The position numbers and the translations under genes were made by a program. A stretch of DNA of 57,506 nt from Ammonifex sp. (lineage in GTDB: Bacteria > Bacillota > Desulfotomaculia > Desulfotomaculales > DYER01), in contig DYER01000080.1 of NCBI GenBank assembly GCA_020725605.1, positions 1 through 57,506 of the forward strand, read 5' to 3'. This document shows positions 1-57,506 of this stretch, one piece after another. Position 1 is the stretch's first letter; each line of letters starts with the position of its first letter. The notes under the pieces are model-generated. The model saw only the letters and a list, made by a program, of their open reading frames with translations. It did no database searches and was not told the origin of the DNA.

Positions 1-34
<34 letters not shown>

Positions 35-61
35 GGAAAATCAAGGCCTGAGGGCCTTTGT

Positions 62-88
62 GGGCGGTTTTGAGGCGCCGCCCTTTTT
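62..88 (+). terminator. Rho-independent terminator after the tRNA
   Basis: GGGCGG pairs with CCGCCC across a short GC-containing loop and is followed directly by five T. It lies 28 bases after the tRNA 3' end and would end that transcript. Confidence 0.75.
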
Positions 89-160
89 GCTTCTTTTGGG
101 CGGGTCGCCGCCCACTTGCCGCCCGGTGTGCTGCGGGTGGACCGGCGCCGGCCGGGAGAA

Positions 161-183
161 GATGGTAGCCAATGGCTATCATC
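161..183 (-). terminator. Stem-loop at the 3' end of the HD-GYP pseudogene
   Basis: GATGGTAGCC and GGCTATCATC form a 10-bp stem (one G-T pair) with a 3-base loop. Read on the minus strand it ends in TTCT, a weak terminator tail. It overlaps the last codons of the degraded HD-GYP gene. Confidence 0.4.
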
Positions 184-1790
184 TGCAGCCGGTGGCGGTC
201 CCCGCGGACTTCACGGCGCCAGCACCCGCAGGCAGGCAGGCGTCCACCACATCCGGGTCGTAGAGGGTGCCGCGACCGCGCCGGATTTCCCCAGGGCCGC
301 CTCCGGGGTGTGGGCGGGCCGGTAGGGCCGGTGGGAGGTCACGGCGTCTACCACCTCGGCCGCGGCCGGGATGCGCGCCGCCAGGAGTATGGGGGCCTGC
401 CAGTCCGTCCGGGTAGCCGGAGCCGTTCAATCGCTCGTGGTGCTGCCGCACGATGGCGGCCACCGGGCCGCCGAAGGCGATGTCCCGCAGCACCTCGTAG
501 GCGGTGACCGGGTGGAGCTTCAGGGCCATTTCGGGGTGTGAGGGGGCCGGGTTTGTAGAGGATGGCGGCGGGAATGGTGGTCTTACCGACGTCGTGGAGG
601 TAGCCGGCGATGCGGATGGCATCCACCGCGTTCTCGGGGAGGCCCATCTCCCGGGCGATGGTACAGGCCAGCTCCGCCACCCGCTGCTGGTGGCCTGCGG
701 TGTAGGGATCGCGCAGTTCTGCAAGTCGGGCCACGGCGCGTACGCTGTCCTCCAGGGCCCTTTCGAGCCTCTGCTTGGCCTCCTGCAGTTCCCGCTGCGC
801 CCGGCGGCGTTCCGTCTCGTCACGGAAGACCAGTACCACGCCGAGCATGTTCCCGCCGGGGCCGCGGATGGGCGCCGCGCTGTCCGCGACGGGGATGCGC
901 CTCCCGTCACGCGCAATGAGGACCGTGTGGTTGCCCAGCCCCACTACGGCGCCTTCCCGCAGTACCCGCGCCACCGGGTTCTCCACCGGGCGGCCCGTTA
1001 ACTCGCTTACGATGCGGAATATGTCGCCGAGGGGGCGGCCCAGGGCCTCTTGCGCCGGCCACCCGGTGAGCTGTCCGGCCACCGGATTCACGAAGGTGAT
1101 TTTACCGGCCGGGTCCGTGCAGATGACGGCGTCGCCGATGCTGGCCAGGGTCACGCGGAACCGCTCGCGCGCTTCCTCCAGGCGTGCCTGGGGCTCTTTG
1201 GGGACCGTAATGTCGCGCACGACGGCCAGCAGGGGATTCCGGCCGCCGATGGTGGCTCGCTTCAGGTTCACCTCCACCCAGAACAGGCGCCCCTGGCGGT
1301 CGCGGGCCAGCCACTCGAAAACCTGGGGCTCGCCCGCGGCGGCCTTTTTGATCCAGGCCAGGGTCTCCCGCTGGGTGTAGGGCGGTACGCCCGCGCTCAG
1401 GTCCTCCACCGTGAGCCCGCGCGCCTCTTCCGCGGTGTAGCCGTACATCTCGGTCATCTTCGGGTTGACGTCCAGGATGCGGCCGGTTTTCCGGGTCGTG
1501 CACGAAAATGGCGTCGTTGGCGGCCTCGAAGATGGCCCGGTAGTAGGCCTCCCCCATGCCCAGGGCCTCTTTCTTCCTGTTTAGCTCCGTGATATCCATC
1601 AGGGAAGGCCACACTGCGCCTGGTGCCCGGGATGACGTTGGTGGTGATCCGCACGTTCCTCACTTCGCCGTTCGCGCTGACGAAGCGAACTCGTACCAAC
1701 GGGGCGCGGACGCGGGGTCCAGCCGGCGCAGGCGGTTCTCGCGCATGCGCGGGAGGTCGTCCGGATGCACGAACTGGGTCCAGCTCCATG
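179..1790 (-). pseudogene. Decayed PAS/PAS/HD-GYP signalling protein
   Basis: Three minus-strand frames together encode PAS domains followed by an HD-GYP phosphodiesterase domain, a family that hydrolyses cyclic di-GMP. Recognisable pieces are a PAS core (YYRAIFEAANDAIFVHDPE), another PAS, the HD region (HDVGKTTIP) and the HHERLNGSGYPDG and GTLYDPDVVDACL blocks. The reading frame breaks at about 1686, 1605, 1487, 537, 405 and 292. Most breaks look like one base gained or lost in a short homopolymer, for example AAAA where AAA restores the frame. The N-terminus is missing: the first PAS (TQFVHPDDLPRMRENRL) abuts an acyl-CoA synthetase remnant. Decay fits the truncation, but sequencing indels could add to the count. 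Confidence 0.85.
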
Positions 1791-2625
1791 GCCGGAACCA
1801 TAATGGTGAAATGGATGTTCGCCTTCGTGAGTTGCTGCAAGAGCAGCGGCACGTTGATGGGGTGGTGCAACACCAGGGTCCCGCCCGAAAGAATCCAGGG
1901 TACGTAGTTCACCCCCACCGCCGTCATGTTGACCAGGGGGGCCACGCAGAGGATCCGGTCTCCCTCGCGCACCCTGCAGGTGCGGAGCACCATCCCGCCG
2001 CCGAAAAACCAGTTGTTGTGGGTCAGGGGGCAACCCTTCGGCTCGGCTTCCGTGCCCGAGGTCCAGCATATGGTAAACACGTCGTTGGCATCGACCCGAA
2101 CCCCCGCCAGTAGCTCGGGGCGGGCTCGCCTTCGGCCATCAGGCCAAGTTCTTCGAGGGATATGAGCTGCTCGAACCCCGGCTTCCTGCCATCTCCAGGT
2201 AGCCGAAATCCTTAAAGCGTTCCGGCGCTACGTAGAACCGAGCCTCGGTGAGGCGGGCTACGTAGCCCACGTCCCTATCCCGCCACTGCCAGGGCAAAGG
2301 CGAAATAATGCCGCCCGCCCTGCCAACCGCAAGGTAGAGCATGGCCAGTTCCCAGAGGTTGGGCAACTGCGCCGCCACGATTTCGTCCTTGCGCAAACCG
2401 CGCCGTAACAGTGCGCTGGCAACGGCCTACGGCCCGTCCCAGCTCTTCGTAAGTCAGGGTACGCGGTGGGGTGCCTACCAGCTCGGGCCGGTCGGGAGGG
2501 TCCTCCACCGCCACCCGCGACGGGTGTAACGCGCAGTTCTCCCGAAATTTATCCAGCAGGGTACGGTGGCCCCAGTACCCCCTGCCGGTGTATTCCCGGA
2601 TCAGGGCCTCGGAGTGAAGAATCAT
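1790..2625 (-). pseudogene. Decayed, 3'-truncated acyl-CoA synthetase
   Basis: The gene starts with a plausible ATG at 2625 behind AAGGGG and reads MILHSEALIREYTGRGYW as an AMP-dependent acyl-CoA synthetase N-terminus. The frame changes near 2420 (to ...LRKDEIVAAQLPNLWELA), again near 2200, and near 2100 (to ICWTSGTEAEPKG, the ATP-binding P-loop signature). Similarity stops near 1790, after about half the usual 550 residues, where the HD-GYP remnant begins, so the C-terminal catalytic subdomain is absent. It lies 28 bases downstream of, and on the same strand as, the intact ligase at 2654-4315. It was probably a second ligase of the same operon. Confidence 0.85.
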
Positions 2626-2653
2626 GGCCTTCGCCCCTTCCCGTGGGGTAATC

Positions 2654-4315
2654 TCAAGCCCTGGAAAAGTAATCCCGGTATTTCTCGCGGATCGTGCGCT
2701 TGGAGAACTTGCCCACGCTGGTCTTGGGGATCTCGTCCACGAACAGGACGTCGTCGGGGAGCTGCCACTTGGCAAATCGGGGCCTGATGAAGTCGATGAT
2801 CTCCTCCCTGGTGACCTTGTCCCGGAATCCTTCCCGTGGCACCACCAGTGCCAGGGGCCGCTCCTCCCACTTGGGATGGGGCAGGCCCACCACCACGGCC
2901 TCCAGGACCGCGGGGTGGGCCATGATGGCGTTCTCCAGGTCGATGGAGGAGATCCACTCCCCGCCGCTCTTGATGAGGTCCTTGAAGCGGTCGGTGATCT
3001 TGACGTATCCGTTCTCGTCCAGGGTGGCCGCGTCCCCGCTCCTCCAGTAGCCGTCCACAAAGGACTCGGCGGTACGCGGGTCGTTGTAATAGCTGGTGGT
3101 GATCCAGGGGCCCCTGATGAGCAGTTCCCCCACCGTTTGACCGTCGGCCGGCACCTCGCGGCCCCCGGCCCCCACGACCCTGATGTCCAGGCCGGCCACG
3201 GGCAGGCCCTGCTTGCGCCGCAGGTCCCACTTTTCCTCGTCGGACAGCCCCGCCAGGGAAGGCTTGAGGCGATTGCAGAGCACCAGGGGCGTGGTTTCGG
3301 TGGCGCCGTAGGCGTGGATGACCTCGGCACCGTATTCCGCGTAGCCCTTCATCATGGCCAGGGGCGGCTCGCTCGCCCCGGAGAGCATGCGCAGCCCTTT
3401 GAAATCCGGCTTCTTATCCAGTTTTCTTATGTACTCCAGCATGGGCATGAAAATGGCGGGCGCGCCGGCCGTGACCGTCACCTTTTCCGAAAGCAGCAGG
3501 TCCACGAGCGGGGCGGGGTTGTCGGCTGCGTACCGGCCCGGGAAGACCAGCTTGGCCCCGGTAAGGGGGGCGGCGAAGAACAGGCCCCAGCCCTGGGCGT
3601 GGAACATGGGCACGATCTGCATGACCACGTCCCGGTAGCAGATTTCGGCCGCCATGGCGATGGCCAGGGTATGGAGGTAGATGCACCTGTGCGAGTAGTA
3701 GACCCCCTTGGGCATGCCGGTGGTCCCGGAGGTATAGCAGGCACTGTAGGCGGACCTTTCGTCAACCATCGGCCAGTCGTAGGTCTCGTCGGCCTCGCGG
3801 AGCAGTTCCTCGTAGGTATAAAGGGGGGCCAATTTGGTCTTGACCTCGGAGAGTTCCCGATCCGTAATCACCACGTAGCCCTCCACGGTCTTCAGTTCGC
3901 CGGCAATGGGCTCGATGACGGGGATCAGATCCTCGCACACGAAGACCAGTTTGGCCTCGCTGTGGTTGATGACGTAGGCCCGCTCGGCTAAGGAAATGCG
4001 CGGGTTGAGCTGCAGGAGCACGGCCCCCATGCCCGAAACCGCGAAGTAGAGTTCGAAGTACCGGTAGGTGTTCCAGTCCAGGGCGCCGATGCGGTCGCCT
4101 GGCTTGACGCCCAGGCGGGTCAGAGCATTGGCAAGCCTCTGGACCCGGCGGTAGCACTCCCGGTAGTCGTAGCGGAAAAGGCTTCCGTCCGAGCGGCGGG
4201 AAACGATCTCGACCTCCGGAAAGGTGCGGGCCGCGTGCCGCAGCAGCGTGATGGTGTTCAGCTGGTAGTCGTCCCCGGTTGTGGCGGGAAAGCCCCGAAT
4301 AATCTCGTTTCCCAT
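2654..4315 (-). CDS. AMP-dependent medium/long-chain acyl-CoA ligase
   Basis: This 553-aa protein would activate a carboxylic acid to its acyl-CoA with ATP. It carries the family signatures in order: YTSGTTGMPKG (about 190-200), YGATETTPL, the hinge region YWRSGDAATLDENGY, and the C-terminal PKTSVGKFSKR with the adenylation lysine. Length and motifs match fatty-acid ligases of the AlkK/FadD3-like group. The ATG at 4315 was chosen over the longer ORF start because AGGAGG lies about 8 bases upstream. A sigma54-type promoter 53 bases upstream points to control by the divergent activator at 4585. The exact substrate cannot be read from sequence. Confidence 0.92.
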   Translation of the reverse strand: MGNEIIRGFPATTGDDYQLNTITLLRHAARTFPEVEIVSRRSDGSLFRYDYRECYRRVQRLANALTRLGVKPGDRIGALDWNTYRYFELYFAVSGMGAVLLQLNPRISLAERAYVINHSEAKLVFVCEDLIPVIEPIAGELKTVEGYVVITDRELSEVKTKLAPLYTYEELLREADETYDWPMVDERSAYSACYTSGTTGMPKGVYYSHRCIYLHTLAIAMAAEICYRDVVMQIVPMFHAQGWGLFFAAPLTGAKLVFPGRYAADNPAPLVDLLLSEKVTVTAGAPAIFMPMLEYIRKLDKKPDFKGLRMLSGASEPPLAMMKGYAEYGAEVIHAYGATETTPLVLCNRLKPSLAGLSDEEKWDLRRKQGLPVAGLDIRVVGAGGREVPADGQTVGELLIRGPWITTSYYNDPRTAESFVDGYWRSGDAATLDENGYVKITDRFKDLIKSGGEWISSIDLENAIMAHPAVLEAVVVGLPHPKWEERPLALVVPREGFRDKVTREEIIDFIRPRFAKWQLPDDVLFVDEIPKTSVGKFSKRTIREKYRDYFSRA

Positions 4316-4367
4316 AGATGAGTCCCTCCTTTTTTTGAAAACATGCACAATTCTCCCCGACCGTTTA

Positions 4368-4383
4368 AGCAAGATATATACCA
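4368..4383 (-). promoter_or_regulatory. Sigma54 (-24/-12) promoter for the acyl-CoA ligase
   Basis: Read on the minus strand the site is TGGTATATATCTTGCT, matching TGGYRYR-N4-TTGCW with exact GG-N10-GC spacing. The predicted start is near 4357, giving a leader of about 42 bases to the ligase ATG. Confidence 0.7.
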
Positions 4384-4584
4384 GGCGTGGTGTGGTACCG
4401 ATCGGCGGGCCGGGCGCCAGCAATGAGGCCCGAAAAATGTCGTCTCCGGGGGCGTCTACACAAGTTGACAATCTGTACCGTTTTCGCTACGTAGTGTCCT
4501 GCCCGGCCTGCGGAAATGTAACGCCGGGCAAACCGCGCTTGTCCCTCCCGGCGGCCCGTGTTAAAATTGTGAAGGGGGGTTCAC

Positions 4585-6690
4585 TTGCTGCTTCGAGACA
4601 TCATTACCAAGGAAATGTACTGGTTGCAACCGAACGACACCCTGGGGCGTGCCGTAAGCCTTTTCCGCGAATCAAAAATCGATACCTTGCCCGTGCTGGA
4701 CGAGGACTTGCGGCTGTACGGCGTTTTTACCCGTTCCTCCCTTTACGACGCCCTGCTGGCCGGTGCTTCCCTCCAGGATTCGATTGCCCCCCGCGTGATC
4801 CGGGACCCGGTGACGGTGCCTGCGGAGATCTCCTACGAGGAACTCACCCACATGGTGCGCGAGAGCCCCGTGGGGACGGCCCCTGTGGTGGACGCCGAAC
4901 GCCGGGTGGTCGGCATTCTGACCAAACAGGATATGGTCATGGCCGCGCTGCGCCAGGCGGACCTCCTGAACGCCCAGCTGAGGGCCACCCTCAACGCCAT
5001 GCACAACGGCCTCATCGCCGTGGACGGCAGCGAGCGCATTACCGTGGTCAACGCCGGGGCCGAAAGGATCTTCGGCATCTGCGCCGCGGACTGCGTGGGG
5101 CGGCCGCTCTCGTCCGTCTTCCCGGGACTGGATCTGGGGAGCGTGCTGGTGCACAAGACCCCCCGGGTCGGATTCAAGTACATCTTCGGTACCGCGGTGA
5201 CCGTGGTCAACGCGGCCCCCATCACCAACAGCGGCCTGGCCGAGGGCGCGGTGGCCGTATTTCAGGACCTCACCGAACTCGAACAGATCGCCAAAGAACT
5301 GGAGACCGTGCGGGCCCTGAACGAAACCCTCCACACCGTACTGAACATCATCTACGACGGTCTGGTGGTGGTGGACCAGCAGGGCCGCATTACACTCATC
5401 AATCGCCAGTTCCGCGAATTCCTGCAGAGGTCTCCGGAAGAACTCCTCGGCCGCCATGTCACCGAGGTCCTGCCCACCAGCCGACTCCACATCGTGGCCC
5501 GCACCGGTGTGCCGGAAATAAGCGACATTCAGAACATTATGGGCCGCCACTTTATCGTTACCCGCCTCCCCATCGTCAAGGACGGTCAGGTGGTGGGGGC
5601 TGTGGGCAAGGTGACCCTCCCCAAACTGGAGGAGATCCAGGAACTGGCCCGCCGCCTCAGCAGCCTGCGCCATAAGGTGGCCTATTACCAGGAGAAGACC
5701 GCCCGGCCCGGCATGGCGGCCTACACCTTCGACAGCATCATCACGCGCAGTCCGAAAATGACGGCTTTAAAAGAAGAGGCCCTGCGAGTGGCCGGCACCT
5801 TATCGACGGTACTCATTGAGGGCGAGAGCGGCACGGGCAAGGAGCTCTTCGCCCACGCCATCCACCTGGCCAGCCCGCGCCGGCACGGCCCGTTTATTAA
5901 GATCAACTGCGCCGCCATTCCCGAGGGCCTGCTGGAATCGGAGCTTTTCGGCTACGCCCCGGGGGCCTTCACCGGGGCCCACAAGAACGGCAAGCCGGGC
6001 CGCTTCGAGCTGGCCAACGGGGGCACCATTTTTCTGGACGAGGTCGGGGACATGCCCCTGGCGCTGCAGGCCAAGGTTTTGCGGGTGCTGCAGGACCGGG
6101 AGTTCGAGCGGGTGGGCAGCACCAAGACCGTGCGCGTGGACGTACGTATCGTCGCCGCCACCAACCGCAACCTGGAGGAGGCCGTGGCCCGGGGCGCTTT
6201 TCGGGAGGACCTGTACTGGCGCCTCAACGTCATCGCCCTCAAGATTCCGCCGCTGCGGGAAAGGCCCGAGGACATCGAGGTTCTCGTGGCCGCCTTCATC
6301 GAAAAGTTCAACCGTATCCTGAAGACCAACGTGCAGGGCATTACGGACCAGGCCCTGGAGATCCTTCGTATGCACTCCTGGCCCGGCAACGTGCGCGAAC
6401 TGGAAAACGCCATCGAGCGGGCCTGCAACTTCGCCTGGGAGGGGTACATCGAGCCCAGGCACCTCCCCCCTTACCTGACGGCGATGTCCCGAAGTAACGG
6501 CGCTGTGGCGCACGACGCCGCGGGGCCGCCGGCAGGACGCTACCGGGAGAAACTGGCCAGTGCCGAGCGGGACATCATCCTGTCGGCCCTGGCCGCGGCG
6601 GGCGGCAACAAGACCAAGGCCGCGCGCCTGCTGAACATCAGCCGCTCCCGCCTCTACGAAAAGATGAAAAGACTGCACATCCCCACGTAA
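4585..6690 (+). CDS. Sigma54-dependent transcriptional activator (CBS-PAS-PAS-AAA-Fis)
   Basis: This 701-aa enhancer-binding protein has two CBS repeats (about 1-120), two PAS domains (about 125-235 and 245-360), an AAA+ domain (about 390-620) and a Fis-type helix-turn-helix at the end (NKTKAARLLNISRSRLY). The Walker A GESGTGKE and the sigma54-contacting GAFTGA loop are intact, so it should be competent to open sigma54 promoters. CBS domains often bind adenylate ligands and PAS domains small ligands, so it may sense acyl-CoA or energy state (inference). The start is TTG at 4585 behind GAAGGGGGG. It lies between two transcripts that each carry a -24/-12 promoter, its likely targets. Confidence 0.93.
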   Translation: MLLRDIITKEMYWLQPNDTLGRAVSLFRESKIDTLPVLDEDLRLYGVFTRSSLYDALLAGASLQDSIAPRVIRDPVTVPAEISYEELTHMVRESPVGTAPVVDAERRVVGILTKQDMVMAALRQADLLNAQLRATLNAMHNGLIAVDGSERITVVNAGAERIFGICAADCVGRPLSSVFPGLDLGSVLVHKTPRVGFKYIFGTAVTVVNAAPITNSGLAEGAVAVFQDLTELEQIAKELETVRALNETLHTVLNIIYDGLVVVDQQGRITLINRQFREFLQRSPEELLGRHVTEVLPTSRLHIVARTGVPEISDIQNIMGRHFIVTRLPIVKDGQVVGAVGKVTLPKLEEIQELARRLSSLRHKVAYYQEKTARPGMAAYTFDSIITRSPKMTALKEEALRVAGTLSTVLIEGESGTGKELFAHAIHLASPRRHGPFIKINCAAIPEGLLESELFGYAPGAFTGAHKNGKPGRFELANGGTIFLDEVGDMPLALQAKVLRVLQDREFERVGSTKTVRVDVRIVAATNRNLEEAVARGAFREDLYWRLNVIALKIPPLRERPEDIEVLVAAFIEKFNRILKTNVQGITDQALEILRMHSWPGNVRELENAIERACNFAWEGYIEPRHLPPYLTAMSRSNGAVAHDAAGPPAGRYREKLASAERDIILSALAAAGGNKTKAARLLNISRSRLYEKMKRLHIPT

Positions 6691-6722
6691 AGGCTTCGGC
6701 GGCACGGCGCCGAGGCCTTTTT
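6690..6722 (+). terminator. Rho-independent terminator after the sigma54 activator
   Basis: AGGCTTCGGCG and CGCCGAGGCCT form an 11-bp stem with one mismatch, followed by a run of five T. It starts right at the stop codon. Confidence 0.8.
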
Positions 6723-6928
6723 CCTTTCCCGCCGGCCCCCCGCACCGTGCATCCGGGGGCGCCGTCGCCTCGGACCGCAATACGCCGCTGAGGCCCCGGC
6801 CGCGGCCGGAGCAACAAACCAAGGCCGCGCGCACCGACAGCGGCCGGTCGCGGCTTTGCGGGAGAATGACAGGGTGAGGGGCCCTTGACGAGCGACGTCG
6901 AGGCCCTTTTTGGTTCCCGCTCCCCTGC

Positions 6929-6944
6929 TGGCACGAACCTTGCA
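6929..6944 (+). promoter_or_regulatory. Sigma54 (-24/-12) promoter of the beta-oxidation operon
   Basis: TGGCACGAACCTTGCA is an essentially perfect -24/-12 element (TGGCAC-N5-TTGCA, GG-N10-GC). The start is expected near 6955. The transcript would first cross a wrecked acyl-CoA synthetase gene and then the SDR operon at 7387. Confidence 0.88.
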
Positions 6945-7049
6945 TTGTATCGGTCCACCGAGGAATCTGCCGCGTACTGCTGGTGGGAGCCCCGGCGTTG
7001 TGCCTTGCGGGACAGGCGGCAGCGTACCATATCCGGGACGGCAAATTTC

Positions 7050-7343
7050 TTTGCGGGAGGGAGTCCCAAGCTGCGTCCGACCATCGGCTCGGTGTTCGAC
7101 AACGTGGTCCGGCGCTACCCCAACCGGGAAGTACTGGTGTGCCTGAAAACGGGCCGGCGCCCGATCTGGGGAAGTGGGCCGCCGAGGCCATGCGTGCGGG
7201 CGGTGCGTTGCTGCGAACGGGCGGTACGAGACGGGGCCGCCACGCCCCGGTCCGTTCGGGATTCGGGACGGTGGCGCGTTTTCCGGACGCAGACGCCTGC
7301 CGGCAAGGTCAGGAAATACGAACTCCGCCGGGTCGCAAGGTAG
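7050..7343 (+). pseudogene. Acyl-CoA synthetase remnant with internal deletion
   Basis: The segment keeps only the two ends of an AMP-dependent ligase. PTIGSVFDNVVRRYPNREVL near 7075-7140 is a typical N-terminus, continuing in another frame as AAEAMRAGGALL. About 60 bases later TPAGKVRKYELRRVAR is the usual C-terminal lysine motif. Roughly 450 central codons are missing. GGGAGGGAG at about 7060 may have been its ribosome site. It sits between the sigma54 promoter and the SDR gene, so it was probably the first gene of the operon. Confidence 0.75.
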
Positions 7344-7386
7344 GTCCGGCGGATTGGGCCGATTCCTTACAAGGAGGCGATGCCGT

Positions 7387-8205
7387 ATGGGTATGCTGGA
7401 CGGCAAGGTGGCCGTCATCACGGGGTCCGGCCGGGGCATCGGCCGCGCCGCGGTCCTGATGATGGCCGCGGAGGGGGCCGCCGTGGTGGTCAACGATCTG
7501 GACGAGGCCCCGGCCCTGGGGGTGGTGGAAGAGATCAAGAAGGCCGGAGGGAGGGCCGTGGCCTGTGCGGGCAGCGTGACGGACCCCGCGATGCCGGACA
7601 GGCTGGTGCGCGCGGCAATCGACAACTTCGGGGCCCTGCACATCCTGGTGAACAACGCCGGGTACACCTGGGACGGCATGCTCCACAAGATGACGGACGA
7701 GCAGTGGCAGGCCATGCTGGACGTGCACGTGACCGCGGCCTTCCGGCTGATCCGGGCCGCGGCCCCCTACATGAGGGATGCGGCCAAGGCGGAAATGGAG
7801 GCCGGACAAAGGGTGACGCGCAAGATCGTCAACGTCATGTCCATTGCCGGCACCATGGGCAACGCGGGCCAGGCCAACTACTCGGCCGCCAAGGCGGCCC
7901 TGGGCGGCCTGACCAAGACGGTGGCCCGGGAGTGGGGCCGCTTCAACATCAACTGCAACGCCGTGGCCTTCGGGTTCATCGAGACCCGCCTGACCGACGA
8001 GAAGGAGAAGGGAGAGACCCTCATGGACGGGAAGGTGGCCATCGGGATACCCAGGGTGCAGCGGGAGGCCTTTATCAAGACCATTCCCCTGGGCCGGGCC
8101 GGTACCCCGGAGGAGGCCGCGCGGGGAATCCTGTTTCTGGTCTCGCCCTGGTCCGACTACGTCACGGGTCACATCCTGCACGTGGACGGCGGCCTGGACA
8201 TGTAA
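7387..8205 (+). CDS. SDR-family 3-hydroxyacyl-CoA dehydrogenase/reductase
   Basis: This 272-aa short-chain dehydrogenase has the NAD(P) motif TGSGRGIG, the NNAG motif, and the catalytic Ser (SIAG) and YSAAK Tyr/Lys. It ends in HVDGGLDM. An Asp at the end of beta-2 (VVNDLDE) suggests NAD preference. The ATG at 7387 follows AAGGAGG by 10 bases; the longer ORF-track start is a shadow extension. As first intact gene of the operon it would oxidise the 3-hydroxyacyl-CoA made by the MaoC hydratase. The family is broad, so the substrate is inferred from context. Confidence 0.88.
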   Translation: MGMLDGKVAVITGSGRGIGRAAVLMMAAEGAAVVVNDLDEAPALGVVEEIKKAGGRAVACAGSVTDPAMPDRLVRAAIDNFGALHILVNNAGYTWDGMLHKMTDEQWQAMLDVHVTAAFRLIRAAAPYMRDAAKAEMEAGQRVTRKIVNVMSIAGTMGNAGQANYSAAKAALGGLTKTVAREWGRFNINCNAVAFGFIETRLTDEKEKGETLMDGKVAIGIPRVQREAFIKTIPLGRAGTPEEAARGILFLVSPWSDYVTGHILHVDGGLDM

Positions 8206-8220
8206 AAGGGGGCGAGGGAA

Positions 8221-9372
8221 TTGGCGCACTGGCTTTTCGGGGAAGAGCACGAGGCCCTGCGCAGGACGGTGCGGAGCTTCGTGCAAAAGGAACTGGTGCC
8301 GCACCTGGAGCGGTGGGAGGAATCCCAGGAAATCCCGCGGAGCGTTTTCCGCCGCTGCGGGGAACTGGGCTTCTTCGGCCTGAAGTTCCCGGAGGAGTAC
8401 GGCGGGCAGGGCGGCGACTACCTGGCCTCGGCCGTGTTTAAGGAGGAGGTGGCGCGCGGCGGCTCGGTGGGTCTCGCCGGGGCCCTGGGGGTACACTCCG
8501 GCGTGGCCCTGCCTCCCATCTTCAAGTTCGGCACCGGGGAGCAGAGGCGGCGTTTCCTGGTGCCGGGCATTGCCGGTGAAAAGGTGGGTGCCCTGGCGGT
8601 CACCGAGCCGAACGCCGGCTCCGACGTGGCCTCCATCCAGACCACGGCCCGGCGCGACGGAGACTCGTACGTTCTCAACGGGAGCAAGATCTTCATCACC
8701 AACGGCGTGTACGCCGACTTTGTGCTGGTGGCGGCCAAGACCGACCCCGCGGCGGGGCACCGGGGCATCAGCCTCTTCCTGGTGGAGCGCGGGACCCCCG
8801 GCTTCAGCGTGGGCCGCAAGCTGGCCAAGGCCGGCATGCTGTGCTCCGACACCGGGTACCTGATCTTCGAGGACTGCCGGGTGCCTGCGGAAAACCTGCT
8901 GGGGGAAGAGAACCGCGGCTTCTACCTCATCATGGACGGCTTCCAGTGGGAGCGCCTGATGATGGCCCTGGTCTCCGTGGGCGTGGCCGAGGTGGCCCTC
9001 GAGCAGGCGGTCGGTTACGTCCGCTCCCGAACCCAGTTCGGCCAGCCCGTGGCCAGGTTCCAGGCCGTGGCCCACCGCCTGGTGGACATGGCCACCCAGC
9101 TGGAAATGATCCGCGGCCTCACCTACCAGGCCCTCTGGCTGTTCGCGCAGGGGAGGCCCTGCCTGAAGGAGGTCTCCATGGCCAAGCTGGCCGCCACCGA
9201 GGCGGCCCACCGCATCGCGGGGGAGGCCCTGCAGTTGCACGGAGGCTACGGCTACATGAGGGAATATCCCATCGAGCGCATCTGGCGTGACACCCGGGTG
9301 GGAACCATCGTGGCCGGGACCTCCGAGATCATGCGGGAGATCGTGGCCCGGGAAATGGAACTGTACCGGTAG
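8221..9372 (+). CDS. Acyl-CoA dehydrogenase
   Basis: This 383-aa FAD flavoprotein would perform the first oxidation of the pathway, passing electrons to ETF. Seen are the N-terminal helical domain, AVTEPNAGSDVASI, the RTQFGQPVARFQ helix and the C-terminal LQLHGGYGYMREYPIERIWRD region. The usual catalytic Glu before GTSEI is Ala (IVAGTSEI), but a Glu is present in WERL. That alternative position supplies the base in isovaleryl-CoA and long-chain dehydrogenases, so a branched or long substrate is plausible. The TTG start at 8221 follows AAGGGGG and lies 15 bases after the SDR gene. Confidence 0.93.
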   Translation: MAHWLFGEEHEALRRTVRSFVQKELVPHLERWEESQEIPRSVFRRCGELGFFGLKFPEEYGGQGGDYLASAVFKEEVARGGSVGLAGALGVHSGVALPPIFKFGTGEQRRRFLVPGIAGEKVGALAVTEPNAGSDVASIQTTARRDGDSYVLNGSKIFITNGVYADFVLVAAKTDPAAGHRGISLFLVERGTPGFSVGRKLAKAGMLCSDTGYLIFEDCRVPAENLLGEENRGFYLIMDGFQWERLMMALVSVGVAEVALEQAVGYVRSRTQFGQPVARFQAVAHRLVDMATQLEMIRGLTYQALWLFAQGRPCLKEVSMAKLAATEAAHRIAGEALQLHGGYGYMREYPIERIWRDTRVGTIVAGTSEIMREIVAREMELYR

Positions 9373-9436
9373 TCGGGGCGCGTCCGGCACCGGTGACCAA
9401 AGGCCTACTGTATTTTCGAAAGGGGAGGTTTTGTCC

Positions 9437-9874
9437 GTGCTCGACAGGTATTACGATGAACTCGAAGTGGGCGCCACCTGGCGCTCCCGGGGGCGCACCA
9501 TCACCGAGGCCGACATCGTCATGTTTGCCGCCTTCAGCGGTGACTGGTATCCCCTCCACACCGACAGGGAGTGGGCGGCGAAGACCCAGTTCGGCCAGCG
9601 CATCGCCCACGGACTGCTGGTGCTTTCGGTTTGCTCGGGCCTCTGGAACATCGCCCCCGGCACCGTGGTCGCCTTTTACGGCATCGACAAGCTCCGGTTT
9701 ACGGCCCCCACCTTCATCGGCGATACCATCCACGTGGAACTGGAGGTCCTGGCCAAGGAGGACCGCGGCCCGGACCAGGGCGTGGTCACCTTCCAGATGG
9801 AAGCCAGGAACCAGCGCAACGAGACCGTGATGGTGGCCACCAAGAAGATCCTGATGCGCCGCAAACCCGCGTGA
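9437..9874 (+). CDS. MaoC-family (R)-specific enoyl-CoA hydratase
   Basis: This 145-aa hot-dog-fold protein carries the hydratase motif DWYPLHTD (Asp and His of the D-x-x-P-x-H-x-D signature), so it should add water to the enoyl-CoA made by the preceding dehydrogenase. GTG at 9437 was chosen because AGGGGAGG lies 8 bases upstream; TTG at 9431 would be only 2 bases from it. It lies 64 bases after the dehydrogenase in the same operon. Confidence 0.88.
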   Translation: MLDRYYDELEVGATWRSRGRTITEADIVMFAAFSGDWYPLHTDREWAAKTQFGQRIAHGLLVLSVCSGLWNIAPGTVVAFYGIDKLRFTAPTFIGDTIHVELEVLAKEDRGPDQGVVTFQMEARNQRNETVMVATKKILMRRKPA

Positions 9875-9882
9875 AGAGATGC

Positions 9883-9933
9883 GGCCCTGCCGTTCTGGCG
9901 CGCCGCCCGTATGGCGCGGCAGGCGGCAGGGCC
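9883..9933 (+). other. Intercistronic stem-loop
   Basis: GGCCCTGCCG and CGGCAGGGCC form a perfect 10-bp stem with further pairing (GGCGCG / CGCGCC type) inside. No T run follows, so it is more likely an mRNA-processing or stability element than a terminator. It lies between the hydratase and the synthase-like gene. Confidence 0.5.
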
Positions 9934-9953
9934 CTGCCATGAGGAGGGATTCC

Positions 9954-11372
9954 ATGCCGGTAATAGTATCCTGCGGTACTTACATTCCCTACGGCCGGTT
10001 ACCGCGGGAGACCATCGGCCGGTCCTGGAGCATACCTTCTGCTCCGGGCGAGCGGGCGGTGGCGGGTCCGGACGAAGACAGTGTCACCATGGCCGTGGAG
10101 GCCGGACTCAACGCTTTGGCGGACGCGGACCCGGCCGCGGTGGACGGCCTGTTCTTCGCCACCACCACGGCCCCCTACCGTCAGAAGCAGTGTGCCACGA
10201 CCGTCGCCGCGGCCCTGGACCTGCGGCCGGACATCCTGACGGCCGACTTCACGGACGGCCTGCGGGCGGGTCTTTGCGCCCTGCGGTCGGCCTGCGACGC
10301 CGTGGTCGCGGGCACCGCGCGGTCCGTGCTGGTGGTGGCCGCGGACTGCCGGCCCGCCGAGCCCGAAACCCAGGCCGAGCAGGTCTTCGGGGACGCCGCG
10401 GCCGCGGTGCTGGTGGCCCGCGAGGGCTCCGGCGCCGAGGTGCAGGGCAGCTTCTCCGTGGCCGGGGAATTCGTCGGCCCCTGGCGCACCGAAAGGGACC
10501 GGTTCCTTAAGAGCTTCGATGCGCGGTTCGAACTGAACTACGGGTACGTTAGAAACATGGTGGCCGCCGTGACGGGTCTTCTGGAGAGATACGGGGTAAA
10601 GCCGGAGGACCTCCACCGGGCCGTCCTGGCGGCCCCGGACCTGCGCGGCGGTATGGAGGTGGTCCGCCGGCTGCGTATCGACCCCAGGCGCACGGCCGTC
10701 CAGGACCCCCTGCTGGCCGGCGTGGGAGATACGGGCGCGGCCCAGCCCCTGCTTTTGTTCGCGGCCGCGTTGGAGGAAGCCCGGCCCGGAGAACGGATGT
10801 TGCTGGCCGGATGGGGGGAAGGGGGCGACGCCTTCCTGCTGGAGGTGACCGGAAAGGTCGGCTGCGGGCGCAGCGTTCAACACTACCTCCGAACCAGGAA
10901 AGTGCTGGCCAGCTACAATGCCTACCTCAAGGCCCGGGACCTCTTCCGCCGGGAGCCCTACGTGCCCAAATCGTCCCCGGTGATTTACTGGCGGGACCGG
11001 AGGGACCTGCTCAATTTTTACGGCCTGCGCTGCCGGAACTGCGGTACGGTGCAGTACCCGAGCGGCAGGGCCTGCTTCGCCTGCGGGGCCAAGGACCGGG
11101 GCGAGCCGGTGCGCCTGGCCAGGAGGGGTCGCGTGTTTACCTTCACCCTGGACCACCTGGTTTACGGGGACTACAGCGACATACCGGTGCCGCGCCTGGT
11201 GGTGGAGCTGGAGGGCGGCGGCCGGGTGTTCCTGGAGGGGACCGATTGCGATCCCGAGGAGATCCGCATCGACATGCCCGTGGAACTGGTGTTGCGCATC
11301 GTGCATCGGGGCGCCGGCTTCAACAACTACTACTGGAAGTGCCGCCCGGTACGGGAAGGGGGCGTGAGCTAG
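9954..11372 (+). CDS. HMG-CoA-synthase-fold protein fused to DUF35, catalytic residues lost
   Basis: The 472-aa protein joins a thiolase-fold HMG-CoA-synthase-like domain (1-330) to a DUF35 module: a zinc ribbon (C360, C363, C374, C377) and an OB fold to the end. By eye alignment with archaeal HMG-CoA synthase, the nucleophilic Cys position is Leu103 (ADFTDGLRAG where ADLEFACKAG is normal). The catalytic His is Ala226 and the Asn is Asp259 (GDTGAA for GNTYSG). Claisen chemistry is therefore unlikely. In archaea a DUF35 protein bridges thiolase and HMG-CoA synthase, and in BbsAB a DUF35 subunit activates a thiolase. Here it is most likely the partner of the adjoining thiolase. The ATG at 9954 follows GAGGAGGG. 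Confidence 0.85.
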   Translation: MPVIVSCGTYIPYGRLPRETIGRSWSIPSAPGERAVAGPDEDSVTMAVEAGLNALADADPAAVDGLFFATTTAPYRQKQCATTVAAALDLRPDILTADFTDGLRAGLCALRSACDAVVAGTARSVLVVAADCRPAEPETQAEQVFGDAAAAVLVAREGSGAEVQGSFSVAGEFVGPWRTERDRFLKSFDARFELNYGYVRNMVAAVTGLLERYGVKPEDLHRAVLAAPDLRGGMEVVRRLRIDPRRTAVQDPLLAGVGDTGAAQPLLLFAAALEEARPGERMLLAGWGEGGDAFLLEVTGKVGCGRSVQHYLRTRKVLASYNAYLKARDLFRREPYVPKSSPVIYWRDRRDLLNFYGLRCRNCGTVQYPSGRACFACGAKDRGEPVRLARRGRVFTFTLDHLVYGDYSDIPVPRLVVELEGGGRVFLEGTDCDPEEIRIDMPVELVLRIVHRGAGFNNYYWKCRPVREGGVS

Positions 11373-12539
11373 ATGAGCGTTAAGGACAAAGTGGCCGTCA
11401 TCGGTGTGGGCTACACCAGGTTCGGCGAGCACTGGGAGAAGGACGCCGAGGACCTTCTCATCGAGGCCGTCTACGAGGCCCTCGAGGACGCCGGCGTCAC
11501 CCTGCAGGACGTGCAGGCGGGATGGGTGGGCATCTTCTACGACTTCACGGGGTGCGGCGGCTCCACGGTCTCGGACATCCTGAAGTGGTTCGGCCGGCCC
11601 ATCACCAGGGTGGAGAACTACTGCGCCTCGGGTATGGACGCCTTCCGCAACGCGTGCTTTGCCGTGGCCTCCGGGGCCTACGACGTGGTCCTGGCCTGCG
11701 GGGTGGAGAAGATTCTGGACCAGGGCAGCCGGGGCCTGCCCGGTATCGGCGAGATCGGCCACCCGGTGTACGGCTCGGTTTCGGCGCCGGGCATGTTCGC
11801 CCTGGCCGCCACGCGGTGCTTCCACGTTCACGGCTGGACCAGGGAGGACCTGGCCCTGGTGGCCGTGAAAAACCACAGGCACGGCGCGGCCCACCCCAAG
11901 GCCCACTTCCGCCGCGAGATCACCGTGGAAGACGCGCTCCGCGCCCCCATGATCGCCTATCCTTTGGGCCGCTACGACTGCTGCGCCGTGTCGGACGGGG
12001 CCGCGGCCCTGATCCTGGCGCGGCCCGAGGTGGCCCGCACCTGCCGCCACAAGGACGACTACGTGCTGGTCAAGGCCAACGCCCTCTCGGTGCACACCAT
12101 GCTGCCCATGTACCAGCCGGGGTTCGACTACCTGGGCTGGCCGGCGACCCGGGACGCGGCCCGCATGGCCTACGCCGAGGCCGGCATCAGGAATCCGCGG
12201 GAAGAAATCAGCTTCGCCGAGGTGCACGACTGCTTCACCATCACGGAAATTCTGAACTACGAGGACCTGGGCTTCTGCGAGAAGGGCGAAGGGGTCAGGT
12301 TCCTGCGGGAAGGCATACCCTACATCGACGGCAAACTGCCGGTCAATCCCAGCGGCGGCCTGAAGTGCTTCGGGCACCCCATCGGCGCCACGGGGTGCCG
12401 CATGCTGGTGGAGGTGACCAAGCAGCTGCAGGGCCGGGCCGACGGCCTCCAGGTCAGGGACCCCCGTCTGGGACTGGCCCACAACCTCGGCGGGGCCGGA
12501 ACCACGGCCTCGGTCACCATCCTGGGCCGGCGCGACTGA
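11373..12539 (+). CDS. Thiolase (SCP2/archaeal type)
   Basis: This 388-aa thiolase would cleave the 3-ketoacyl-CoA with CoA. The nucleophile is C84 (NYCASGMDA), and EVHDCF and GHPIGATG supply the catalytic histidines. The second catalytic Cys of FadA-type thiolases is replaced by His in HNLGGAG, as in the SCP2 and archaeal branch that works with DUF35 partners. Its ATG directly follows the TAG of the DUF35 fusion gene, consistent with a stoichiometric complex. It is the last gene of the operon; a strong terminator follows 50 bases later. Confidence 0.92.
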   Translation: MSVKDKVAVIGVGYTRFGEHWEKDAEDLLIEAVYEALEDAGVTLQDVQAGWVGIFYDFTGCGGSTVSDILKWFGRPITRVENYCASGMDAFRNACFAVASGAYDVVLACGVEKILDQGSRGLPGIGEIGHPVYGSVSAPGMFALAATRCFHVHGWTREDLALVAVKNHRHGAAHPKAHFRREITVEDALRAPMIAYPLGRYDCCAVSDGAAALILARPEVARTCRHKDDYVLVKANALSVHTMLPMYQPGFDYLGWPATRDAARMAYAEAGIRNPREEISFAEVHDCFTITEILNYEDLGFCEKGEGVRFLREGIPYIDGKLPVNPSGGLKCFGHPIGATGCRMLVEVTKQLQGRADGLQVRDPRLGLAHNLGGAGTTASVTILGRRD

Positions 12540-12588
12540 GGGTTGAGGGCCGGTTCCAACCCGGAGCCGGCGGACCGATTTCGCGGAA

Positions 12589-12636
12589 GAACCCGGTGCG
12601 GCACCGGACCATCGGTGTCGGACCGGGTTCGTTTTT
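12589..12636 (+). terminator. Terminator of the beta-oxidation operon
   Basis: GAACCCGGT pairs with ACCGGGTTC, with an inner GGCACCG/CGGTGTC-like stem, followed by GTTTTT. It closes the transcript 50 bases after the thiolase stop. Confidence 0.85.
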
Positions 12637-12708
12637 GGGGCCGTGCCGCCGCGTCAATCCCCGGCCGCGCGGCGGCGCAAACGGCCCCTCACATAACGGG
12701 CTCCGGTC

Positions 12709-12834
12709 TCAGGCCGTGCGCCACTCTTCTTTGGACCTGAACATGCCCGCCGCCTGATCAATTGTCGGGTCGTAAAGCTTTTCGGCGCTCTGCCGTTCGA
12801 GGGCGATGTATTCCCGGGCCGCTTCTCCTCGCAT
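12709..12834 (-). CDS. Small 41-aa protein, function unknown
   Basis: This ORF is too short for the ORF track. Its sequence begins MRGEAAREYIALERQSAEKL and ends in EEWRTA. It is charged, probably helical, with no membrane segment and no cysteine. AAAGGGG lies 4 bases before the ATG and a sigma70-like promoter lies 36 bases upstream of it. It is divergent from the flavoprotein gene at 12933. I do not recognise the family. It could be a fragment of a larger lost protein, but the clean signals favour a real small gene. Confidence 0.5.
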   Translation of the reverse strand: MRGEAAREYIALERQSAEKLYDPTIDQAAGMFRSKEEWRTA

Positions 12835-12869
12835 CGTGCCCCTTTGCCGGTGGCAGGGGAATACGGCAA

Positions 12870-12899
12870 GTTATAGAAGTATAACGAACATTATGGCAA
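12870..12899 (-). promoter_or_regulatory. Sigma70-like promoter for the 41-aa ORF
   Basis: On the minus strand TTGCCA is followed after 18 bases by TATAAC. The site lies in a locally AT-rich stretch otherwise unlike the surrounding GC-rich DNA. Confidence 0.45.
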
Positions 12900-12932
12900 A
12901 CCAAAAGCGCAAAGGAGAGGAGCCAACGTCGG

Positions 12933-13781
12933 ATGGCAACCGTACTGGGAATCTGCTGTTCGCGGCGCCAGTTGGGCAATTGTGAGGTACTTCTGCGGGA
13001 AGCCCTGGACGCGGCCGGGGAAGGCGGGGCGGCGGTGGAGTTTTTGCGCCTGCCGGACCTGCGCTTTGAGCCCTGCCGGGGCTGTCTGGCCTGTGTCTAT
13101 AAGGGTTCGTGCGCCATAAGGAACGACGACCTGGGCCTCTTGCTGGAAAAGATTCTGGCGGCCGACGGATTGATCGTCGCCGCCCCCACCTACCTTTTGA
13201 GCCCGGCCGGGATCGTCAAACTGGTGGCGGACCGGGCCCTCAACCTCACGCCCCACCTGGAGGCCCTGGCCGGGCGCACGCGGGTGGCCGCCACCATCAA
13301 CGTGGCCGGGAACGACAAATGGAACCCCCTGGGGGTCGAACTCCTGAACCTGTTTGCGCTGGCCTTCGGCTACCGCGTCATCGACTACCTGGACGCTTAC
13401 GCTCCCGGGCCGGGCGAGGTGCTGCTGGAACCCGACAACGTCGTCCGGGCCCGGGAGTTGGGCCGGCGGGTGGCCCGGGCCCTGGCCGGGCAGGTGGAGG
13501 AGCGGCCGCCGGAACCCAGGGAGTGCCCCCATTGCTACAGCCGCGCCTTCAGGCTGCTGGCCGGGGACCGGGTGGTGTGCGTGGTCTGCAATACCACCGG
13601 GCGGTTGGCCGCGGAAGGCGGGGTCTTACGTTTCCGTCCCGACCCGCCCGGCCCGGAAGGACACTTCTGGACCCTGCCCCACCGGCGCCACCATCTGGAC
13701 GAGTGGGTAATTCCCAGCCGCGACCGTTATCTGGCCCGCCGAAGGGTAATCAAGGAGTTGCTGGCCAAGTACCGCGTCTGA
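12933..13781 (+). CDS. Flavodoxin-fold NAD(P)H/iron-sulfur flavoprotein with C-terminal zinc-ribbon-like tail
   Basis: This 282-aa protein has an NADPH-dependent FMN reductase (flavodoxin-like) domain. The N-terminal phosphate-binding turn is CCSRRQLGNCE, and the cysteine block PCRGCLACVYKGSC (about 49-62) resembles iron-sulfur flavoproteins that bind FMN and a 4Fe-4S cluster. AAPTYLLSPAG is the usual second flavin loop. A C-terminal extension from about 195 has CPHC and CVVC pairs, probably a zinc ribbon or second metal site, which is not typical. Likely an electron-transfer or reductase protein. ATG follows AAAGGAGAGGAG. It ends one base before the convergent DtxR gene. Confidence 0.75.
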   Translation: MATVLGICCSRRQLGNCEVLLREALDAAGEGGAAVEFLRLPDLRFEPCRGCLACVYKGSCAIRNDDLGLLLEKILAADGLIVAAPTYLLSPAGIVKLVADRALNLTPHLEALAGRTRVAATINVAGNDKWNPLGVELLNLFALAFGYRVIDYLDAYAPGPGEVLLEPDNVVRARELGRRVARALAGQVEERPPEPRECPHCYSRAFRLLAGDRVVCVVCNTTGRLAAEGGVLRFRPDPPGPEGHFWTLPHRRHHLDEWVIPSRDRYLARRRVIKELLAKYRV

Positions 13782-13782
13782 T

Positions 13783-14259
13783 TCACTTTCCGTCGCCGTG
13801 CCGGAATAGCCAGGCCCGCAGCTCCGAAAGCTGCTCGCCGTCGGGGTAGCGGTGCTCCCGCCGGAGTTCTTCCAGGTCGCGCAGGCGGGCCGTGTCGGCG
13901 GCAAAGTAAAGTACCAGATTGCGAATCAAGCACATCGTGGGCGGCGTGATGTAATGTTCGATGCCCTCCACCTGGTCCTTGACCCCCACGGGAACCTGCA
14001 GCAGGGTCAAGAAGTCGTGCAGGGTTCGGTCCCGCCAGACCAGAAACCGGCCGATGGCGGTTCCTTTAGGGGTCAGGGCGATGTTACGGTACTTTTCGTA
14101 GCACACCAGGCCGCGTTCGTTCAGCTTCCGGACCATGCGGGTCACCGAGGAGGGCTGTACCCCAAGGGCTTCCGCCAGGTCCACCACCCGCACGTAGCCC
14201 TTTGTTTCCAGGAGCCGGTAGATCATTTCCAGGTAGTCTTCCATGCTTTCCGTAAGCAC
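13783..14259 (-). CDS. DtxR/MntR-family metal-dependent repressor
   Basis: The 158-aa protein has an N-terminal winged helix (VRVVDLAEALGVQPSSVTRMVRKL) and a dimerisation domain containing VEGIEHYITPPT, as in MntR/IdeR proteins. It would bind DNA when loaded with Fe2+ or Mn2+. The GTG at 14259 matches the family N-terminus; ATG at 14244 is an alternative. It follows feoB by 18 bases on the same strand, so iron is its likely ligand and the feo operon its likely target. Confidence 0.9.
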   Translation of the reverse strand: MLTESMEDYLEMIYRLLETKGYVRVVDLAEALGVQPSSVTRMVRKLNERGLVCYEKYRNIALTPKGTAIGRFLVWRDRTLHDFLTLLQVPVGVKDQVEGIEHYITPPTMCLIRNLVLYFAADTARLRDLEELRREHRYPDGEQLSELRAWLFRHGDGK

Positions 14260-14277
14260 CTCCGGCTCCCCCCTTCG

Positions 14278-15657
14278 TTACGGGTTGAGGGCGCGCGCCA
14301 CCTGCGTCGTGGCGAAGCACACCGAGGTAGCCACGAGGGTGGGGATCGCAGCGGCCAGGACGGTCCACCGGCAACTTCCCGTCTCCTTCAGAATGGTCAG
14401 CAGCGTGGTCGCGCAGGGGAAGTGGAGCACCGAAAAGACCATCATGTTCAGGGCCGTAAGCCCGTTCCAGCCACGGGAGAGAAGCAGAGTTCGGAGGTCC
14501 CCCAAACCGATTTCCACCATGCTCCCGGTGGCCAGGTAACCCATCAGCAAAATGGGGAAGACGATTTCGTTGGCCGGAAGACCCAGGAGGAAGGCCGCCA
14601 CGATGAACCCGTCCAGCCCGATGGCCCGGCCCAAGGGGTCGAGCACACCGGCCAGATGCCCCAGCAGGCTGACTCCGCCCCAGTGGGTGTTGGCCACCAG
14701 CCAGACGGCGGCCCCTGCCGGGGCGGCCACCGTCACCGCCCGGCGCAGCACCACCAGGGTCCGGTCGCATGCGGCCCGCACGATGACGCGGCCCCATTGG
14801 GGCGGGCGGTAGGGCGGCAGCTCCAGGGCAAAGGAGGAGGGCAGGCCGCGCAGGCAACTCCTGGTCAGGACAAAGGAAACCGTCCAGGTGGCGGCCACGC
14901 CCAGGAGCACCACTCCCGCCACCACGGCTGCGGCCGCCGGTCCCGACCCCCCGGTCAGCAGGGACGCAAGCAACAGCAGGGTGGGAAAGCGCCCGTTACA
15001 GGGGGTAAACACGTTGGTCAGGGTGGCGACCAGCCGTTCGCGGGGGGATTCGATGATGCGACAGGCCACCACGCCGGCCGCGTTGCACCCCAGGCCCATG
15101 CCCATGGTCAGGGCCTGCTTGCCGTGGGCTCCGGCCGCCTTGAAAAACCGGTCCAGGTTGAAGGCCACCCGCGGCAGATAACCCAAGTCCTCCAACAGGG
15201 TAAACAGGGGAAAGAAGATGGCCATGGGGGGAAGCATGACCGCCACCACCCAGGTCACGGTGCGGTAGACTCCCTCCACCAGAATCCCGTGCACGACCGG
15301 TGGTACGGCATGGGCCGCGCAAAACGCCGTCAGACGCCCCTCAACGTCCAGAAAGACCGCGGCCAGGAGCTCCGAGGGGACGTTGGCCCCGGCCAGAGTG
15401 AGCCAGAAGACCATGCCCAGCAGTAACAGCATGATGGGGTAACCCAGCGCCCGGGAGGTGAAGATGTCGTCCAGCCTGGCGTCCCATTCGCCCGCCCTTT
15501 CGGACGGCGTTTGCACCACCCGGGCCGCCAGCATTTCGGCCCGCTTGTAAACGGCCGCCGCGATGCGGTCGTGGACGTCGCCGCCAAGCCGCTCGCCGCA
15601 CTTCCGCGCCCGCGACAGAACGAAATGGAGGTCAAGGGGTAACCCGATTTCGGACAT
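14278..15657 (-). CDS. feoB: FeoB membrane (permease) half, separate gene
   Basis: This 459-aa protein is the polytopic part of the ferrous iron transporter FeoB without the GTPase domain. About nine hydrophobic segments follow a soluble N-terminus. Gate motifs are recognisable: GMGLGCNAAGVVACRIIES and, in the second half, GLPANEIVFPILLMGYL. Its ATG lies inside the end of the upstream GTPase ORF in another frame and has its own AGGGGGA site 6-7 bases upstream. That argues for a true split gene with translational coupling rather than a sequencing frameshift. The two polypeptides should assemble in the membrane to form one iron transporter. Confidence 0.9.
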   Translation of the reverse strand: MSEIGLPLDLHFVLSRARKCGERLGGDVHDRIAAAVYKRAEMLAARVVQTPSERAGEWDARLDDIFTSRALGYPIMLLLLGMVFWLTLAGANVPSELLAAVFLDVEGRLTAFCAAHAVPPVVHGILVEGVYRTVTWVVAVMLPPMAIFFPLFTLLEDLGYLPRVAFNLDRFFKAAGAHGKQALTMGMGLGCNAAGVVACRIIESPRERLVATLTNVFTPCNGRFPTLLLLASLLTGGSGPAAAAVVAGVVLLGVAATWTVSFVLTRSCLRGLPSSFALELPPYRPPQWGRVIVRAACDRTLVVLRRAVTVAAPAGAAVWLVANTHWGGVSLLGHLAGVLDPLGRAIGLDGFIVAAFLLGLPANEIVFPILLMGYLATGSMVEIGLGDLRTLLLSRGWNGLTALNMMVFSVLHFPCATTLLTILKETGSCRWTVLAAAIPTLVATSVCFATTQVARALNP

Positions 15658-16375
15658 GCGTGTCCCCCTGCGTTTCCTTACCGTTACAGAAAGTGCGGAT
15701 TTTCGGGATGATACTTTCGTCCCCCGCGATCAGGCACAGGGCCACCCAGCGGGGGTTCAATCCCTCCCGGCTGAGGACGGCGAGGTCCGCGGCCAGTTCC
15801 GCGACGGCCGCCTCGAGTTCCGGATCGTAGCTCACCGGCCGGGGAGCGGGGTGGATCCTGCCCTCTATGACCCGGTGGAGGGTTTCCTTTAGCAGAGTCA
15901 GTCCTTCGCCCCGGCGCGCCGCCGCGGGTACCACGGGCACGCCGAGTTCGCGGGCCAGGGCAGGAACGTCGATACGGATACCCCTCCTGCGGGCCTCGTC
16001 CATGAGATTGAGGCAGGCGACGACCCGCGTGTTGACCTCCATTATTTGGAAGATCAGGTTGAGGTTGCGCTCCAGGCAGGTGGCGTCCACCACAACGACG
16101 GTGGCGTCCGGCCGGCCGAAGCAGAGGAAGTCACGGGTGATCCGCTCTTCCGGGGAATCCGAAAGCAGCGAGTAGGTCCCGGGCAAATCCACCAGGGTAA
16201 CGGTTTGACCGTTGTACCGGTACCATCCCCGGGCACAGGCCACCGTCTTCCCGGGCCAGTTGCCCGTGTGCTGCTTCAGTCCGGTGAGGGCGTTGAAGAG
16301 CGTGCTCTTTCCGGTGTTGGGGTTGCCCGCCAGGGCCACCACCGGGCGCGGCAGTTCCGTGCCGTCACGGGTCAT
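15632..16375 (-). CDS. feoB: FeoB GTPase (NFeoB) half, separate gene
   Basis: This 247-aa G protein domain drives ferrous iron uptake by the adjoining permease half. G motifs are GNPNTGKST (G1), DLPGTYSL (G3) and NLMD (G4), followed by the helical GDI-like region. The ATG at 16375 follows GGAGGT by about 8 bases; GTG at 16387 is an alternative inside feoA. It begins one base after the feoA stop and overlaps the permease ORF by 26 bases. Normal FeoB is one chain of about 650-750 residues. Confidence 0.92.
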   Translation of the reverse strand: MTRDGTELPRPVVALAGNPNTGKSTLFNALTGLKQHTGNWPGKTVACARGWYRYNGQTVTLVDLPGTYSLLSDSPEERITRDFLCFGRPDATVVVVDATCLERNLNLIFQIMEVNTRVVACLNLMDEARRRGIRIDVPALARELGVPVVPAAARRGEGLTLLKETLHRVIEGRIHPAPRPVSYDPELEAAVAELAADLAVLSREGLNPRWVALCLIAGDESIIPKIRTFCNGKETQGDTHVRNRVTP

Positions 16376-16376
16376 C

Positions 16377-16631
16377 TCAACGGTCACCTCCCGGCATGGA
16401 GATCGGCCTGACCAGCACGGTGCTGCCCTCCTCCCGTCTCAGGGCGACCAGGGCTCCGCGGATGCGAAAGGCGACCGGGTCCCCGGCGGCGCTTTTCCGG
16501 ACCGCCTTGACCCTGGTGCCCGGAACCAGGCCCAGGTCCAGAAGGCGCCGGCGGGTCGGGCCCGTGGCCCGCACGGCAACCACCTCGCCGGTGCACCCCA
16601 CCGGCAGCTCGTGCAGACCGAACAGGGTCAT
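16377..16631 (-). CDS. feoA: FeoA, SH3-like subunit of the ferrous iron transporter
   Basis: This 84-aa SH3-like protein contains the FeoA signatures GCTGEVVAV, RRLLDLGLVPGT and DPVAFRIRG. It binds and supports FeoB at the cytoplasmic face. The ATG at 16631 was chosen because AAGGAGC lies 8-9 bases upstream; the longer ORF-track start has no such site. First gene of feoA-feoB(G)-feoB(TM)-dtxR. Confidence 0.92.
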   Translation of the reverse strand: MTLFGLHELPVGCTGEVVAVRATGPTRRRLLDLGLVPGTRVKAVRKSAAGDPVAFRIRGALVALRREEGSTVLVRPISMPGGDR

Positions 16632-16651
16632 CGAGGCTGCTCCTTCGGTGC

Positions 16652-16689
16652 CGTGCAAAGGATTTGTTCCGGGGAAAAGGCTTTGCACG
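16652..16689 (-). promoter_or_regulatory. Inverted repeat in the feo leader, possible operator or hairpin
   Basis: CGTGCAAAG and CTTTGCACG are perfect 9-base inverted arms, 20 bases apart, just upstream of the feoA ribosome site. This could be a DtxR-family operator half-site pair or an mRNA hairpin. No clear -10/-35 was found near it. Confidence 0.4.
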
Positions 16690-16813
16690 CGGCTAAAGAC
16701 AGTCTATGCGGCGGACCCGACTGAGGTTACCTCCCGGAGCTTGCAACCCCACCGCCTTTTGTGCGCCGCCCCGGCCGCAAGGGTACGTACCGCGAAGGTT
16801 CGGCCCGGTATTC

Positions 16814-16842
16814 TTGACCGGTCCGGGGGCCGGAGGTATAAT
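16814..16842 (+). promoter_or_regulatory. Sigma70 promoter of the FmdB-like gene
   Basis: TTGACC, a 17-base spacer and a perfect TATAAT. The start codon is 23 bases after the -10. Confidence 0.85.
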
Positions 16843-16864
16843 CGACCCAGCGGAGGTGAAGTCG

Positions 16865-17191
16865 ATGCCCATCTACGAATTCCGCTGCCGGGCTTGTGGT
16901 AAGAAGGTCGAACTGCTTTGCCCCACCGGCGCGCAGCCCGGGCCGTGCTCCGCCTGCGGCGGTCGGCTGGAGCGCATCATGTCCCGCTTCGCCCACCACC
17001 GGAGCCTGCAGAGCCGGTTGGCCGACATCGACACCAGCCGTCCGCCGGGGGACGACTACTACCGGGACGAGCGCAACATAGGCCTTTGGGCCCGCAAGAG
17101 GATGCAGGAGCTGGGGTGCGACCCCGGCATCGACTTCGACGGCGTGGTGGAAAGGGCCCGCCAGCAGGTCAAGGAACAGCTCCAAGATTAG
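16865..17191 (+). CDS. FmdB-family zinc-ribbon protein
   Basis: This 108-aa protein starts MPIYEFRCRACGKKVELL and has a four-cysteine zinc ribbon (CRAC, then CSAC about 20 residues on). That is the FmdB putative regulatory-protein family. The rest is charged and contains no other domain. The ATG at 16865 follows GGAGGTGAAG. It shares a transcript with the HD-domain gene 16 bases downstream. The biochemical role of this family is unknown. Confidence 0.85.
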   Translation: MPIYEFRCRACGKKVELLCPTGAQPGPCSACGGRLERIMSRFAHHRSLQSRLADIDTSRPPGDDYYRDERNIGLWARKRMQELGCDPGIDFDGVVERARQQVKEQLQD

Positions 17192-17207
17192 GTGAGGAGG
17201 GCTCCAC

Positions 17208-17759
17208 GTGGACCGGGAAGTGGCCCTCGGGCTCCTGGAGAGACACCTGCCCAACGCAAACCTGCGGAAACACTCTCTGGCCGTGGAAGCCGTAATGCGG
17301 CGCCTGGCGCGCCGCTTCGGCCAGGACGAGGAACGGTGGGGCCTGGCGGGTTTGCTCCACGATATCGATTACGAAATCACCAAGGGTGACCCGGCGCGAC
17401 ATTCGCTGGAGGGGGCGCGCATGCTGGAGGAGATGGGCCTTTCCCCGGAAGTCGTCAATGCGGTCAGGGTGCACAACGAATATCACGGGCTCCCCCGCGA
17501 GACCCTTTTGGACAAGGCCCTCTACGCCACCGATCCCCTGACCGGCTTCATCGTGGCCGGGGCCCTGATTCATCCCGAGAAAAAGCTGGCAGCGGTCGAC
17601 GTTCCATTCCTTATGCACCGCTTCAAAGAAAAGGGCTTCGCCAGGGGGGCCAGCCGCGAGCAGATGCGGTCCTGTTCGGAACTGGGCCTGTCCCTGGAGG
17701 AGTTTTTCGCCCTGGGGCTGGAGGCCATGAGGTGCATAGCCGGGGACCTGGGGCTGTGA
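17208..17759 (+). CDS. HD-domain (HDIG) metal-dependent phosphohydrolase
   Basis: This 183-aa protein has a single HD domain: H21 (LRKHSLAVE), the HD pair in GLLHDIDYE, and a later H (VHNEYHG). DPLTGFIVA follows near 108. These are typical of a small predicted hydrolase family acting on phosphoesters or nucleotides. GTG at 17208 follows GAGGAGGG by about 8 bases. It is co-directional with and close to the FmdB gene. Confidence 0.85.
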   Translation: MDREVALGLLERHLPNANLRKHSLAVEAVMRRLARRFGQDEERWGLAGLLHDIDYEITKGDPARHSLEGARMLEEMGLSPEVVNAVRVHNEYHGLPRETLLDKALYATDPLTGFIVAGALIHPEKKLAAVDVPFLMHRFKEKGFARGASREQMRSCSELGLSLEEFFALGLEAMRCIAGDLGL

Positions 17760-17791
17760 GTTTCCTCCGCCCTGGAACGGGCACCGGTATC

Positions 17792-18570
17792 GTTGGCGCT
17801 TTTATACCACGAAGATTTGAAGAACTACGACTTCGGCTCCGGCCACTCCTTCCGTGGCGACAGGTTCGGGGCCTTTTTGATTTCCTGAACGGCGAGGGCT
17901 TCTGCATTTACAACGACGTGGCCTTTGCCGCGCGATACGTCGTCACCAAGCACCGGTTGGAAAGGGTTTTGGTATTGGACACCGACGCCCACGCCGGCAA
18001 CGGCACCGCCGAATACTTTTACGGCGACCCGCGCGTGCTCTTTATCGACCTTCACCAGGACCCGCGCACCTGTATCCCGGCACGGGCTTCGTCCACGAGA
18101 TCGGAGCCGGGCCGGGCCGTGGGTACACCGTCAACTGCCCGCTGCCTCCCGGTGCGGGGTGGGACTCTTACCGGTACGTTTTTGAGGAAGTGGTGTGGCC
18201 CCTGGCGGAGGAATTCCGGCCCGAACTGATCATCAGGAACGGCGGCTGCGACCCCTACTGGAACGACCGGCTCACCTGGCTGGGGCTGACCGCGGACGAC
18301 TTCCGGGAGCTCGGCGCCCTGGTGCGGGACCTGGCCGGCTTGTGCGGCGGCCGGGAGCTGGACCTGATCTGTTCTGGCTATAACGAGCGGGCGCTTCCCG
18401 CCTGCTGGCTGGCGTTGATCGGGGGCGTGGCGGGCTTCTCGGTGCGGGTAGACGAACCGGAGCCCGTGCCGCGGTGGGTCAGGCGGGACGCCGGCTACCC
18501 CGAGACCAGGGACATGGTGCGCGAGCTCAAGAAGCATTTGAAGGATTACTGGAGCTGCATGGCAGGGTAA
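17792..18570 (+). pseudogene. Histone-deacetylase/acetylpolyamine-amidohydrolase family gene, internally deleted
   Basis: The N-terminal piece LALLYHEDLKNYDFGSGHSF (17792-17870) is joined directly to NGEGFCIYNDVAFAARYV, which normally lies about 100 residues further on. The catalytic GHHA region is therefore gone. The frame shifts at the junction and again near 18070, where one lost C changes RTLYPGTGFVHEIG. The remaining part runs to 18570 and keeps DTDAHAGNGTAEYF and a degenerate substrate loop (RNGGCDPYWNDRL). It cannot make an active enzyme. Confidence 0.85.
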
Positions 18571-18579
18571 TTCTTTCGG

Positions 18580-19362
18580 TCAGGCGGCCCGTCCCGCGGG
18601 ACCGGGATTTTTGCCGTGCCGGCGCGGCAGGTGATAGGGCCCCAGGAGCCGGCAGAGGGCCAGATTGACCCGTTCGCTGGCCGCGATGGACCGGAGTTCC
18701 GCCAGCGTGGGCCAGGTCCCTCGGGGCTGCACTTCGCCGCAGACGTCTGCCCCCACCACTCGGCGGCGGGGGAGCAGCCAGCGCAGAAAGGCAAAGGCCA
18801 GCGAGACCGGCACCTCGCCGTGACCCCAGTTGGTGGAGAGCTCCAAAAATACGTCTTTGTCGATGCTGAGGTAGAGGTTCTCCGTGGGCAGGAGTACCTC
18901 GAAGTGATGGGGGGCCCGGGAGAACCAGTACCGCCAGGCCTGCGGCGTGAACACGGTGACCCTCGGGGGAAGGGCGGTAGCTCCCCCGGCGGGCCCCAGC
19001 ACGAGAATGCGCCGCACCGTCGACAGCCTCGCCAGTTCCCCCAACCAGGAACCGCAACTCACGAACCCTTCGGGAGCCGGGAAAAGGTCGACGTGGCGAT
19101 CGAAAACTATCACGCTGAGGGGCCCCTGTTGGGCCCGGCGTTCGATCAGGGGCAGTGCCAGGTGATGCAGGTCACCGCTTCCCAGGAAAACGAGTTCCGC
19201 CGGAAAGTCCTTCAGGCGCCCGGCCACGGCGCCGAGCGTTTCCCGCGCACTCATGTAACGCAGACCCGTGACGTCGAGTGGCAAACGACATTCCGCCAGG
19301 CTCAGGAGCCTTGACTGCCATTCATAGGTGCCGTCCGTCTCGAGGATCCCCACCCGCATCAT
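18580..19362 (-). CDS. Arginase/ureohydrolase-fold protein
   Basis: The 260-aa protein keeps the metal ligands of the arginase superfamily in order: GSGDLHH (like GGDHS), FDRHVDLF (D-x-H-x-D) and SIDKDVF (D-x-D). Overall similarity is weak and it may act on a substrate other than arginine or agmatine. The ATG at 19362 (MMRVGILETDG) was chosen over the ORF-track start because GGTGGG lies about 8 bases upstream and the preceding codons look non-coding. It converges on the HDAC-like pseudogene. Both families share a related metal-hydrolase fold and may once have acted on related substrates. Confidence 0.72.
   Translation of the reverse strand: MMRVGILETDGTYEWQSRLLSLAECRLPLDVTGLRYMSARETLGAVAGRLKDFPAELVFLGSGDLHHLALPLIERRAQQGPLSVIVFDRHVDLFPAPEGFVSCGSWLGELARLSTVRRILVLGPAGGATALPPRVTVFTPQAWRYWFSRAPHHFEVLLPTENLYLSIDKDVFLELSTNWGHGEVPVSLAFAFLRWLLPRRRVVGADVCGEVQPRGTWPTLAELRSIAASERVNLALCRLLGPYHLPRRHGKNPGPAGRAA
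18588..18612 (+). terminator. Possible bidirectional terminator
   Basis: GTCCCGCGGGAC palindrome within a longer CCCG...CGGG stem, followed by ATTTTT. It lies just after the HDAC-like pseudogene and inside the last codons of the convergent arginase-fold gene. Confidence 0.45.
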
Positions 19363-20044
19363 TGGCGTTCCCACCCATCTTCGGTACATCGACGAGCCGG
19401 TGGAAGCGTGCACGCAGGGAGGAACCTTTCCCGGCAGACCTCTCCGAAAATTAGAATATCAGGTCGAACGGGTTTCCGGAAAGGGGGAAGAGCCTGTTTG
19501 CGCGCCGGGGCGAACCCGCCTCACGCGCCGGCGTCCCCGCACGCCCCCGGGCCCGTACCGGGAGATACCGCCCACGCACCCGGGTGCCATGGCGTGCGGC
19601 ACCAGGCCCAGGGCCCGGTGCCGATGCCGGCGATGCGCCAGCCGGTGCGGTCTGTTTCCCTTTTCAAGATCCAAAAAGAATGTGGCGGCCGCTATCCATG
19701 GTAACGGTGCGCCGGAAAAGGAGGTCCAGGGTTACGGCGAACTCGAGGGCCGTGGGCTCCTCCCCCTGCCGGGGGAGTACCACGGGATTGCCGATACAGC
19801 GTACCTCGGCCCGTTTTATGTTGCCCGGTAATATCCTCGAGACGCCGGCCCTTCAGGGAACGGGCAAACCCGTAGTGCCGGCCGACATCAAGCCAGGCGC
19901 CGACGATGTACCCGTCGGATTTTACCACCACGGCCCGGCCCGCCCGGCGGCGGAGATGCACGAATTCGGGCAAGGGCTCCAGGAGGAGCCGGCGCACCTC
20001 CCGCGGGTTTGGGGATGGTGGCCACCGAGCCGGGGGTTTGGGGC
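19363..20044. other. 680 bases without a confident gene; possible broken ORF
   Basis: No intact gene is seen. On the minus strand the 19692-20051 frame begins with a run that looks coding (LPEFVHLRRRAGRAVVVKSDGYIVGAWLDVG up to about 19835). It then seems to continue in another frame as NIKRAEVRCIGNPVVLPRQG and ends at a TGA near 19664. This could be the frameshifted remains of a gene of about 110-130 codons of unknown family. The rest (19414-19660) is GC-rich and shows no motif. Confidence 0.35.
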
Positions 20045-20070
20045 GTAACATCGGCCACCCGGGGACGTCT
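20045..20070 (+). promoter_or_regulatory. ECF-sigma-type promoter, copy 1
   Basis: GTAAC, a 16-base spacer and CGTCT match the -35 (AAC) and -10 (CGTC) pattern of extracytoplasmic-function sigma factors. A nearly identical element occurs at 28238 before another exported protein gene. An ECF sigma factor is encoded between them. Confidence 0.75.
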
Positions 20071-20146
20071 GTGTGTTTGACTGATTAATCAGGGGGCATG
20101 CGAACGGCGGGCAGAGGCCACGACGAAGGGTCCGGCGGGAGGCGGG

Positions 20147-20239
20147 ATGGTGGGCCTGCTGGTTGTTCTGATTGCTCTTGCTGCTGGCTGCGGTGGCGGG
20201 TGCCGTTTCGGGCGGCCGCCGCGGGTTTTCGGGGGGTAA
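20147..20239 (+). CDS. 30-aa lipoprotein-like leader ORF
   Basis: ATG at 20147 follows GGGAGG by 5-6 bases and opens MVGLLVVLIALAAGCGGGC. This is a hydrophobic stretch ending in a lipobox-like LAAGC, then a short tail to TAA at 20239. The next gene's GTG follows 4 bases later, so translation could be coupled. It may be a tiny lipoprotein or a leader peptide. It may also be the misread N-terminus of the downstream gene if a base is missing. Not in the ORF track because of its length. Confidence 0.4.
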   Translation: MVGLLVVLIALAAGCGGGCRFGRPPRVFGG

Positions 20240-20243
20240 TGGT

Positions 20244-22235
20244 GTGTTGGTTTGGGCGCGGTGGGGTCTCGCGGTCGCGGCGCTCCTGGCGGCGTTTGCG
20301 CTGCAGGTGGGCCGGGCGGGTGCCGGCGGGATTTGTGTGGAGGTGGACGGCCAGCCGGTTTCCTTCCCGGTCCCGCCGGTGGCGGCGGGAGGAGAGGTAA
20401 TGGTGCCGGTGCGCGCCCTGGGCGAGGCGCTGGGGGCGCACGTGGAATGGTATACCGAGGGGGCACGTGTCATCCTCCAGCGCGCGGGCCGGGTGGTGGA
20501 GTACCGCATTGGCGAACGCGGGGTGACGGTGCGGGGTTTGGACTGTTCCTGGCTGGGTGCCCGCCACTGGGAGCTCCCGTACGCGCCGTACATCGAAGCC
20601 GGCTTGAGCTTTGTGCCGCTGATTTCCGTCACCAAGGGGCTGGGACTGAATGCCGGGGCCGAGTGCGACCCGGCCACGGGCTACCTGATATGTCGGATCT
20701 GGACCCTGGAGCGCCGGGCCGCGCTGGCCGTCACCGCGGTGCCCCCGGGCGCCCTGGTATTTCTGGACGGCGTGGCGCGGGGTATCCTGGCGGCGGACCC
20801 CACGCATCCCGGGAGGTCGCTGGCGCTGACCCTGGGCGATCTGGCTCCCGGACCGCACCTGGTGCGCATCGAGCTCAAGGGATACGAGTGCTGGGAAGAG
20901 GCGGTGGACCTGCGGCCGGGCCTGAACCGGCTGGAGGTGGCGCTGACCCCCGGCAACCGTGGCCGCCTGCGGGTGATTACCGAGCCGCCCGGGGCCGCCG
21001 TTTTCGCCGACGGGCGGAGCGTGGGCCGGACTCCACTGGGCGGTGCGTATCTGTCCCCCGGCCTCCACGCTTTGCGCATCCGGCATGCCGGCCGGGAGTG
21101 GGAGGGGAAGGTGCAGATCTTTCCTCCGGCGGAACCGGGTGGTGTCATACCGGGGGATCTGACCGTGGTTCTGGCGAACCTGGCCTCCGGCTGGGTGGCC
21201 GTGCGCCACCCCGAGCCGACCTTCGCCCTCGGCCTCGGCGGCCCGTGGGGTTGGGATCCGGTTTCCGGAAATGCGGTTTTCGTGGGCCGGGGTATAAGGT
21301 GGGCCGACCCCGATACCTTAGAACCGAGGCGCGTCCTGGATGAGGAGGTCTGGGGCTTCGCAGGGTGGTCACCGGGTGGTGCATACCTGGCCTTCGATAA
21401 CGGACGGTCAATAATCCTTTACGACGGCACCGGGACCCGTAAACTGGGAGAGTGGTCCATGGACGCCCTGGGCATTCCCTCCTTCGACGGGGGCCGGGGT
21501 CTCCTCCGGTGGCTTCCCGACGGGAGACTTCTGGGGGTGAGCGAAGCGGAGTGGTTCGCCCGGTACTGGACCCTGAGCTTTGCGGGAGGGCCCGGCGGCC
21601 CGCCACGGTGCGAAGTCCTTCCTCTGTCCCGGCCGGAAGAGGAGTTTCCGGGGTACCGTTTCCAACCCGTTGAGTGGTTGGAGGGCGGGGAAGTGGTGGT
21701 GCGGGCCGTCTCGTACGCGCACAAGGACGGCCGGCGCGAGTACACCACAGAGGGCTTTTTCGGCGACATCGGCATATGGAACGAACGCACCGGGGAGCTG
21801 CGCCTGCTCACGGACGCGGCGGAAGGAGAATTCTACGATCCCGCGGGCGTGGTACGCCTTCCCGACGGAAGGTGCGGCATTGCCTACCGGTCCTGGCGCC
21901 CGGCGGGGTCCGCAAGGGCCCTTGCCGAGTGGGGACTGCTGGTGAGGGACGCGGGCGGCGGAACCGAGTTGGTGCCGGTTACGGCGCCCGGCGAGGCGCG
22001 ATGGGTTTCCTGGGCCCCGGACGGCGGCGCGGCCCTGCTGGCCACCGAGGACGGAGCAATCATGGCCATGGAGTGGGACGGAACCGGCAAGCGGCTGCTT
22101 TTCCGCCTGCCCGCCTCGGGCGGCGCCAGGCCGGAATGCGACCCGGGCAAATGGGCCCCCGACGCCCGGCGCTTTTTCCTGCGCACCGCGGACGACCATT
22201 TATGGTGGCTGCGCCGGACGGGCTCACCGCGGTAG
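20244..22235 (+). CDS. Exported protein: copper-amine-oxidase-N-like, PEGA and beta-propeller domains
   Basis: The 663-aa product starts with a signal sequence (MLVWARWGLAVAALLAAFAL). It is followed by a copper amine oxidase N-terminal-like domain (VDGQPVSFPVPPVAAGGEVM...VPVRALGEALGA), common in firmicute wall proteins and not itself an oxidase. Two PEGA repeats follow (VTAVPPGALVFLDG and VITEPPGAAVFADG, about 165-310). The last 340 residues have repeated WSPGG/WAPDG blade turns like TolB/WD40 propellers. GTG at 20244 follows GGGGGG by about 7 bases. It is transcribed from the ECF-type promoter at 20045. Probably a cell-envelope sensor or binding protein. Confidence 0.8.
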   Translation: MLVWARWGLAVAALLAAFALQVGRAGAGGICVEVDGQPVSFPVPPVAAGGEVMVPVRALGEALGAHVEWYTEGARVILQRAGRVVEYRIGERGVTVRGLDCSWLGARHWELPYAPYIEAGLSFVPLISVTKGLGLNAGAECDPATGYLICRIWTLERRAALAVTAVPPGALVFLDGVARGILAADPTHPGRSLALTLGDLAPGPHLVRIELKGYECWEEAVDLRPGLNRLEVALTPGNRGRLRVITEPPGAAVFADGRSVGRTPLGGAYLSPGLHALRIRHAGREWEGKVQIFPPAEPGGVIPGDLTVVLANLASGWVAVRHPEPTFALGLGGPWGWDPVSGNAVFVGRGIRWADPDTLEPRRVLDEEVWGFAGWSPGGAYLAFDNGRSIILYDGTGTRKLGEWSMDALGIPSFDGGRGLLRWLPDGRLLGVSEAEWFARYWTLSFAGGPGGPPRCEVLPLSRPEEEFPGYRFQPVEWLEGGEVVVRAVSYAHKDGRREYTTEGFFGDIGIWNERTGELRLLTDAAEGEFYDPAGVVRLPDGRCGIAYRSWRPAGSARALAEWGLLVRDAGGGTELVPVTAPGEARWVSWAPDGGAALLATEDGAIMAMEWDGTGKRLLFRLPASGGARPECDPGKWAPDARRFFLRTADDHLWWLRRTGSPR

Positions 22236-22420
22236 CGCCGGGCGGGTCCCGTGGCCAACCGGTGGCGGGCCGTAGCCGAAGAACAAGTTTAACCTTGGCC
22301 GCGCCGTATGCCATGGCCGGGCAGAAGTCGAAAGCCGGCACCGCGCGGTCCCGACGGCGATATCAGGGGAAGAGGAACACGGGTCCACTGCCGGCCCGGA
22401 CTCGCGGCCCAGAAGGCAGT

Positions 22421-23047
22421 TTAAAATTCGGCGGCCAGCCTGCGCGCTTCGGCAACGGCCGCCTGGAAAATGGCGTCTGCCCGGTCCGGGGCATATTCGT
22501 GGCCTTCGCAGATAACCGAAGAAACGTCTTCGATCCCCAGAAAAGAAAGAAGTGCCCGGATGTAGCGGTCCGCAAAGTCCATCTCCGCCGTGGGGGGTTG
22601 GCTGTAGTAACCCCCTCGGGCGTGGATGTGGAGGGCCTTTTTTCCCTTTACCAGCCCCACGGGACCCTGCTCGGTATAATAAAAAGTCTTACCCGCTACC
22701 ACGATGGTGTCCAGGTAAGCCTTCATCATCGGGGGCACGGAGAGATTCCACATCGGGGTGACGAACACATATTTGTCCGCCGAAAGGAACTCTTCCGTAA
22801 GTACGTCAATGGCCTTTATTTTTTCCTCCTCCCGCGGGCTGGGGCTTTCCCCCCGCTGCAATTTTTCCCAACCCGCAATAACTTCCGCATCCACAAAGGG
22901 TACCGGCTCACGGTAGACGTTCCGCTCGATGATCCTGTCCCCGGGATTTTTCGCCCGGTAAGCCCGTAAAAACTCCTCCGCTATGGTCAGGCTTTTGGAA
23001 TCCTCCACAGGCTTCGGGTTTGCCTGCACGCAAAGTAAAACGGCCAT
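22421..23047 (-). CDS. FMN-dependent NADH:azoreductase-like flavoprotein
   Basis: The 208-aa protein is a flavodoxin-fold quinone/azo reductase. It has PKPVEDSKSLTIAEEFLRAY at the FMN phosphate site, FVTPMWNLSVPPMMKAYLDT (about 95-114), and HARGGYYS (about 143-150). These features are shared with AzoR and YwqN/AcpD proteins. It would reduce quinones or similar electrophiles with NAD(P)H. ATG follows GGGGAGG by 8 bases; an AT-rich stretch with TATAAG about 35 bases upstream may be its promoter. It follows the ABC operon by 118 bases on the same strand. Confidence 0.88.
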   Translation of the reverse strand: MAVLLCVQANPKPVEDSKSLTIAEEFLRAYRAKNPGDRIIERNVYREPVPFVDAEVIAGWEKLQRGESPSPREEEKIKAIDVLTEEFLSADKYVFVTPMWNLSVPPMMKAYLDTIVVAGKTFYYTEQGPVGLVKGKKALHIHARGGYYSQPPTAEMDFADRYIRALLSFLGIEDVSSVICEGHEYAPDRADAIFQAAVAEARRLAAEF

Positions 23048-23165
23048 TTCGAATACCTCCCCGGCAGGAATTTAAATTTCTTCACTCTTATAGTTTTTTC
23101 CGTGGGGTGCAGGTGTACGCGGAAGTCCGTCATGGGGACCCGGTCGGCACCCGGGGCCAGAGGGT

Positions 23166-24011
23166 TCACACGTCCCTGGTGCGGAAGCAGCGCACCGCCA
23201 GCCAGAGGGCCATCACCAGGTACAGCCCCGCGTAGAGCACCATCCAGCGGCTGGGGATGGAGGCGACGCCGAAGGGACCCATGGCGCCGATACCGCGCCA
23301 GAGGTTGCCGGTCTGCTCCAGCAGGCTGAAGGCGGCCCGGCGGTAGAGGGCGTCCACGGGCAGGATCAGGCTCGCCACGATCCCCAGCTTGACCAGGGTC
23401 GGGCCCGCGGCATGCCCGGCGCGCTCCAGCAGCGCCCCCATCTGTTCCACCATGCCCCCCATCAGGCTCACCCCGTAGAGCAGAAAGACCACCACTCCGG
23501 CGCCCAGGGTGGACAGTACCGTCCCGGCCAGAAAGGCGAGGCCGAGGAGTATCAGGGGCTGGAGGACGAAGAGCCCCAGGGCCTCTCCGATGCCGCGCAG
23601 GAAGACCCCGCCCTGCCAGGCCATCAGGCCCCACAGGCCTGCGAACAGGAGCCCGGCGTAAAGGGTCATGAAGGCCGCGTACCCCAGATACTTGCCCAGC
23701 AGGAAGGTCGGGCGCGAAATCGGGCGGGCCAGCAGGGAGTGGGCCGTGCCGGTCTCGACCTCGCCGGCCACGGCCCCCGCGGCGACGGCCACGGCCAGCA
23801 CCGCGGTCAGCAGCGCCGCCAGAAAGAGACCCATGGTGAACAGCTGGACCGCGGCCAGCCGGTCGAGGACCCCCTGGCCCCTCAGGAAGTGCAGGCCCAG
23901 CCCGAAGAGGGCCAGGAAGGCCAGGGTCAGCAGGGCCGCCCCCGCGAGAATTTTCTTATGCCGGATCTCGGCCAGACTCAGCCGGGCCATAGTACACAGC
24001 TTCGCCGGCAC
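23166..24011 (-). CDS. ABC-2 type transporter permease
   Basis: The 281-aa integral membrane protein has about six hydrophobic segments and the conserved AGEVETGTAHSLLARPISRPTFLLGKYLG loop of NosY/GldF-type ABC-2 permeases. It pairs with the ATPase encoded just upstream, overlapping it by 56 bases. GTG at 24011 follows GGAGGGGG by 9 bases; ATG at 23990 is the alternative. Last gene of the sigma/anti-sigma/ABC operon. The substrate is unknown; this class often exports lipids, peptides or drugs, or assembles envelope components. Confidence 0.85.
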   Translation of the reverse strand: MPAKLCTMARLSLAEIRHKKILAGAALLTLAFLALFGLGLHFLRGQGVLDRLAAVQLFTMGLFLAALLTAVLAVAVAAGAVAGEVETGTAHSLLARPISRPTFLLGKYLGYAAFMTLYAGLLFAGLWGLMAWQGGVFLRGIGEALGLFVLQPLILLGLAFLAGTVLSTLGAGVVVFLLYGVSLMGGMVEQMGALLERAGHAAGPTLVKLGIVASLILPVDALYRRAAFSLLEQTGNLWRGIGAMGPFGVASIPSRWMVLYAGLYLVMALWLAVRCFRTRDV

Positions 24012-24915
24012 CGGTGTCGTCCCCCTCCATCAGCTCCACAAAAAGGTCCTCCAGGGAGGCGCGGCGCGGCCTCAGGGCGTACAGGCTGCGCCCGCTTTCC
24101 ACGATGCGGCGGGCCAGCAGGGGGACTTCCTGCCTTCGTGCCACCCGGGCGACGAGCGCCGTGCCCTCGCGCCGCAGGTCCCGCACCAGGGGCCGCAGGA
24201 CCGCGAGCAAATCCTCGTCGATTCCGTCCACCTCGATTTCCACTTCGGGGCCGGCATCCAGGAGCTCCGCCAGACCGCCCTGCGCCACCAGCCGGCCTTC
24301 CTTAATGACGGCCACCCGGTCGCATACCCGCTCCACCTCGCTCAGCAGGTGGCTGTTGAGGAAGACGGTGACCCCTTCGCGCTTCAGATCCAGCAGGAGC
24401 CGGCGCACCTCCCGCCGGCCCACGGGGTCCAGGGCCGACGTGGGCTCGTCGAGAAAGAGGAGTTGCGGCCCGGCCAGGAGGGCCACCGCCAGGCCCAGGC
24501 GCTGCTGCATCCCCTTGCTGAAAGTGCCCACCTTTCTTTTTTCGACTCCCGTCAGCCGAACCAGGTCCAGCACCCGGGGTATGCGCCGCTTCAGGTCCGC
24601 CGGCGCCATCCCGGCCAGGGCGCCGTGGAAGCGCAGCAGTTCCTCTGCCGTGAGCCACTGGTGGTAGCGGAAGTTCTCGGGCAGGAAGCCGACCTTCTCG
24701 CGCGCCCGCAGGTCCCCCAGGGGCCGGCCCAGCACGCGGGCGTGGCCGCCCGTGGGAAAGACCAGCCCCACGAGGATCTTCACCAGGGTGCTCTTACCCG
24801 CGCCGTTGGGGCCCAACAGCCCGAAGATTTCCCCTTCCCCCACGCTTAAGGTGATATCCCGGCAGCCACCGCCGCCGGGATACACCTTGGTGAGGCCGAC
24901 GGTCTCAACGACCAT
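23956..24915 (-). CDS. ABC transporter ATP-binding protein
   Basis: The 319-aa CcmA/NatA-type ATPase has Walker A GPNGAGKST, the signature FSKGMQQRLGLA, Walker B LLFLDEPTSALDP and the switch His in NSHLLSEVE. A C-terminal extension of about 100 residues follows, as is common for ABC-2 exporters. It overlaps the anti-sigma gene by 11 bases upstream and the permease downstream, so the three products are likely made together. Confidence 0.93.
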   Translation of the reverse strand: MVVETVGLTKVYPGGGGCRDITLSVGEGEIFGLLGPNGAGKSTLVKILVGLVFPTGGHARVLGRPLGDLRAREKVGFLPENFRYHQWLTAEELLRFHGALAGMAPADLKRRIPRVLDLVRLTGVEKRKVGTFSKGMQQRLGLAVALLAGPQLLFLDEPTSALDPVGRREVRRLLLDLKREGVTVFLNSHLLSEVERVCDRVAVIKEGRLVAQGGLAELLDAGPEVEIEVDGIDEDLLAVLRPLVRDLRREGTALVARVARRQEVPLLARRIVESGRSLYALRPRRASLEDLFVELMEGDDTGAGEAVYYGPAESGRDPA

Positions 24916-26026
24916 AGGACGCCTCCCATTGCCGTGCCAGGGTCAGGGCCTCGTCCCTCGTGGTCTCCGGCGCGGCCTCGAACACCGTCCAGGTCCCGTC
25001 CCGGTACCAGGCCAGGTAGGCGGGGCGGGAGTGGGTCTCCGCGGTGGGTTGTCCCGTTGTTCCGGCCCGCGGAGCTTTCCGGCCCGGCACGAAGAACCCG
25101 GGAGCGCCGTCCAGGGTAATTTCCTCGGCCCGGCCGGTGGGGTCCGGCACGGGCAGGGTGCGGGTCCAATCGTCGATCCCCTCAAGGGCCTTCTTCCAGT
25201 TGCCCGGAAGCACGGGCAGGCGCAGCAGGGCGTCGCGCACCGCCAGCACGTCTACCCCCTCCGGAACCTGAAGGGTGGGGGCGGCGCCCGCGAACGCGAC
25301 CAGGGTCCTGCCCGTGACCCGGTCCACGTAGCGGCCGACGGAGCCCCCGGGGATGGTGATGGTGAAGGTCCGGCCGTCGATTTCCCGCGGCAGCAGGGTG
25401 CCGCTCCCCAGGCCGGCCAGAAATTCGTTGATCCCGTCCGCGTCCGGGGTGATTTTGACCACCGCGCCGGACCGGTCGTGGGTGGACTGCAGGATGTAGC
25501 CTCCCACGGCCGCGGGCAGTTTGACCACGCGGTCCGGTGCCGGAAGGGGCTCGGTTTCCACCCGGCCGAAGTTTTCGACGTTCACGGGCCCGTAGCTTTC
25601 CAGGGCCTCGCGCAGCCTGGTCACATCCGCCGGGTCGAAGTGCAGTACCGCCACCCTTTCCACCCGGAAGACCCTGAGGAACTGGGTGGCCAGGCTCCGG
25701 GCCGGCGCGTAGCCCAACAGCAGGCCCAGGACCGCCGCGGCCGCGATCCACTTGTAGTAACGACGCACTGACGCCAGCACTCCTTTCTTTGGAAGATCGG
25801 TGACGCTCGGGGCGTGCCGGGCCGGCGGCCTGCCCACCGGCATATTGAGGCAGGCCCCGTGGTAGGGGCGCAAGATGCGGGTGACCTCTTCCCTTTCCCG
25901 GGATAGGCGGTTCAGGAGCCGGGAACAGCGGGAACAGGCCTTCAGGTGGGCCTCCAGCATCCGCCCCTCCCGCGGTGAGAGTTGTCCGTCGAGGTAGGCC
26001 AGAAGGTAACCCTCGTCACGGCACAC
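24905..26026 (-). CDS. Anti-sigma factor with zinc-finger (zf-HC2) domain
   Basis: The 373-aa protein begins with an anti-sigma zinc finger (residues 1-45, HLKACSRCSRLL giving H-x3-C-x2-C). One transmembrane segment follows at about 95-112 (WIAAAAVLGLLLGYAPA). A roughly 260-residue outer domain contains GYILQSTHDRSGAVVKI and looks like the sensing domains of firmicute anti-sigma proteins. It would hold the ECF sigma factor at the membrane until an envelope signal. GTG at 26026 overlaps the sigma stop by 11 bases and follows GGAGGCGGGG. Confidence 0.88.
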   Translation of the reverse strand: MCRDEGYLLAYLDGQLSPREGRMLEAHLKACSRCSRLLNRLSREREEVTRILRPYHGACLNMPVGRPPARHAPSVTDLPKKGVLASVRRYYKWIAAAAVLGLLLGYAPARSLATQFLRVFRVERVAVLHFDPADVTRLREALESYGPVNVENFGRVETEPLPAPDRVVKLPAAVGGYILQSTHDRSGAVVKITPDADGINEFLAGLGSGTLLPREIDGRTFTITIPGGSVGRYVDRVTGRTLVAFAGAAPTLQVPEGVDVLAVRDALLRLPVLPGNWKKALEGIDDWTRTLPVPDPTGRAEEITLDGAPGFFVPGRKAPRAGTTGQPTAETHSRPAYLAWYRDGTWTVFEAAPETTRDEALTLARQWEASYGR

Positions 26027-26549
26027 CGTCCCCGCCTCCTAACTCCGCACGGTAAAGCGCCAGAAACTTCCTCTGGGCCCGGGCCAGTACGGTGCCCACC
26101 GAGTTCGGGTTGATTCCCAGCGCGGACGCGATCTCCCGGTAGGTGAAACCGGTGTGCCGCAGCAGGAGGGCCAGGCGGTCACGCGGGGCGAGGGCCTCGA
26201 GGGCCCGGCGCACCAGGCGTACGGTTTCCCGGCGCAGCACCGTTTCCTCCAGCGGTACCACTTCCGGCCCCCGGGCCAGCCTTTCCTCCCGCCGCCACCG
26301 CCGGCGCTCGCCGCGCAAGGCGTTCAACGCCAGGCGGCTGCCCACCTGCAGGAGCCAGCCCTCGAGATTTTCCGGCCGCGGCGGGGGCTCGGTGTAGAGC
26401 TTGAGGAAGGTTTCCTGGGCAATTTCCTCGGCCGCGGCCCGCTGCCCCAGCAGGAAGGTCAGGTGGCGCACCACCCCGGGGTAGTACCTCCGGAAGGTTT
26501 CTTCGAAGGCCCGCTCCCCCTCGAGTTTTCCCGGCCTGCCTTCGGCCAC
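26016..26549 (-). CDS. ECF RNA polymerase sigma factor
   Basis: The 177-aa protein has sigma region 2 (FEETFRRYYPGVVRHLTFLL...AEEIAQETFLKLY) and region 4 (LAPRDRLALLLRHTGFTYREIASALGINPNSVGTVLARAQ), with no region 3, as in ECF (SigW/SigX-like) factors. It heads a four-gene operon with its anti-sigma factor and an ABC exporter. Nearby ECF-type promoters at 20045 and 28238, and a looser one before this gene, are its likely targets. It is written here from the ATG at 26549. Confidence 0.93.
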   Translation of the reverse strand: MAEGRPGKLEGERAFEETFRRYYPGVVRHLTFLLGQRAAAEEIAQETFLKLYTEPPPRPENLEGWLLQVGSRLALNALRGERRRWRREERLARGPEVVPLEETVLRRETVRLVRRALEALAPRDRLALLLRHTGFTYREIASALGINPNSVGTVLARAQRKFLALYRAELGGGDGVP

Positions 26550-26601
26550 CCGGTTCCCGGCCCCTTTCCACCTCTAGTAACACCATCGGGCGCCGTTTTG
26601 T

Positions 26602-26627
26602 GACGCGGCGGGCGGCCGCCCGGTTAT
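26602..26627 (-). promoter_or_regulatory. Possible ECF autoregulatory promoter of the sigma operon
   Basis: On the minus strand TATAAC is followed after 17 bases by CGTC. This resembles the two GTAAC-N16-CGTC elements but with one extra spacer base and a long GGCGGCCGCC palindrome in the spacer. It lies about 50 bases before the sigma start codon. Confidence 0.4.
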
Positions 26628-26797
26628 ATTTTTTTCTTCATTCCGCCCCTTGCCCCTGTTCGTGCGCCGGGCCGCCCCGGTGCCCGCTCCGCGCCGTAAG
26701 GCGCCCCCCGGTTTGCCGCTACCGCAGGCCCGTTGATTTCTACCAGGCGCATGGCAGGAATCTCCTCCGGAACGCAGAATTTAATAATTACTTTTAT

Positions 26798-26815
26798 CGT
26801 GATACTTTTTTCACG
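26798..26815 (+). promoter_or_regulatory. Inverted repeat before the sulfite reductase gene
   Basis: CGTGA and TCACG are separated by 8 bases in an AT-rich pocket (TTTAATAATTAC... upstream) 15 bases before the ATG. The geometry resembles a Crp/Fnr-family operator half-site pair. No regulator is encoded beside it. Confidence 0.35.
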
Positions 26816-26829
26816 GGGGTGCGCCAGAT

Positions 26830-27552
26830 ATGGGAGAAGGATACTTCAAGCAGAGAAACGGTCTTTACGTTCTTGATGTCATGGGCGCGTGCGGGCTGAT
26901 GACCGGCGAGCAGTTCCGGGGCCTGGCTGCGGCGGTGGCAGAGCTGGGGGTGCCGGCGGTGAAGCTGACCACGCGCCAGACGGTGGTGCTGCTGGTGCCG
27001 GAGGAGAAGGCCGCGGCCCTAAAGGCAGCCGTGGAGTCCCTGGGCCTGCGGGTGGCGCCTTACCACAACGTGGTGCGGCCCGTCATGGCCTGCCCGGGTA
27101 GCGCGGACCTGTGCCCGCGGGCCCTGGGCAACGCGCTGGCCCTGGGGCAGGCCCTCCAGGAGCGCTACACCGGGCAGGAGGTACCCAAGGACTTCAAGAT
27201 CTCGGTGGCCGGCTGTCCACGGGGCTGCACCGAACCCTACTGCGCGGACTTCGGGGTGGTGGCCGCGGGCGGTGAGACTTACAATGTGGCCATCGGGGGT
27301 TTCGGGGGCAGCAGCCGGCCCCGCCACGGTGAACTCATTGCCAGGCGCGTGCCCCGGGACGCGGTGTTCGCCATCCTGGACCACGTACTGGAGCGCTACC
27401 GGGCCCTGGCCCAGCCGCGGGAAAAACTGGGCCGGGCCGTCGAACGGTTGGGGCTGGAGGCCTTTTTGCCGCCGGCGCAACTCCTGCGGCCCGCGGAAGA
27501 GCCCGACCCCGTCTTGCTGGAACTGAAGGCCTTCCTCGGTGCGCCGGAGTGA
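26830..27552 (+). CDS. Small siroheme/4Fe-4S sulfite (nitrite) reductase-like protein
   Basis: The 240-aa protein is a single nitrite/sulfite reductase unit: an N-terminal ferredoxin-like half domain (1-75, VKLTTRQTVVLLVPEE) and a 4Fe-4S/siroheme domain. Cluster cysteines are C88 and C95 (CPGSADLC, six residues between rather than the usual five) and C129 and C133 (CPRGC). An extra Cys is C138. The size matches the low-molecular-weight assimilatory sulfite reductases of anaerobes, about half of a SirA/NirA chain. It probably reduces sulfite or a similar oxyanion. The ATG at 26830 follows GGGGGTG; the Cys-rich gene downstream may be a partner. Confidence 0.82.
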   Translation: MGEGYFKQRNGLYVLDVMGACGLMTGEQFRGLAAAVAELGVPAVKLTTRQTVVLLVPEEKAAALKAAVESLGLRVAPYHNVVRPVMACPGSADLCPRALGNALALGQALQERYTGQEVPKDFKISVAGCPRGCTEPYCADFGVVAAGGETYNVAIGGFGGSSRPRHGELIARRVPRDAVFAILDHVLERYRALAQPREKLGRAVERLGLEAFLPPAQLLRPAEEPDPVLLELKAFLGAPE

Positions 27553-27587
27553 AACTCGCGCATCCGCCAAATCCGGGAGGGGAAAAA

Positions 27588-28058
27588 ATGACGCCGACGC
27601 GCAAGGCCGTCGACGTGAATCTGGGGGCCCTGGCGGAGGCCCTGGAAAAGAAGATCTGTGCTGCTTGCGATTACCTGGATGCGGCCGAGTGCCGCCCCGA
27701 GAGGTGCATGGTGGCCTTCGCCCGCAAGGTCCTGGCTTTCGTGCTGCCCAAGGGCGTTCTGGACGTGCCGGGGGCCTCGCAACTGATTCCCGCCACGGAC
27801 TTCAAGGTTTACGTGCCCGAAGACGTGGCCGCCGCCCTGGCCGAGACCCTGCGGCAGTGCCGGGAGTGCCGGGACAACCACTCCCCGGACTGCGTGATAG
27901 CCCTGACCCGCGCCTGCCTCGAAAACGCGCTCACCGGCCGGCGCATCGATTACCCGGGCAGCGTGTTCCTCTACCTGGCGCGCCTGCGGGAGCAGGACCC
28001 CCGCCTGGCCGAACTGGTGGCGCGGGAACTGCGACACGGAACGCGACCGGAGGACTGA
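27588..28058 (+). CDS. Cysteine-rich protein of unknown function
   Basis: The 156-aa protein has two cysteine groups. Near the N-terminus is ICAACDYLDAAECRPERC, and near the middle CRECRDNHSPDC. Together they could bind zinc or an iron-sulfur cluster. No membrane segment or signal sequence is seen, and I do not recognise a family. ATG at 27588 follows GGGAGGGG by 6 bases. It lies 35 bases after the siroheme protein gene and is probably co-transcribed, so it may serve that enzyme (inference). Confidence 0.65.
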   Translation: MTPTRKAVDVNLGALAEALEKKICAACDYLDAAECRPERCMVAFARKVLAFVLPKGVLDVPGASQLIPATDFKVYVPEDVAAALAETLRQCRECRDNHSPDCVIALTRACLENALTGRRIDYPGSVFLYLARLREQDPRLAELVARELRHGTRPED

Positions 28059-28237
28059 GGCCGGGCGGGCCGGGTTCGGTATGCCGTTGCGATCGTCCGT
28101 CAGGCCCCGGTATGGGGTATCCCGCCGCAAAGGGGTGGGCTTGTTACGCCACCCGGCCGTCGCCGGCATTTGCCCGCATCCCATCCGGAGCCCGCCACTA
28201 CCCTTATTCCGAAATACCGGGTCAGGGGCTTGTGGCC

Positions 28238-28263
28238 GTAACATGTGCCGCTCGGGGACGTCT
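28238..28263 (+). promoter_or_regulatory. ECF-sigma-type promoter, copy 2
   Basis: GTAAC, 16 bases, CGTCT. Within the 26-base element 21 positions match copy 1 at 20045, including the spacer run CGGGGA. It lies 40 bases before the start codon of an exported SLH protein. Confidence 0.75.
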
Positions 28264-28302
28264 AGGTATTCGGCTAATCATATAGGAAAGGGGCGAAGAC
28301 GG

Positions 28303-30594
28303 ATGGCGGGGATGCGAGGGTGTGTAAAGGGAACTGCGAGGGGGCCGGCCGGCTGGAGGATTGCGGGCCTGCTGGTGGCCGGAATGCTCTTCCTGCTGGC
28401 CGCGGCGGCGGGTGCGGCCCCGGTGGCCGCGGAGCCGCAGCGAGGGGCGGGCGGCATTGACGCGACGCCGGCCGGGGCGGACGGTGCGAGGGTGACCCTG
28501 GAGCAGGCCATTGCCACCGTGAAGCGGATAGTAGACATACCGGCCGCTTTGACGGAATTCCAACCCGGCTATGCCGAGGACGGGCGGGGGCAGGGATTCT
28601 GGAACTTGCGGTGGGAGGGCCGGCTGCCGGGCCAGGGCGGCGTCCAGGCCCGGGTAAACGCCCGGACGGGAGAACTGTGGAGTTTTCACACCTGGGCCCC
28701 GGAAGCCGACGCGGGTCCCCGGCGCGGGCTTCCTCGCTTGAGCCGCGAGCAGGCCAGGGCCGTGGCCGAGGATTTCCTGGGCCGGGTACTGCCCCGGTAT
28801 GCTGAGTCTCTGCGCCTGGACTCGCAGGAACAGGATGTGCCTTACGTTAGTCTGCGGGTGCGCTCACCGGTCACCTATCACTTTTCCTTCGCGCGGGTGG
28901 TCAACGGCGTGCCCTTCCGGGAGAACTGGGCCCGCCTGGAGGTGGACGGGGATACGGGCAAGGTCCGCGGCTTTTATTTCAACTGGGACCCCGAACTGGA
29001 GTTTCCCCTTCCCGCGGGAGCCATCGCGAGGGAACGCGCCGCCGCCATCTGGGAGGGCAAGGCCGCCGTGGAATTGATTTACGAGCGCCCGCCTGCCCAA
29101 CCGGGAGAGCGGCCGCCGGTGAAGCTGGTTTACGCCCCACGGGACCGTTCTGTGATGGTGGACGCGTTGAGCGGCGAGACGTACACGCGGTCAGACGAGT
29201 ACTTTCACCCGGAATTCGACGTCCCCGGAGGCGGTGGCGACGAAGCCCGCGCCCAGGAGGTCGTACTGACTCCGGCCGAGGAAAAGGCGGTCGGCGAGAT
29301 GGAAAGGCTGTTGGGCCGGGAAGAGGCCCTGGCCCGGGCCCTGGACGTGATCGACATCCCGGAGGGCTACGAACTCCAGGGCAGCTACCTGGAGCGGGAC
29401 TGGGCCCACCCGGAGCAGAAGGTCTGGAGCTTCCACTGGGAGGGAAGCCGGGAGCGGGGCCACATCGGAGTCCGGGTCGATGCCCGAACCGGCCTGGTGG
29501 TGGGTTACAACCATTACGAGTACCAGCCGACCCGCGAGCAGGAACCCCGTTGCGGGGAAGAGGAGGCCCGGCAGGTGGCCCGCAAATTCCTGGAGAAAGC
29601 GGCGGGCCCGTATTTGGACGCCCTGTTGGAGCGGAGGGTGGTGCCCCAGCGTGAGGTCCGCGAACCTCTGGCCGCGGGTCGGGAACAGCCCCGCGCCTAC
29701 GGGTTCGAGCTGACCCGCGTGGTAAACGGCATCCCCTTCCCGGGCAACGGGGCCAAGATTCAGGTGGATGCCGTCCGGGGCCGGGTGGTTAGCTATAGCT
29801 TGCGCTGGTGGGACCTGTCGTTCCCGGCGGCGGAAGGAGTGGTGGACCGGGCGCGGGCGGCCGGGATGTTCACGGACCGGCTGGTCCTGGCCTACGAGCG
29901 GCAGCCCGTTGCCCACGCGGTCTACGGCGAGGGCAAAGAGGCTCCGGTGCGCCTGGTGTACCGTCTGGACCCGGAAGGGGCGCCTTACGCCGTGGACGCC
30001 TTCACCGGCGCGGGCCTCCGGCCCGATCTCCAACCGATGGCGAACGAAGAAAGGCCCTCCTTCGCGGACCTGGCCGGGCACCCGGCGGAGCAGGCGGTGC
30101 AAACCCTGGCCGCGGCGGACGTCATCCCGGTGAGGGGCCCCAACTTCGCGCCCGACGAAACCCTGACCCAACGTGATTTCCTGATCTGGCTCGTGCGGGC
30201 CTGCGGCTGGCGGCCCCACGAACTCGGATTCAAGGGCGAGGCCGGCCCGACGGACCCGGACCGGGAGTTCGAGGCGGCGCGTGCGGCGGCCGTAAACCTG
30301 GGCATCCTGAGGCCCGGGGAGGAATACGCTCCCGGCGCGGCCGTAACGTGGCGGACCCTGGCGCGCCTGGGCGTCAGGGCCCTGGGGTGGGGCGAGGTGG
30401 CCGAACTCCTCGGCATCTGGGCCTTGCCGGCCGAAGTCGCGGCCCGTGTGAACCCGAAGGACCACGGGTACCTCGCCCTGGCGGAACGGGTGGGATTGGT
30501 ATCTCTGAACGGACACGGGGATTTCGATCCCGCAAGCCAGCTGACCCGGGGCGAGGGGGCCCGGGCCCTGTACCGCCTGGCTTCCTTCCGGTAA
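28303..30594 (+). CDS. Exported protein with YcdB/PepSY-like repeats and C-terminal S-layer homology region
   Basis: The 763-aa protein has a signal peptide (RIAGLLVAGMLFLLAAAAGA, about 25-45). Two similar modules of about 290 residues follow. Each contains ITVKR/LDVIDIP-type starts, a WNLRWEG or WSFHWEG strand, RVNARTGEL/RVDARTGLV and FARVVNGVPF/LTRVVNGIPF. These are hallmarks of YcdB/YcdC and PepSY-type repeats seen on firmicute surfaces. From about 585 SLH-like segments (PSFADLAGHPAEQAVQTLAAADV) would anchor it to the cell wall. ATG at 28303 follows AAAGGGG. The ECF-type promoter upstream places it with the envelope-stress group. Confidence 0.85.
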   Translation: MAGMRGCVKGTARGPAGWRIAGLLVAGMLFLLAAAAGAAPVAAEPQRGAGGIDATPAGADGARVTLEQAIATVKRIVDIPAALTEFQPGYAEDGRGQGFWNLRWEGRLPGQGGVQARVNARTGELWSFHTWAPEADAGPRRGLPRLSREQARAVAEDFLGRVLPRYAESLRLDSQEQDVPYVSLRVRSPVTYHFSFARVVNGVPFRENWARLEVDGDTGKVRGFYFNWDPELEFPLPAGAIARERAAAIWEGKAAVELIYERPPAQPGERPPVKLVYAPRDRSVMVDALSGETYTRSDEYFHPEFDVPGGGGDEARAQEVVLTPAEEKAVGEMERLLGREEALARALDVIDIPEGYELQGSYLERDWAHPEQKVWSFHWEGSRERGHIGVRVDARTGLVVGYNHYEYQPTREQEPRCGEEEARQVARKFLEKAAGPYLDALLERRVVPQREVREPLAAGREQPRAYGFELTRVVNGIPFPGNGAKIQVDAVRGRVVSYSLRWWDLSFPAAEGVVDRARAAGMFTDRLVLAYERQPVAHAVYGEGKEAPVRLVYRLDPEGAPYAVDAFTGAGLRPDLQPMANEERPSFADLAGHPAEQAVQTLAAADVIPVRGPNFAPDETLTQRDFLIWLVRACGWRPHELGFKGEAGPTDPDREFEAARAAAVNLGILRPGEEYAPGAAVTWRTLARLGVRALGWGEVAELLGIWALPAEVAARVNPKDHGYLALAERVGLVSLNGHGDFDPASQLTRGEGARALYRLASFR

Positions 30595-30671
30595 CCTTGG
30601 GGTTATTGCGGGTTTCATACAGACCCCGGACGTGGTAAGATCTATAAAAAACCACGAACGGAGGAGACCGT

Positions 30672-32666
30672 TTGGATTACGTTTTGACGCGTCCCCGGTC
30701 GCGCCTCAGGGCCCGGCTGGAGCCGGAGCTGAACGAGCGCCAGCGGGAGTTCGTTTTCAGCGACGCGCCGGCCATTCTGGGCGTGGCCGGGCCGGGGTCC
30801 GGCAAGACCCGGGCCCTGACGTGCCGGGCGGCCCGTTTGCTGGACGAGGGATTACCGCCGCAAAATCTCATGCTGGTTACATTTACCAACAAGGCCGCGG
30901 ACGAGATGCGGGCCCGACTGACGCACCTTCTGGGGCCCCTGCCGGACGGCCTGTGGATCGGCACCTTCCACGCCCTGGGAGCACGTATCCTGCGCCAGTA
31001 CGCCGACCTCCTTGACCGTACCCCTTCTTTCACGATCCTGGACGAAGAGGACAGCGCCGCTCTTATCAGGGCAGTCTATGGTGGCCTCCGCCACACCGGC
31101 CTCTCGGAGGCGGAGAAGCGTCTCTTCGTCACCGGGGGCCTGTTCGGGGAAATCATCAGCCGGGCCCGCAACGCCGGCACCACGCTGGCCGCGGCGGTGG
31201 CCGAGTACTACCCCCAGCACGCGGAGCACCTCGAGTTGATACAGAGGGTGGAGGCCCTCTACGAGCACCGGAAGAAAGAGATGAACGCCCTGGATTTCGA
31301 CGACCTGCTGGTGCACTGGCTGTACCTCCTGCGGAATTACCCGGAGGTGGCGGACCAGCTGCGCCGGCGCTTCCGCCACGTGCTGGTGGACGAGTACCAG
31401 GACACCAACGTGGTGCAGGGGGCCATCGTACGGGAATTGGGTCTGAGCGCGGCGGTGTGCGTGGTGGGGGACGACGCCCAGTCCATATACGCCTTCCGCT
31501 GCGCCGAAATCCGCAACATCCTGGAGTTTCCGAGCCACTTTCCCGGCTGCCTGGTGGTGCGGCTGGAGGAGAACTACCGCAGCACGCCGGAAATACTGGC
31601 CCTGGCCAACGCCTCCATCGCCCACAACCGCAATCAGATCCCCAAAAAGCTCTTCACCAGGCGCGCGGCCGGCGAAAAGCCGTGGCTGGTGGTGGCCGAG
31701 GACCCCTCACGGGAGGCGGCCTTCGTGGCCGAGCGCCTCACCGAGCACCACGAGGCCGGAGTCCCGCTAAGGGAGATGGCGGTCCTGTACCGGAGCGCCT
31801 ACCTGGCTCACGACCTCGAAATGGAACTGGTCTCCCGTGGCATCCCCTACGTGACGGTGGGGGGGCTGAAGTTTCTGGAAAGGGCTCACGTCAAGGACGT
31901 GCTGGCCTGGCTGCGGGTGCTCCTGAACCCCCGGGACGAGGTTTCCTGGCAGCGGATTATGGTGATGCAGCAGGGCATAGGCCAGGCCACCTTCCAGGCC
32001 CTCATGGCCCAGCTGAGGACCGCCCGCGACCCCCTGCGGTGCGTGCTGCAGGGGGAGCTGAAGGTGCCGCCGCGGGCCGCGCGGGGTTGGGCGGACCTGG
32101 TGGCGTGCCTGCGCGAGCTGGCGGCGGCTCAAGACCGGGGCCCGGCCGAACTCATCGCCATCGTGATGGACGGGGTCTACGGCCGCACCTTCCGGGAGCG
32201 CTACCCCAGGGATCACTGGGAGCGCCTGCAGGGTATCGAGCGGCTGGCCGGATACGCGCGGCGCTTTCGCTCCCTGGAGAACTTCATCGGCACCGTTTCC
32301 CTGGAGCAGGACTACGTGCTGAAGGGCCTGGCAGAGGAAGAACCGGCCGAGGACGTGCTGGTGCTTTCGACCATCCACAGCGCCAAGGGCAAAGAGTGGC
32401 GTGTGGTCTTCCTCATCGGGCTCAACCAGGGGCGCTTCCCCAGCGCCCGGGGCCTCGACAACCTGGAAGAGGAGCGGCGCCTGTTTTACGTGGCGGTGAC
32501 CCGGGCCAGGGACTGGCTTTACCTGATCACGACGGTTCAGGACGTCCGCGGCTGGCAGAGCTTTGTAACCGGTCCCTCGATCTTTCTTACGGAACTGCCC
32601 CGTGAGGTGTACCGGAGCGTGTACGTGCGGGAGGTCGAGGGGGACGGCGACGAGGGCGCGGGGTAG
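30672..32666 (+). CDS. UvrD/PcrA-family superfamily 1 DNA helicase
   Basis: The 664-aa helicase has all SF1A motifs: I (GPGSGKTRAL), Ia (TFHALGARIL), II (LVDEYQDTN), III (VGDDAQSIYAFR), IV (LEENYRST), V (TIHSAKGKEW) and VI (YVAVTRARD). It is a little shorter than PcrA (about 720-740) and lacks an obvious Tudor-like C-terminal tail. It would translocate 3' to 5' on DNA in repair or conflict resolution. TTG at 30672 follows GGAGGAG by about 6 bases. A monocistronic transcript is likely. Confidence 0.93.
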   Translation: MDYVLTRPRSRLRARLEPELNERQREFVFSDAPAILGVAGPGSGKTRALTCRAARLLDEGLPPQNLMLVTFTNKAADEMRARLTHLLGPLPDGLWIGTFHALGARILRQYADLLDRTPSFTILDEEDSAALIRAVYGGLRHTGLSEAEKRLFVTGGLFGEIISRARNAGTTLAAAVAEYYPQHAEHLELIQRVEALYEHRKKEMNALDFDDLLVHWLYLLRNYPEVADQLRRRFRHVLVDEYQDTNVVQGAIVRELGLSAAVCVVGDDAQSIYAFRCAEIRNILEFPSHFPGCLVVRLEENYRSTPEILALANASIAHNRNQIPKKLFTRRAAGEKPWLVVAEDPSREAAFVAERLTEHHEAGVPLREMAVLYRSAYLAHDLEMELVSRGIPYVTVGGLKFLERAHVKDVLAWLRVLLNPRDEVSWQRIMVMQQGIGQATFQALMAQLRTARDPLRCVLQGELKVPPRAARGWADLVACLRELAAAQDRGPAELIAIVMDGVYGRTFRERYPRDHWERLQGIERLAGYARRFRSLENFIGTVSLEQDYVLKGLAEEEPAEDVLVLSTIHSAKGKEWRVVFLIGLNQGRFPSARGLDNLEEERRLFYVAVTRARDWLYLITTVQDVRGWQSFVTGPSIFLTELPREVYRSVYVREVEGDGDEGAG

Positions 32667-32737
32667 GCCGTGGACCGTTCTTGTCACCCTGGGCGCCCAC
32701 ATCCTCGCCGGTCGTATGTAAGGGGGAATGCAGTCAC

Positions 32738-33085
32738 ATGTCCGGTTTCCATATCGACGACTTTCGTTTCGGGAGCATCGTCATCAACGGTCGGCAGTAC
32801 AAAGCGGACCTGATCATCTATCCGGACCGGGTGGAGACCGTCTGGTGGCAGCAGCGCCACCGCATCAGTCCGGCGGACCTGGACGGGGTACTGGCGGCAC
32901 GGCCCGAGGTGGCCGTGGTGGGGACCGGGGCCACGGGACTGATGCGGCTGACGCCCGAGGCGCGGCGCCTGCTGGAGGAAAACGGCGTCCAGGTGCGCGT
33001 GGACCTCACGGCCGCGGCCTGCCGCCTCTACAACGAACTCAACCCGCGGCACCGTACCGTGGCCCTGCTGCACCTGACGTGTTAG
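32738..33085 (+). CDS. Mth938-like domain protein
   Basis: The 115-aa protein matches the small Mth938/AAMDC (DUF498) fold: FHIDDFRFGSIVINGRQY at the start, VVGTGATGLMRLTPEARRLL in the middle, and a final Cys. The function of this family is unsettled. ATG at 32738 follows AAGGGGG by about 11 bases; the longer ORF-track start is less likely. It lies between the helicase and convergent selD. The 238 bases to selD are GC-rich with a hairpin (GGTGGTC/GACCACC at 33111-33145) and no gene. Confidence 0.8.
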   Translation: MSGFHIDDFRFGSIVINGRQYKADLIIYPDRVETVWWQQRHRISPADLDGVLAARPEVAVVGTGATGLMRLTPEARRLLEENGVQVRVDLTAAACRLYNELNPRHRTVALLHLTC

Positions 33086-33323
33086 GTCGCCCGCGAAGAT
33101 GCCGGGCCGTGGTGGTCCCCGGCTGGCTACCCCTGGGCGACCACCGGGGGCCGCGTCATGGGGTTCCGGCCCGGAGCACCGGACCGCCGGGCGTGGGGGA
33201 GCCCAGCCCGGGCACCCTCGTCGCCCGGCCCTCTGCGGCCCCGGTCCGCGAGCCGGTCCGCAGGCAGCTTCCCTCTGCCGTCCGGGTCTGGTCCCGTGCG
33301 CCGGTATGCGGAGCAGCCCGGAC

Positions 33324-34391
33324 CTAAGGCGCCCCGGGCTCGTCTTCCCCACCCGCCGGGGTCTGGGATGATACCTGGACCCGGGGTTCCCCCTCCTCCA
33401 CCCGGCCGACCACGGCCGCGGCCACGTTCCGTCGACGGAGGGCGTTCAGGAGGGCCGCCAGACGTTCCGGGGCCACGGCCATCAGTAGCCCGCCCGAGGT
33501 CTGGGGATCGTAAAGGAGCATCTGCAGTTCCTCCGGTACTGCGGGGTCAAAGGTGACGTGTCCTGCCAGGTACTGCCGGTTGGCGTAGGCCCCCCCGGGG
33601 ACGAAACCCTGGGCCGCCAGGTCCCGGGCCCCGGGCAACAGGGGGACCGCGCCGGCCGCAAAGCGCAGCGCCACCCCGCCGGCCCGGGCCATCTCCAGGG
33701 CGTGGCCCAGCAGGCCGAAGCCCGTGATGTCGGTGCAGGCGTGCACCCCCACCTCACGCATGGCCAGGGAGGCCTCCCGATTCAGGGCCGTCATGGCTTC
33801 GGCCGCGGCCCGGAAAGCCTCCGGCGGGGCGCATTCGGCCTTGAGGGCCGTGGTGATCACCCCGGTGCCCAGGGGTTTGGTGAGCACCAGGAGGTCCCCC
33901 GGCCTGGCCCCGGCGTTGGTGATCACGCGTGCGGGGTGGCAAACCCCGGTCACGGCAAGGCCGTATTTGGGCTCCGCGTCCTCCACGCTGTGGCCTCCCA
34001 GCAGCACAGCACCGGCTTCCTTGAGTTTATCGAGGCCACCCCGCAGGATGGCCGCCAGTACCTCCGGGTCCCCGGACCTGGTGGGGAAGCACACGATGTT
34101 CATGGCCGTGAGCGGGTCCCCGCCCATGGCGTACACGTCGCTGAGGGCGTTGGCCGCCGCGATCTGGCCGAACAGGTAGGGGTCGTCGACCACGGGCGTG
34201 AAGAAGTCCACGGTCTGGATGAGGGCCAGTTCCGGCCCCAGCCGGTAAACGCCGGCATCGTCCAGGGTTTCGATGCCCACCAGCACGTTGGGGTGCGGGG
34301 TCGCCTTCAGGCGGCACAGGACGCGGGCCAGGACCCCCGGCCCGATCTTGGCCGCTCACCCGGCACTGGTGGTCATACTCGTCAGTCTCAC
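33324..34391 (-). CDS. selD: Selenide, water dikinase, selenocysteine-containing (UGA at codon 12)
   Basis: SelD makes selenophosphate from selenide and ATP for selenocysteine and selenouridine synthesis. The ORF track starts only at 34286, but homology extends upstream. Reading through TGA at 34356-34358 gives RLTSMTTSAG-Sec-AAKIGPGVL, aligning with the E. coli SYSHGAGCGCKISPKVL active site, the Sec replacing Cys17. Further motifs are DDAGVYRL, TTDFF-like QTVDFFTP, AANALSDVYAMGG, GGHSVED, DITGFGLLGH and DPQTSGGLL. The full product is 355 aa, close to the E. coli 347. GTG at 34391 follows GGGGAGG by 11 bases. A stem-loop just after the UGA could be its SECIS. Confidence 0.92.
34324..34358 (-). 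promoter_or_regulatory. Sec UGA codon and putative bacterial SECIS hairpin in selD
   Basis: On the mRNA, CGGGCC (12-17 bases after the UGA) pairs perfectly with GGCCCG (27-32 bases after). The 9-base loop GGGGGTCCT includes a G-U pair as in the apical loop bound by SelB. Distance and size match the E. coli fdhF element. The UGA is in frame with the rest of selD. Confidence 0.7.
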
Positions 34392-34558
34392 CGCATAACC
34401 GCCCTCCCCGGGAATAGAATTTCCCCCCGCCGGCCATGTTTCCTCCGCACCGCTCATACAATAGTTTTAGCGGCTGGGGCTTTTCCATAAGTTTTCCTTC
34501 CGAGCGGTTCAACCCGCGGGTTTAGGGGTCGTTGTTTGGAAATAAAAGGATATCAATC

Positions 34559-34587
34559 TTGACAAGCTCTGGCGCCATCTGTTAAAT
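34559..34587 (+). promoter_or_regulatory. Sigma70 promoter of the carbohydrate cluster
   Basis: Consensus TTGACA, a 17-base spacer and TTAAAT, in an AT-richer stretch 65 bases before the glycosyltransferase ATG. Confidence 0.85.
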
Positions 34588-34652
34588 TCTTATTGTTAGC
34601 ACTTTACGTCACTGAGTGCCAGCCGCAATCTGACGAGGAGGGCGGTAGAGCG

Positions 34653-35843
34653 ATGAAGGTGGCGATGCTGCACTGGGCTTTTGCGCCCATCATCGGCGGG
34701 GTGGAGACCCACCTGGCCATGCTGGGGCCCGACCTGGTGAGGGACGGCTGTCAGGTGGCCCTTCTGACGGGGGCGGTGGACGGGCAGCACAGCGAGGAGT
34801 ACTGGCATGGGATGTACGTGCGCCGCACGCCCCTCATGGACCTCAATTCCCTGACCCCGGCCTCCATCGTAGCGCAGGCGGGAGAGATCGCCCGGGAGCT
34901 GGCGGACTTCATCCGGGACGTAAAGCCGGACCTGGTGCACGCCCACAACATGCACTACTTTAGCCCGGAGCACGCGCGGGCCCTGGGGGAAATCTGCCGG
35001 CGCAGGAGTATACCCCTGCTCCTGACGGCCCACAACGTGTGGGAAGACGTACTCTGGCAGAAAATGCTCGCATACAGGGAGCACTGGGATGGCATTATTG
35101 CCGTCAGTAACTACATCAAGAGGGAACTGATCCGGGCGGGTTATCCGGCCGCCCGTATCGATGTGGTGTACCACGGTATCGACACCGAAAAATTCCGGCC
35201 CGGCGACGGGGAGCGACCGCCGGAACTGGCCGGACGGCGCGTTGTCTTCCACCCGGCCCGTATGAGCCTGGCCAAGGGGTCCGACGTTGTTGTGCGGGCC
35301 GGAGCCCTAATCAAGAAGGAATTTCCGGACCTCCTCCTGGTTCTGGCCGGCACGGAAAAGACCGTGGACTGGGGCAGTTACCAGCAGGGCGAGGTGGAGG
35401 CCGTACGCCGCCTGATCCGGGAGCTGGACATGGAGGAGCACGTTTACATCAGGTTCCTTCCCTGGCACGAGATGCCGGCCATGTACCGTGCGGCCGACAT
35501 CGTGGTTTACCCCTCCTGTTTCGAAGAGCCCTTCGGGCTGGTGATGCTGGAGGCCATGGCCACGGCGCGTCCGGTGGTCGTGAGCCGGGCCGGGGGCATG
35601 CCCGAGGTGGTTCAGGACGGAGTGAGCGGCCTGGTGGTGCCAAAGGGAGACCACGAGGCGCTGGCGGAGGCCTGTTTGCGCCTGCTGAGGGACCCGGCGC
35701 TGGCCAGGAGCCTGGGGGAGCGGGGCCGCCGCGTGGTGGAGCGCGCCTTTACCAAGGAGCTGATGGTGGCGCGGATCCTCTCCCTTTACCGGCGCGTCCT
35801 GGACCGGCGGCCCATGAGGGGAGTGGTCGGGTGGACGAAATAA
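34653..35843 (+). CDS. Family 4 (GT-B) glycosyltransferase
   Basis: The 396-aa enzyme has the N-terminal glycine-rich GGVETHLAMLG loop, HAHNMHYFSPEHARALGE, and the C-terminal FEEPFGLVMLE (E-x7-E) motif. It ends in the usual DHEALAEACLRLL helix. These mark a retaining GT4 glycosyltransferase using a nucleotide sugar. ATG at 34653 follows GAGGAGGG by about 10 bases. It overlaps the debranching-enzyme gene by 13 bases and heads a four-gene carbohydrate operon. Acceptor unknown; glycogen-like glucan, a lipid or a small solute are all possible. Confidence 0.9.
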   Translation: MKVAMLHWAFAPIIGGVETHLAMLGPDLVRDGCQVALLTGAVDGQHSEEYWHGMYVRRTPLMDLNSLTPASIVAQAGEIARELADFIRDVKPDLVHAHNMHYFSPEHARALGEICRRRSIPLLLTAHNVWEDVLWQKMLAYREHWDGIIAVSNYIKRELIRAGYPAARIDVVYHGIDTEKFRPGDGERPPELAGRRVVFHPARMSLAKGSDVVVRAGALIKKEFPDLLLVLAGTEKTVDWGSYQQGEVEAVRRLIRELDMEEHVYIRFLPWHEMPAMYRAADIVVYPSCFEEPFGLVMLEAMATARPVVVSRAGGMPEVVQDGVSGLVVPKGDHEALAEACLRLLRDPALARSLGERGRRVVERAFTKELMVARILSLYRRVLDRRPMRGVVGWTK

Positions 35844-37999
35844 GTCCCTTGCGCATCGTACCGCGCGATTTCCAGATCGAGACGGAAGTCCTGAAGGAAG
35901 GGGAGATCTTCCTCACGACGCTGCCCACGGGAGAGGTACCCGACGGTAACATGGGCGGCCTGGGCCTCTATTACCGGGACACGCGTTACTTGAGCGGGCT
36001 GGAGATGTACCTGGCGGACGCCAAACCGGTACTGCTTTCCTCCACGACCAGGGGAAGCCACTTCAGTCAGATCGAGCTCACCAACCCGGAGATCTGCCTG
36101 GTCGACGGGCAGTTGATCCCGCTCCAGACCCTGCACCTGCGGCTGCTCCGGGTCATCCGGGAGGCTCTTTTTCAGCGCCTGCGCCTGATCAACTTCAACT
36201 TTTTTCCGGTGACCATCACGCTAAAGTTCCTCTTCGCCGCGGATTACGTGGACATCTTCGAGGTACGCGGGATGGCCCGGCAGCGGCGCGGGGAAATCCT
36301 CGAGCCCCGGGCTACCAGGAATTCCTTTCAGCTCCGCTACCGCGGATTGGACGGCGTGGTGCGGATCACCGAGGTCTTTTTCGAGCCCGCGCCCACGGAG
36401 ATACGGGTGGAGCGGGGCCGGGCGAAGGTCGTTTTTTACCTGCACCTGCCGCCCCAGAAGAAGGTGCACCTCACCTGCCAGGTCACCCCCCGTGTGGCCG
36501 GTGACGCCGCAGCGCCACGGGAGGGCAATCCGGCGCACCTGGGGGTGGCCTTCTCCACAGTGGCCATCGAGCAGGCCAAGAGCTACCGCAGCTGGACCCG
36601 AGATTGCACCTACATCGTAACGGACAACCAGGTGTTCAACCAGGTCCTGGAACGCGCCACCACGGACCTGCGGAGCCTGTTTGCGGTTTATCCGGAGGGA
36701 GGGATCCTGGAGGCCGGCGTACCGTGGTACGCCGCGCCCTTCGGCCGGGACGCCCTGGTCAGCTCCTGGCAGACCCTCATCCTCAATCCGGAGATAGCCA
36801 GGAGTTCACTGCGGTTCCTGGCCCGCTTCCAGGGACGCCGGCTCGATCCCTCCCGGGACGAGCAGCCCGGCAAGATCATGCACGAACTGCGCCGCGGGGA
36901 GATGGCGGCCTGCGGCGAGATCGTGCACACACCCTACTACGGTTCGGTGGACTCCACGTTGTGGTTCGTGATTCTCCTTGGGGAGTTATATTGCTGGGAC
37001 CAGGACCGGGCGTTCCTTGAGGAAATGCATGAAGCCCTGAAGGGCTGCCTGACCTGGTGTCGGGAGTACGGGGACCTGGACGGGGACGGTTACATCGAGT
37101 ATCGCCGGGAGGCCGAGGGGGGACTGGACAACCAGGGATGGAAGGACTCCTGGGACGGCGTGGTGGACGCCGAGGGCCGGATACCGGAACCGCCCATCGC
37201 CCTGGTGGAGGTGCAGGGCTACCTGTACCTGGCCCTCAGGCACGCCTCCCGTTTGCTGACGGTCCTCGGGGAAGCGGGCCGGGCGGATGAGGTGGCGGCG
37301 TGGGCCGAGCGCCTGCGCGCGCAGTTTCTGAGGGACTTCTGGTTGGGCGAATACCTGGCCTTCGCCCTCGACGGGCGCAAGCGGCCGGTCACGACCGTGG
37401 TCTCCAACATGGGGCACTGCCTCTTCACGGGTATCCTGCCGCCGGAAATGGCGCGCAAGGTGGCCGGGCGCCTGTTCCAGCAGGACATGTACTCCGGCTG
37501 GGGCATCCGCACCATGGGCAAGCGGGAAAAGGCCTACAATCCCATGAGCTACCACAACGGCTCGGTCTGGCCCCATGACAACACCATAATCGCCTGGGGG
37601 CTGCGGCACCACGACCTGCTCCAGTACCTGGAACAGCTGGCCACAGGCCTGTACGAGGCCTCGTTGCATTTTCCCTACAACCGTTTGCCCGAACTGTTCT
37701 GCGGCTTTACCCGGCGTGCCATCGGGGGGCCGGTGCGCTACCCCATCGCCTGCGATCCGCAGGCCTGGGCCGTGAGCAGTATTTTCCACCTGCTCCAGGC
37801 GCTGCTGGGCCTGACCTGTTCCCCCGAGGGTTTGCAGATTAAGAAACCCCTGCTTCCTTCGTGGCTCAAGGAGGTTTACGTCGAGGGACTCCGGGTGGGC
37901 AAGGGCCGGGTGGACCTGGAATTTGCGCGCAACCGCGGTCGCACCTACTGTCAGCTCCTGAAGAAAGAAGGGGATTTCCGGGTCATCATCGAGGTCTGA
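35831..37999 (+). CDS. Amylo-alpha-1,6-glucosidase (glycogen debranching enzyme, GDE family)
   Basis: The 722-aa protein has an N-terminal GDE_N-type beta domain (1-270, GLGLYYRDTRYLSGLEMYL) and a C-terminal (alpha/alpha)6 catalytic domain. The latter includes GVPWYAAPFGRDALVSSWQ, HELRRGEMA, GDGYIEYRRE, GLDNQGWKDSWDG and YNPMSYHNGSVWPHDN. This is the family of bacterial proteins called amylo-alpha-1,6-glucosidase, which remove alpha-1,6-linked glucose or act on related glucosides. GTG at 35831 overlaps the GT gene. With otsA and otsB downstream it probably feeds or trims glucose for trehalose or a related solute. Confidence 0.9.
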   Translation: MDEISPLRIVPRDFQIETEVLKEGEIFLTTLPTGEVPDGNMGGLGLYYRDTRYLSGLEMYLADAKPVLLSSTTRGSHFSQIELTNPEICLVDGQLIPLQTLHLRLLRVIREALFQRLRLINFNFFPVTITLKFLFAADYVDIFEVRGMARQRRGEILEPRATRNSFQLRYRGLDGVVRITEVFFEPAPTEIRVERGRAKVVFYLHLPPQKKVHLTCQVTPRVAGDAAAPREGNPAHLGVAFSTVAIEQAKSYRSWTRDCTYIVTDNQVFNQVLERATTDLRSLFAVYPEGGILEAGVPWYAAPFGRDALVSSWQTLILNPEIARSSLRFLARFQGRRLDPSRDEQPGKIMHELRRGEMAACGEIVHTPYYGSVDSTLWFVILLGELYCWDQDRAFLEEMHEALKGCLTWCREYGDLDGDGYIEYRREAEGGLDNQGWKDSWDGVVDAEGRIPEPPIALVEVQGYLYLALRHASRLLTVLGEAGRADEVAAWAERLRAQFLRDFWLGEYLAFALDGRKRPVTTVVSNMGHCLFTGILPPEMARKVAGRLFQQDMYSGWGIRTMGKREKAYNPMSYHNGSVWPHDNTIIAWGLRHHDLLQYLEQLATGLYEASLHFPYNRLPELFCGFTRRAIGGPVRYPIACDPQAWAVSSIFHLLQALLGLTCSPEGLQIKKPLLPSWLKEVYVEGLRVGKGRVDLEFARNRGRTYCQLLKKEGDFRVIIEV

Positions 38000-38018
38000 T
38001 CATCGGGGGGGTGGAAGA

Positions 38019-39491
38019 TTGGCGACGGGAAAGCTGGTCGTGGCGTCCAATCGCGGGCCCTACGTGGTGCGGGGCAGATCAAGGGTCCGGTCTGTCAGCG
38101 GTCTGGTTTCGGCCCTCGAGCCTTCGGTGCGGGCCAGCGGGGGGGTGTGGGTCGCCTGGAGCGGGGGCCATGCCGCGATTGACGGGACGGACGGTACCGA
38201 GGCAGGCTACCGCTGGCGCGAGGTGCACCTTTCCGCGGAAGAGGTCGCCGGGTATTACCACGGCTTTGCCAATCGGGTATTGTGGCCGCTGTGCCACTAT
38301 TTCCTGGAAAAGTGCGATTTCAGGAAGGGCTACTGGGAGACCTTCGTGCGCGTCAACCGGAAATTCGCCGCCGAGATCCTGGCCGCGGCGGCCGATGACG
38401 ACATCATCTGGGTGCACGACTACCACCTGGCCCTGGTGCCGCACTTCCTGCGTCCGGGTCTCACCCGCCAGCGCCTGGGCTTTTTCTGGCATATCCCCTT
38501 CCCGCCGCGGGACCTCTTCCAGGTGCTCCCCTGGGCCGGCGAGATCCTGAGGGGTATGCTGGGGAGCGACCTGGTGGGCTTCCACTCGCCGGCCTACGTG
38601 GACAATTTCCTGTCCTGCGTCCGGGACCTGCCCGGGGTCCGGGTGGACCGGGAGCGGCACGGGGTGGAATACGGCGGCAGGAGGGTGCTGGTGCAGGCCT
38701 TTCCCGCGGGCATCGACTGCGGCTACTTCCGGGCCCTGGCGGACCGGGGCGACGTGGCGCCGGCCGCGGCCCGGCTGCGGCGCATGCTGGGCGTGGAGCG
38801 ACTGGGCCTGGCCGTGGACCGGCTGGACTACAGTAAGGGCATTCTGGAGCGCCTGCACGCCCTGGAGCTGTTCTGGGAGCGGCATCCCGAGTACCGGGGC
38901 CGGGTCAGCGTCATCCAGATTGCGGTGCCCAGCCGTACCGAGGTGGAGGCCTACCGGACCCTCAGGAGGGAGGTCGAGGAAGCGGTCGGACGCGTCAACG
39001 GCCGCTTCAGCGACGGCCAGTGGCTTCCCGTTTACTATCTCTGCCGGGCCTTCAGCCAGGAGGAACTGGCCGTTTACTACGCGGCCGTGGACGTTGCCCT
39101 GGTCACCCCCCTGCGGGACGGGTTAAACCTGGTGGCCAAGGAGTACGTGGCCACCAGAATCGACGGCCGGGGGGTACTGGTGCTCAGCCGCTTTGCCGGG
39201 GCCGCGGAGGAGCTCAAGGAGGCTCTGCTGGTTAATCCATACGATCTCGACGACATGGTGGCCAAGATCCACGCCGCCTTTGAGATGCCGGTGGCCGAGC
39301 AGGTGCGGCGCATGCAGGCCCTCCAGGAGCGCGTGCGCCGGTACGACATTTCCTGGTGGGTGGGCAGTTTTCTGGGCACCCTCCTGGAGGGTCAGGTCGT
39401 ACGCCGGCCGCGGATTCCGGCCCGCCTCTCCTGGGCCGTGGGAAGTAAAAGAACGGGCGCCGCGGACCGCGGGCTGGAGGCCCTCGGCTGA
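38019..39491 (+). CDS. otsA: Trehalose-6-phosphate synthase-like glycosyltransferase (GT20)
   Basis: The 490-aa GT20 enzyme carries ASNRGPYVV at the N-terminus, WVHDYHLALVPHFLR, GFFWHIPFPP, AVDRLDYSKGI, PLRDGLNLVAKEY and VLSRFAGAAEEL. These are the UDP-glucose and glucose-6-phosphate binding blocks of OtsA. Glucosylglycerol-phosphate synthase is the main alternative in this family. TTG at 38019 follows GGGGGGGTGGAAGA, 19 bases after the debranching enzyme. Confidence 0.9.
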   Translation: MATGKLVVASNRGPYVVRGRSRVRSVSGLVSALEPSVRASGGVWVAWSGGHAAIDGTDGTEAGYRWREVHLSAEEVAGYYHGFANRVLWPLCHYFLEKCDFRKGYWETFVRVNRKFAAEILAAAADDDIIWVHDYHLALVPHFLRPGLTRQRLGFFWHIPFPPRDLFQVLPWAGEILRGMLGSDLVGFHSPAYVDNFLSCVRDLPGVRVDRERHGVEYGGRRVLVQAFPAGIDCGYFRALADRGDVAPAAARLRRMLGVERLGLAVDRLDYSKGILERLHALELFWERHPEYRGRVSVIQIAVPSRTEVEAYRTLRREVEEAVGRVNGRFSDGQWLPVYYLCRAFSQEELAVYYAAVDVALVTPLRDGLNLVAKEYVATRIDGRGVLVLSRFAGAAEELKEALLVNPYDLDDMVAKIHAAFEMPVAEQVRRMQALQERVRRYDISWWVGSFLGTLLEGQVVRRPRIPARLSWAVGSKRTGAADRGLEALG

Positions 39492-40321
39492 TGGAGGACC
39501 TCCTGGCGCGCGCGGCCGCCGCCGAAAGGGGGTACCTCCTGCTGGATTACGACGGCACCCTGGTGCCCATCGCCGCGCGCCCGGACCTGGCCCGGCCCGG
39601 CCCGGGCCTGATCGAGTTGCTGGCGCGGCTGGCCGGCATGCCGGGGTGGCGGGTGGCGGTGGTGAGCGGGCGCACCGTGGAGGACCTGCGCCGCCTCCTG
39701 CCCGTGGCCGGCCTGTATCTGGTGGGGGTTCACGGCGCGGAGCGGGCCGCCCCGGGCGAAGAGGTTGAACGCGTTTGCGACCCCGCCTTCCGGGAAGCCC
39801 TGCGGCGTCTGGTGGGTGCCGCGGACGAGCTGGCGCGGCCGGAAGAGGGGTTTGTACTGGAGGACAAGGGCGCGGCCCTGGCCCTCCATTACCGGCAGGC
39901 GGCCCCCTCCCGGGCCGCAGAGGTGGGCCGCCGTTTCGCGCGTCTCGCGCGGGCCCGCCTCCCGGCGGGCACGTGGCGGCTGCTGGCCGGCAAGAAGGTG
40001 CTGGAAATCAGGCCGGCAGGCACGGACAAGGGCCGGGCCGTGGCCGGATTGCTGGCGGGTTACCCGGGGGCCCTGGCCCTTTACTTCGGCGACGACGTGA
40101 CCGACGAGGACGCCTTCCGGACCGTGCGCCGTCTGGGCGGCATCGGGGTGCTGGTCTCGCCCGTGGCCCGGCCCACTTCGGCCCGCTACCGGCTGGACGG
40201 CCCTTCTAGGGTTCGGGAATTCCTTGAGCGGCTGCTGGTAAGCTGCACCGAAATGGGGTGTGGCGGCCGCGGCCTCCCGACCCAGGAGCACAAAGGGAGA
40301 GGGGATGGGCGGGTTGGTTGA
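39491..40321 (+). CDS. otsB: Trehalose-6-phosphate phosphatase
   Basis: The 276-aa HAD phosphatase has motif I LLDYDGTLVPI, VVSGRTVEDL, GVHGAE, EDKGAALALHYR, a conserved KKVLEIRP and GDDVTDEDAF, all typical of OtsB. It would dephosphorylate the sugar phosphate from the preceding synthase. ATG overlaps the otsA stop by one base (TGATG), a sign of translational coupling. Its last residues overlap ogt. Confidence 0.9.
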   Translation: MEDLLARAAAAERGYLLLDYDGTLVPIAARPDLARPGPGLIELLARLAGMPGWRVAVVSGRTVEDLRRLLPVAGLYLVGVHGAERAAPGEEVERVCDPAFREALRRLVGAADELARPEEGFVLEDKGAALALHYRQAAPSRAAEVGRRFARLARARLPAGTWRLLAGKKVLEIRPAGTDKGRAVAGLLAGYPGALALYFGDDVTDEDAFRTVRRLGGIGVLVSPVARPTSARYRLDGPSRVREFLERLLVSCTEMGCGGRGLPTQEHKGRGDGRVG

Positions 40322-40901
40322 AGACGTAATATACAGCGAAACGATGGTCGTGGCCGGCGGCCGGGTGGCCGCGGCCTGGTCCCCGCTGGGGCTGGTGGCC
40401 CTCACCCTGCCGCGGGAGGACGAAGGGGAGGCCCTGCGGGCCCTCGAGTCCGTGCTGGTGGCCTGGCGGGCGGCCCTGGCCCGCACCGGTTCCGCTACGG
40501 AGCAGGAGCCCCTGTGCCACGGCTCCGGTGCGGAGCACCGGGAGCGGCTGGCGGTCCTGCTGCAGGAGTATTTCCTGGGCCGCGAGACGGACTTCGCCGG
40601 GGTTCCCGTGGACTGGCGGGGGTACACGCCCTTTACCCGGGAGGTGCTGGCGGCCACGCGTACCATCCCCTGGGGGGCCACGCGTTCCTACGGCGAGGTT
40701 GCCACCCTGCTGGGCCGGCCCCGCGCGGCGCGGGCCGTGGGCCGGGCCCTGGCGGCCAACCGCACCCCGGTGGTGGTGCCCTGCCACCGCGTGGTGCGGG
40801 GGACCGGCGCGCCGGGCGGCTTTACCGGCGGGGTTGGGTGGAAGGAGAGGTTGCTTAAGGGCGAGGGGGTGTTTTGCCGGGCGGCGGTGCGGGCGACTTA
40901 G
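40305..40901 (+). CDS. ogt: Methylated-DNA-protein-cysteine methyltransferase
   Basis: The 198-aa suicide enzyme removes O6-alkyl groups from guanine. It has the active-site PCHRVV, the GATRSYGEVA helix and the NRTPVVVPCHR turn. The N-terminal 95 residues are the variable domain. ATG at 40305 follows GGGAGAGGGG by about 1-5 bases and overlaps otsB by 17 bases. Confidence 0.93.
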   Translation: MGGLVEDVIYSETMVVAGGRVAAAWSPLGLVALTLPREDEGEALRALESVLVAWRAALARTGSATEQEPLCHGSGAEHRERLAVLLQEYFLGRETDFAGVPVDWRGYTPFTREVLAATRTIPWGATRSYGEVATLLGRPRAARAVGRALAANRTPVVVPCHRVVRGTGAPGGFTGGVGWKERLLKGEGVFCRAAVRAT

Positions 40902-40925
40902 GGCCCCCGCGGGCCGCGGGGGCCC
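40901..40925 (+). repeat. Perfect GC hairpin after ogt
   Basis: GGGCCCCCGCG and CGCGGGGGCCC are 11-base perfect arms around a 3-base loop, starting on the last base of the ogt stop codon. No T run follows directly. Confidence 0.6.
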
Positions 40926-40988
40926 GGAAAGGCATTTGGAGGCGGGAGAGAGCGCGCCGGGCCCGCGTCCGGTACGGGAGTCGAAACT

Positions 40989-41016
40989 GCCGGGTGAGCA
41001 GCCCGGCGATTTTTTT
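40989..41016 (+). terminator. Rho-independent terminator upstream of the agr-like locus
   Basis: GCCGGG and CCCGGC enclose a 7-base loop, followed after GA by seven T. It separates the carbohydrate/ogt transcript from the agr-like genes, or could act as an attenuator for them. The 127 bases from here to 41143 hold only a weak 27-codon ORF (GTG at 41039). Confidence 0.8.
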
Positions 41017-41143
41017 AGCGCGCGGCAGGAAGAAAGGCGTGGCCGTCGAAGAAACGAAGAACATGGTGAATCAGGCGTTTTCTGGCACCGACGGTCCTGC
41101 GGGGACTGTCCTGCCGGTGTAGAAGGGGAGCGCAATTCCGGGC

Positions 41144-41638
41144 GTGCTGAGGATGAAGTGGTACACGCTGATTCTCCAGGGGATACCGGAGACCGTGGCG
41201 ACCGCGGCCGTGGTCTTCGCCCTGCTGCGGCTGGGCCTGAAGTGGCGTCTGATTGTGCCCATTGGGGTCGCACAGGGTCTGGCCGCCTACCTGGTGCGCA
41301 TGCTGCCCATTTCCTTCGGCGTGCACACGGTGCTCCTCATGTTCGTCCTCATGGGCCTGGTGCGCCTGGCCACGGGCGCCGACATGGTGTCCATCATCCG
41401 GGCCGTACTCATAGTGAACATCGTAATCCCCGTGCTGGAGCTGCTGGGCACGGGGTCGCTTTTTCGCCTGCTTGGCGTAACTTACGCCGACGTCGCCGAC
41501 AAGTGGTACTGGCCGCTCCTCGGCTGGCCCCACGTCATCGCACTCTACGCGCTGGCCTTCGGGCTGGACCGGCGCAACCGGCGCCGGAAGGAGGTGCCGG
41601 AGCATGCCGCGGATGATGCTGGCGGCTCGCATAGCTGA
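41144..41638 (+). CDS. Polytopic membrane protein of the agr-like locus
   Basis: The 164-aa protein has about four to five hydrophobic segments (VATAAVVFALLRLGL, LIVPIGVAQGLAAYLV, VHTVLLMFVLMGLVRLA, IIRAVLIVNIVIPVLELLG, VIALYALAFGL) and a basic tail. Its layout resembles the N-terminal membrane sensor of AgrC-like GHKL histidine kinases, but no kinase part follows. It overlaps agrB by 35 bases. It could be a separate receptor or helper for the peptide signal (inference). GTG at 41144 follows AAGGGGAG by 13 bases. Confidence 0.7.
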   Translation: MLRMKWYTLILQGIPETVATAAVVFALLRLGLKWRLIVPIGVAQGLAAYLVRMLPISFGVHTVLLMFVLMGLVRLATGADMVSIIRAVLIVNIVIPVLELLGTGSLFRLLGVTYADVADKWYWPLLGWPHVIALYALAFGLDRRNRRRKEVPEHAADDAGGSHS

Positions 41639-42245
41639 CCTGCTGGGCGACCGTTTGGGGATGGACAAGGATCGGTGCGACGTGCTGGCCTACGGCGTGG
41701 AGGTCCTGGTGAGCAACCTGGCCTCCCTGGGCGCGGCCCTGGCCGGGGCCGGGCTCCTGGGCTGCCTGCCCGAGGCCGCGGCCTTCCTGGTGGCCGTGGG
41801 CCTGGTGCGGCCCTGGGCCGGCGGGGCCCACTGCACCTCGGCGGCCCGCTGCGCCCTGCTCACCGGGGTGACGGTACCCCTGCTGGCCAGGCTGGCCGCG
41901 GAACTGGCGCCCCGGGCCGCGCCCTACGGCCCGTGGCCGGCGGCCGCGGCCTACGGCGCGGCCCTCGCGGCCATCTGGCGCCTGGCGCCCGTGGCCTCGG
42001 CGGCGCGCCCCTTCTTCGGCGCGGCGGAGCAGCGGCGCTTCCGGCGCCTGGCCCGGGCCGCGGCCGCGCTTGTGGCGGCGGCGGGCCTGGCGGTGTGGTA
42101 CGCGCACCCTGAAGGCCGGGGCGCGTCCCTGGCCCTGGCCGGGGCGGCCGGGCTGCTGTGGGAGGCCCTGGTGCTCTCGCGGCCGGGGCACCGCCTGGTG
42201 GGGCGGGTCGACCGCCTTCTGGAGACCTTGACTTTAAGGAGGTGA
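41604..42245 (+). CDS. agrB: AgrB-like peptide-processing membrane protease
   Basis: The 213-aa protein is an accessory gene regulator B homologue. The catalytic pair is H76 and C83 in GGAHCTSAARC, matching S. aureus His77 and Cys84. Several membrane helices follow. It would cut the C-terminus of the peptide precursor encoded 5 bases downstream and close its thiolactone ring. ATG at 41604 follows AAGGAGG by about 9 bases. Confidence 0.92.
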   Translation: MPRMMLAARIADLLGDRLGMDKDRCDVLAYGVEVLVSNLASLGAALAGAGLLGCLPEAAAFLVAVGLVRPWAGGAHCTSAARCALLTGVTVPLLARLAAELAPRAAPYGPWPAAAAYGAALAAIWRLAPVASAARPFFGAAEQRRFRRLARAAAALVAAAGLAVWYAHPEGRGASLALAGAAGLLWEALVLSRPGHRLVGRVDRLLETLTLRR

Positions 42246-42250
42246 AAGAC

Positions 42251-42385
42251 GTGCTGCGCAGGACCGGTACCTGGCTGGCGGGGCTGCTGGCCGGCGTCCT
42301 GGTGCTGGTGGCCCAGGCGGGCGTGGGGCCCCTTTGCCAGTGGGGCTTCTACCAGCCCGAGACGCCGCGCGCCCTGCGGAAGTAG
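42251..42385 (+). CDS. agrD: AgrD-like cyclic lactone autoinducer precursor
   Basis: The 44-aa precursor begins MLRRTGTWLAGLLAGVLVLV, an amphipathic membrane leader. The signal region is PLCQWGFYQPETPRALRK. Cys29 would form the thiolactone, giving a ring of about five residues (CQWGF, or six if closed at Tyr34). The acidic-proline tail QPETPRALRK is the AgrB recognition tail typical of clostridial and Peptococcaceae AgrD peptides. GTG at 42251 follows AGGAGGTGAAAGAC. The ORF track shows it only inside a longer shadow ORF starting at 42158. Confidence 0.9.
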   Translation: MLRRTGTWLAGLLAGVLVLVAQAGVGPLCQWGFYQPETPRALRK

Positions 42386-42448
42386 GCGGGGAGGGGGAGC
42401 GGACCGCCGCTCCCCCGGTCTATCCGGGAGTTTTCGCCGGCAGGGGGG

Positions 42449-44143
42449 ATGACCGTGAAGCTGGCCGAGCCGCTGGAAGTATGGGAAAGGCAGCGCCGGG
42501 AGTTCGTCCGGGAGCACGTGGTTTCCACGTACGTGGGGTGCCTGCTGGTCCTGTTCGCGGCCGTGGTGGCCTTTTTCCGGGTCACCGTGGAAACCTACTT
42601 CGGCACCTACTGGGTGCTGTACGTGATCCTGAGCGTCTCCGTGCTGGGCCTGGTGCTGGGCGAGGTCAGCCGCAGGTTCGTGGCGGGCGCCGCGGCGGAC
42701 CCCCGGGCCGGCTCCGCCGAGTTCTGGCTGCTCGCCGGCTGCCTGGCGCTGGTGGGCGGCCTCGTTTACCTTACCGGTGGTCACGCCAGCAGCTACAAGG
42801 TGCTGGTGGCGGTGCCGGTCATCGTGAGCGCCGTGACCTACGGTAAGGGCGCGGCCTTCTTTGTGACCCTGCTTTGCGGCGGGGCACTGGTGGCCCTGGA
42901 CCTGCTCCGGGCACCCTCGGGCGGCCTCCAGCAGTTCCTCCTGGGTACGGACCTGGTGCTGGGCGGGGTCCTGGTTCTTGCGGGATGGCTGGTGGGCGGA
43001 CTGGCCGAGATGGAAAGGAGGGTGCGGCGCCGCATGGAGGAAATGGCCGCGCTGGACCCGTTGACCGGCCTGTTCAACCACAGCAAGTTCTTCGACCTCC
43101 TGTGGCGGGCGGAAGAAGAGGCGGCCAGACGGGAAACCCCCCTGGCCCTGGTGCTCCTGGACCTGGACGACTTCCGGCGCTACAACGAAATATTCGGCTA
43201 CCGCGAGGGCGACGCCGTGTTGCGCCGCGTCGGGGACCTGGTGCGGCGGTATACGCCGGAGGCGGGCTTCGCGGCCCGCTTCGGCGGGGAGGAATTCGCC
43301 CTGGCCCTGCCGGGCGCGGACGCCGGGCGGGCCGCGGTCCTGGCCGAGGAACTGCGGGCCGCGGTGGCGGCCTGCCGGTTTTTCGGCGGCGAAGCGCAAC
43401 CCGAAGGGCGTGTGACCGTTTCGGCCGGGGTGGCGGTTTTTCCCGAGCACACGGGCCGGCCCGGAGAATTGCTCAAGCTGGCCGGGGAAGCCCTGCGAAG
43501 GGCCAAGTTCCTCAAAAAGAACCGGGTCAACCTCTACGCCTCGGTTTTCAGGGAACTGGGCGGTGCGACCACCGACGAGCAGCGCCTGCAGGCCATCCGG
43601 GTACTGCTCACCATCATCAACGCCAAGGACAACTACACCGGCGGCCATTCCGAGCGCGTGGCCCGCTGGGCAGGCCGGCTGGCCGACAGGCTGGGGCTGG
43701 CGCCTGAGGAGCGCCTCTGGCTGCACTACGGGGCGTTTTTGCACGACATCGGCAAGATCGAGCTCGACCACCACATCCTCAACAAGCCGGCACGCCTGAC
43801 GGAAGAGGAGTGGGTCCTGGTGCGGCGGCACCCCGTCTGGGGAAGCGAGATCATCCGGGGCATCGAAGAGTTGCAGCCCGTGGTGCCGGTGGTGCTCTTC
43901 CACCACGAGAATTACGACGGCACCGGCTATCCCGAGGGGCGGGCGGCAGACGGCATTCCGCTCCTGGCGAGGATCCTGCGCATCGCGGACAGTTTCGACG
44001 CCATAACCACGGCGCGTCCCTACCGCAGGGCCCGCACCGTGAGGGAGGCGGTGGAGGAACTGCGGCGCGGGGCCGGAACCCTTTACGATCCCCACCTGGT
44101 GGAGGAGTTCATCCGCGTGCTGCGCCTGGAGGACTTAACGTAA
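42449..44143 (+). CDS. Membrane diguanylate cyclase/HD-GYP phosphodiesterase
   Basis: The 564-aa protein has an N-terminal membrane domain of about six helices (25-190) and a coiled linker. A GGDEF-type domain (about 200-365) has active-site RFGGEEF and LTGLFNH. An HD-GYP domain (about 375-560) has HDIGKIELDHH, FHHENYDGTGYPEG and ADSFDAITTARPYR. Both c-di-GMP synthesis and breakdown motifs look intact. GGEEF is a usual active variant. It lies 63 bases after agrD, and its membrane domain could be a receptor for the peptide (inference). ATG at 42449 is very close to AGGGGGG; GTG at 42455 is spaced better. Confidence 0.9.
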   Translation: MTVKLAEPLEVWERQRREFVREHVVSTYVGCLLVLFAAVVAFFRVTVETYFGTYWVLYVILSVSVLGLVLGEVSRRFVAGAAADPRAGSAEFWLLAGCLALVGGLVYLTGGHASSYKVLVAVPVIVSAVTYGKGAAFFVTLLCGGALVALDLLRAPSGGLQQFLLGTDLVLGGVLVLAGWLVGGLAEMERRVRRRMEEMAALDPLTGLFNHSKFFDLLWRAEEEAARRETPLALVLLDLDDFRRYNEIFGYREGDAVLRRVGDLVRRYTPEAGFAARFGGEEFALALPGADAGRAAVLAEELRAAVAACRFFGGEAQPEGRVTVSAGVAVFPEHTGRPGELLKLAGEALRRAKFLKKNRVNLYASVFRELGGATTDEQRLQAIRVLLTIINAKDNYTGGHSERVARWAGRLADRLGLAPEERLWLHYGAFLHDIGKIELDHHILNKPARLTEEEWVLVRRHPVWGSEIIRGIEELQPVVPVVLFHHENYDGTGYPEGRAADGIPLLARILRIADSFDAITTARPYRRARTVREAVEELRRGAGTLYDPHLVEEFIRVLRLEDLT

Positions 44144-44203
44144 GAGGATTTCTGCCGAAGATGTCGAATAGGAGGGGAAGAACGGGTAACGGGGTGGTTT
44201 TCG

Positions 44204-44890
44204 GTGCTCCAGTTGTACAACGTGACGAAAATTTACCCCAACAGCATCCCGGCCCTCCTGGACGTATCCTTGCGCATTCAGCGGGGAGAATTCGTCTTCC
44301 TCGTCGGCCCGAGCGGGGCGGGCAAAACCACCCTCACCAAGCTCATCCTCAGGGAGGAACTGCCCACCCGCGGGCAGATCCTGTTCAACGGGAAGAGCAT
44401 CACCCGTTTGCGCCCCTCGGAGGTGCCCTACCTGCGGCGCCGCATCGGGGTCATCTTCCAGGACTTCCGCCTGCTGCCCAACAAGACGGCCTACGAGAAC
44501 GTGGCCTTCGCCCTCGAGGTCACCGGGGCCTCCCGCCGCGAGATCCGGCGGGCCGTGCCGGCGGTCCTGGCCCGGGTGGGCCTGGCGGACCGGGCGCATT
44601 TATTTCCGGCCCAGCTCTCGGGCGGGGAACAGCAGCGGGTCTGCGTGGCCCGGGCCATCGTAAACAACCCCCTGTTGCTCATCGCGGACGAACCCACCGG
44701 CAATCTGGATCCTGAGAACTCCTGGCAGCTGATGCGGCTCTTCGAGGAGATCAACCGCGGCGGCACCACCATCCTCATGGCCACCCACGCCTGGGACATC
44801 GTGGATCAGATGAAGAAGCGGGTGGTGGCCCTCTCCCACGGACGCATCGTGCGCGACGAACAGGAGGGCGCCTACGGCTATGGCGCTTAG
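44204..44890 (+). CDS. ftsE: Cell-division ATP-binding protein FtsE
   Basis: The 228-aa ATPase has Walker A GPSGAGKTT, the signature LSGGEQQRV, Walker B LLIADEPTGNLD and the Q-loop FQDFRLLPNKTAYENV, all FtsE-typical. With FtsX it controls peptidoglycan hydrolases at the septum or during sporulation. GTG start at 44204. It overlaps ftsX by 11 bases. Confidence 0.95.
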   Translation: MLQLYNVTKIYPNSIPALLDVSLRIQRGEFVFLVGPSGAGKTTLTKLILREELPTRGQILFNGKSITRLRPSEVPYLRRRIGVIFQDFRLLPNKTAYENVAFALEVTGASRREIRRAVPAVLARVGLADRAHLFPAQLSGGEQQRVCVARAIVNNPLLLIADEPTGNLDPENSWQLMRLFEEINRGGTTILMATHAWDIVDQMKKRVVALSHGRIVRDEQEGAYGYGA

Positions 44891-45773
44891 GCCGGGCACG
44901 GTCCTGTACCACCTGCGCGAAGCGGGACTTTCCATAATCCGTAACGGCTGGCTGGCCCTGGCCTCCACCGGCGTGGTGACCGTGGCCCTTTTGATCTTCG
45001 GGGGCTCCCTGCTCTTCGTGCTCAACACCCACCACGTCATCGGGGACATCGAATCCAAAGTAGAAATAAGCGTTTTCCTGAAGAGCGACGTTTCGCCCCG
45101 CGACGTCGAGGCCCTGGGCACCCGGCTGCAACAACGGCCCGAGGTGGCCGAGGTGCGTTTCATCTCCAAGGAAGAGGCCCTGCAGATCGTGAAACAGGAC
45201 CTGGGCGACAAGGCCGACCTGCTGGCCGGGATGGAGAAGGACAATCCCCTGCCCGATACCTACCGCGTGCGGACCCACCACGCCGATCAGGTCGCCGCCC
45301 TGGCGGCCGAGGTGGCCACCTGGCCCGGGGTGGAGCAGGTCCGCTACGGCCAGGAGGTGGTGGAGCGCCTGCTGGCCGTGACGCGCTGGGCGCGTCTGGT
45401 GGGGGCGGGTGCCATGTTTTTCCTGGCCGGCGCCGCGGTGTTCCTCATCGCCACCACCATCCGCCTTTCGGTGTACGCCCGGCGCCGCGAGATTAGCATC
45501 ATGAAGATGCTGGGCGCCACCAACTGGTTCGTCCGCTCTCCCTTCCTGCTGGAGGGCGTGATACTGGGCTTGACGGGCGGACTGGTGGCGGTGGGTCTCA
45601 CCATGGCCGGTTATTTCCCCCTCGTTTCGGTGCTGGAGAGCGCGCTTCCCTTCTTCAGGCTGGTATCCGAGCGTCAGGTCCTGCTGCCGGTTTTCGGCGG
45701 ACTGGTACTGTTCGGGTTGATTCTGGGAACCCTGGGCAGTTTTATCTCGGTTCACCGGTTCCTGAAGGTGTAA
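44880..45773 (+). CDS. ftsX: Cell-division membrane protein FtsX
   Basis: The 297-aa protein has one TM near 22-45, an extracellular loop of about 120 residues (FLKSDVSPRDVEALGTRL...FISKEEALQIVKQDLGD) and three TM segments at the end. REISIMKMLGATNWFVRSPFLLEG is the family signature. It transmits FtsE ATP use to the murein hydrolase encoded next. ATG overlaps the end of ftsE. Confidence 0.95.
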   Translation: MALRPGTVLYHLREAGLSIIRNGWLALASTGVVTVALLIFGGSLLFVLNTHHVIGDIESKVEISVFLKSDVSPRDVEALGTRLQQRPEVAEVRFISKEEALQIVKQDLGDKADLLAGMEKDNPLPDTYRVRTHHADQVAALAAEVATWPGVEQVRYGQEVVERLLAVTRWARLVGAGAMFFLAGAAVFLIATTIRLSVYARRREISIMKMLGATNWFVRSPFLLEGVILGLTGGLVAVGLTMAGYFPLVSVLESALPFFRLVSERQVLLPVFGGLVLFGLILGTLGSFISVHRFLKV

Positions 45774-45788
45774 GTGGAGGTTATGGAA

Positions 45789-46907
45789 GTGGTCAGGCGG
45801 GGATTGGTGTTGCTGGCGCTGGTGCTCCTGTTCGCGTCGGGTACTGGAGTGGCCCGGAGCGCGGACCTGGAGGAGCGCCTGGAAGAGGTGCGCCAGCAGC
45901 AGGCGCAGAAGCGGGAAGCCATCGAAGAGGCGCGGAGCAGCATTTTCACCGTGACCCGGGAAGTGGCCAGACTCGACCAGCAGATCGAGCAGCACGACCG
46001 CGAGATTAAGGAACTGGAAGCCATGCTGGGCGAGGCCCAGGCCCAGTTGCGGGAAACAGAGCGCGCGCTGGCCGAGGCCGAGGCCGAGCTGGCCCGCAGC
46101 ATGGACGTGCTCAAGCGCCGCCTGCGCGGGTACTACCAGCAGGGGCGGGTCGGCTATCTGGCGGTGCTGCTCGAGGCCAGCGACTTCGGGGATTTCGTCA
46201 CGCGGCTGGAGTTACTGCGGCGTGTGGTGATTCAGGACGCCGCGCTGGTGCGGGAGATCAGGGCCGAACAGGCGCGCATCGAGGAGCAGCGCAAGGCCCT
46301 TGCTGCCAGGCGCGACCGCATCGCGGCCCTGAAGAACCAGCAGGAGGCCGCGCGCAGCGCCGTGCTGGCGCGCCAGCGGGAGAGGCAGATCTTCCTGGCC
46401 CAGGTCAGCCGCAACCTCTCGCGCTACCAGGCCGAACTGGACGCCCTTGAGAGCCAGGAACGCGAGATCCTGAGGCAGATTGCCCTGCAGCGCGGCCGGC
46501 GCGACGGCGCCACGGCCGCGGGCAGCTTCACCTGGCCGGTGCCCGGATACAGGAGCGTGTCTTCGGGCTACGGGATGCGGTTGCATCCCATCCTCGGCAC
46601 AAGGCGGTTCCACGACGGCATCGACATTCCCGCCCCGACCGGTGCGGCGGTGGTGGCGGTCCAGAGCGGCACCGTGATCTACGTGGGGTCCCTCCAGGGG
46701 TACGGCAACGTGGTCATGCTGGACCACGGCGGCGGCGTGACCACCCTTTACGCGCACCTTTCCAGCCAGCTGGTCAGCGAAGGACAGGAGGTCACCAGGG
46801 GGCAGGCCATCGGACGGGTGGGCAGCACCGGACTGTCGACCGGACCGCACCTGCATTTTTCCGTCCGCGTGAACGGCACTCCGGTCGACCCCGGGGGTTA
46901 TCTGTAG
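45789..46907 (+). CDS. EnvC/CwlO-like murein hydrolase (coiled coil plus M23 LytM domain)
   Basis: The 372-aa exported protein has a signal peptide ([19 protein letters not shown]), a coiled coil (about 25-225, rich in [17 protein letters not shown]-type heptads) and a C-terminal LytM/M23 domain. Zinc ligands are RFHDGIDIP (H, D) and GPHLHF (H-x-H), so it may be an active endopeptidase. It follows ftsX as in other firmicutes, where FtsEX controls such enzymes. GTG at 45789 was chosen because GGAGG lies 8 bases upstream. Confidence 0.92.
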
Positions 46908-46940
46908 GCAACCTCGTTTCCGATAAGCGGTTAAGTACCA

Positions 46941-46960
46941 GGGGGCCACGGCCCCTTTTT
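46941..46960 (+). terminator. Terminator after the murein hydrolase gene
   Basis: GGGGC and GCCCC with a CACG loop, followed by five T, 34 bases after the stop. Confidence 0.8.
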
Positions 46961-46995
46961 GTATTGCCCTTGTAATTCGCGGTGGCCTAAGGTAG

Positions 46996-47001
46996 TATAA
47001 T
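46996..47001 (+). promoter_or_regulatory. -10 element before ctpA
   Basis: Perfect TATAAT 31 bases before the ctpA TTG. No convincing -35 at the ideal distance (TTGTAA lies 20 bases upstream). Confidence 0.5.
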
Positions 47002-47032
47002 AGCGTGACATTGGTGCCGGGGGGCCCGGTCC

Positions 47033-48163
47033 TTGCGCTTAAGAAACCTGCTGCTGGCGGCGGCCACTTTTGTCGTGCTTTTGAGCCTGGCGGGGACCCT
47101 GCTGCTGGCCGCCAACTACAAGCACGTCGGCAATCTCGTGCGGGTGCTCCTCCTCATCCGTTCGCAGTACCTTTACGGGGTGGACACGGCCGCGCTGGTG
47201 GACGGGGCCATCAAGGGCATGGTGGAGGCCCTCGGAGACCCCTATTCCCTGTACCTTGACCCCCGTACCTTTGGCCACCTCCGGGAACAGATCGAGGGCT
47301 CCTTCGGCGGGTTGGGTATTCTCGTCGGTGTGCGGGACCGCCGGATGACCGTGGTGCGCTCCTACGAGAACATGCCCGCGCAGAGGGCCGGCATCAGGGC
47401 GGGCGACGTAATCGTGAAAATCGGGGAGCGCAGCACCGAGGACATGGACCTGGAAACGGCCATCGACCTGATGCGCGGTCCGGTGGGTACGGAGGTCACG
47501 CTGACGGTGCTCAGAGAGGGTGTAAGGGAACCCCTGCGGTTTACCATCGTGCGGGAGCGCATTCAGGTGCCGACCGTGGAAAGCCGCCCCATTGACCAGA
47601 CCGGGGTGGTCCACCTGGCCATCAGCCAGTTTACGGCCCAGACCGGCGAGGAATTCCGCAGGATCGTGCAGGAGGTCGCGGCCCGCCGGCCCAGGGGCAT
47701 AATACTGGACCTGCGCGACAACCCCGGCGGGGAGCTGCACGCCGCAGTGGAGGTGGCCGGGTACTTCGTACCTCCGGGACCCGTGGTGCACGTCGAATAC
47801 CGCACGGGAAGGAACGAGACCCTGCGGGCCAGCGGCCGCTACCTGCGCCTGCCCCTGGTGGTGCTGGTCAATCAGGGGACGGCCAGCGCGGCCGAGATCC
47901 TGGCCGCCGCCATAAAGGACCGGGGCACCGGGATTCTGGTGGGCACGAGGACCTACGGTAAGGGTGTGGTCCAGAGCGTTTTCGAACTGGAGAACGGCGC
48001 CGGATTGAAGCTCACCACGGCGCGTTACCTGACGCCCTCCCGTCAGGACATCAACAGGAAAGGCGTGGAACCCGACGTGACGGTCAACCAGGCGGCGGGC
48101 GGCGGGCCCGACCTGCAGCTGGAGAGGGGCCTGGAGATCCTGCGGGCGCGACTGGCGGCCTAG
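47033..48163 (+). CDS. ctpA: Carboxy-terminal processing protease (S41)
   Basis: The 376-aa exported protease has an N-terminal TM (LLLAAATFVVLLSLAGTLLL), a PDZ domain (about 85-170, GGLGILVGVRD...AGIRAGDVIVKIG) and an S41 catalytic core. The Ser is in NQGTASAAEI and the Lys in GTRTYGKGVVQS, the Ser-Lys dyad. It cleaves proteins from the C-terminus outside the membrane. TTG at 47033 follows GGGGGG. It sits between the FtsEX cluster and the MinJ-like gene, a conserved neighbourhood. Confidence 0.94.
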   Translation: MRLRNLLLAAATFVVLLSLAGTLLLAANYKHVGNLVRVLLLIRSQYLYGVDTAALVDGAIKGMVEALGDPYSLYLDPRTFGHLREQIEGSFGGLGILVGVRDRRMTVVRSYENMPAQRAGIRAGDVIVKIGERSTEDMDLETAIDLMRGPVGTEVTLTVLREGVREPLRFTIVRERIQVPTVESRPIDQTGVVHLAISQFTAQTGEEFRRIVQEVAARRPRGIILDLRDNPGGELHAAVEVAGYFVPPGPVVHVEYRTGRNETLRASGRYLRLPLVVLVNQGTASAAEILAAAIKDRGTGILVGTRTYGKGVVQSVFELENGAGLKLTTARYLTPSRQDINRKGVEPDVTVNQAAGGGPDLQLERGLEILRARLAA

Positions 48164-48187
48164 CCCCCGGTCACCCACGGACATCGG

Positions 48188-49435
48188 ATGAGGTGGCGCT
48201 TGGTGTTCCCGTTTCTCGAAGTCCTGCCCGGATTTCTCATAACCTTCGTGCGCGTACTCCTGGAGCCCCTGTTCTGGGTCGTGGTGCTCATCATTGCGTG
48301 GCAGTACCGGCAACTGGCCGTAACCAGGGAACATTTCTTCGGACAGCGGGTCCGAAACATACGTACCGACGTGCTGGTGGCCACCGGTTACGGCCTCCTC
48401 GGAGGATTCTTCGGCAGCCTGGTGATGCTGGTGGTGGGCCTGAACCTTTCGGGCTCGGGTCTGCTTTTCCTCTGGCCGGTGGCGCTGTTGCTGATGCTCT
48501 TCAACCCGCGCTACCTCTGTTTCGCCTACGCCGGAGGCCTGGTGGGCCTCAGCAACCTGCTTTTCGGCTTTCCCCCGGTCAGCGTGCCCCAGTTAATGGC
48601 CCTGGTGGCCATCCTGCACATGGTTGAAAGCCTGCTCATTCTGGGCAGCGGGCATCTGGGCGCCAGTCCCGCCTACATCAGGGCCGAGGACGGTCGGGTG
48701 GTGGGCGGCTTCACCCTGCAGAAATTCTGGCCCATTCCCCTGGTGGCCCTGGTGGTGGCCGGTCCGGCCACCGGTGCCGGCGGCATCCCCATGCCGGAAT
48801 GGTGGCCCCTGTTGCGTCCCGAGACCGAGATATCCAACGTGCTGTATCAGATGGTTCCGGTAGTGGCGGGGCTGGGCTACGGCGACCTGGCCGTGGCGCG
48901 GCGGCCCGAGGAGAAGAGCCGTCTGGCCGCGACCTACCTGGCGGTCTATAGCCTTGCCCTGCTGTCGCTGGCCCTGCTGGCCGGCCGCGTCGGGTCCCTG
49001 GCGCCGGCGGCCGCGCTGTTCGGACCCCTGGGCCACGAACTGGTAATCGCCCTGGGGCGCCGCGCGGAGAGTGAAGCCAGCCCCCTTTTTGTGCCCCCGC
49101 CGCGGGGCGTCATGATTCTGGACGTGCTGCCCGGTTCCGCGGCCTGGCGGGCGGGCTTGCGCGCCGGGGACGTGGTGCTCGAAATTAACGGGGTGGAGGT
49201 AGACGACCGGGTAACCTTCCGTCAGATGGTGGCGGAGGGCGGACCCCTGGAGGTGGCCCTTCTGACGGGTGGGGAGCGCAGTTACCGGCGCGAGTTCGTG
49301 CCCCGGAGGTCGCCGGGTGAACCGCTGGGCGTTATTCTGGTACCGGAGGGAGATGAGGGCTATTACCTGGAACACCGTACCACCGGTCCGCTGGAACGGT
49401 GGATGGCCCGGTGGTGGCGGAGGCTGAGGCGTTGA
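48188..49435 (+). CDS. MinJ-like polytopic membrane protein with PDZ domain
   Basis: The 415-aa protein has about seven or eight TM segments (15-310) and a C-terminal PDZ domain (about 315-395, VMILDVLPGSAAWRAGLRAGDVVLEINGVEV). This architecture matches MinJ, which links DivIVA to MinCD in firmicute division-site placement. ATG at 48188 lies 25 bases after ctpA with no strong ribosome site. Its stop overlaps the -35 box of the next promoter. Confidence 0.85.
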   Translation: MRWRLVFPFLEVLPGFLITFVRVLLEPLFWVVVLIIAWQYRQLAVTREHFFGQRVRNIRTDVLVATGYGLLGGFFGSLVMLVVGLNLSGSGLLFLWPVALLLMLFNPRYLCFAYAGGLVGLSNLLFGFPPVSVPQLMALVAILHMVESLLILGSGHLGASPAYIRAEDGRVVGGFTLQKFWPIPLVALVVAGPATGAGGIPMPEWWPLLRPETEISNVLYQMVPVVAGLGYGDLAVARRPEEKSRLAATYLAVYSLALLSLALLAGRVGSLAPAAALFGPLGHELVIALGRRAESEASPLFVPPPRGVMILDVLPGSAAWRAGLRAGDVVLEINGVEVDDRVTFRQMVAEGGPLEVALLTGGERSYRREFVPRRSPGEPLGVILVPEGDEGYYLEHRTTGPLERWMARWWRRLRR

Positions 49436-49461
49436 CACGGCTTGCGCCTGACGGGTATAAT
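49432..49461 (+). promoter_or_regulatory. Strong sigma70 promoter of the nickel gene cluster
   Basis: Perfect TTGACA and perfect TATAAT with an 18-base spacer. The TTGACA covers the minJ-like stop codon. Transcription would start near 49468. Confidence 0.88.
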
Positions 49462-49466
49462 GGCTT

Positions 49467-49507
49467 GCAGGAGCCACGGAGGCTCGGGGGACCCGGGAAG
49501 GACCTGC
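49467..49507 (+). promoter_or_regulatory. Structured 5' leader of the nickel/cobalt genes
   Basis: The predicted transcript begins with GCAGG pairing with CCTGC (49503-49507). This encloses a GAGCC/GGCTC hairpin and a GGG/CCC helix. A 110-base leader lies before cooT. It is shaped like a regulatory RNA but I could not match it to a known riboswitch consensus. Confidence 0.35.
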
Positions 49508-49577
49508 GGCCATCTCAAAGTTCACCGTCCGGGCCGCCAGAGGAGGTGCGGCACACGGGGGAGAGGGGGGTTCCGCA

Positions 49578-49769
49578 TTGTGCGAGGCCAACGCTTACCT
49601 GCGTAAGGATGGCAAGGAGGAACTCTTTTTCGAGAATGTCGACAAGGTCTTGCCCCACGAAGACGGCCTGCTCCTCGAGGACATTTTCGGGCGGCGAAAG
49701 ATAGTAAAGGCCCGCATCAAGGAGCTGGCCCTGGTGGACCACCGCATAATACTGGAGAAGATCGATTAA
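49578..49769 (+). CDS. cooT: CooT-family nickel-binding protein
   Basis: The 63-aa protein matches the CooT family: MCEANAYL start with the conserved Cys2, KEELFFENVDKV, and RRKIVKARIKELALVDHRIILE. CooT binds nickel through Cys2 and supports maturation of Ni enzymes such as CO dehydrogenase. TTG at 49578 follows GAGAGGGGGG. It is transcribed with ecfT and ecfA, which supports a nickel role. Confidence 0.85.
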   Translation: MCEANAYLRKDGKEELFFENVDKVLPHEDGLLLEDIFGRRKIVKARIKELALVDHRIILEKID

Positions 49770-49798
49770 ATCCGAGGCCACGGAGGCCGAAAGGCACC

Positions 49799-50743
49799 GT
49801 GGCTCGTTTTTTGGGGGGGCGGGTCCCGGTGGCCGAGGAATACTGGCCGCCCTGGCTCCTGGAGGCGTCCGTGCCGGACCTGCGGGTAGCGGAGGGGAGG
49901 CGCAGGCGTGGTTTTGGCTTTCGCACCTGGCGCCTGGTGATCGAACTGGTGGGCCGGGAGCTGGCCGCCGAACGGGGGGCCACCGGGGCCGGTTTTCTCC
50001 AGCGGCTGGAGCCCCGGGTCAAGGTGGCCACCTTCGGCGCGCTGCTCGTCGTGACCACCACGCTTGACCACTGGTTCGGAATGGCCGTGGTTGCGACCTT
50101 TAGCCTGGGGATCGCGGTTGCCTCGGGCCTTCCGCTTACCGTAGTAGTGCGCCGGGTGGTGCTACTGGCCCCTCTGGCTGCCGTGATGGCCGCCCCGCTG
50201 ATTTTTCACTTTGCCACACCGGGACGGCCCCTGGTCTCGGCCACCCTGTGGCCGGGCGGTGCGGTGGCCGTGGCGGTGACGGCGGAGGGGATCGCCAGGG
50301 CCGGCCTGCTGGTGGGCCGCGCGGCGATCTGCCTGAGCCTGGCCGTAATCCTGACCCTCACTACCAGGTGGGCCACCCTGTTGCGCGCCCTGCGCGCCCT
50401 TTTCGTACCCCGCCTGCTGGTGGCGGTGCTGGAGATGTGTTATCGCTACCTTTTTCTTTTCGTTCGCCTGGTAGAGGAAATGGCCCTGGCCTGGGAAAGC
50501 CGCACCGTGGGCCGGGTAACGTCCCGGGTGGGCCGGCGCCTCGCGGCGGGGTTGCTGGCCGCCCTTCTGCAGCGGGCGGTAGTGCTGAGCGAGGAGGTCT
50601 ATCAGGCCATGGTGGCCAGGGGCTACGACGGGGAGCCCCGGAGTGCGGAAGGGCGGCCCATCGGACCGCGCGACGGGTGGTGGATCGCGGCGGTCACAAT
50701 CCTCATCCTGGCCTTAAAGGGAGGGGAGTGGTTCCTTGGCTAA
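49799..50743 (+). CDS. ECF transporter T component (CbiQ/NikQ-like)
   Basis: The 314-aa membrane protein has an N-terminal soluble extension of about 75 residues, then five or so TM segments. The T-component coupling motif AMVARGYDG is near 270. It would link a substrate-capture protein to the ATPase encoded next. GTG at 49799 follows GGAGG by about 12 bases. No CbiM/NikM-type substrate protein is in the window, so the S component must lie elsewhere. Confidence 0.87.
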   Translation: MARFLGGRVPVAEEYWPPWLLEASVPDLRVAEGRRRRGFGFRTWRLVIELVGRELAAERGATGAGFLQRLEPRVKVATFGALLVVTTTLDHWFGMAVVATFSLGIAVASGLPLTVVVRRVVLLAPLAAVMAAPLIFHFATPGRPLVSATLWPGGAVAVAVTAEGIARAGLLVGRAAICLSLAVILTLTTRWATLLRALRALFVPRLLVAVLEMCYRYLFLFVRLVEEMALAWESRTVGRVTSRVGRRLAAGLLAALLQRAVVLSEEVYQAMVARGYDGEPRSAEGRPIGPRDGWWIAAVTILILALKGGEWFLG

Positions 50744-51554
50744 GGCGGCCCCGGTATTCGAACTGGACCGGGTGAGCTTCTCCTACGAGGGCGGCTACCC
50801 GGCCCTCCGGGACGTCACCATGCAGGTGGCGGCGGGCGAAAGCCTGGTCCTGCTGGGGGCCAACGGTTCGGGCAAATCGACCCTCCTGAAGATCCTGGGC
50901 GGGCTCCTTTTCGCCCAGAGGGGTCTGGTGCGGGCCTTCGGGGTGCACCTCACGCCGACCACCCTGGCCCGGGAGGATTTCCGGCGCCGGTTCCGCCGCG
51001 CGGTGGGGTTAATGTTTCAAAATTCCGAGAGCCAGCTCTTTACCACCAGCGTTTGGGACGAGGTGGCCTTCGGTCCGGTCCAGCTGGGGCTGCCCGAGGA
51101 AGCGGTTGCGGCCCGGGTGGCGGATTGCCTTCGGCTGGTGGGGCTGGCCGGTCTGGAAAACAGGTCGCCCCACCGCCTGAGCGGTGGGGAAAAGAAAAAG
51201 CTGGCCCTCGCCGCCGTACTGGCCGTCAATCCGGCGGTCCTTTTGCTCGACGAGCCCACCGGTGGGCTGGACCCGCGCTCCCAGCGTTTTGTGGTGGAGC
51301 TTTTGCGGCGGCTCCGCCGTTCCGGGCGCACCATCGTGACCGCCACACACCACCTGGACATCGTACCGGAAATCGCGGACCGCGTGCTGGTTTTCGGCGA
51401 GGACCATCGCCTGCTGGCGGGCGGGACGCCGCGGGAGGTCCTGCAGGACCGCGACCTGCTCCTGGCGGTCAACCTGGTCAGTGAGCACTACCACGTGCAC
51501 GCCCACGAGGGGCACGACCACGGACACTACCACTGCCACCGGCACGGCCACTGA
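50736..51554 (+). CDS. ECF transporter ATPase (CbiO/NikO-like) with His-rich tail
   Basis: The 272-aa ATPase has Walker A GANGSGKST, signature LSGGEKKKLALA, Walker B VLLLDEPTGGLDP and the switch His in TATHHLD. The tail is very histidine-rich (HYHVHAHEGHDHGHYHCHRHGH, cut to its pattern here). It could bind nickel or cobalt as a store or sensor. The gene overlaps ecfT by 8 bases. Confidence 0.92.
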   Translation: MAKAAPVFELDRVSFSYEGGYPALRDVTMQVAAGESLVLLGANGSGKSTLLKILGGLLFAQRGLVRAFGVHLTPTTLAREDFRRRFRRAVGLMFQNSESQLFTTSVWDEVAFGPVQLGLPEEAVAARVADCLRLVGLAGLENRSPHRLSGGEKKKLALAAVLAVNPAVLLLDEPTGGLDPRSQRFVVELLRRLRRSGRTIVTATHHLDIVPEIADRVLVFGEDHRLLAGGTPREVLQDRDLLLAVNLVSEHYHVHAHEGHDHGHYHCHRHGH

Positions 51555-51576
51555 TGCCGAAGGTTGCCACCGTTAG

Positions 51577-52707
51577 TTACCCCCGATGTTTGCCGGCCTT
51601 ACCGGAGACGGTGTGGCGGCGCTCCTTGCCCCAGGAACAAATGAATAGCGCCACCGGAACCAAAAGGGCCAGAGGTAGCACGAAAAACAGGTCGAGGAAA
51701 TCGTTCCACGCTATGGTTTCAAATACGTTAGCAGGGACCGTGGCCGTAGCCAGTGCCACAGCGGTCATTGGGAGTATCAGGACCCGGTAATCCTTCAGGT
51801 GGAACCACTGGGCGAGTCCGACGACGGCGGGATAGGAGAAGACCAGGATCTGCAGATAGCTGGACGTAATCCACAAGGCCATGAAAACGGATTCTATTCT
51901 TTCGAAGAACCATGCGATCGAGATCATGGTCGTCATCGAAAGCACGGGGAACTGTAACCTCGCCACCGTATCCGGCCCGAAAACCGCGATTTCACCGGCC
52001 ACCAGACCGCCCAGCAGAACACCGGCCGGCGGAAGGGTATACAGGAGCTTTCTGGGCAATTGTCTCCGGGCGGATTCCCTAACGCACGGTAGCCATAAAC
52101 CCATTACGAGTACGGACTCCAGGGCAAAGGCGAGCTGGCGGGGAATTCCTTTGAGAACGGGCAACATCCCGTACTCCAGGGCCGGTAACAGATTACGAGC
52201 TTTCATCTCCGGCGCGACCAGGATACACACCAGGGCAATCATAATCAGTAACGCCGGAACCAGCACCTCTGTAATCCTGGCAAATACCTCGAAGCCTTGC
52301 TTCATGGTGTACGCTACGGTGAGGGCGAGCAGACCCATAACTACCATAAGCGGCGTCCGGGGCAGAAAGGCCGTGGCGATTAGCTCCGCGGTTTCCCGAT
52401 ATATGACGGCAGAAAAAACCCAAAACGCCAGGAAATAAACAAAGGCGGCGGTCCTGCCAACGAGGGGACCCAAGGCCGCCGGCAGGTATTGGACGATGGT
52501 TTGCCCCGGAAAGCGCAGGCCAAGCTTTACCTGCGACAGCCCCACGGGCGCGGCCATCAGATAGGCCAGAAGCACCGGGATCCAGCCGTCCCGACCGGCG
52601 CTGTTAACCGCCGGAACCGACATGACGACGAAAATGTTGCCCAGGGCCGCCGCCCAGAGAAGCATGAATGCCTGGTGGCCCGAGATTTTCTCCTGGTCCG
52701 GGAACAT
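51577..52707 (-). CDS. GerAB/GerKB-type spore germination permease
   Basis: The 376-aa protein has about ten hydrophobic segments and the family traits EKISGHQAFMLLWAAALG at the start, YFLAFWVFSAVIYRE and LPALEYGMLPVLKGIP. It is the B subunit of a nutrient germinant receptor. No gerAA or gerAC lies beside it, so it is an orphan. ATG at 52707 follows AAAGGAGAC. Together with DUF2508 it marks the organism as a spore former. Confidence 0.88.
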   Translation of the reverse strand: MFPDQEKISGHQAFMLLWAAALGNIFVVMSVPAVNSAGRDGWIPVLLAYLMAAPVGLSQVKLGLRFPGQTIVQYLPAALGPLVGRTAAFVYFLAFWVFSAVIYRETAELIATAFLPRTPLMVVMGLLALTVAYTMKQGFEVFARITEVLVPALLIMIALVCILVAPEMKARNLLPALEYGMLPVLKGIPRQLAFALESVLVMGLWLPCVRESARRQLPRKLLYTLPPAGVLLGGLVAGEIAVFGPDTVARLQFPVLSMTTMISIAWFFERIESVFMALWITSSYLQILVFSYPAVVGLAQWFHLKDYRVLILPMTAVALATATVPANVFETIAWNDFLDLFFVLPLALLVPVALFICSWGKERRHTVSGKAGKHRG

Positions 52708-52866
52708 CGGGTCTCCTTTCCGGCACTAATATGGGCACCGGGGGTATTGGTTATTCTTGGGGCGGCCGGCGTGCGGGTACCGGGACGGGCTCCTTGTGCC
52801 CTCTTTGCGGTGGTTTCCCACGGGGCACGGAGGAGTGGCGGTGGTCGGTGGCGAAAAGTAAAGGGG

Positions 52867-53175
52867 TTAGTCGCATTCCCTTGAGGGCGTGGCGTGCAGC
52901 GGTTCACACGACCCCACTTCGTACTCGGTCATAGGGAGACCGTGTTCCACGGTTTCGTTCGTGACCGGCGGCCGAAGTTGTTCGTCAACCCAGGCGGTGA
53001 CACCTTTACGACGGGCCTCCCCCAGAAGGGCGACAAAGCGGCGCTCGCTCGCGTTCAGGTGGAAAATGGCATAGTCCAGGAACTCGGGGTCCACGAAGTC
53101 CAGCATTTGCACGGCGTCCTGCCAGGCCTGCCGGGCCCGGTGGATGTCCGACACGAGGTCCGCGGTTGACGGCAC
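52867..53175 (-). CDS. DUF2508 family protein
   Basis: The 102-aa protein contains DIHRARQAWQDAVQMLDFVD and DYAIFHLNASERRFVALL, the YaaL/DUF2508 pattern of small firmicute helical proteins of unknown function. GTG at 53175 was chosen because GGGAGG lies 8 bases upstream; the ORF-track start at 53310 is an extension. It is divergent from the histidine kinase. Confidence 0.72.
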   Translation of the reverse strand: MPSTADLVSDIHRARQAWQDAVQMLDFVDPEFLDYAIFHLNASERRFVALLGEARRKGVTAWVDEQLRPPVTNETVEHGLPMTEYEVGSCEPLHATPSRECD

Positions 53176-53327
53176 GGGGTACACCTCCCGTCCTAAATAT
53201 ATGCACTGCCAGCACCGTACTGTACCGGGCCGACCAACGGCCCTTAAGAGTCTTGAGACCTGATGGTGTGGCGCCCCGCTGCGGCACACCGGCGCTGGTC
53301 CCCGGGACACCTGTAAAGGGGACGGTT

Positions 53328-54818
53328 ATGGGTGGCTTACGGGTACAGGTAATCATCGTTGTGGCCCTGCTCCTGGTGGTACCTTTGCTGGTGATGCTCT
53401 ACGACCTGCGGGCGGCCTCCCGGAGTGACGACGTACTGGTACGGGACCTGGAGGCACGTCTCACGCAGGTGGCCACCGGGCTCGCCGCGGAAATCGAGGC
53501 CCGCTGGGATGGCGAGCCGGAGGACCTGCCCGGGGTTTTCCGCGACGTGGCCGCTCCGCTCGCCGCGGGTAATCCGGGTACGAGGCTGGGCCTCTACGTG
53601 GTGGACACCGGCCAGCTGTTCGTGGAAGGGTTCCTCCACGAATACCGCGAGCTGACCCCGGAGGAGCAGGAGGTGCGGGAGCGCCGCATCCTGACGGAAG
53701 CCGCGGCCGGCATCGCGAGCGTGCTGGCAGGCGGCCAACCCCTGACCAGGGTGGGGCAGACCTGGGACGATCACTTTCTCGAGGCCCTGGTTCCGGTGCG
53801 CGCCGGCACCCGCACGGTGGCGGTGGCCTGGGCCGAGCAGCGCCTTCATCCCGTATTCGCCGAGAGGGCGCGTACGAGACTCGTGCTGCGCTACGCGGCC
53901 CTGGGAACCCTGACCGTCGGCCTGCTTTTCACCATGTGGGCGGTCCTGAACTTCGCCGGGCAGGTGCGCCGCATCAAGGAGGGCCTCGGTGCGCTGGAGC
54001 GGGACCTGCAACACACCCTGCCGGAAATGCCCGGGGAAATGGGCCAGATCGCCGCCGCCATCAACAAGATGGCGGCCGGCCTGGCGGAAAAGGAACGGCA
54101 GATCGAGCAGTTCCGGCGTTCCGAGAATCTGGTGGCCTTGGGCCGGCTGGTAACGGAAATCGCCCACGAGTTGAGGAACCCGGTGAGCATCATCCAGGCC
54201 GTGGTCCAGGTTATGGGCTCGGAACTGGGGCATATGGCCGGGGTCGGCCAGTACGTCCAGAAGGTGGAAGACCAGGTGGCGAGACATCAAAAGATGGTCG
54301 AGGAGTTGCTGGAATTCGGGCGTCCGGGAGGAAGCGGGGTCGACCTCCTGGACCTGAACGACCTGGTCCGGGCCACGGTGGCCTCGGTGGAGCCCCTGCT
54401 GACACGGCGCGGTCTGGGCCACAGTTTCCTGCCGGCCGCGGAGCCCCTGCCGGTGGAAGGCAACGGTGCCAAACTGCAGCAGGTCCTGGTTAACCTGATC
54501 ATGAACGCCGTGCAGGCCATGGGGGCCGGGGGCACCCTGACCCTCCGGTGCTTCCGGCTGGGGGACCGGGCCTGCGTGGCGGTCGAGGATACGGGGGAGG
54601 GTATCGCCCCCGAGGAAATGGCCCGCCTCTTCGTCCCGTTCCAAACCCGCAAACCCGCGGGGGGCGGCCTGGGGCTGGCCATCAGCGAGCAGATCGTCAA
54701 GATTCACGGAGGAACCATCGACGTTGCCAGCGAATACGGTCGGGGCACCACCGTGCGGGTGTGCCTGCCACTGAGCCGGCGGGAGGTGAGGCGGGATGTG
54801 GATCCTGGTGATCGATGA
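53328..54818 (+). CDS. Membrane sensor histidine kinase
   Basis: The 496-aa kinase has TM1 at about 4-25, an extracellular sensor of about 165 residues, TM2 near 190-210 and a HAMP-like linker. HisKA (VTEIAHELRNPVSIIQAVVQV, phospho-His) and HATPase (LVNLIMNAVQAM, DTGEGIAP, GGGLGLAISEQIV) follow. ATG at 53328 follows AAAGGGGAC. It overlaps its partner receiver gene by 23 bases. Confidence 0.93.
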   Translation: MGGLRVQVIIVVALLLVVPLLVMLYDLRAASRSDDVLVRDLEARLTQVATGLAAEIEARWDGEPEDLPGVFRDVAAPLAAGNPGTRLGLYVVDTGQLFVEGFLHEYRELTPEEQEVRERRILTEAAAGIASVLAGGQPLTRVGQTWDDHFLEALVPVRAGTRTVAVAWAEQRLHPVFAERARTRLVLRYAALGTLTVGLLFTMWAVLNFAGQVRRIKEGLGALERDLQHTLPEMPGEMGQIAAAINKMAAGLAEKERQIEQFRRSENLVALGRLVTEIAHELRNPVSIIQAVVQVMGSELGHMAGVGQYVQKVEDQVARHQKMVEELLEFGRPGGSGVDLLDLNDLVRATVASVEPLLTRRGLGHSFLPAAEPLPVEGNGAKLQQVLVNLIMNAVQAMGAGGTLTLRCFRLGDRACVAVEDTGEGIAPEEMARLFVPFQTRKPAGGGLGLAISEQIVKIHGGTIDVASEYGRGTTVRVCLPLSRREVRRDVDPGDR

Positions 54819-55152
54819 CGAGGAAGATATGTGCTGGGCCCTGGCCAGGGCCCTTTCCCAGGAAGGGTACGAGGTCCGCACCGCCACGGGCGGTCCCGAG
54901 GGGCTGGCCCTCTTCCGGGCCGAAGGGGCGGACCTGGTGCTGCTGGACGTCAGGATGCCCGGCATGAGCGGTCTGGAGGTGCTGGAACGGTTGCGGGCAA
55001 CGGACCCCGAGGTCCCGGTGCTGGTCATGACGGGCTACGGTACCATGGAGACCGCCCTTCAGGCCCTAAAGCGGGGGGCCACGGGCTACGTGACCAAACC
55101 CTTCAACATAGCCGAGATCAAGGAAACCGTAAGAAAAGTCTTGAGCCGGTGA
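54796..55152 (+). CDS. Single-domain response regulator (receiver only)
   Basis: The 118-aa protein is one REC domain with no output domain: acidic pocket VIDDEED, phospho-Asp in LLDVRMPG, VMTGYG and Lys in TKPFN. It resembles Spo0F and NtrC-type receivers. In a spore former a Spo0F-like relay role is possible, but nothing here proves it. It is co-transcribed with the kinase. Confidence 0.9.
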   Translation: MWILVIDDEEDMCWALARALSQEGYEVRTATGGPEGLALFRAEGADLVLLDVRMPGMSGLEVLERLRATDPEVPVLVMTGYGTMETALQALKRGATGYVTKPFNIAEIKETVRKVLSR

Positions 55153-55179
55153 ACGACGGCCGGGCGGGAGGTCTGTCTT

Positions 55180-55536
55180 ATGGCGACGGAGGAGCAGGTA
55201 TTTCTGGAAAAGGTGCGGCTACAGGCGCGCCTCAACCGGGAGCGGTACGGCGGCGAAGAGCACGATTTACACCTGCAGATGCAGGACTGGACCCTGATCG
55301 CGGGCACCCACATGGGCCACCTCATGGAGGCCGTACGCCGGGGCGACCACGACGCCGTAGAAAGGGAGATCCTGCACGTGGCGGCACCGCTCCTGGAGCT
55401 TTACCGGCGTCTGGAGCGGGAGCGGAAGGGGGATACCGGGGCCGGGGGTGCCGGCCAGGGTAGTTTGCGCGAGCAGGACCTGGGTGAGCAGCTGTACTAC
55501 GTACCGCCGGAACGGCAGTGGGAGGGTACGCGTTAG
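55180..55536 (+). CDS. Hypothetical protein after the two-component pair
   Basis: The 118-aa protein is charged and helical in the first 90 residues (EKVRLQARLNRERY; LELYRRLERERKG), then glycine-rich, ending [15 protein letters not shown]. No known motif. ATG at 55180 follows GGGAGG by about 9 bases. Its end overlaps the convergent dehydrogenase gene by 4 bases. Confidence 0.6.
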   Translation: MATEEQVFLEKVRLQARLNRERYGGEEHDLHLQMQDWTLIAGTHMGHLMEAVRRGDHDAVEREILHVAAPLLELYRRLERERKGDTGAGGAGQGSLREQDLGEQLYYVPPERQWEGTR

Positions 55537-56573
55537 GGCCGCACCGGGTTTTCCAGCGGCCGGCCCAGTAGAAAGTTCCTGACGTCGCGGATTACGGTTT
55601 GTGCCGCGCGCCGGGGGGCGGCGTCGGTCTTGCCGCCCAGGTGGGGAGTAATAAGGACGTTGGGCAGGGTCAGCAGCGAGTTGTCCGGCGCGGGCGGCTC
55701 GGCGGCCAGCACGTCGAGGGCCGCCGCCCTTATTTTTTGGGCCCGCAGGGCTTCGGCCAGGGCGCCTTCGTCTACCAGCTCACCGCGGGCGGTATTTATC
55801 AGGCAGGCCGCGGGCTTCATGAGGGCCAGTTCGCGGGCCCCGATCAATCCCCTGGTTTCGGGGGTGAGCGGGGCGTGGAGGCTGACGAAGTCCGAGAGGC
55901 GCAGGAGTTCTTCCAGGCCCACGGGTTCGGCCCCCGCGTCCCGAACGACCTGTCCGGAAACGTAAGGGTCGTAAACCAGCACCCCCATGCCGAAGGCGCG
56001 CGCCCGCACGGCAACGCGCCGGCCTACCTGGCCGAACCCCACCAGGCCCAGGATACGCCCGTGGAGTTCCACGCCCTCCAGGGCCGAGCGTACGGCGTAG
56101 CGCCAGGCTCCCGGCCCCAGTTCGCGTACCCGCGCGCAGGCGGGCACGAGGTGGCGGGCCAGGGCCAGGATGAGGGCCATGGTGAAGTCGGCCGTGGACT
56201 CGGCGGCCCGGCCGGGGGCGCACACCACCGGAATACCACGGGCCGCCGCGGCCCGGAGGTCCACGTTCACCGGGTTGCCCCGGGCACAGGCCACGAGCTT
56301 CAGGCCGGGTGCGGCGTCCATCACCGCGGACGACACCGGTGCCTTGTGCACCACCAGGACGTCGGCCGGGGCCACCCGGCGGGCGAGTTCTTCGGGCGCG
56401 CCGTAAAACTCCCGGATGCCGCCCGCAGGGGAGGCGCTGGTGATGGCGGCATCGGGCCGGCTCGGGAGTTCCACCACCGCCACCGTGGCGGGGAGTCCCT
56501 CCAGGGCCGGGGGCAGTTCCGTCCTCAGTACTCCCGCGGTCGTGGACTGGTCGTCTATGAGGAGGACGTGCAA
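55533..56573 (-). CDS. D-2-hydroxyacid dehydrogenase (phosphoglycerate-dehydrogenase-like)
   Basis: The 346-aa NAD-dependent dehydrogenase has [13 protein letters not shown] (Rossmann), [13 protein letters not shown] (catalytic Arg), [11 protein letters not shown] (Glu) and ITPHLGGKT (His). There is no ACT regulatory domain, so it may not be the biosynthetic SerA. TTG at 56573 follows AAGGGGGAG by 6 bases, a better fit than the ORF-track start. Confidence 0.87.
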
Positions 56574-56676
56574 CGAATTCTCCCCCTTTTCCGGCATAGG
56601 AATTCGCAAAGGCTGGGCGGAAGTCCTGCTCCTGGTTTCACCCCGTGTCCCGGACCGGGCGCATCCGTCGCCCCTG

Positions 56677-56685
56677 TGTTATAAT
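56677..56685 (+). promoter_or_regulatory. Extended -10 promoter of uvrB
   Basis: TGTTATAAT is an extended -10 (TGn plus TATAAT) 18 bases before the uvrB ATG; no clear -35 is needed for this class. The AGGGGGTGG ribosome site follows. Confidence 0.65.
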
Positions 56686-56703
56686 AGTTTAGGGGGTGGG
56701 GCC

Positions 56704-57506
56704 ATGGGTCGGTTCAAGTTGCACGCACCGTTTGAACCGCGGGGGGACCAGCCGCGGGCCATCGCGCAGCTGGTGGAGGGCCTCGGGAAGGGGTACCGCC
56801 AGCAGACCCTGCTGGGCGTCACGGGCAGCGGCAAGACCTTCACCATGGCCCACGTCATCGCCGCGGTCCAGCGGCCCACGCTGGTCATCGCGCCCAACAA
56901 GGCCCTGGCGGCCCAGCTGTGCGCCGAGTTCCGGGAGTTCTTTCCGGAGAACGCCGTGGAGTACTTCATCAGCTACTATGATTACTACCAGCCCGAGGCC
57001 TACATACCCCAGACCGACACCTACATCGAAAAGGATTCTTCCATCAACGACGAGATCGACAAACTGCGCCACGCGGCCACTTCCGCCCTCTTCGAGCGGC
57101 GGGACGTCATCATCGTGGCCAGCGTGTCGTGCATCTACGGTCTGGGCGACCCGGTGGATTACGGCACCCTGGTGATCTCCTTACGGCGGGGTGCGCGTGT
57201 GGACCGGGACGCGATCTTACGGCGCCTGGTGGACATCCACTACGAGCGCAACGACGTGAATTTCGTGCGCGGCAAGTTCCGGGTGCGGGGGGACGTCATC
57301 GAGGTCTACCCGGCTTCCTTCACCGAGCGGGCCATCCGCATCGAGCTCTGCGGGGACGAAGTCGAGCGCCTCGTCGAGTTCGACGTACTCACCGGGCGGG
57401 CCCTGGGGGAGCGCTACCACGTCTCCATCTTTCCGGCCAGTCACTACGCCACCACCCAGGAAAAGATCGCGCGCGCCCTGGCCTCCATCGAGGCCGAGCT
57501 CCAGCA
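56704..57506 (+). CDS. uvrB: Excinuclease ABC subunit B, 5' part
   Basis: The first 267 residues of UvrB run off the end of the window. Seen are [15 protein letters not shown], the Walker [22 protein letters not shown] and [20 protein letters not shown] (the beta-hairpin that clamps DNA). [13 protein letters not shown] and [18 protein letters not shown] follow. It loads on damaged DNA with UvrA for nucleotide excision repair. ATG at 56704 follows AGGGGGTGG. Confidence 0.96.

Follow-up and report, generated by a model that had tools for sequence, protein, structure and literature searches.

The window, that is, the whole stretch of 57,506 nucleotides of Ammonifex sp. DNA that was analysed, contains an operon in which genes for an SDR, an acyl-CoA dehydrogenase and a MaoC-type hydratase are followed by the two genes considered here (Table 1). 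One encodes a single protein in which a domain resembling HMG-CoA synthase (HMGCS) is fused to DUF35, and the other encodes an SCP2-type thiolase. In this order the five genes amount to a full beta-oxidation set. The ORF of the fusion starts with the ATG at 9954, ahead of which lies a ribosome site (GAGGAGGG), and stops at 11370-11372. The thiolase ATG begins at 11373, the first base after this stop, and the catalytic residues of the thiolase are present, so the preliminary description was right to place an intact thiolase directly against the fusion. Downstream of the operon, at 13783-16387 on the minus strand, are genes for a DtxR-type regulator and FeoB-like iron transport.

Table 1 Features of the operon and its surroundings, with window positions.
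Feature	Position	Strand	Basis
CBS/PAS sigma-54-type activator, upstream	4585..6690	+	domain matches
SDR, probable 3-hydroxyacyl-CoA dehydrogenase, same operon	7387..8205	+	ORF, Pfam, NCBIfam
Acyl-CoA dehydrogenase, same operon	8221..9372	+	ORF, Pfam
MaoC-type enoyl-CoA hydratase, same operon	9431..9874	+	ORF, Pfam
Fusion protein, HMGCS-like domain + DUF35 (zinc ribbon, OB fold), 472 aa	9954..11372	+	ORF, Pfam, NCBIfam, fold model
HMGCS/KAS III-like domain, almost certainly dead catalytically, residues 1-330	9954..10943	+	Pfam, alignment, Foldseek
T71, place of HMGCS Glu82	10164..10166	+	alignment
L103, place of nucleophile Cys114 of HMGCS	10260..10262	+	alignment
A226, place of catalytic His of HMGCS	10629..10631	+	alignment
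D259, place of catalytic Asn of HMGCS	10728..10730	+	alignment
DUF35 zinc ribbon, intact Cys360/363/374/377	11016..11093	+	Pfam, alignment
DUF35 OB fold (OB_ChsH2_C)	11109..11294	+	Pfam
SCP2-type thiolase, 388 aa, catalytic Cys84, His285, His335 present	11373..12539	+	ORF, Pfam, NCBIfam PRK06157, alignment

A similar setting was found at five related Bacillota loci, where acyl-CoA dehydrogenase, SDR and MaoC-type genes recur among the neighbours; four neighbouring ORFs match a sigma-54 activator and four match CBS models, as in the window. When the window was searched for sigma-54 promoters, 5 matches were obtained, fewer than expected by chance, and 0 of these were upstream of the operon. At other loci the fusion-thiolase pair has dehydrogenases, hydratases, acyl-CoA ligases and CoA transferases as its neighbours. 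The genome from which the window comes has more SCP2-type thiolases on contigs C54, C97, C100 and C107, in tandem on C97 and C107, which suggests a broad capacity for degrading acyl-CoAs.

The domains of the fusion were assigned by profile matches and by its predicted fold. Pfam returned ACP_syn_III and ACP_syn_III_C, the latter slightly below the cut-off, followed by zf-ChsH2 (22.1 against a cut-off of 23.2, again slightly below) and OB_ChsH2_C (44.7 bits, above the cut-off). The make-up of DUF35, a zinc ribbon with four Cys and then an OB fold, is present with all four zinc Cys intact, as the preliminary description had held. The top NCBIfam model was that of archaeal HMGCS, PRK04262, with a score of 189 bits that falls below the cut-off of 244. 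An AlphaFold model of the fusion had a pLDDT of 91.5 and a pTM of 0.92, and the best PDB matches of this predicted fold in Foldseek were PhlA, archaeal HMGCS (6esq_I) and MucA. A joined prediction of fusion and thiolase, for which the stop codon was treated as an amino acid to give a single chain, had a pTM of 0.62, a value that gives no firm indication of an interface; treating the stop in this way is a modelling device, and no translational read-through is claimed.

Residues at the former active site

The catalytic residues were mapped with M. thermolithotrophicus HMGCS (6esq_I) as the reference. In this alignment Cys114, His, Asn and Glu82 of HMGCS correspond to L103, A226, D259 and T71 of the fusion, and the positions given earlier for the lost Cys, His and Asn proved exact. 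Within the phylum, 300 genomes were searched and yielded ten more fused proteins in addition to that of the window. In all 11 the Cys column is Leu and the Glu column Thr, and His occurs at the His column in 0 of 11. A scan of public species genomes returned at least 428 stretches coding for relatives, and the best 80 of these (79 loci) were kept. Among the best 80 of 428 are members of Chloroflexota, Deltaproteobacteria, Nitrospinota, Actinomycetota, Bacillota, Jordarchaeia, Lokiarchaeota and Bathyarchaeota.

The loss is family-wide. Across 100 fused proteins of full length, Leu fills the Cys column in 85, Thr in 6, Ile in 4, Val in 3 and Pro in 1, with one gap and 0 Cys. The His column contains a single His and is occupied by Tyr in 69% of the proteins, with Ala in the window, and the Asn column is mixed (Asn in 55, Asp in 13, His in 11, and others). 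By comparison, all four of the Glu, Cys, His and Asn residues are retained in 31 of 31 active archaeal HMGCS controls. We looked within the HMGCS-like domain for another Cys/His set conserved across the fused family and found none, nor was a Cys/His/Asn triad conserved elsewhere in it, so the survey of homologues bears out the loss reported for the window. The zinc Cys of DUF35, on the other hand, are present at all four positions in 100 of 100 fused proteins. In a fused relative from Sphingomonas paeninsulae (L202, 8001-9446) they are apparently gone, so some members may do without zinc.

The old active site has a pattern of its own. Thr71 is found in 97-98% of the fused proteins, a count biased by the peptide patterns of the scan, which cover the Thr71 position while the Cys, His and Asn positions lie outside them, and Leu103 in 85%. 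Arg133 and Asp147 are conserved and family-specific, and the family-specific conserved polar positions are Thr71, Glu77, Arg133 and Asp147. Since Thr71, Leu103, Arg133 and Asp147 are conserved, the site is not simply eroding and probably retains some job.

The adjoining thiolase and the origin of the fusion

The thiolase scores 520.6 bits on PRK06157, above the NCBIfam cut-off of 403. Nearly all fused genes on long enough contigs have a thiolase next downstream, mostly across a gap of less than 100 bp, and nearly all of these thiolases keep their catalytic residues. A few loci are exceptions, among them two without a thiolase match after the fusion, though the sequence extends on (L084 and L114), and one with the thiolase upstream of the fused gene (L082). 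In the 300-genome phylum sample, which includes the window's own genome, the 11 best thiolases all adjoin a fusion, and most of the next-best adjoin an unfused dead HMGCS and DUF35. Several fusion-thiolase pairs occur on one contig at eight loci, mostly of Chloroflexota (L056, L061, L064, L065, L078, L083, L089 and L095), which suggests expansion for different substrates.

The two partners differ in how well they are conserved. For 72 adjacent fused pairs, the HMGCS-like domain had a mean pairwise identity of 0.467 and the thiolase one of 0.538, and the thiolase was the more similar of the two in 91% of comparisons. For 30 active archaeal pairs, taken mainly from one archaeal phylum, the values were 0.618 for HMGCS and 0.507 for the thiolase, and the thiolase had the higher identity in 4% of comparisons; the comparison is one of within-pair ratios and not a dated rate. 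Against its closest thiolase relatives, the pair of the window shows identities of ~0.45 for the HMGCS-like domain and ~0.70 for the thiolase. Because conservation is inverted with respect to the active pairs, it provides independent evidence for the loss of catalysis. From this and the family-wide residue loss, we infer that HMGCS catalysis has been lost, a conclusion we regard as close to certain. The divergence of the HMGCS-like domain, DUF35 and thiolase is correlated among all three, with Mantel r of 0.68 for HMGCS-thiolase and 0.78 for DUF35-thiolase in the 72 fused pairs (0 of 2000 permutations), values that are uncorrected for shared species phylogeny.

On a tree of HMGCS domains with active HMGCS as the outgroup, the fused proteins form one group (86/86, support 0.815). 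Its sister, with a support of 1.0, consists of unfused dead HMGCS genes of Bacillota, and unfused dead Jordarchaeia genes come next; the position of PhlA and MucA is weakly supported. Since the sister of the fused group is itself dead and unfused, loss of the catalytic residues probably preceded the fusion event. The window's own genome has such an unfused set on contig C20 at about 25343-27966 (L035), where acyl-CoA dehydrogenase genes flank those for a thiolase, a dead HMGCS (Ala/Pro/Asp) and DUF35, and a search of this genome (~85% complete) for an active HMGCS found none. At two Jordarchaeia loci (L188, 5331-7897; L191, 1105-3692), unfused genes encode a dead HMGCS, then DUF35, then a thiolase, the order seen in the fused form; an active HMGCS and a fused gene are present in these genomes as well. 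This arrangement is possibly an intermediate state.

Possible roles of the HMGCS-like domain

We propose, with a probability of about 0.77, that the fusion serves, without catalysis of its own, as the scaffold in a degradative thiolase complex encoded in a beta-oxidation operon, where we infer both the complex and the thiolytic direction. The HMGCS-like domain would have kept its fold and given up Claisen chemistry. Its covalently attached DUF35 would form the bridge to the product of the adjoining thiolase gene, by analogy with the separate DUF35 subunits that bridge in the archaeal complex and in PhlACB. Thiolytic cleavage of the 3-oxoacyl-CoA would fall to the thiolase only, through Cys84, His285 and His335, and the pair would complete one round of beta-oxidation begun by the three enzymes encoded upstream, the SDR, the acyl-CoA dehydrogenase and the hydratase. 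The dead domain would stabilise the complex and may still shape a shared CoA/acyl pocket. It is likely that fusion and thiolase form a physical complex, given their near-constant adjacency, their parallel divergence and the solved complexes of the same three parts, all of which favour the earlier suggestion that the synthase fold serves the thiolase. Counting against a scaffold are the conserved residues at the old active site, and the many SCP2-type thiolases that function without an HMGCS subunit. If instead the thiolase acted alone, with the fusion an independent acyl-CoA carrier that is merely co-transcribed, the full set of catalytic residues in the thiolase would be accounted for, and such a carrier role has been proposed for DUF35 proteins (PMC2954200). 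However, the adjacency and correlated divergence of the pair and the solved complexes of homologous parts make this improbable.

The other alternatives concern the HMGCS-like domain itself. That it could work as an HMG-CoA synthase, or as some other Claisen enzyme, through catalytic residues located elsewhere might be thought from its best NCBIfam model, archaeal HMGCS, but this score is under the curated cut-off, Cys is found in 0 of 100 proteins with no alternative Cys/His set, and the setting is catabolic; we consider the idea extremely unlikely, and a functional HMGCS was ruled out by the residues, the sub-cut-off PRK04262 score and the active controls. A newly gained catalytic activity, using such residues as Thr71, Arg133 and the Tyr of the His column, would explain why Thr71 and Leu103 are highly conserved and Arg133 and Asp147 family-specific. 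It is very unlikely all the same, as no new Cys/His pair is conserved family-wide, Tyr occupies the His position in only 69% of the proteins and is Ala in the window, and overall conservation is below that of the thiolase. A better though still tentative case can be made for a CoA- or acyl-binding half-site, which would perform no bond chemistry and would hold the CoA arm or a long acyl tail, thereby setting thiolase specificity and channelling. CoA is found at the interface of all three proteins in the archaeal complex, and in PhlACB a cavity lined by PhlA runs on into the active site of PhlC (PMC6392133); the fused family also has its own conserved polar Thr71, Glu77, Arg133 and Asp147. Against this, PpATase is reported to be without the CoA-binding residues of the archaeal complex (PMC6392133), and the HMGCS-like domain is more variable than the thiolase, with drift at the His and Asn positions. 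A half-site would refine the scaffold rather than replace it, and the probabilities of the two overlap. Somewhat more doubtful is a broader proposal, in which a large fused pseudo-synthase/DUF35 family of single origin, spread over bacteria and archaea, would be the obligate partner of a clade of degradative thiolases, its pocket remodelled as a chamber that confers specificity for, or channels, bulky or polycyclic acyl-CoAs, for instance those with steroid rings. If true, a dead enzyme would tune a live one.

The scaffold reading has practical consequences. Annotation pipelines label such proteins HMG-CoA synthase, 3-oxoacyl-ACP synthase or OB-fold protein, and these labels therefore place false biosynthetic steps in catabolic pathways. 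Where a thiolase scaffold is recognised, fusion and thiolase are best expressed together. The series from active to dead unfused to dead fused forms offers natural material on how an enzyme becomes a structural partner.

Comparison with known systems

A fused relative occurs in a probable oestrogen-degradation cluster. In Novosphingobium ES2-1, WP_193829060.1 is a fused dead HMGCS-DUF35 protein (Leu/Ser/Phe at the Cys/His/Asn columns) that adjoins an intact thiolase, and the pair lies in a cluster with the gene order of the edc oestrogen cluster of N. tardaugens. In the latter the authors left an 'HMG-CoA synthase', EGO55_13555, unassigned and proposed another activity for it (PMC7793797). The shared gene order and the annotation suggest that EGO55_13555 belongs to the fused dead family. 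Its substrate differs in being steroid-derived. A scaffold for the thiolase would offer an explanation for this unplaced gene in oestrogen degradation.

The preliminary description had drawn parallels with BbsAB and the archaeal complex. The benzoylsuccinyl-CoA thiolase BbsAB (7pxp) is alike in being catabolic and in pairing a DUF35 subunit with an SCP2-type thiolase, but it has no HMGCS domain. Membership in BbsAB was rejected, with NCBIfam scores far below the cut-offs (24 against 250 bits for BbsA and 213 against 750 for BbsB). The archaeal acetoacetyl-CoA thiolase/DUF35/HMGCS complex (6esq, 6et9) has the same three parts, and its HMGCS is the second-best fold match of the fusion (TM 0.90 over the target, rmsd 1.6), which upholds that comparison. 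It differs in having an active HMGCS with Glu, Cys, His and Asn kept, three genes, and a role in mevalonate synthesis. MucABC of Streptococcus macacae (9vbo, 9vbt) is a multi-component acyltransferase whose dead HMGCS-like subunit, MucA, has Glu/Gln/Tyr at the Cys/His/Asn places; its chains are separate and it is farther off on the tree.

The closest precedent, which the preliminary description missed along with the commonness of the fusion, is PhlACB (PpATase), a Friedel-Crafts acylase of Pseudomonas (5m3k, 5mg5, 9skh) with the same three parts: PhlA, the DUF35 protein PhlB and the catalytic thiolase-like PhlC. PhlA is both the top sequence match and the top fold match of the fusion, although the domain identity is only about 26%. 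It is a dead HMGCS-like protein with Gly/Gln/Asp/Cys at the Cys/His/Asn/Glu places, and was named inactive already in 2010 (PMC2954200). The chemistry is carried out by PhlC only, PhlA being without the key Cys and Glu, and yet all three subunits are needed, and separately made subunits are inactive after mixing (PMC6392133). PhlACB transfers acyl groups to phenols independently of CoA, in antibiotic synthesis, whereas the genes of the window stand in a beta-oxidation context, and its parts are three separate genes, whereas the PhlA- and PhlB-like parts are here in one protein. Fusions of DUF35 to members of the thiolase superfamily in general were noted in 2010 (PMC2954200). No description of a fused, dead and catabolic family was found in the literature searched, which covered few subscription papers. 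In the window, the thiolase, DUF35 and HMGCS-like parts are encoded together, with folds homologous to those of PhlACB and the archaeal complex. A dead HMGCS subunit was thus already known from PhlA; what is new is the fused form, how widely it occurs and the degradative context in which it is found.
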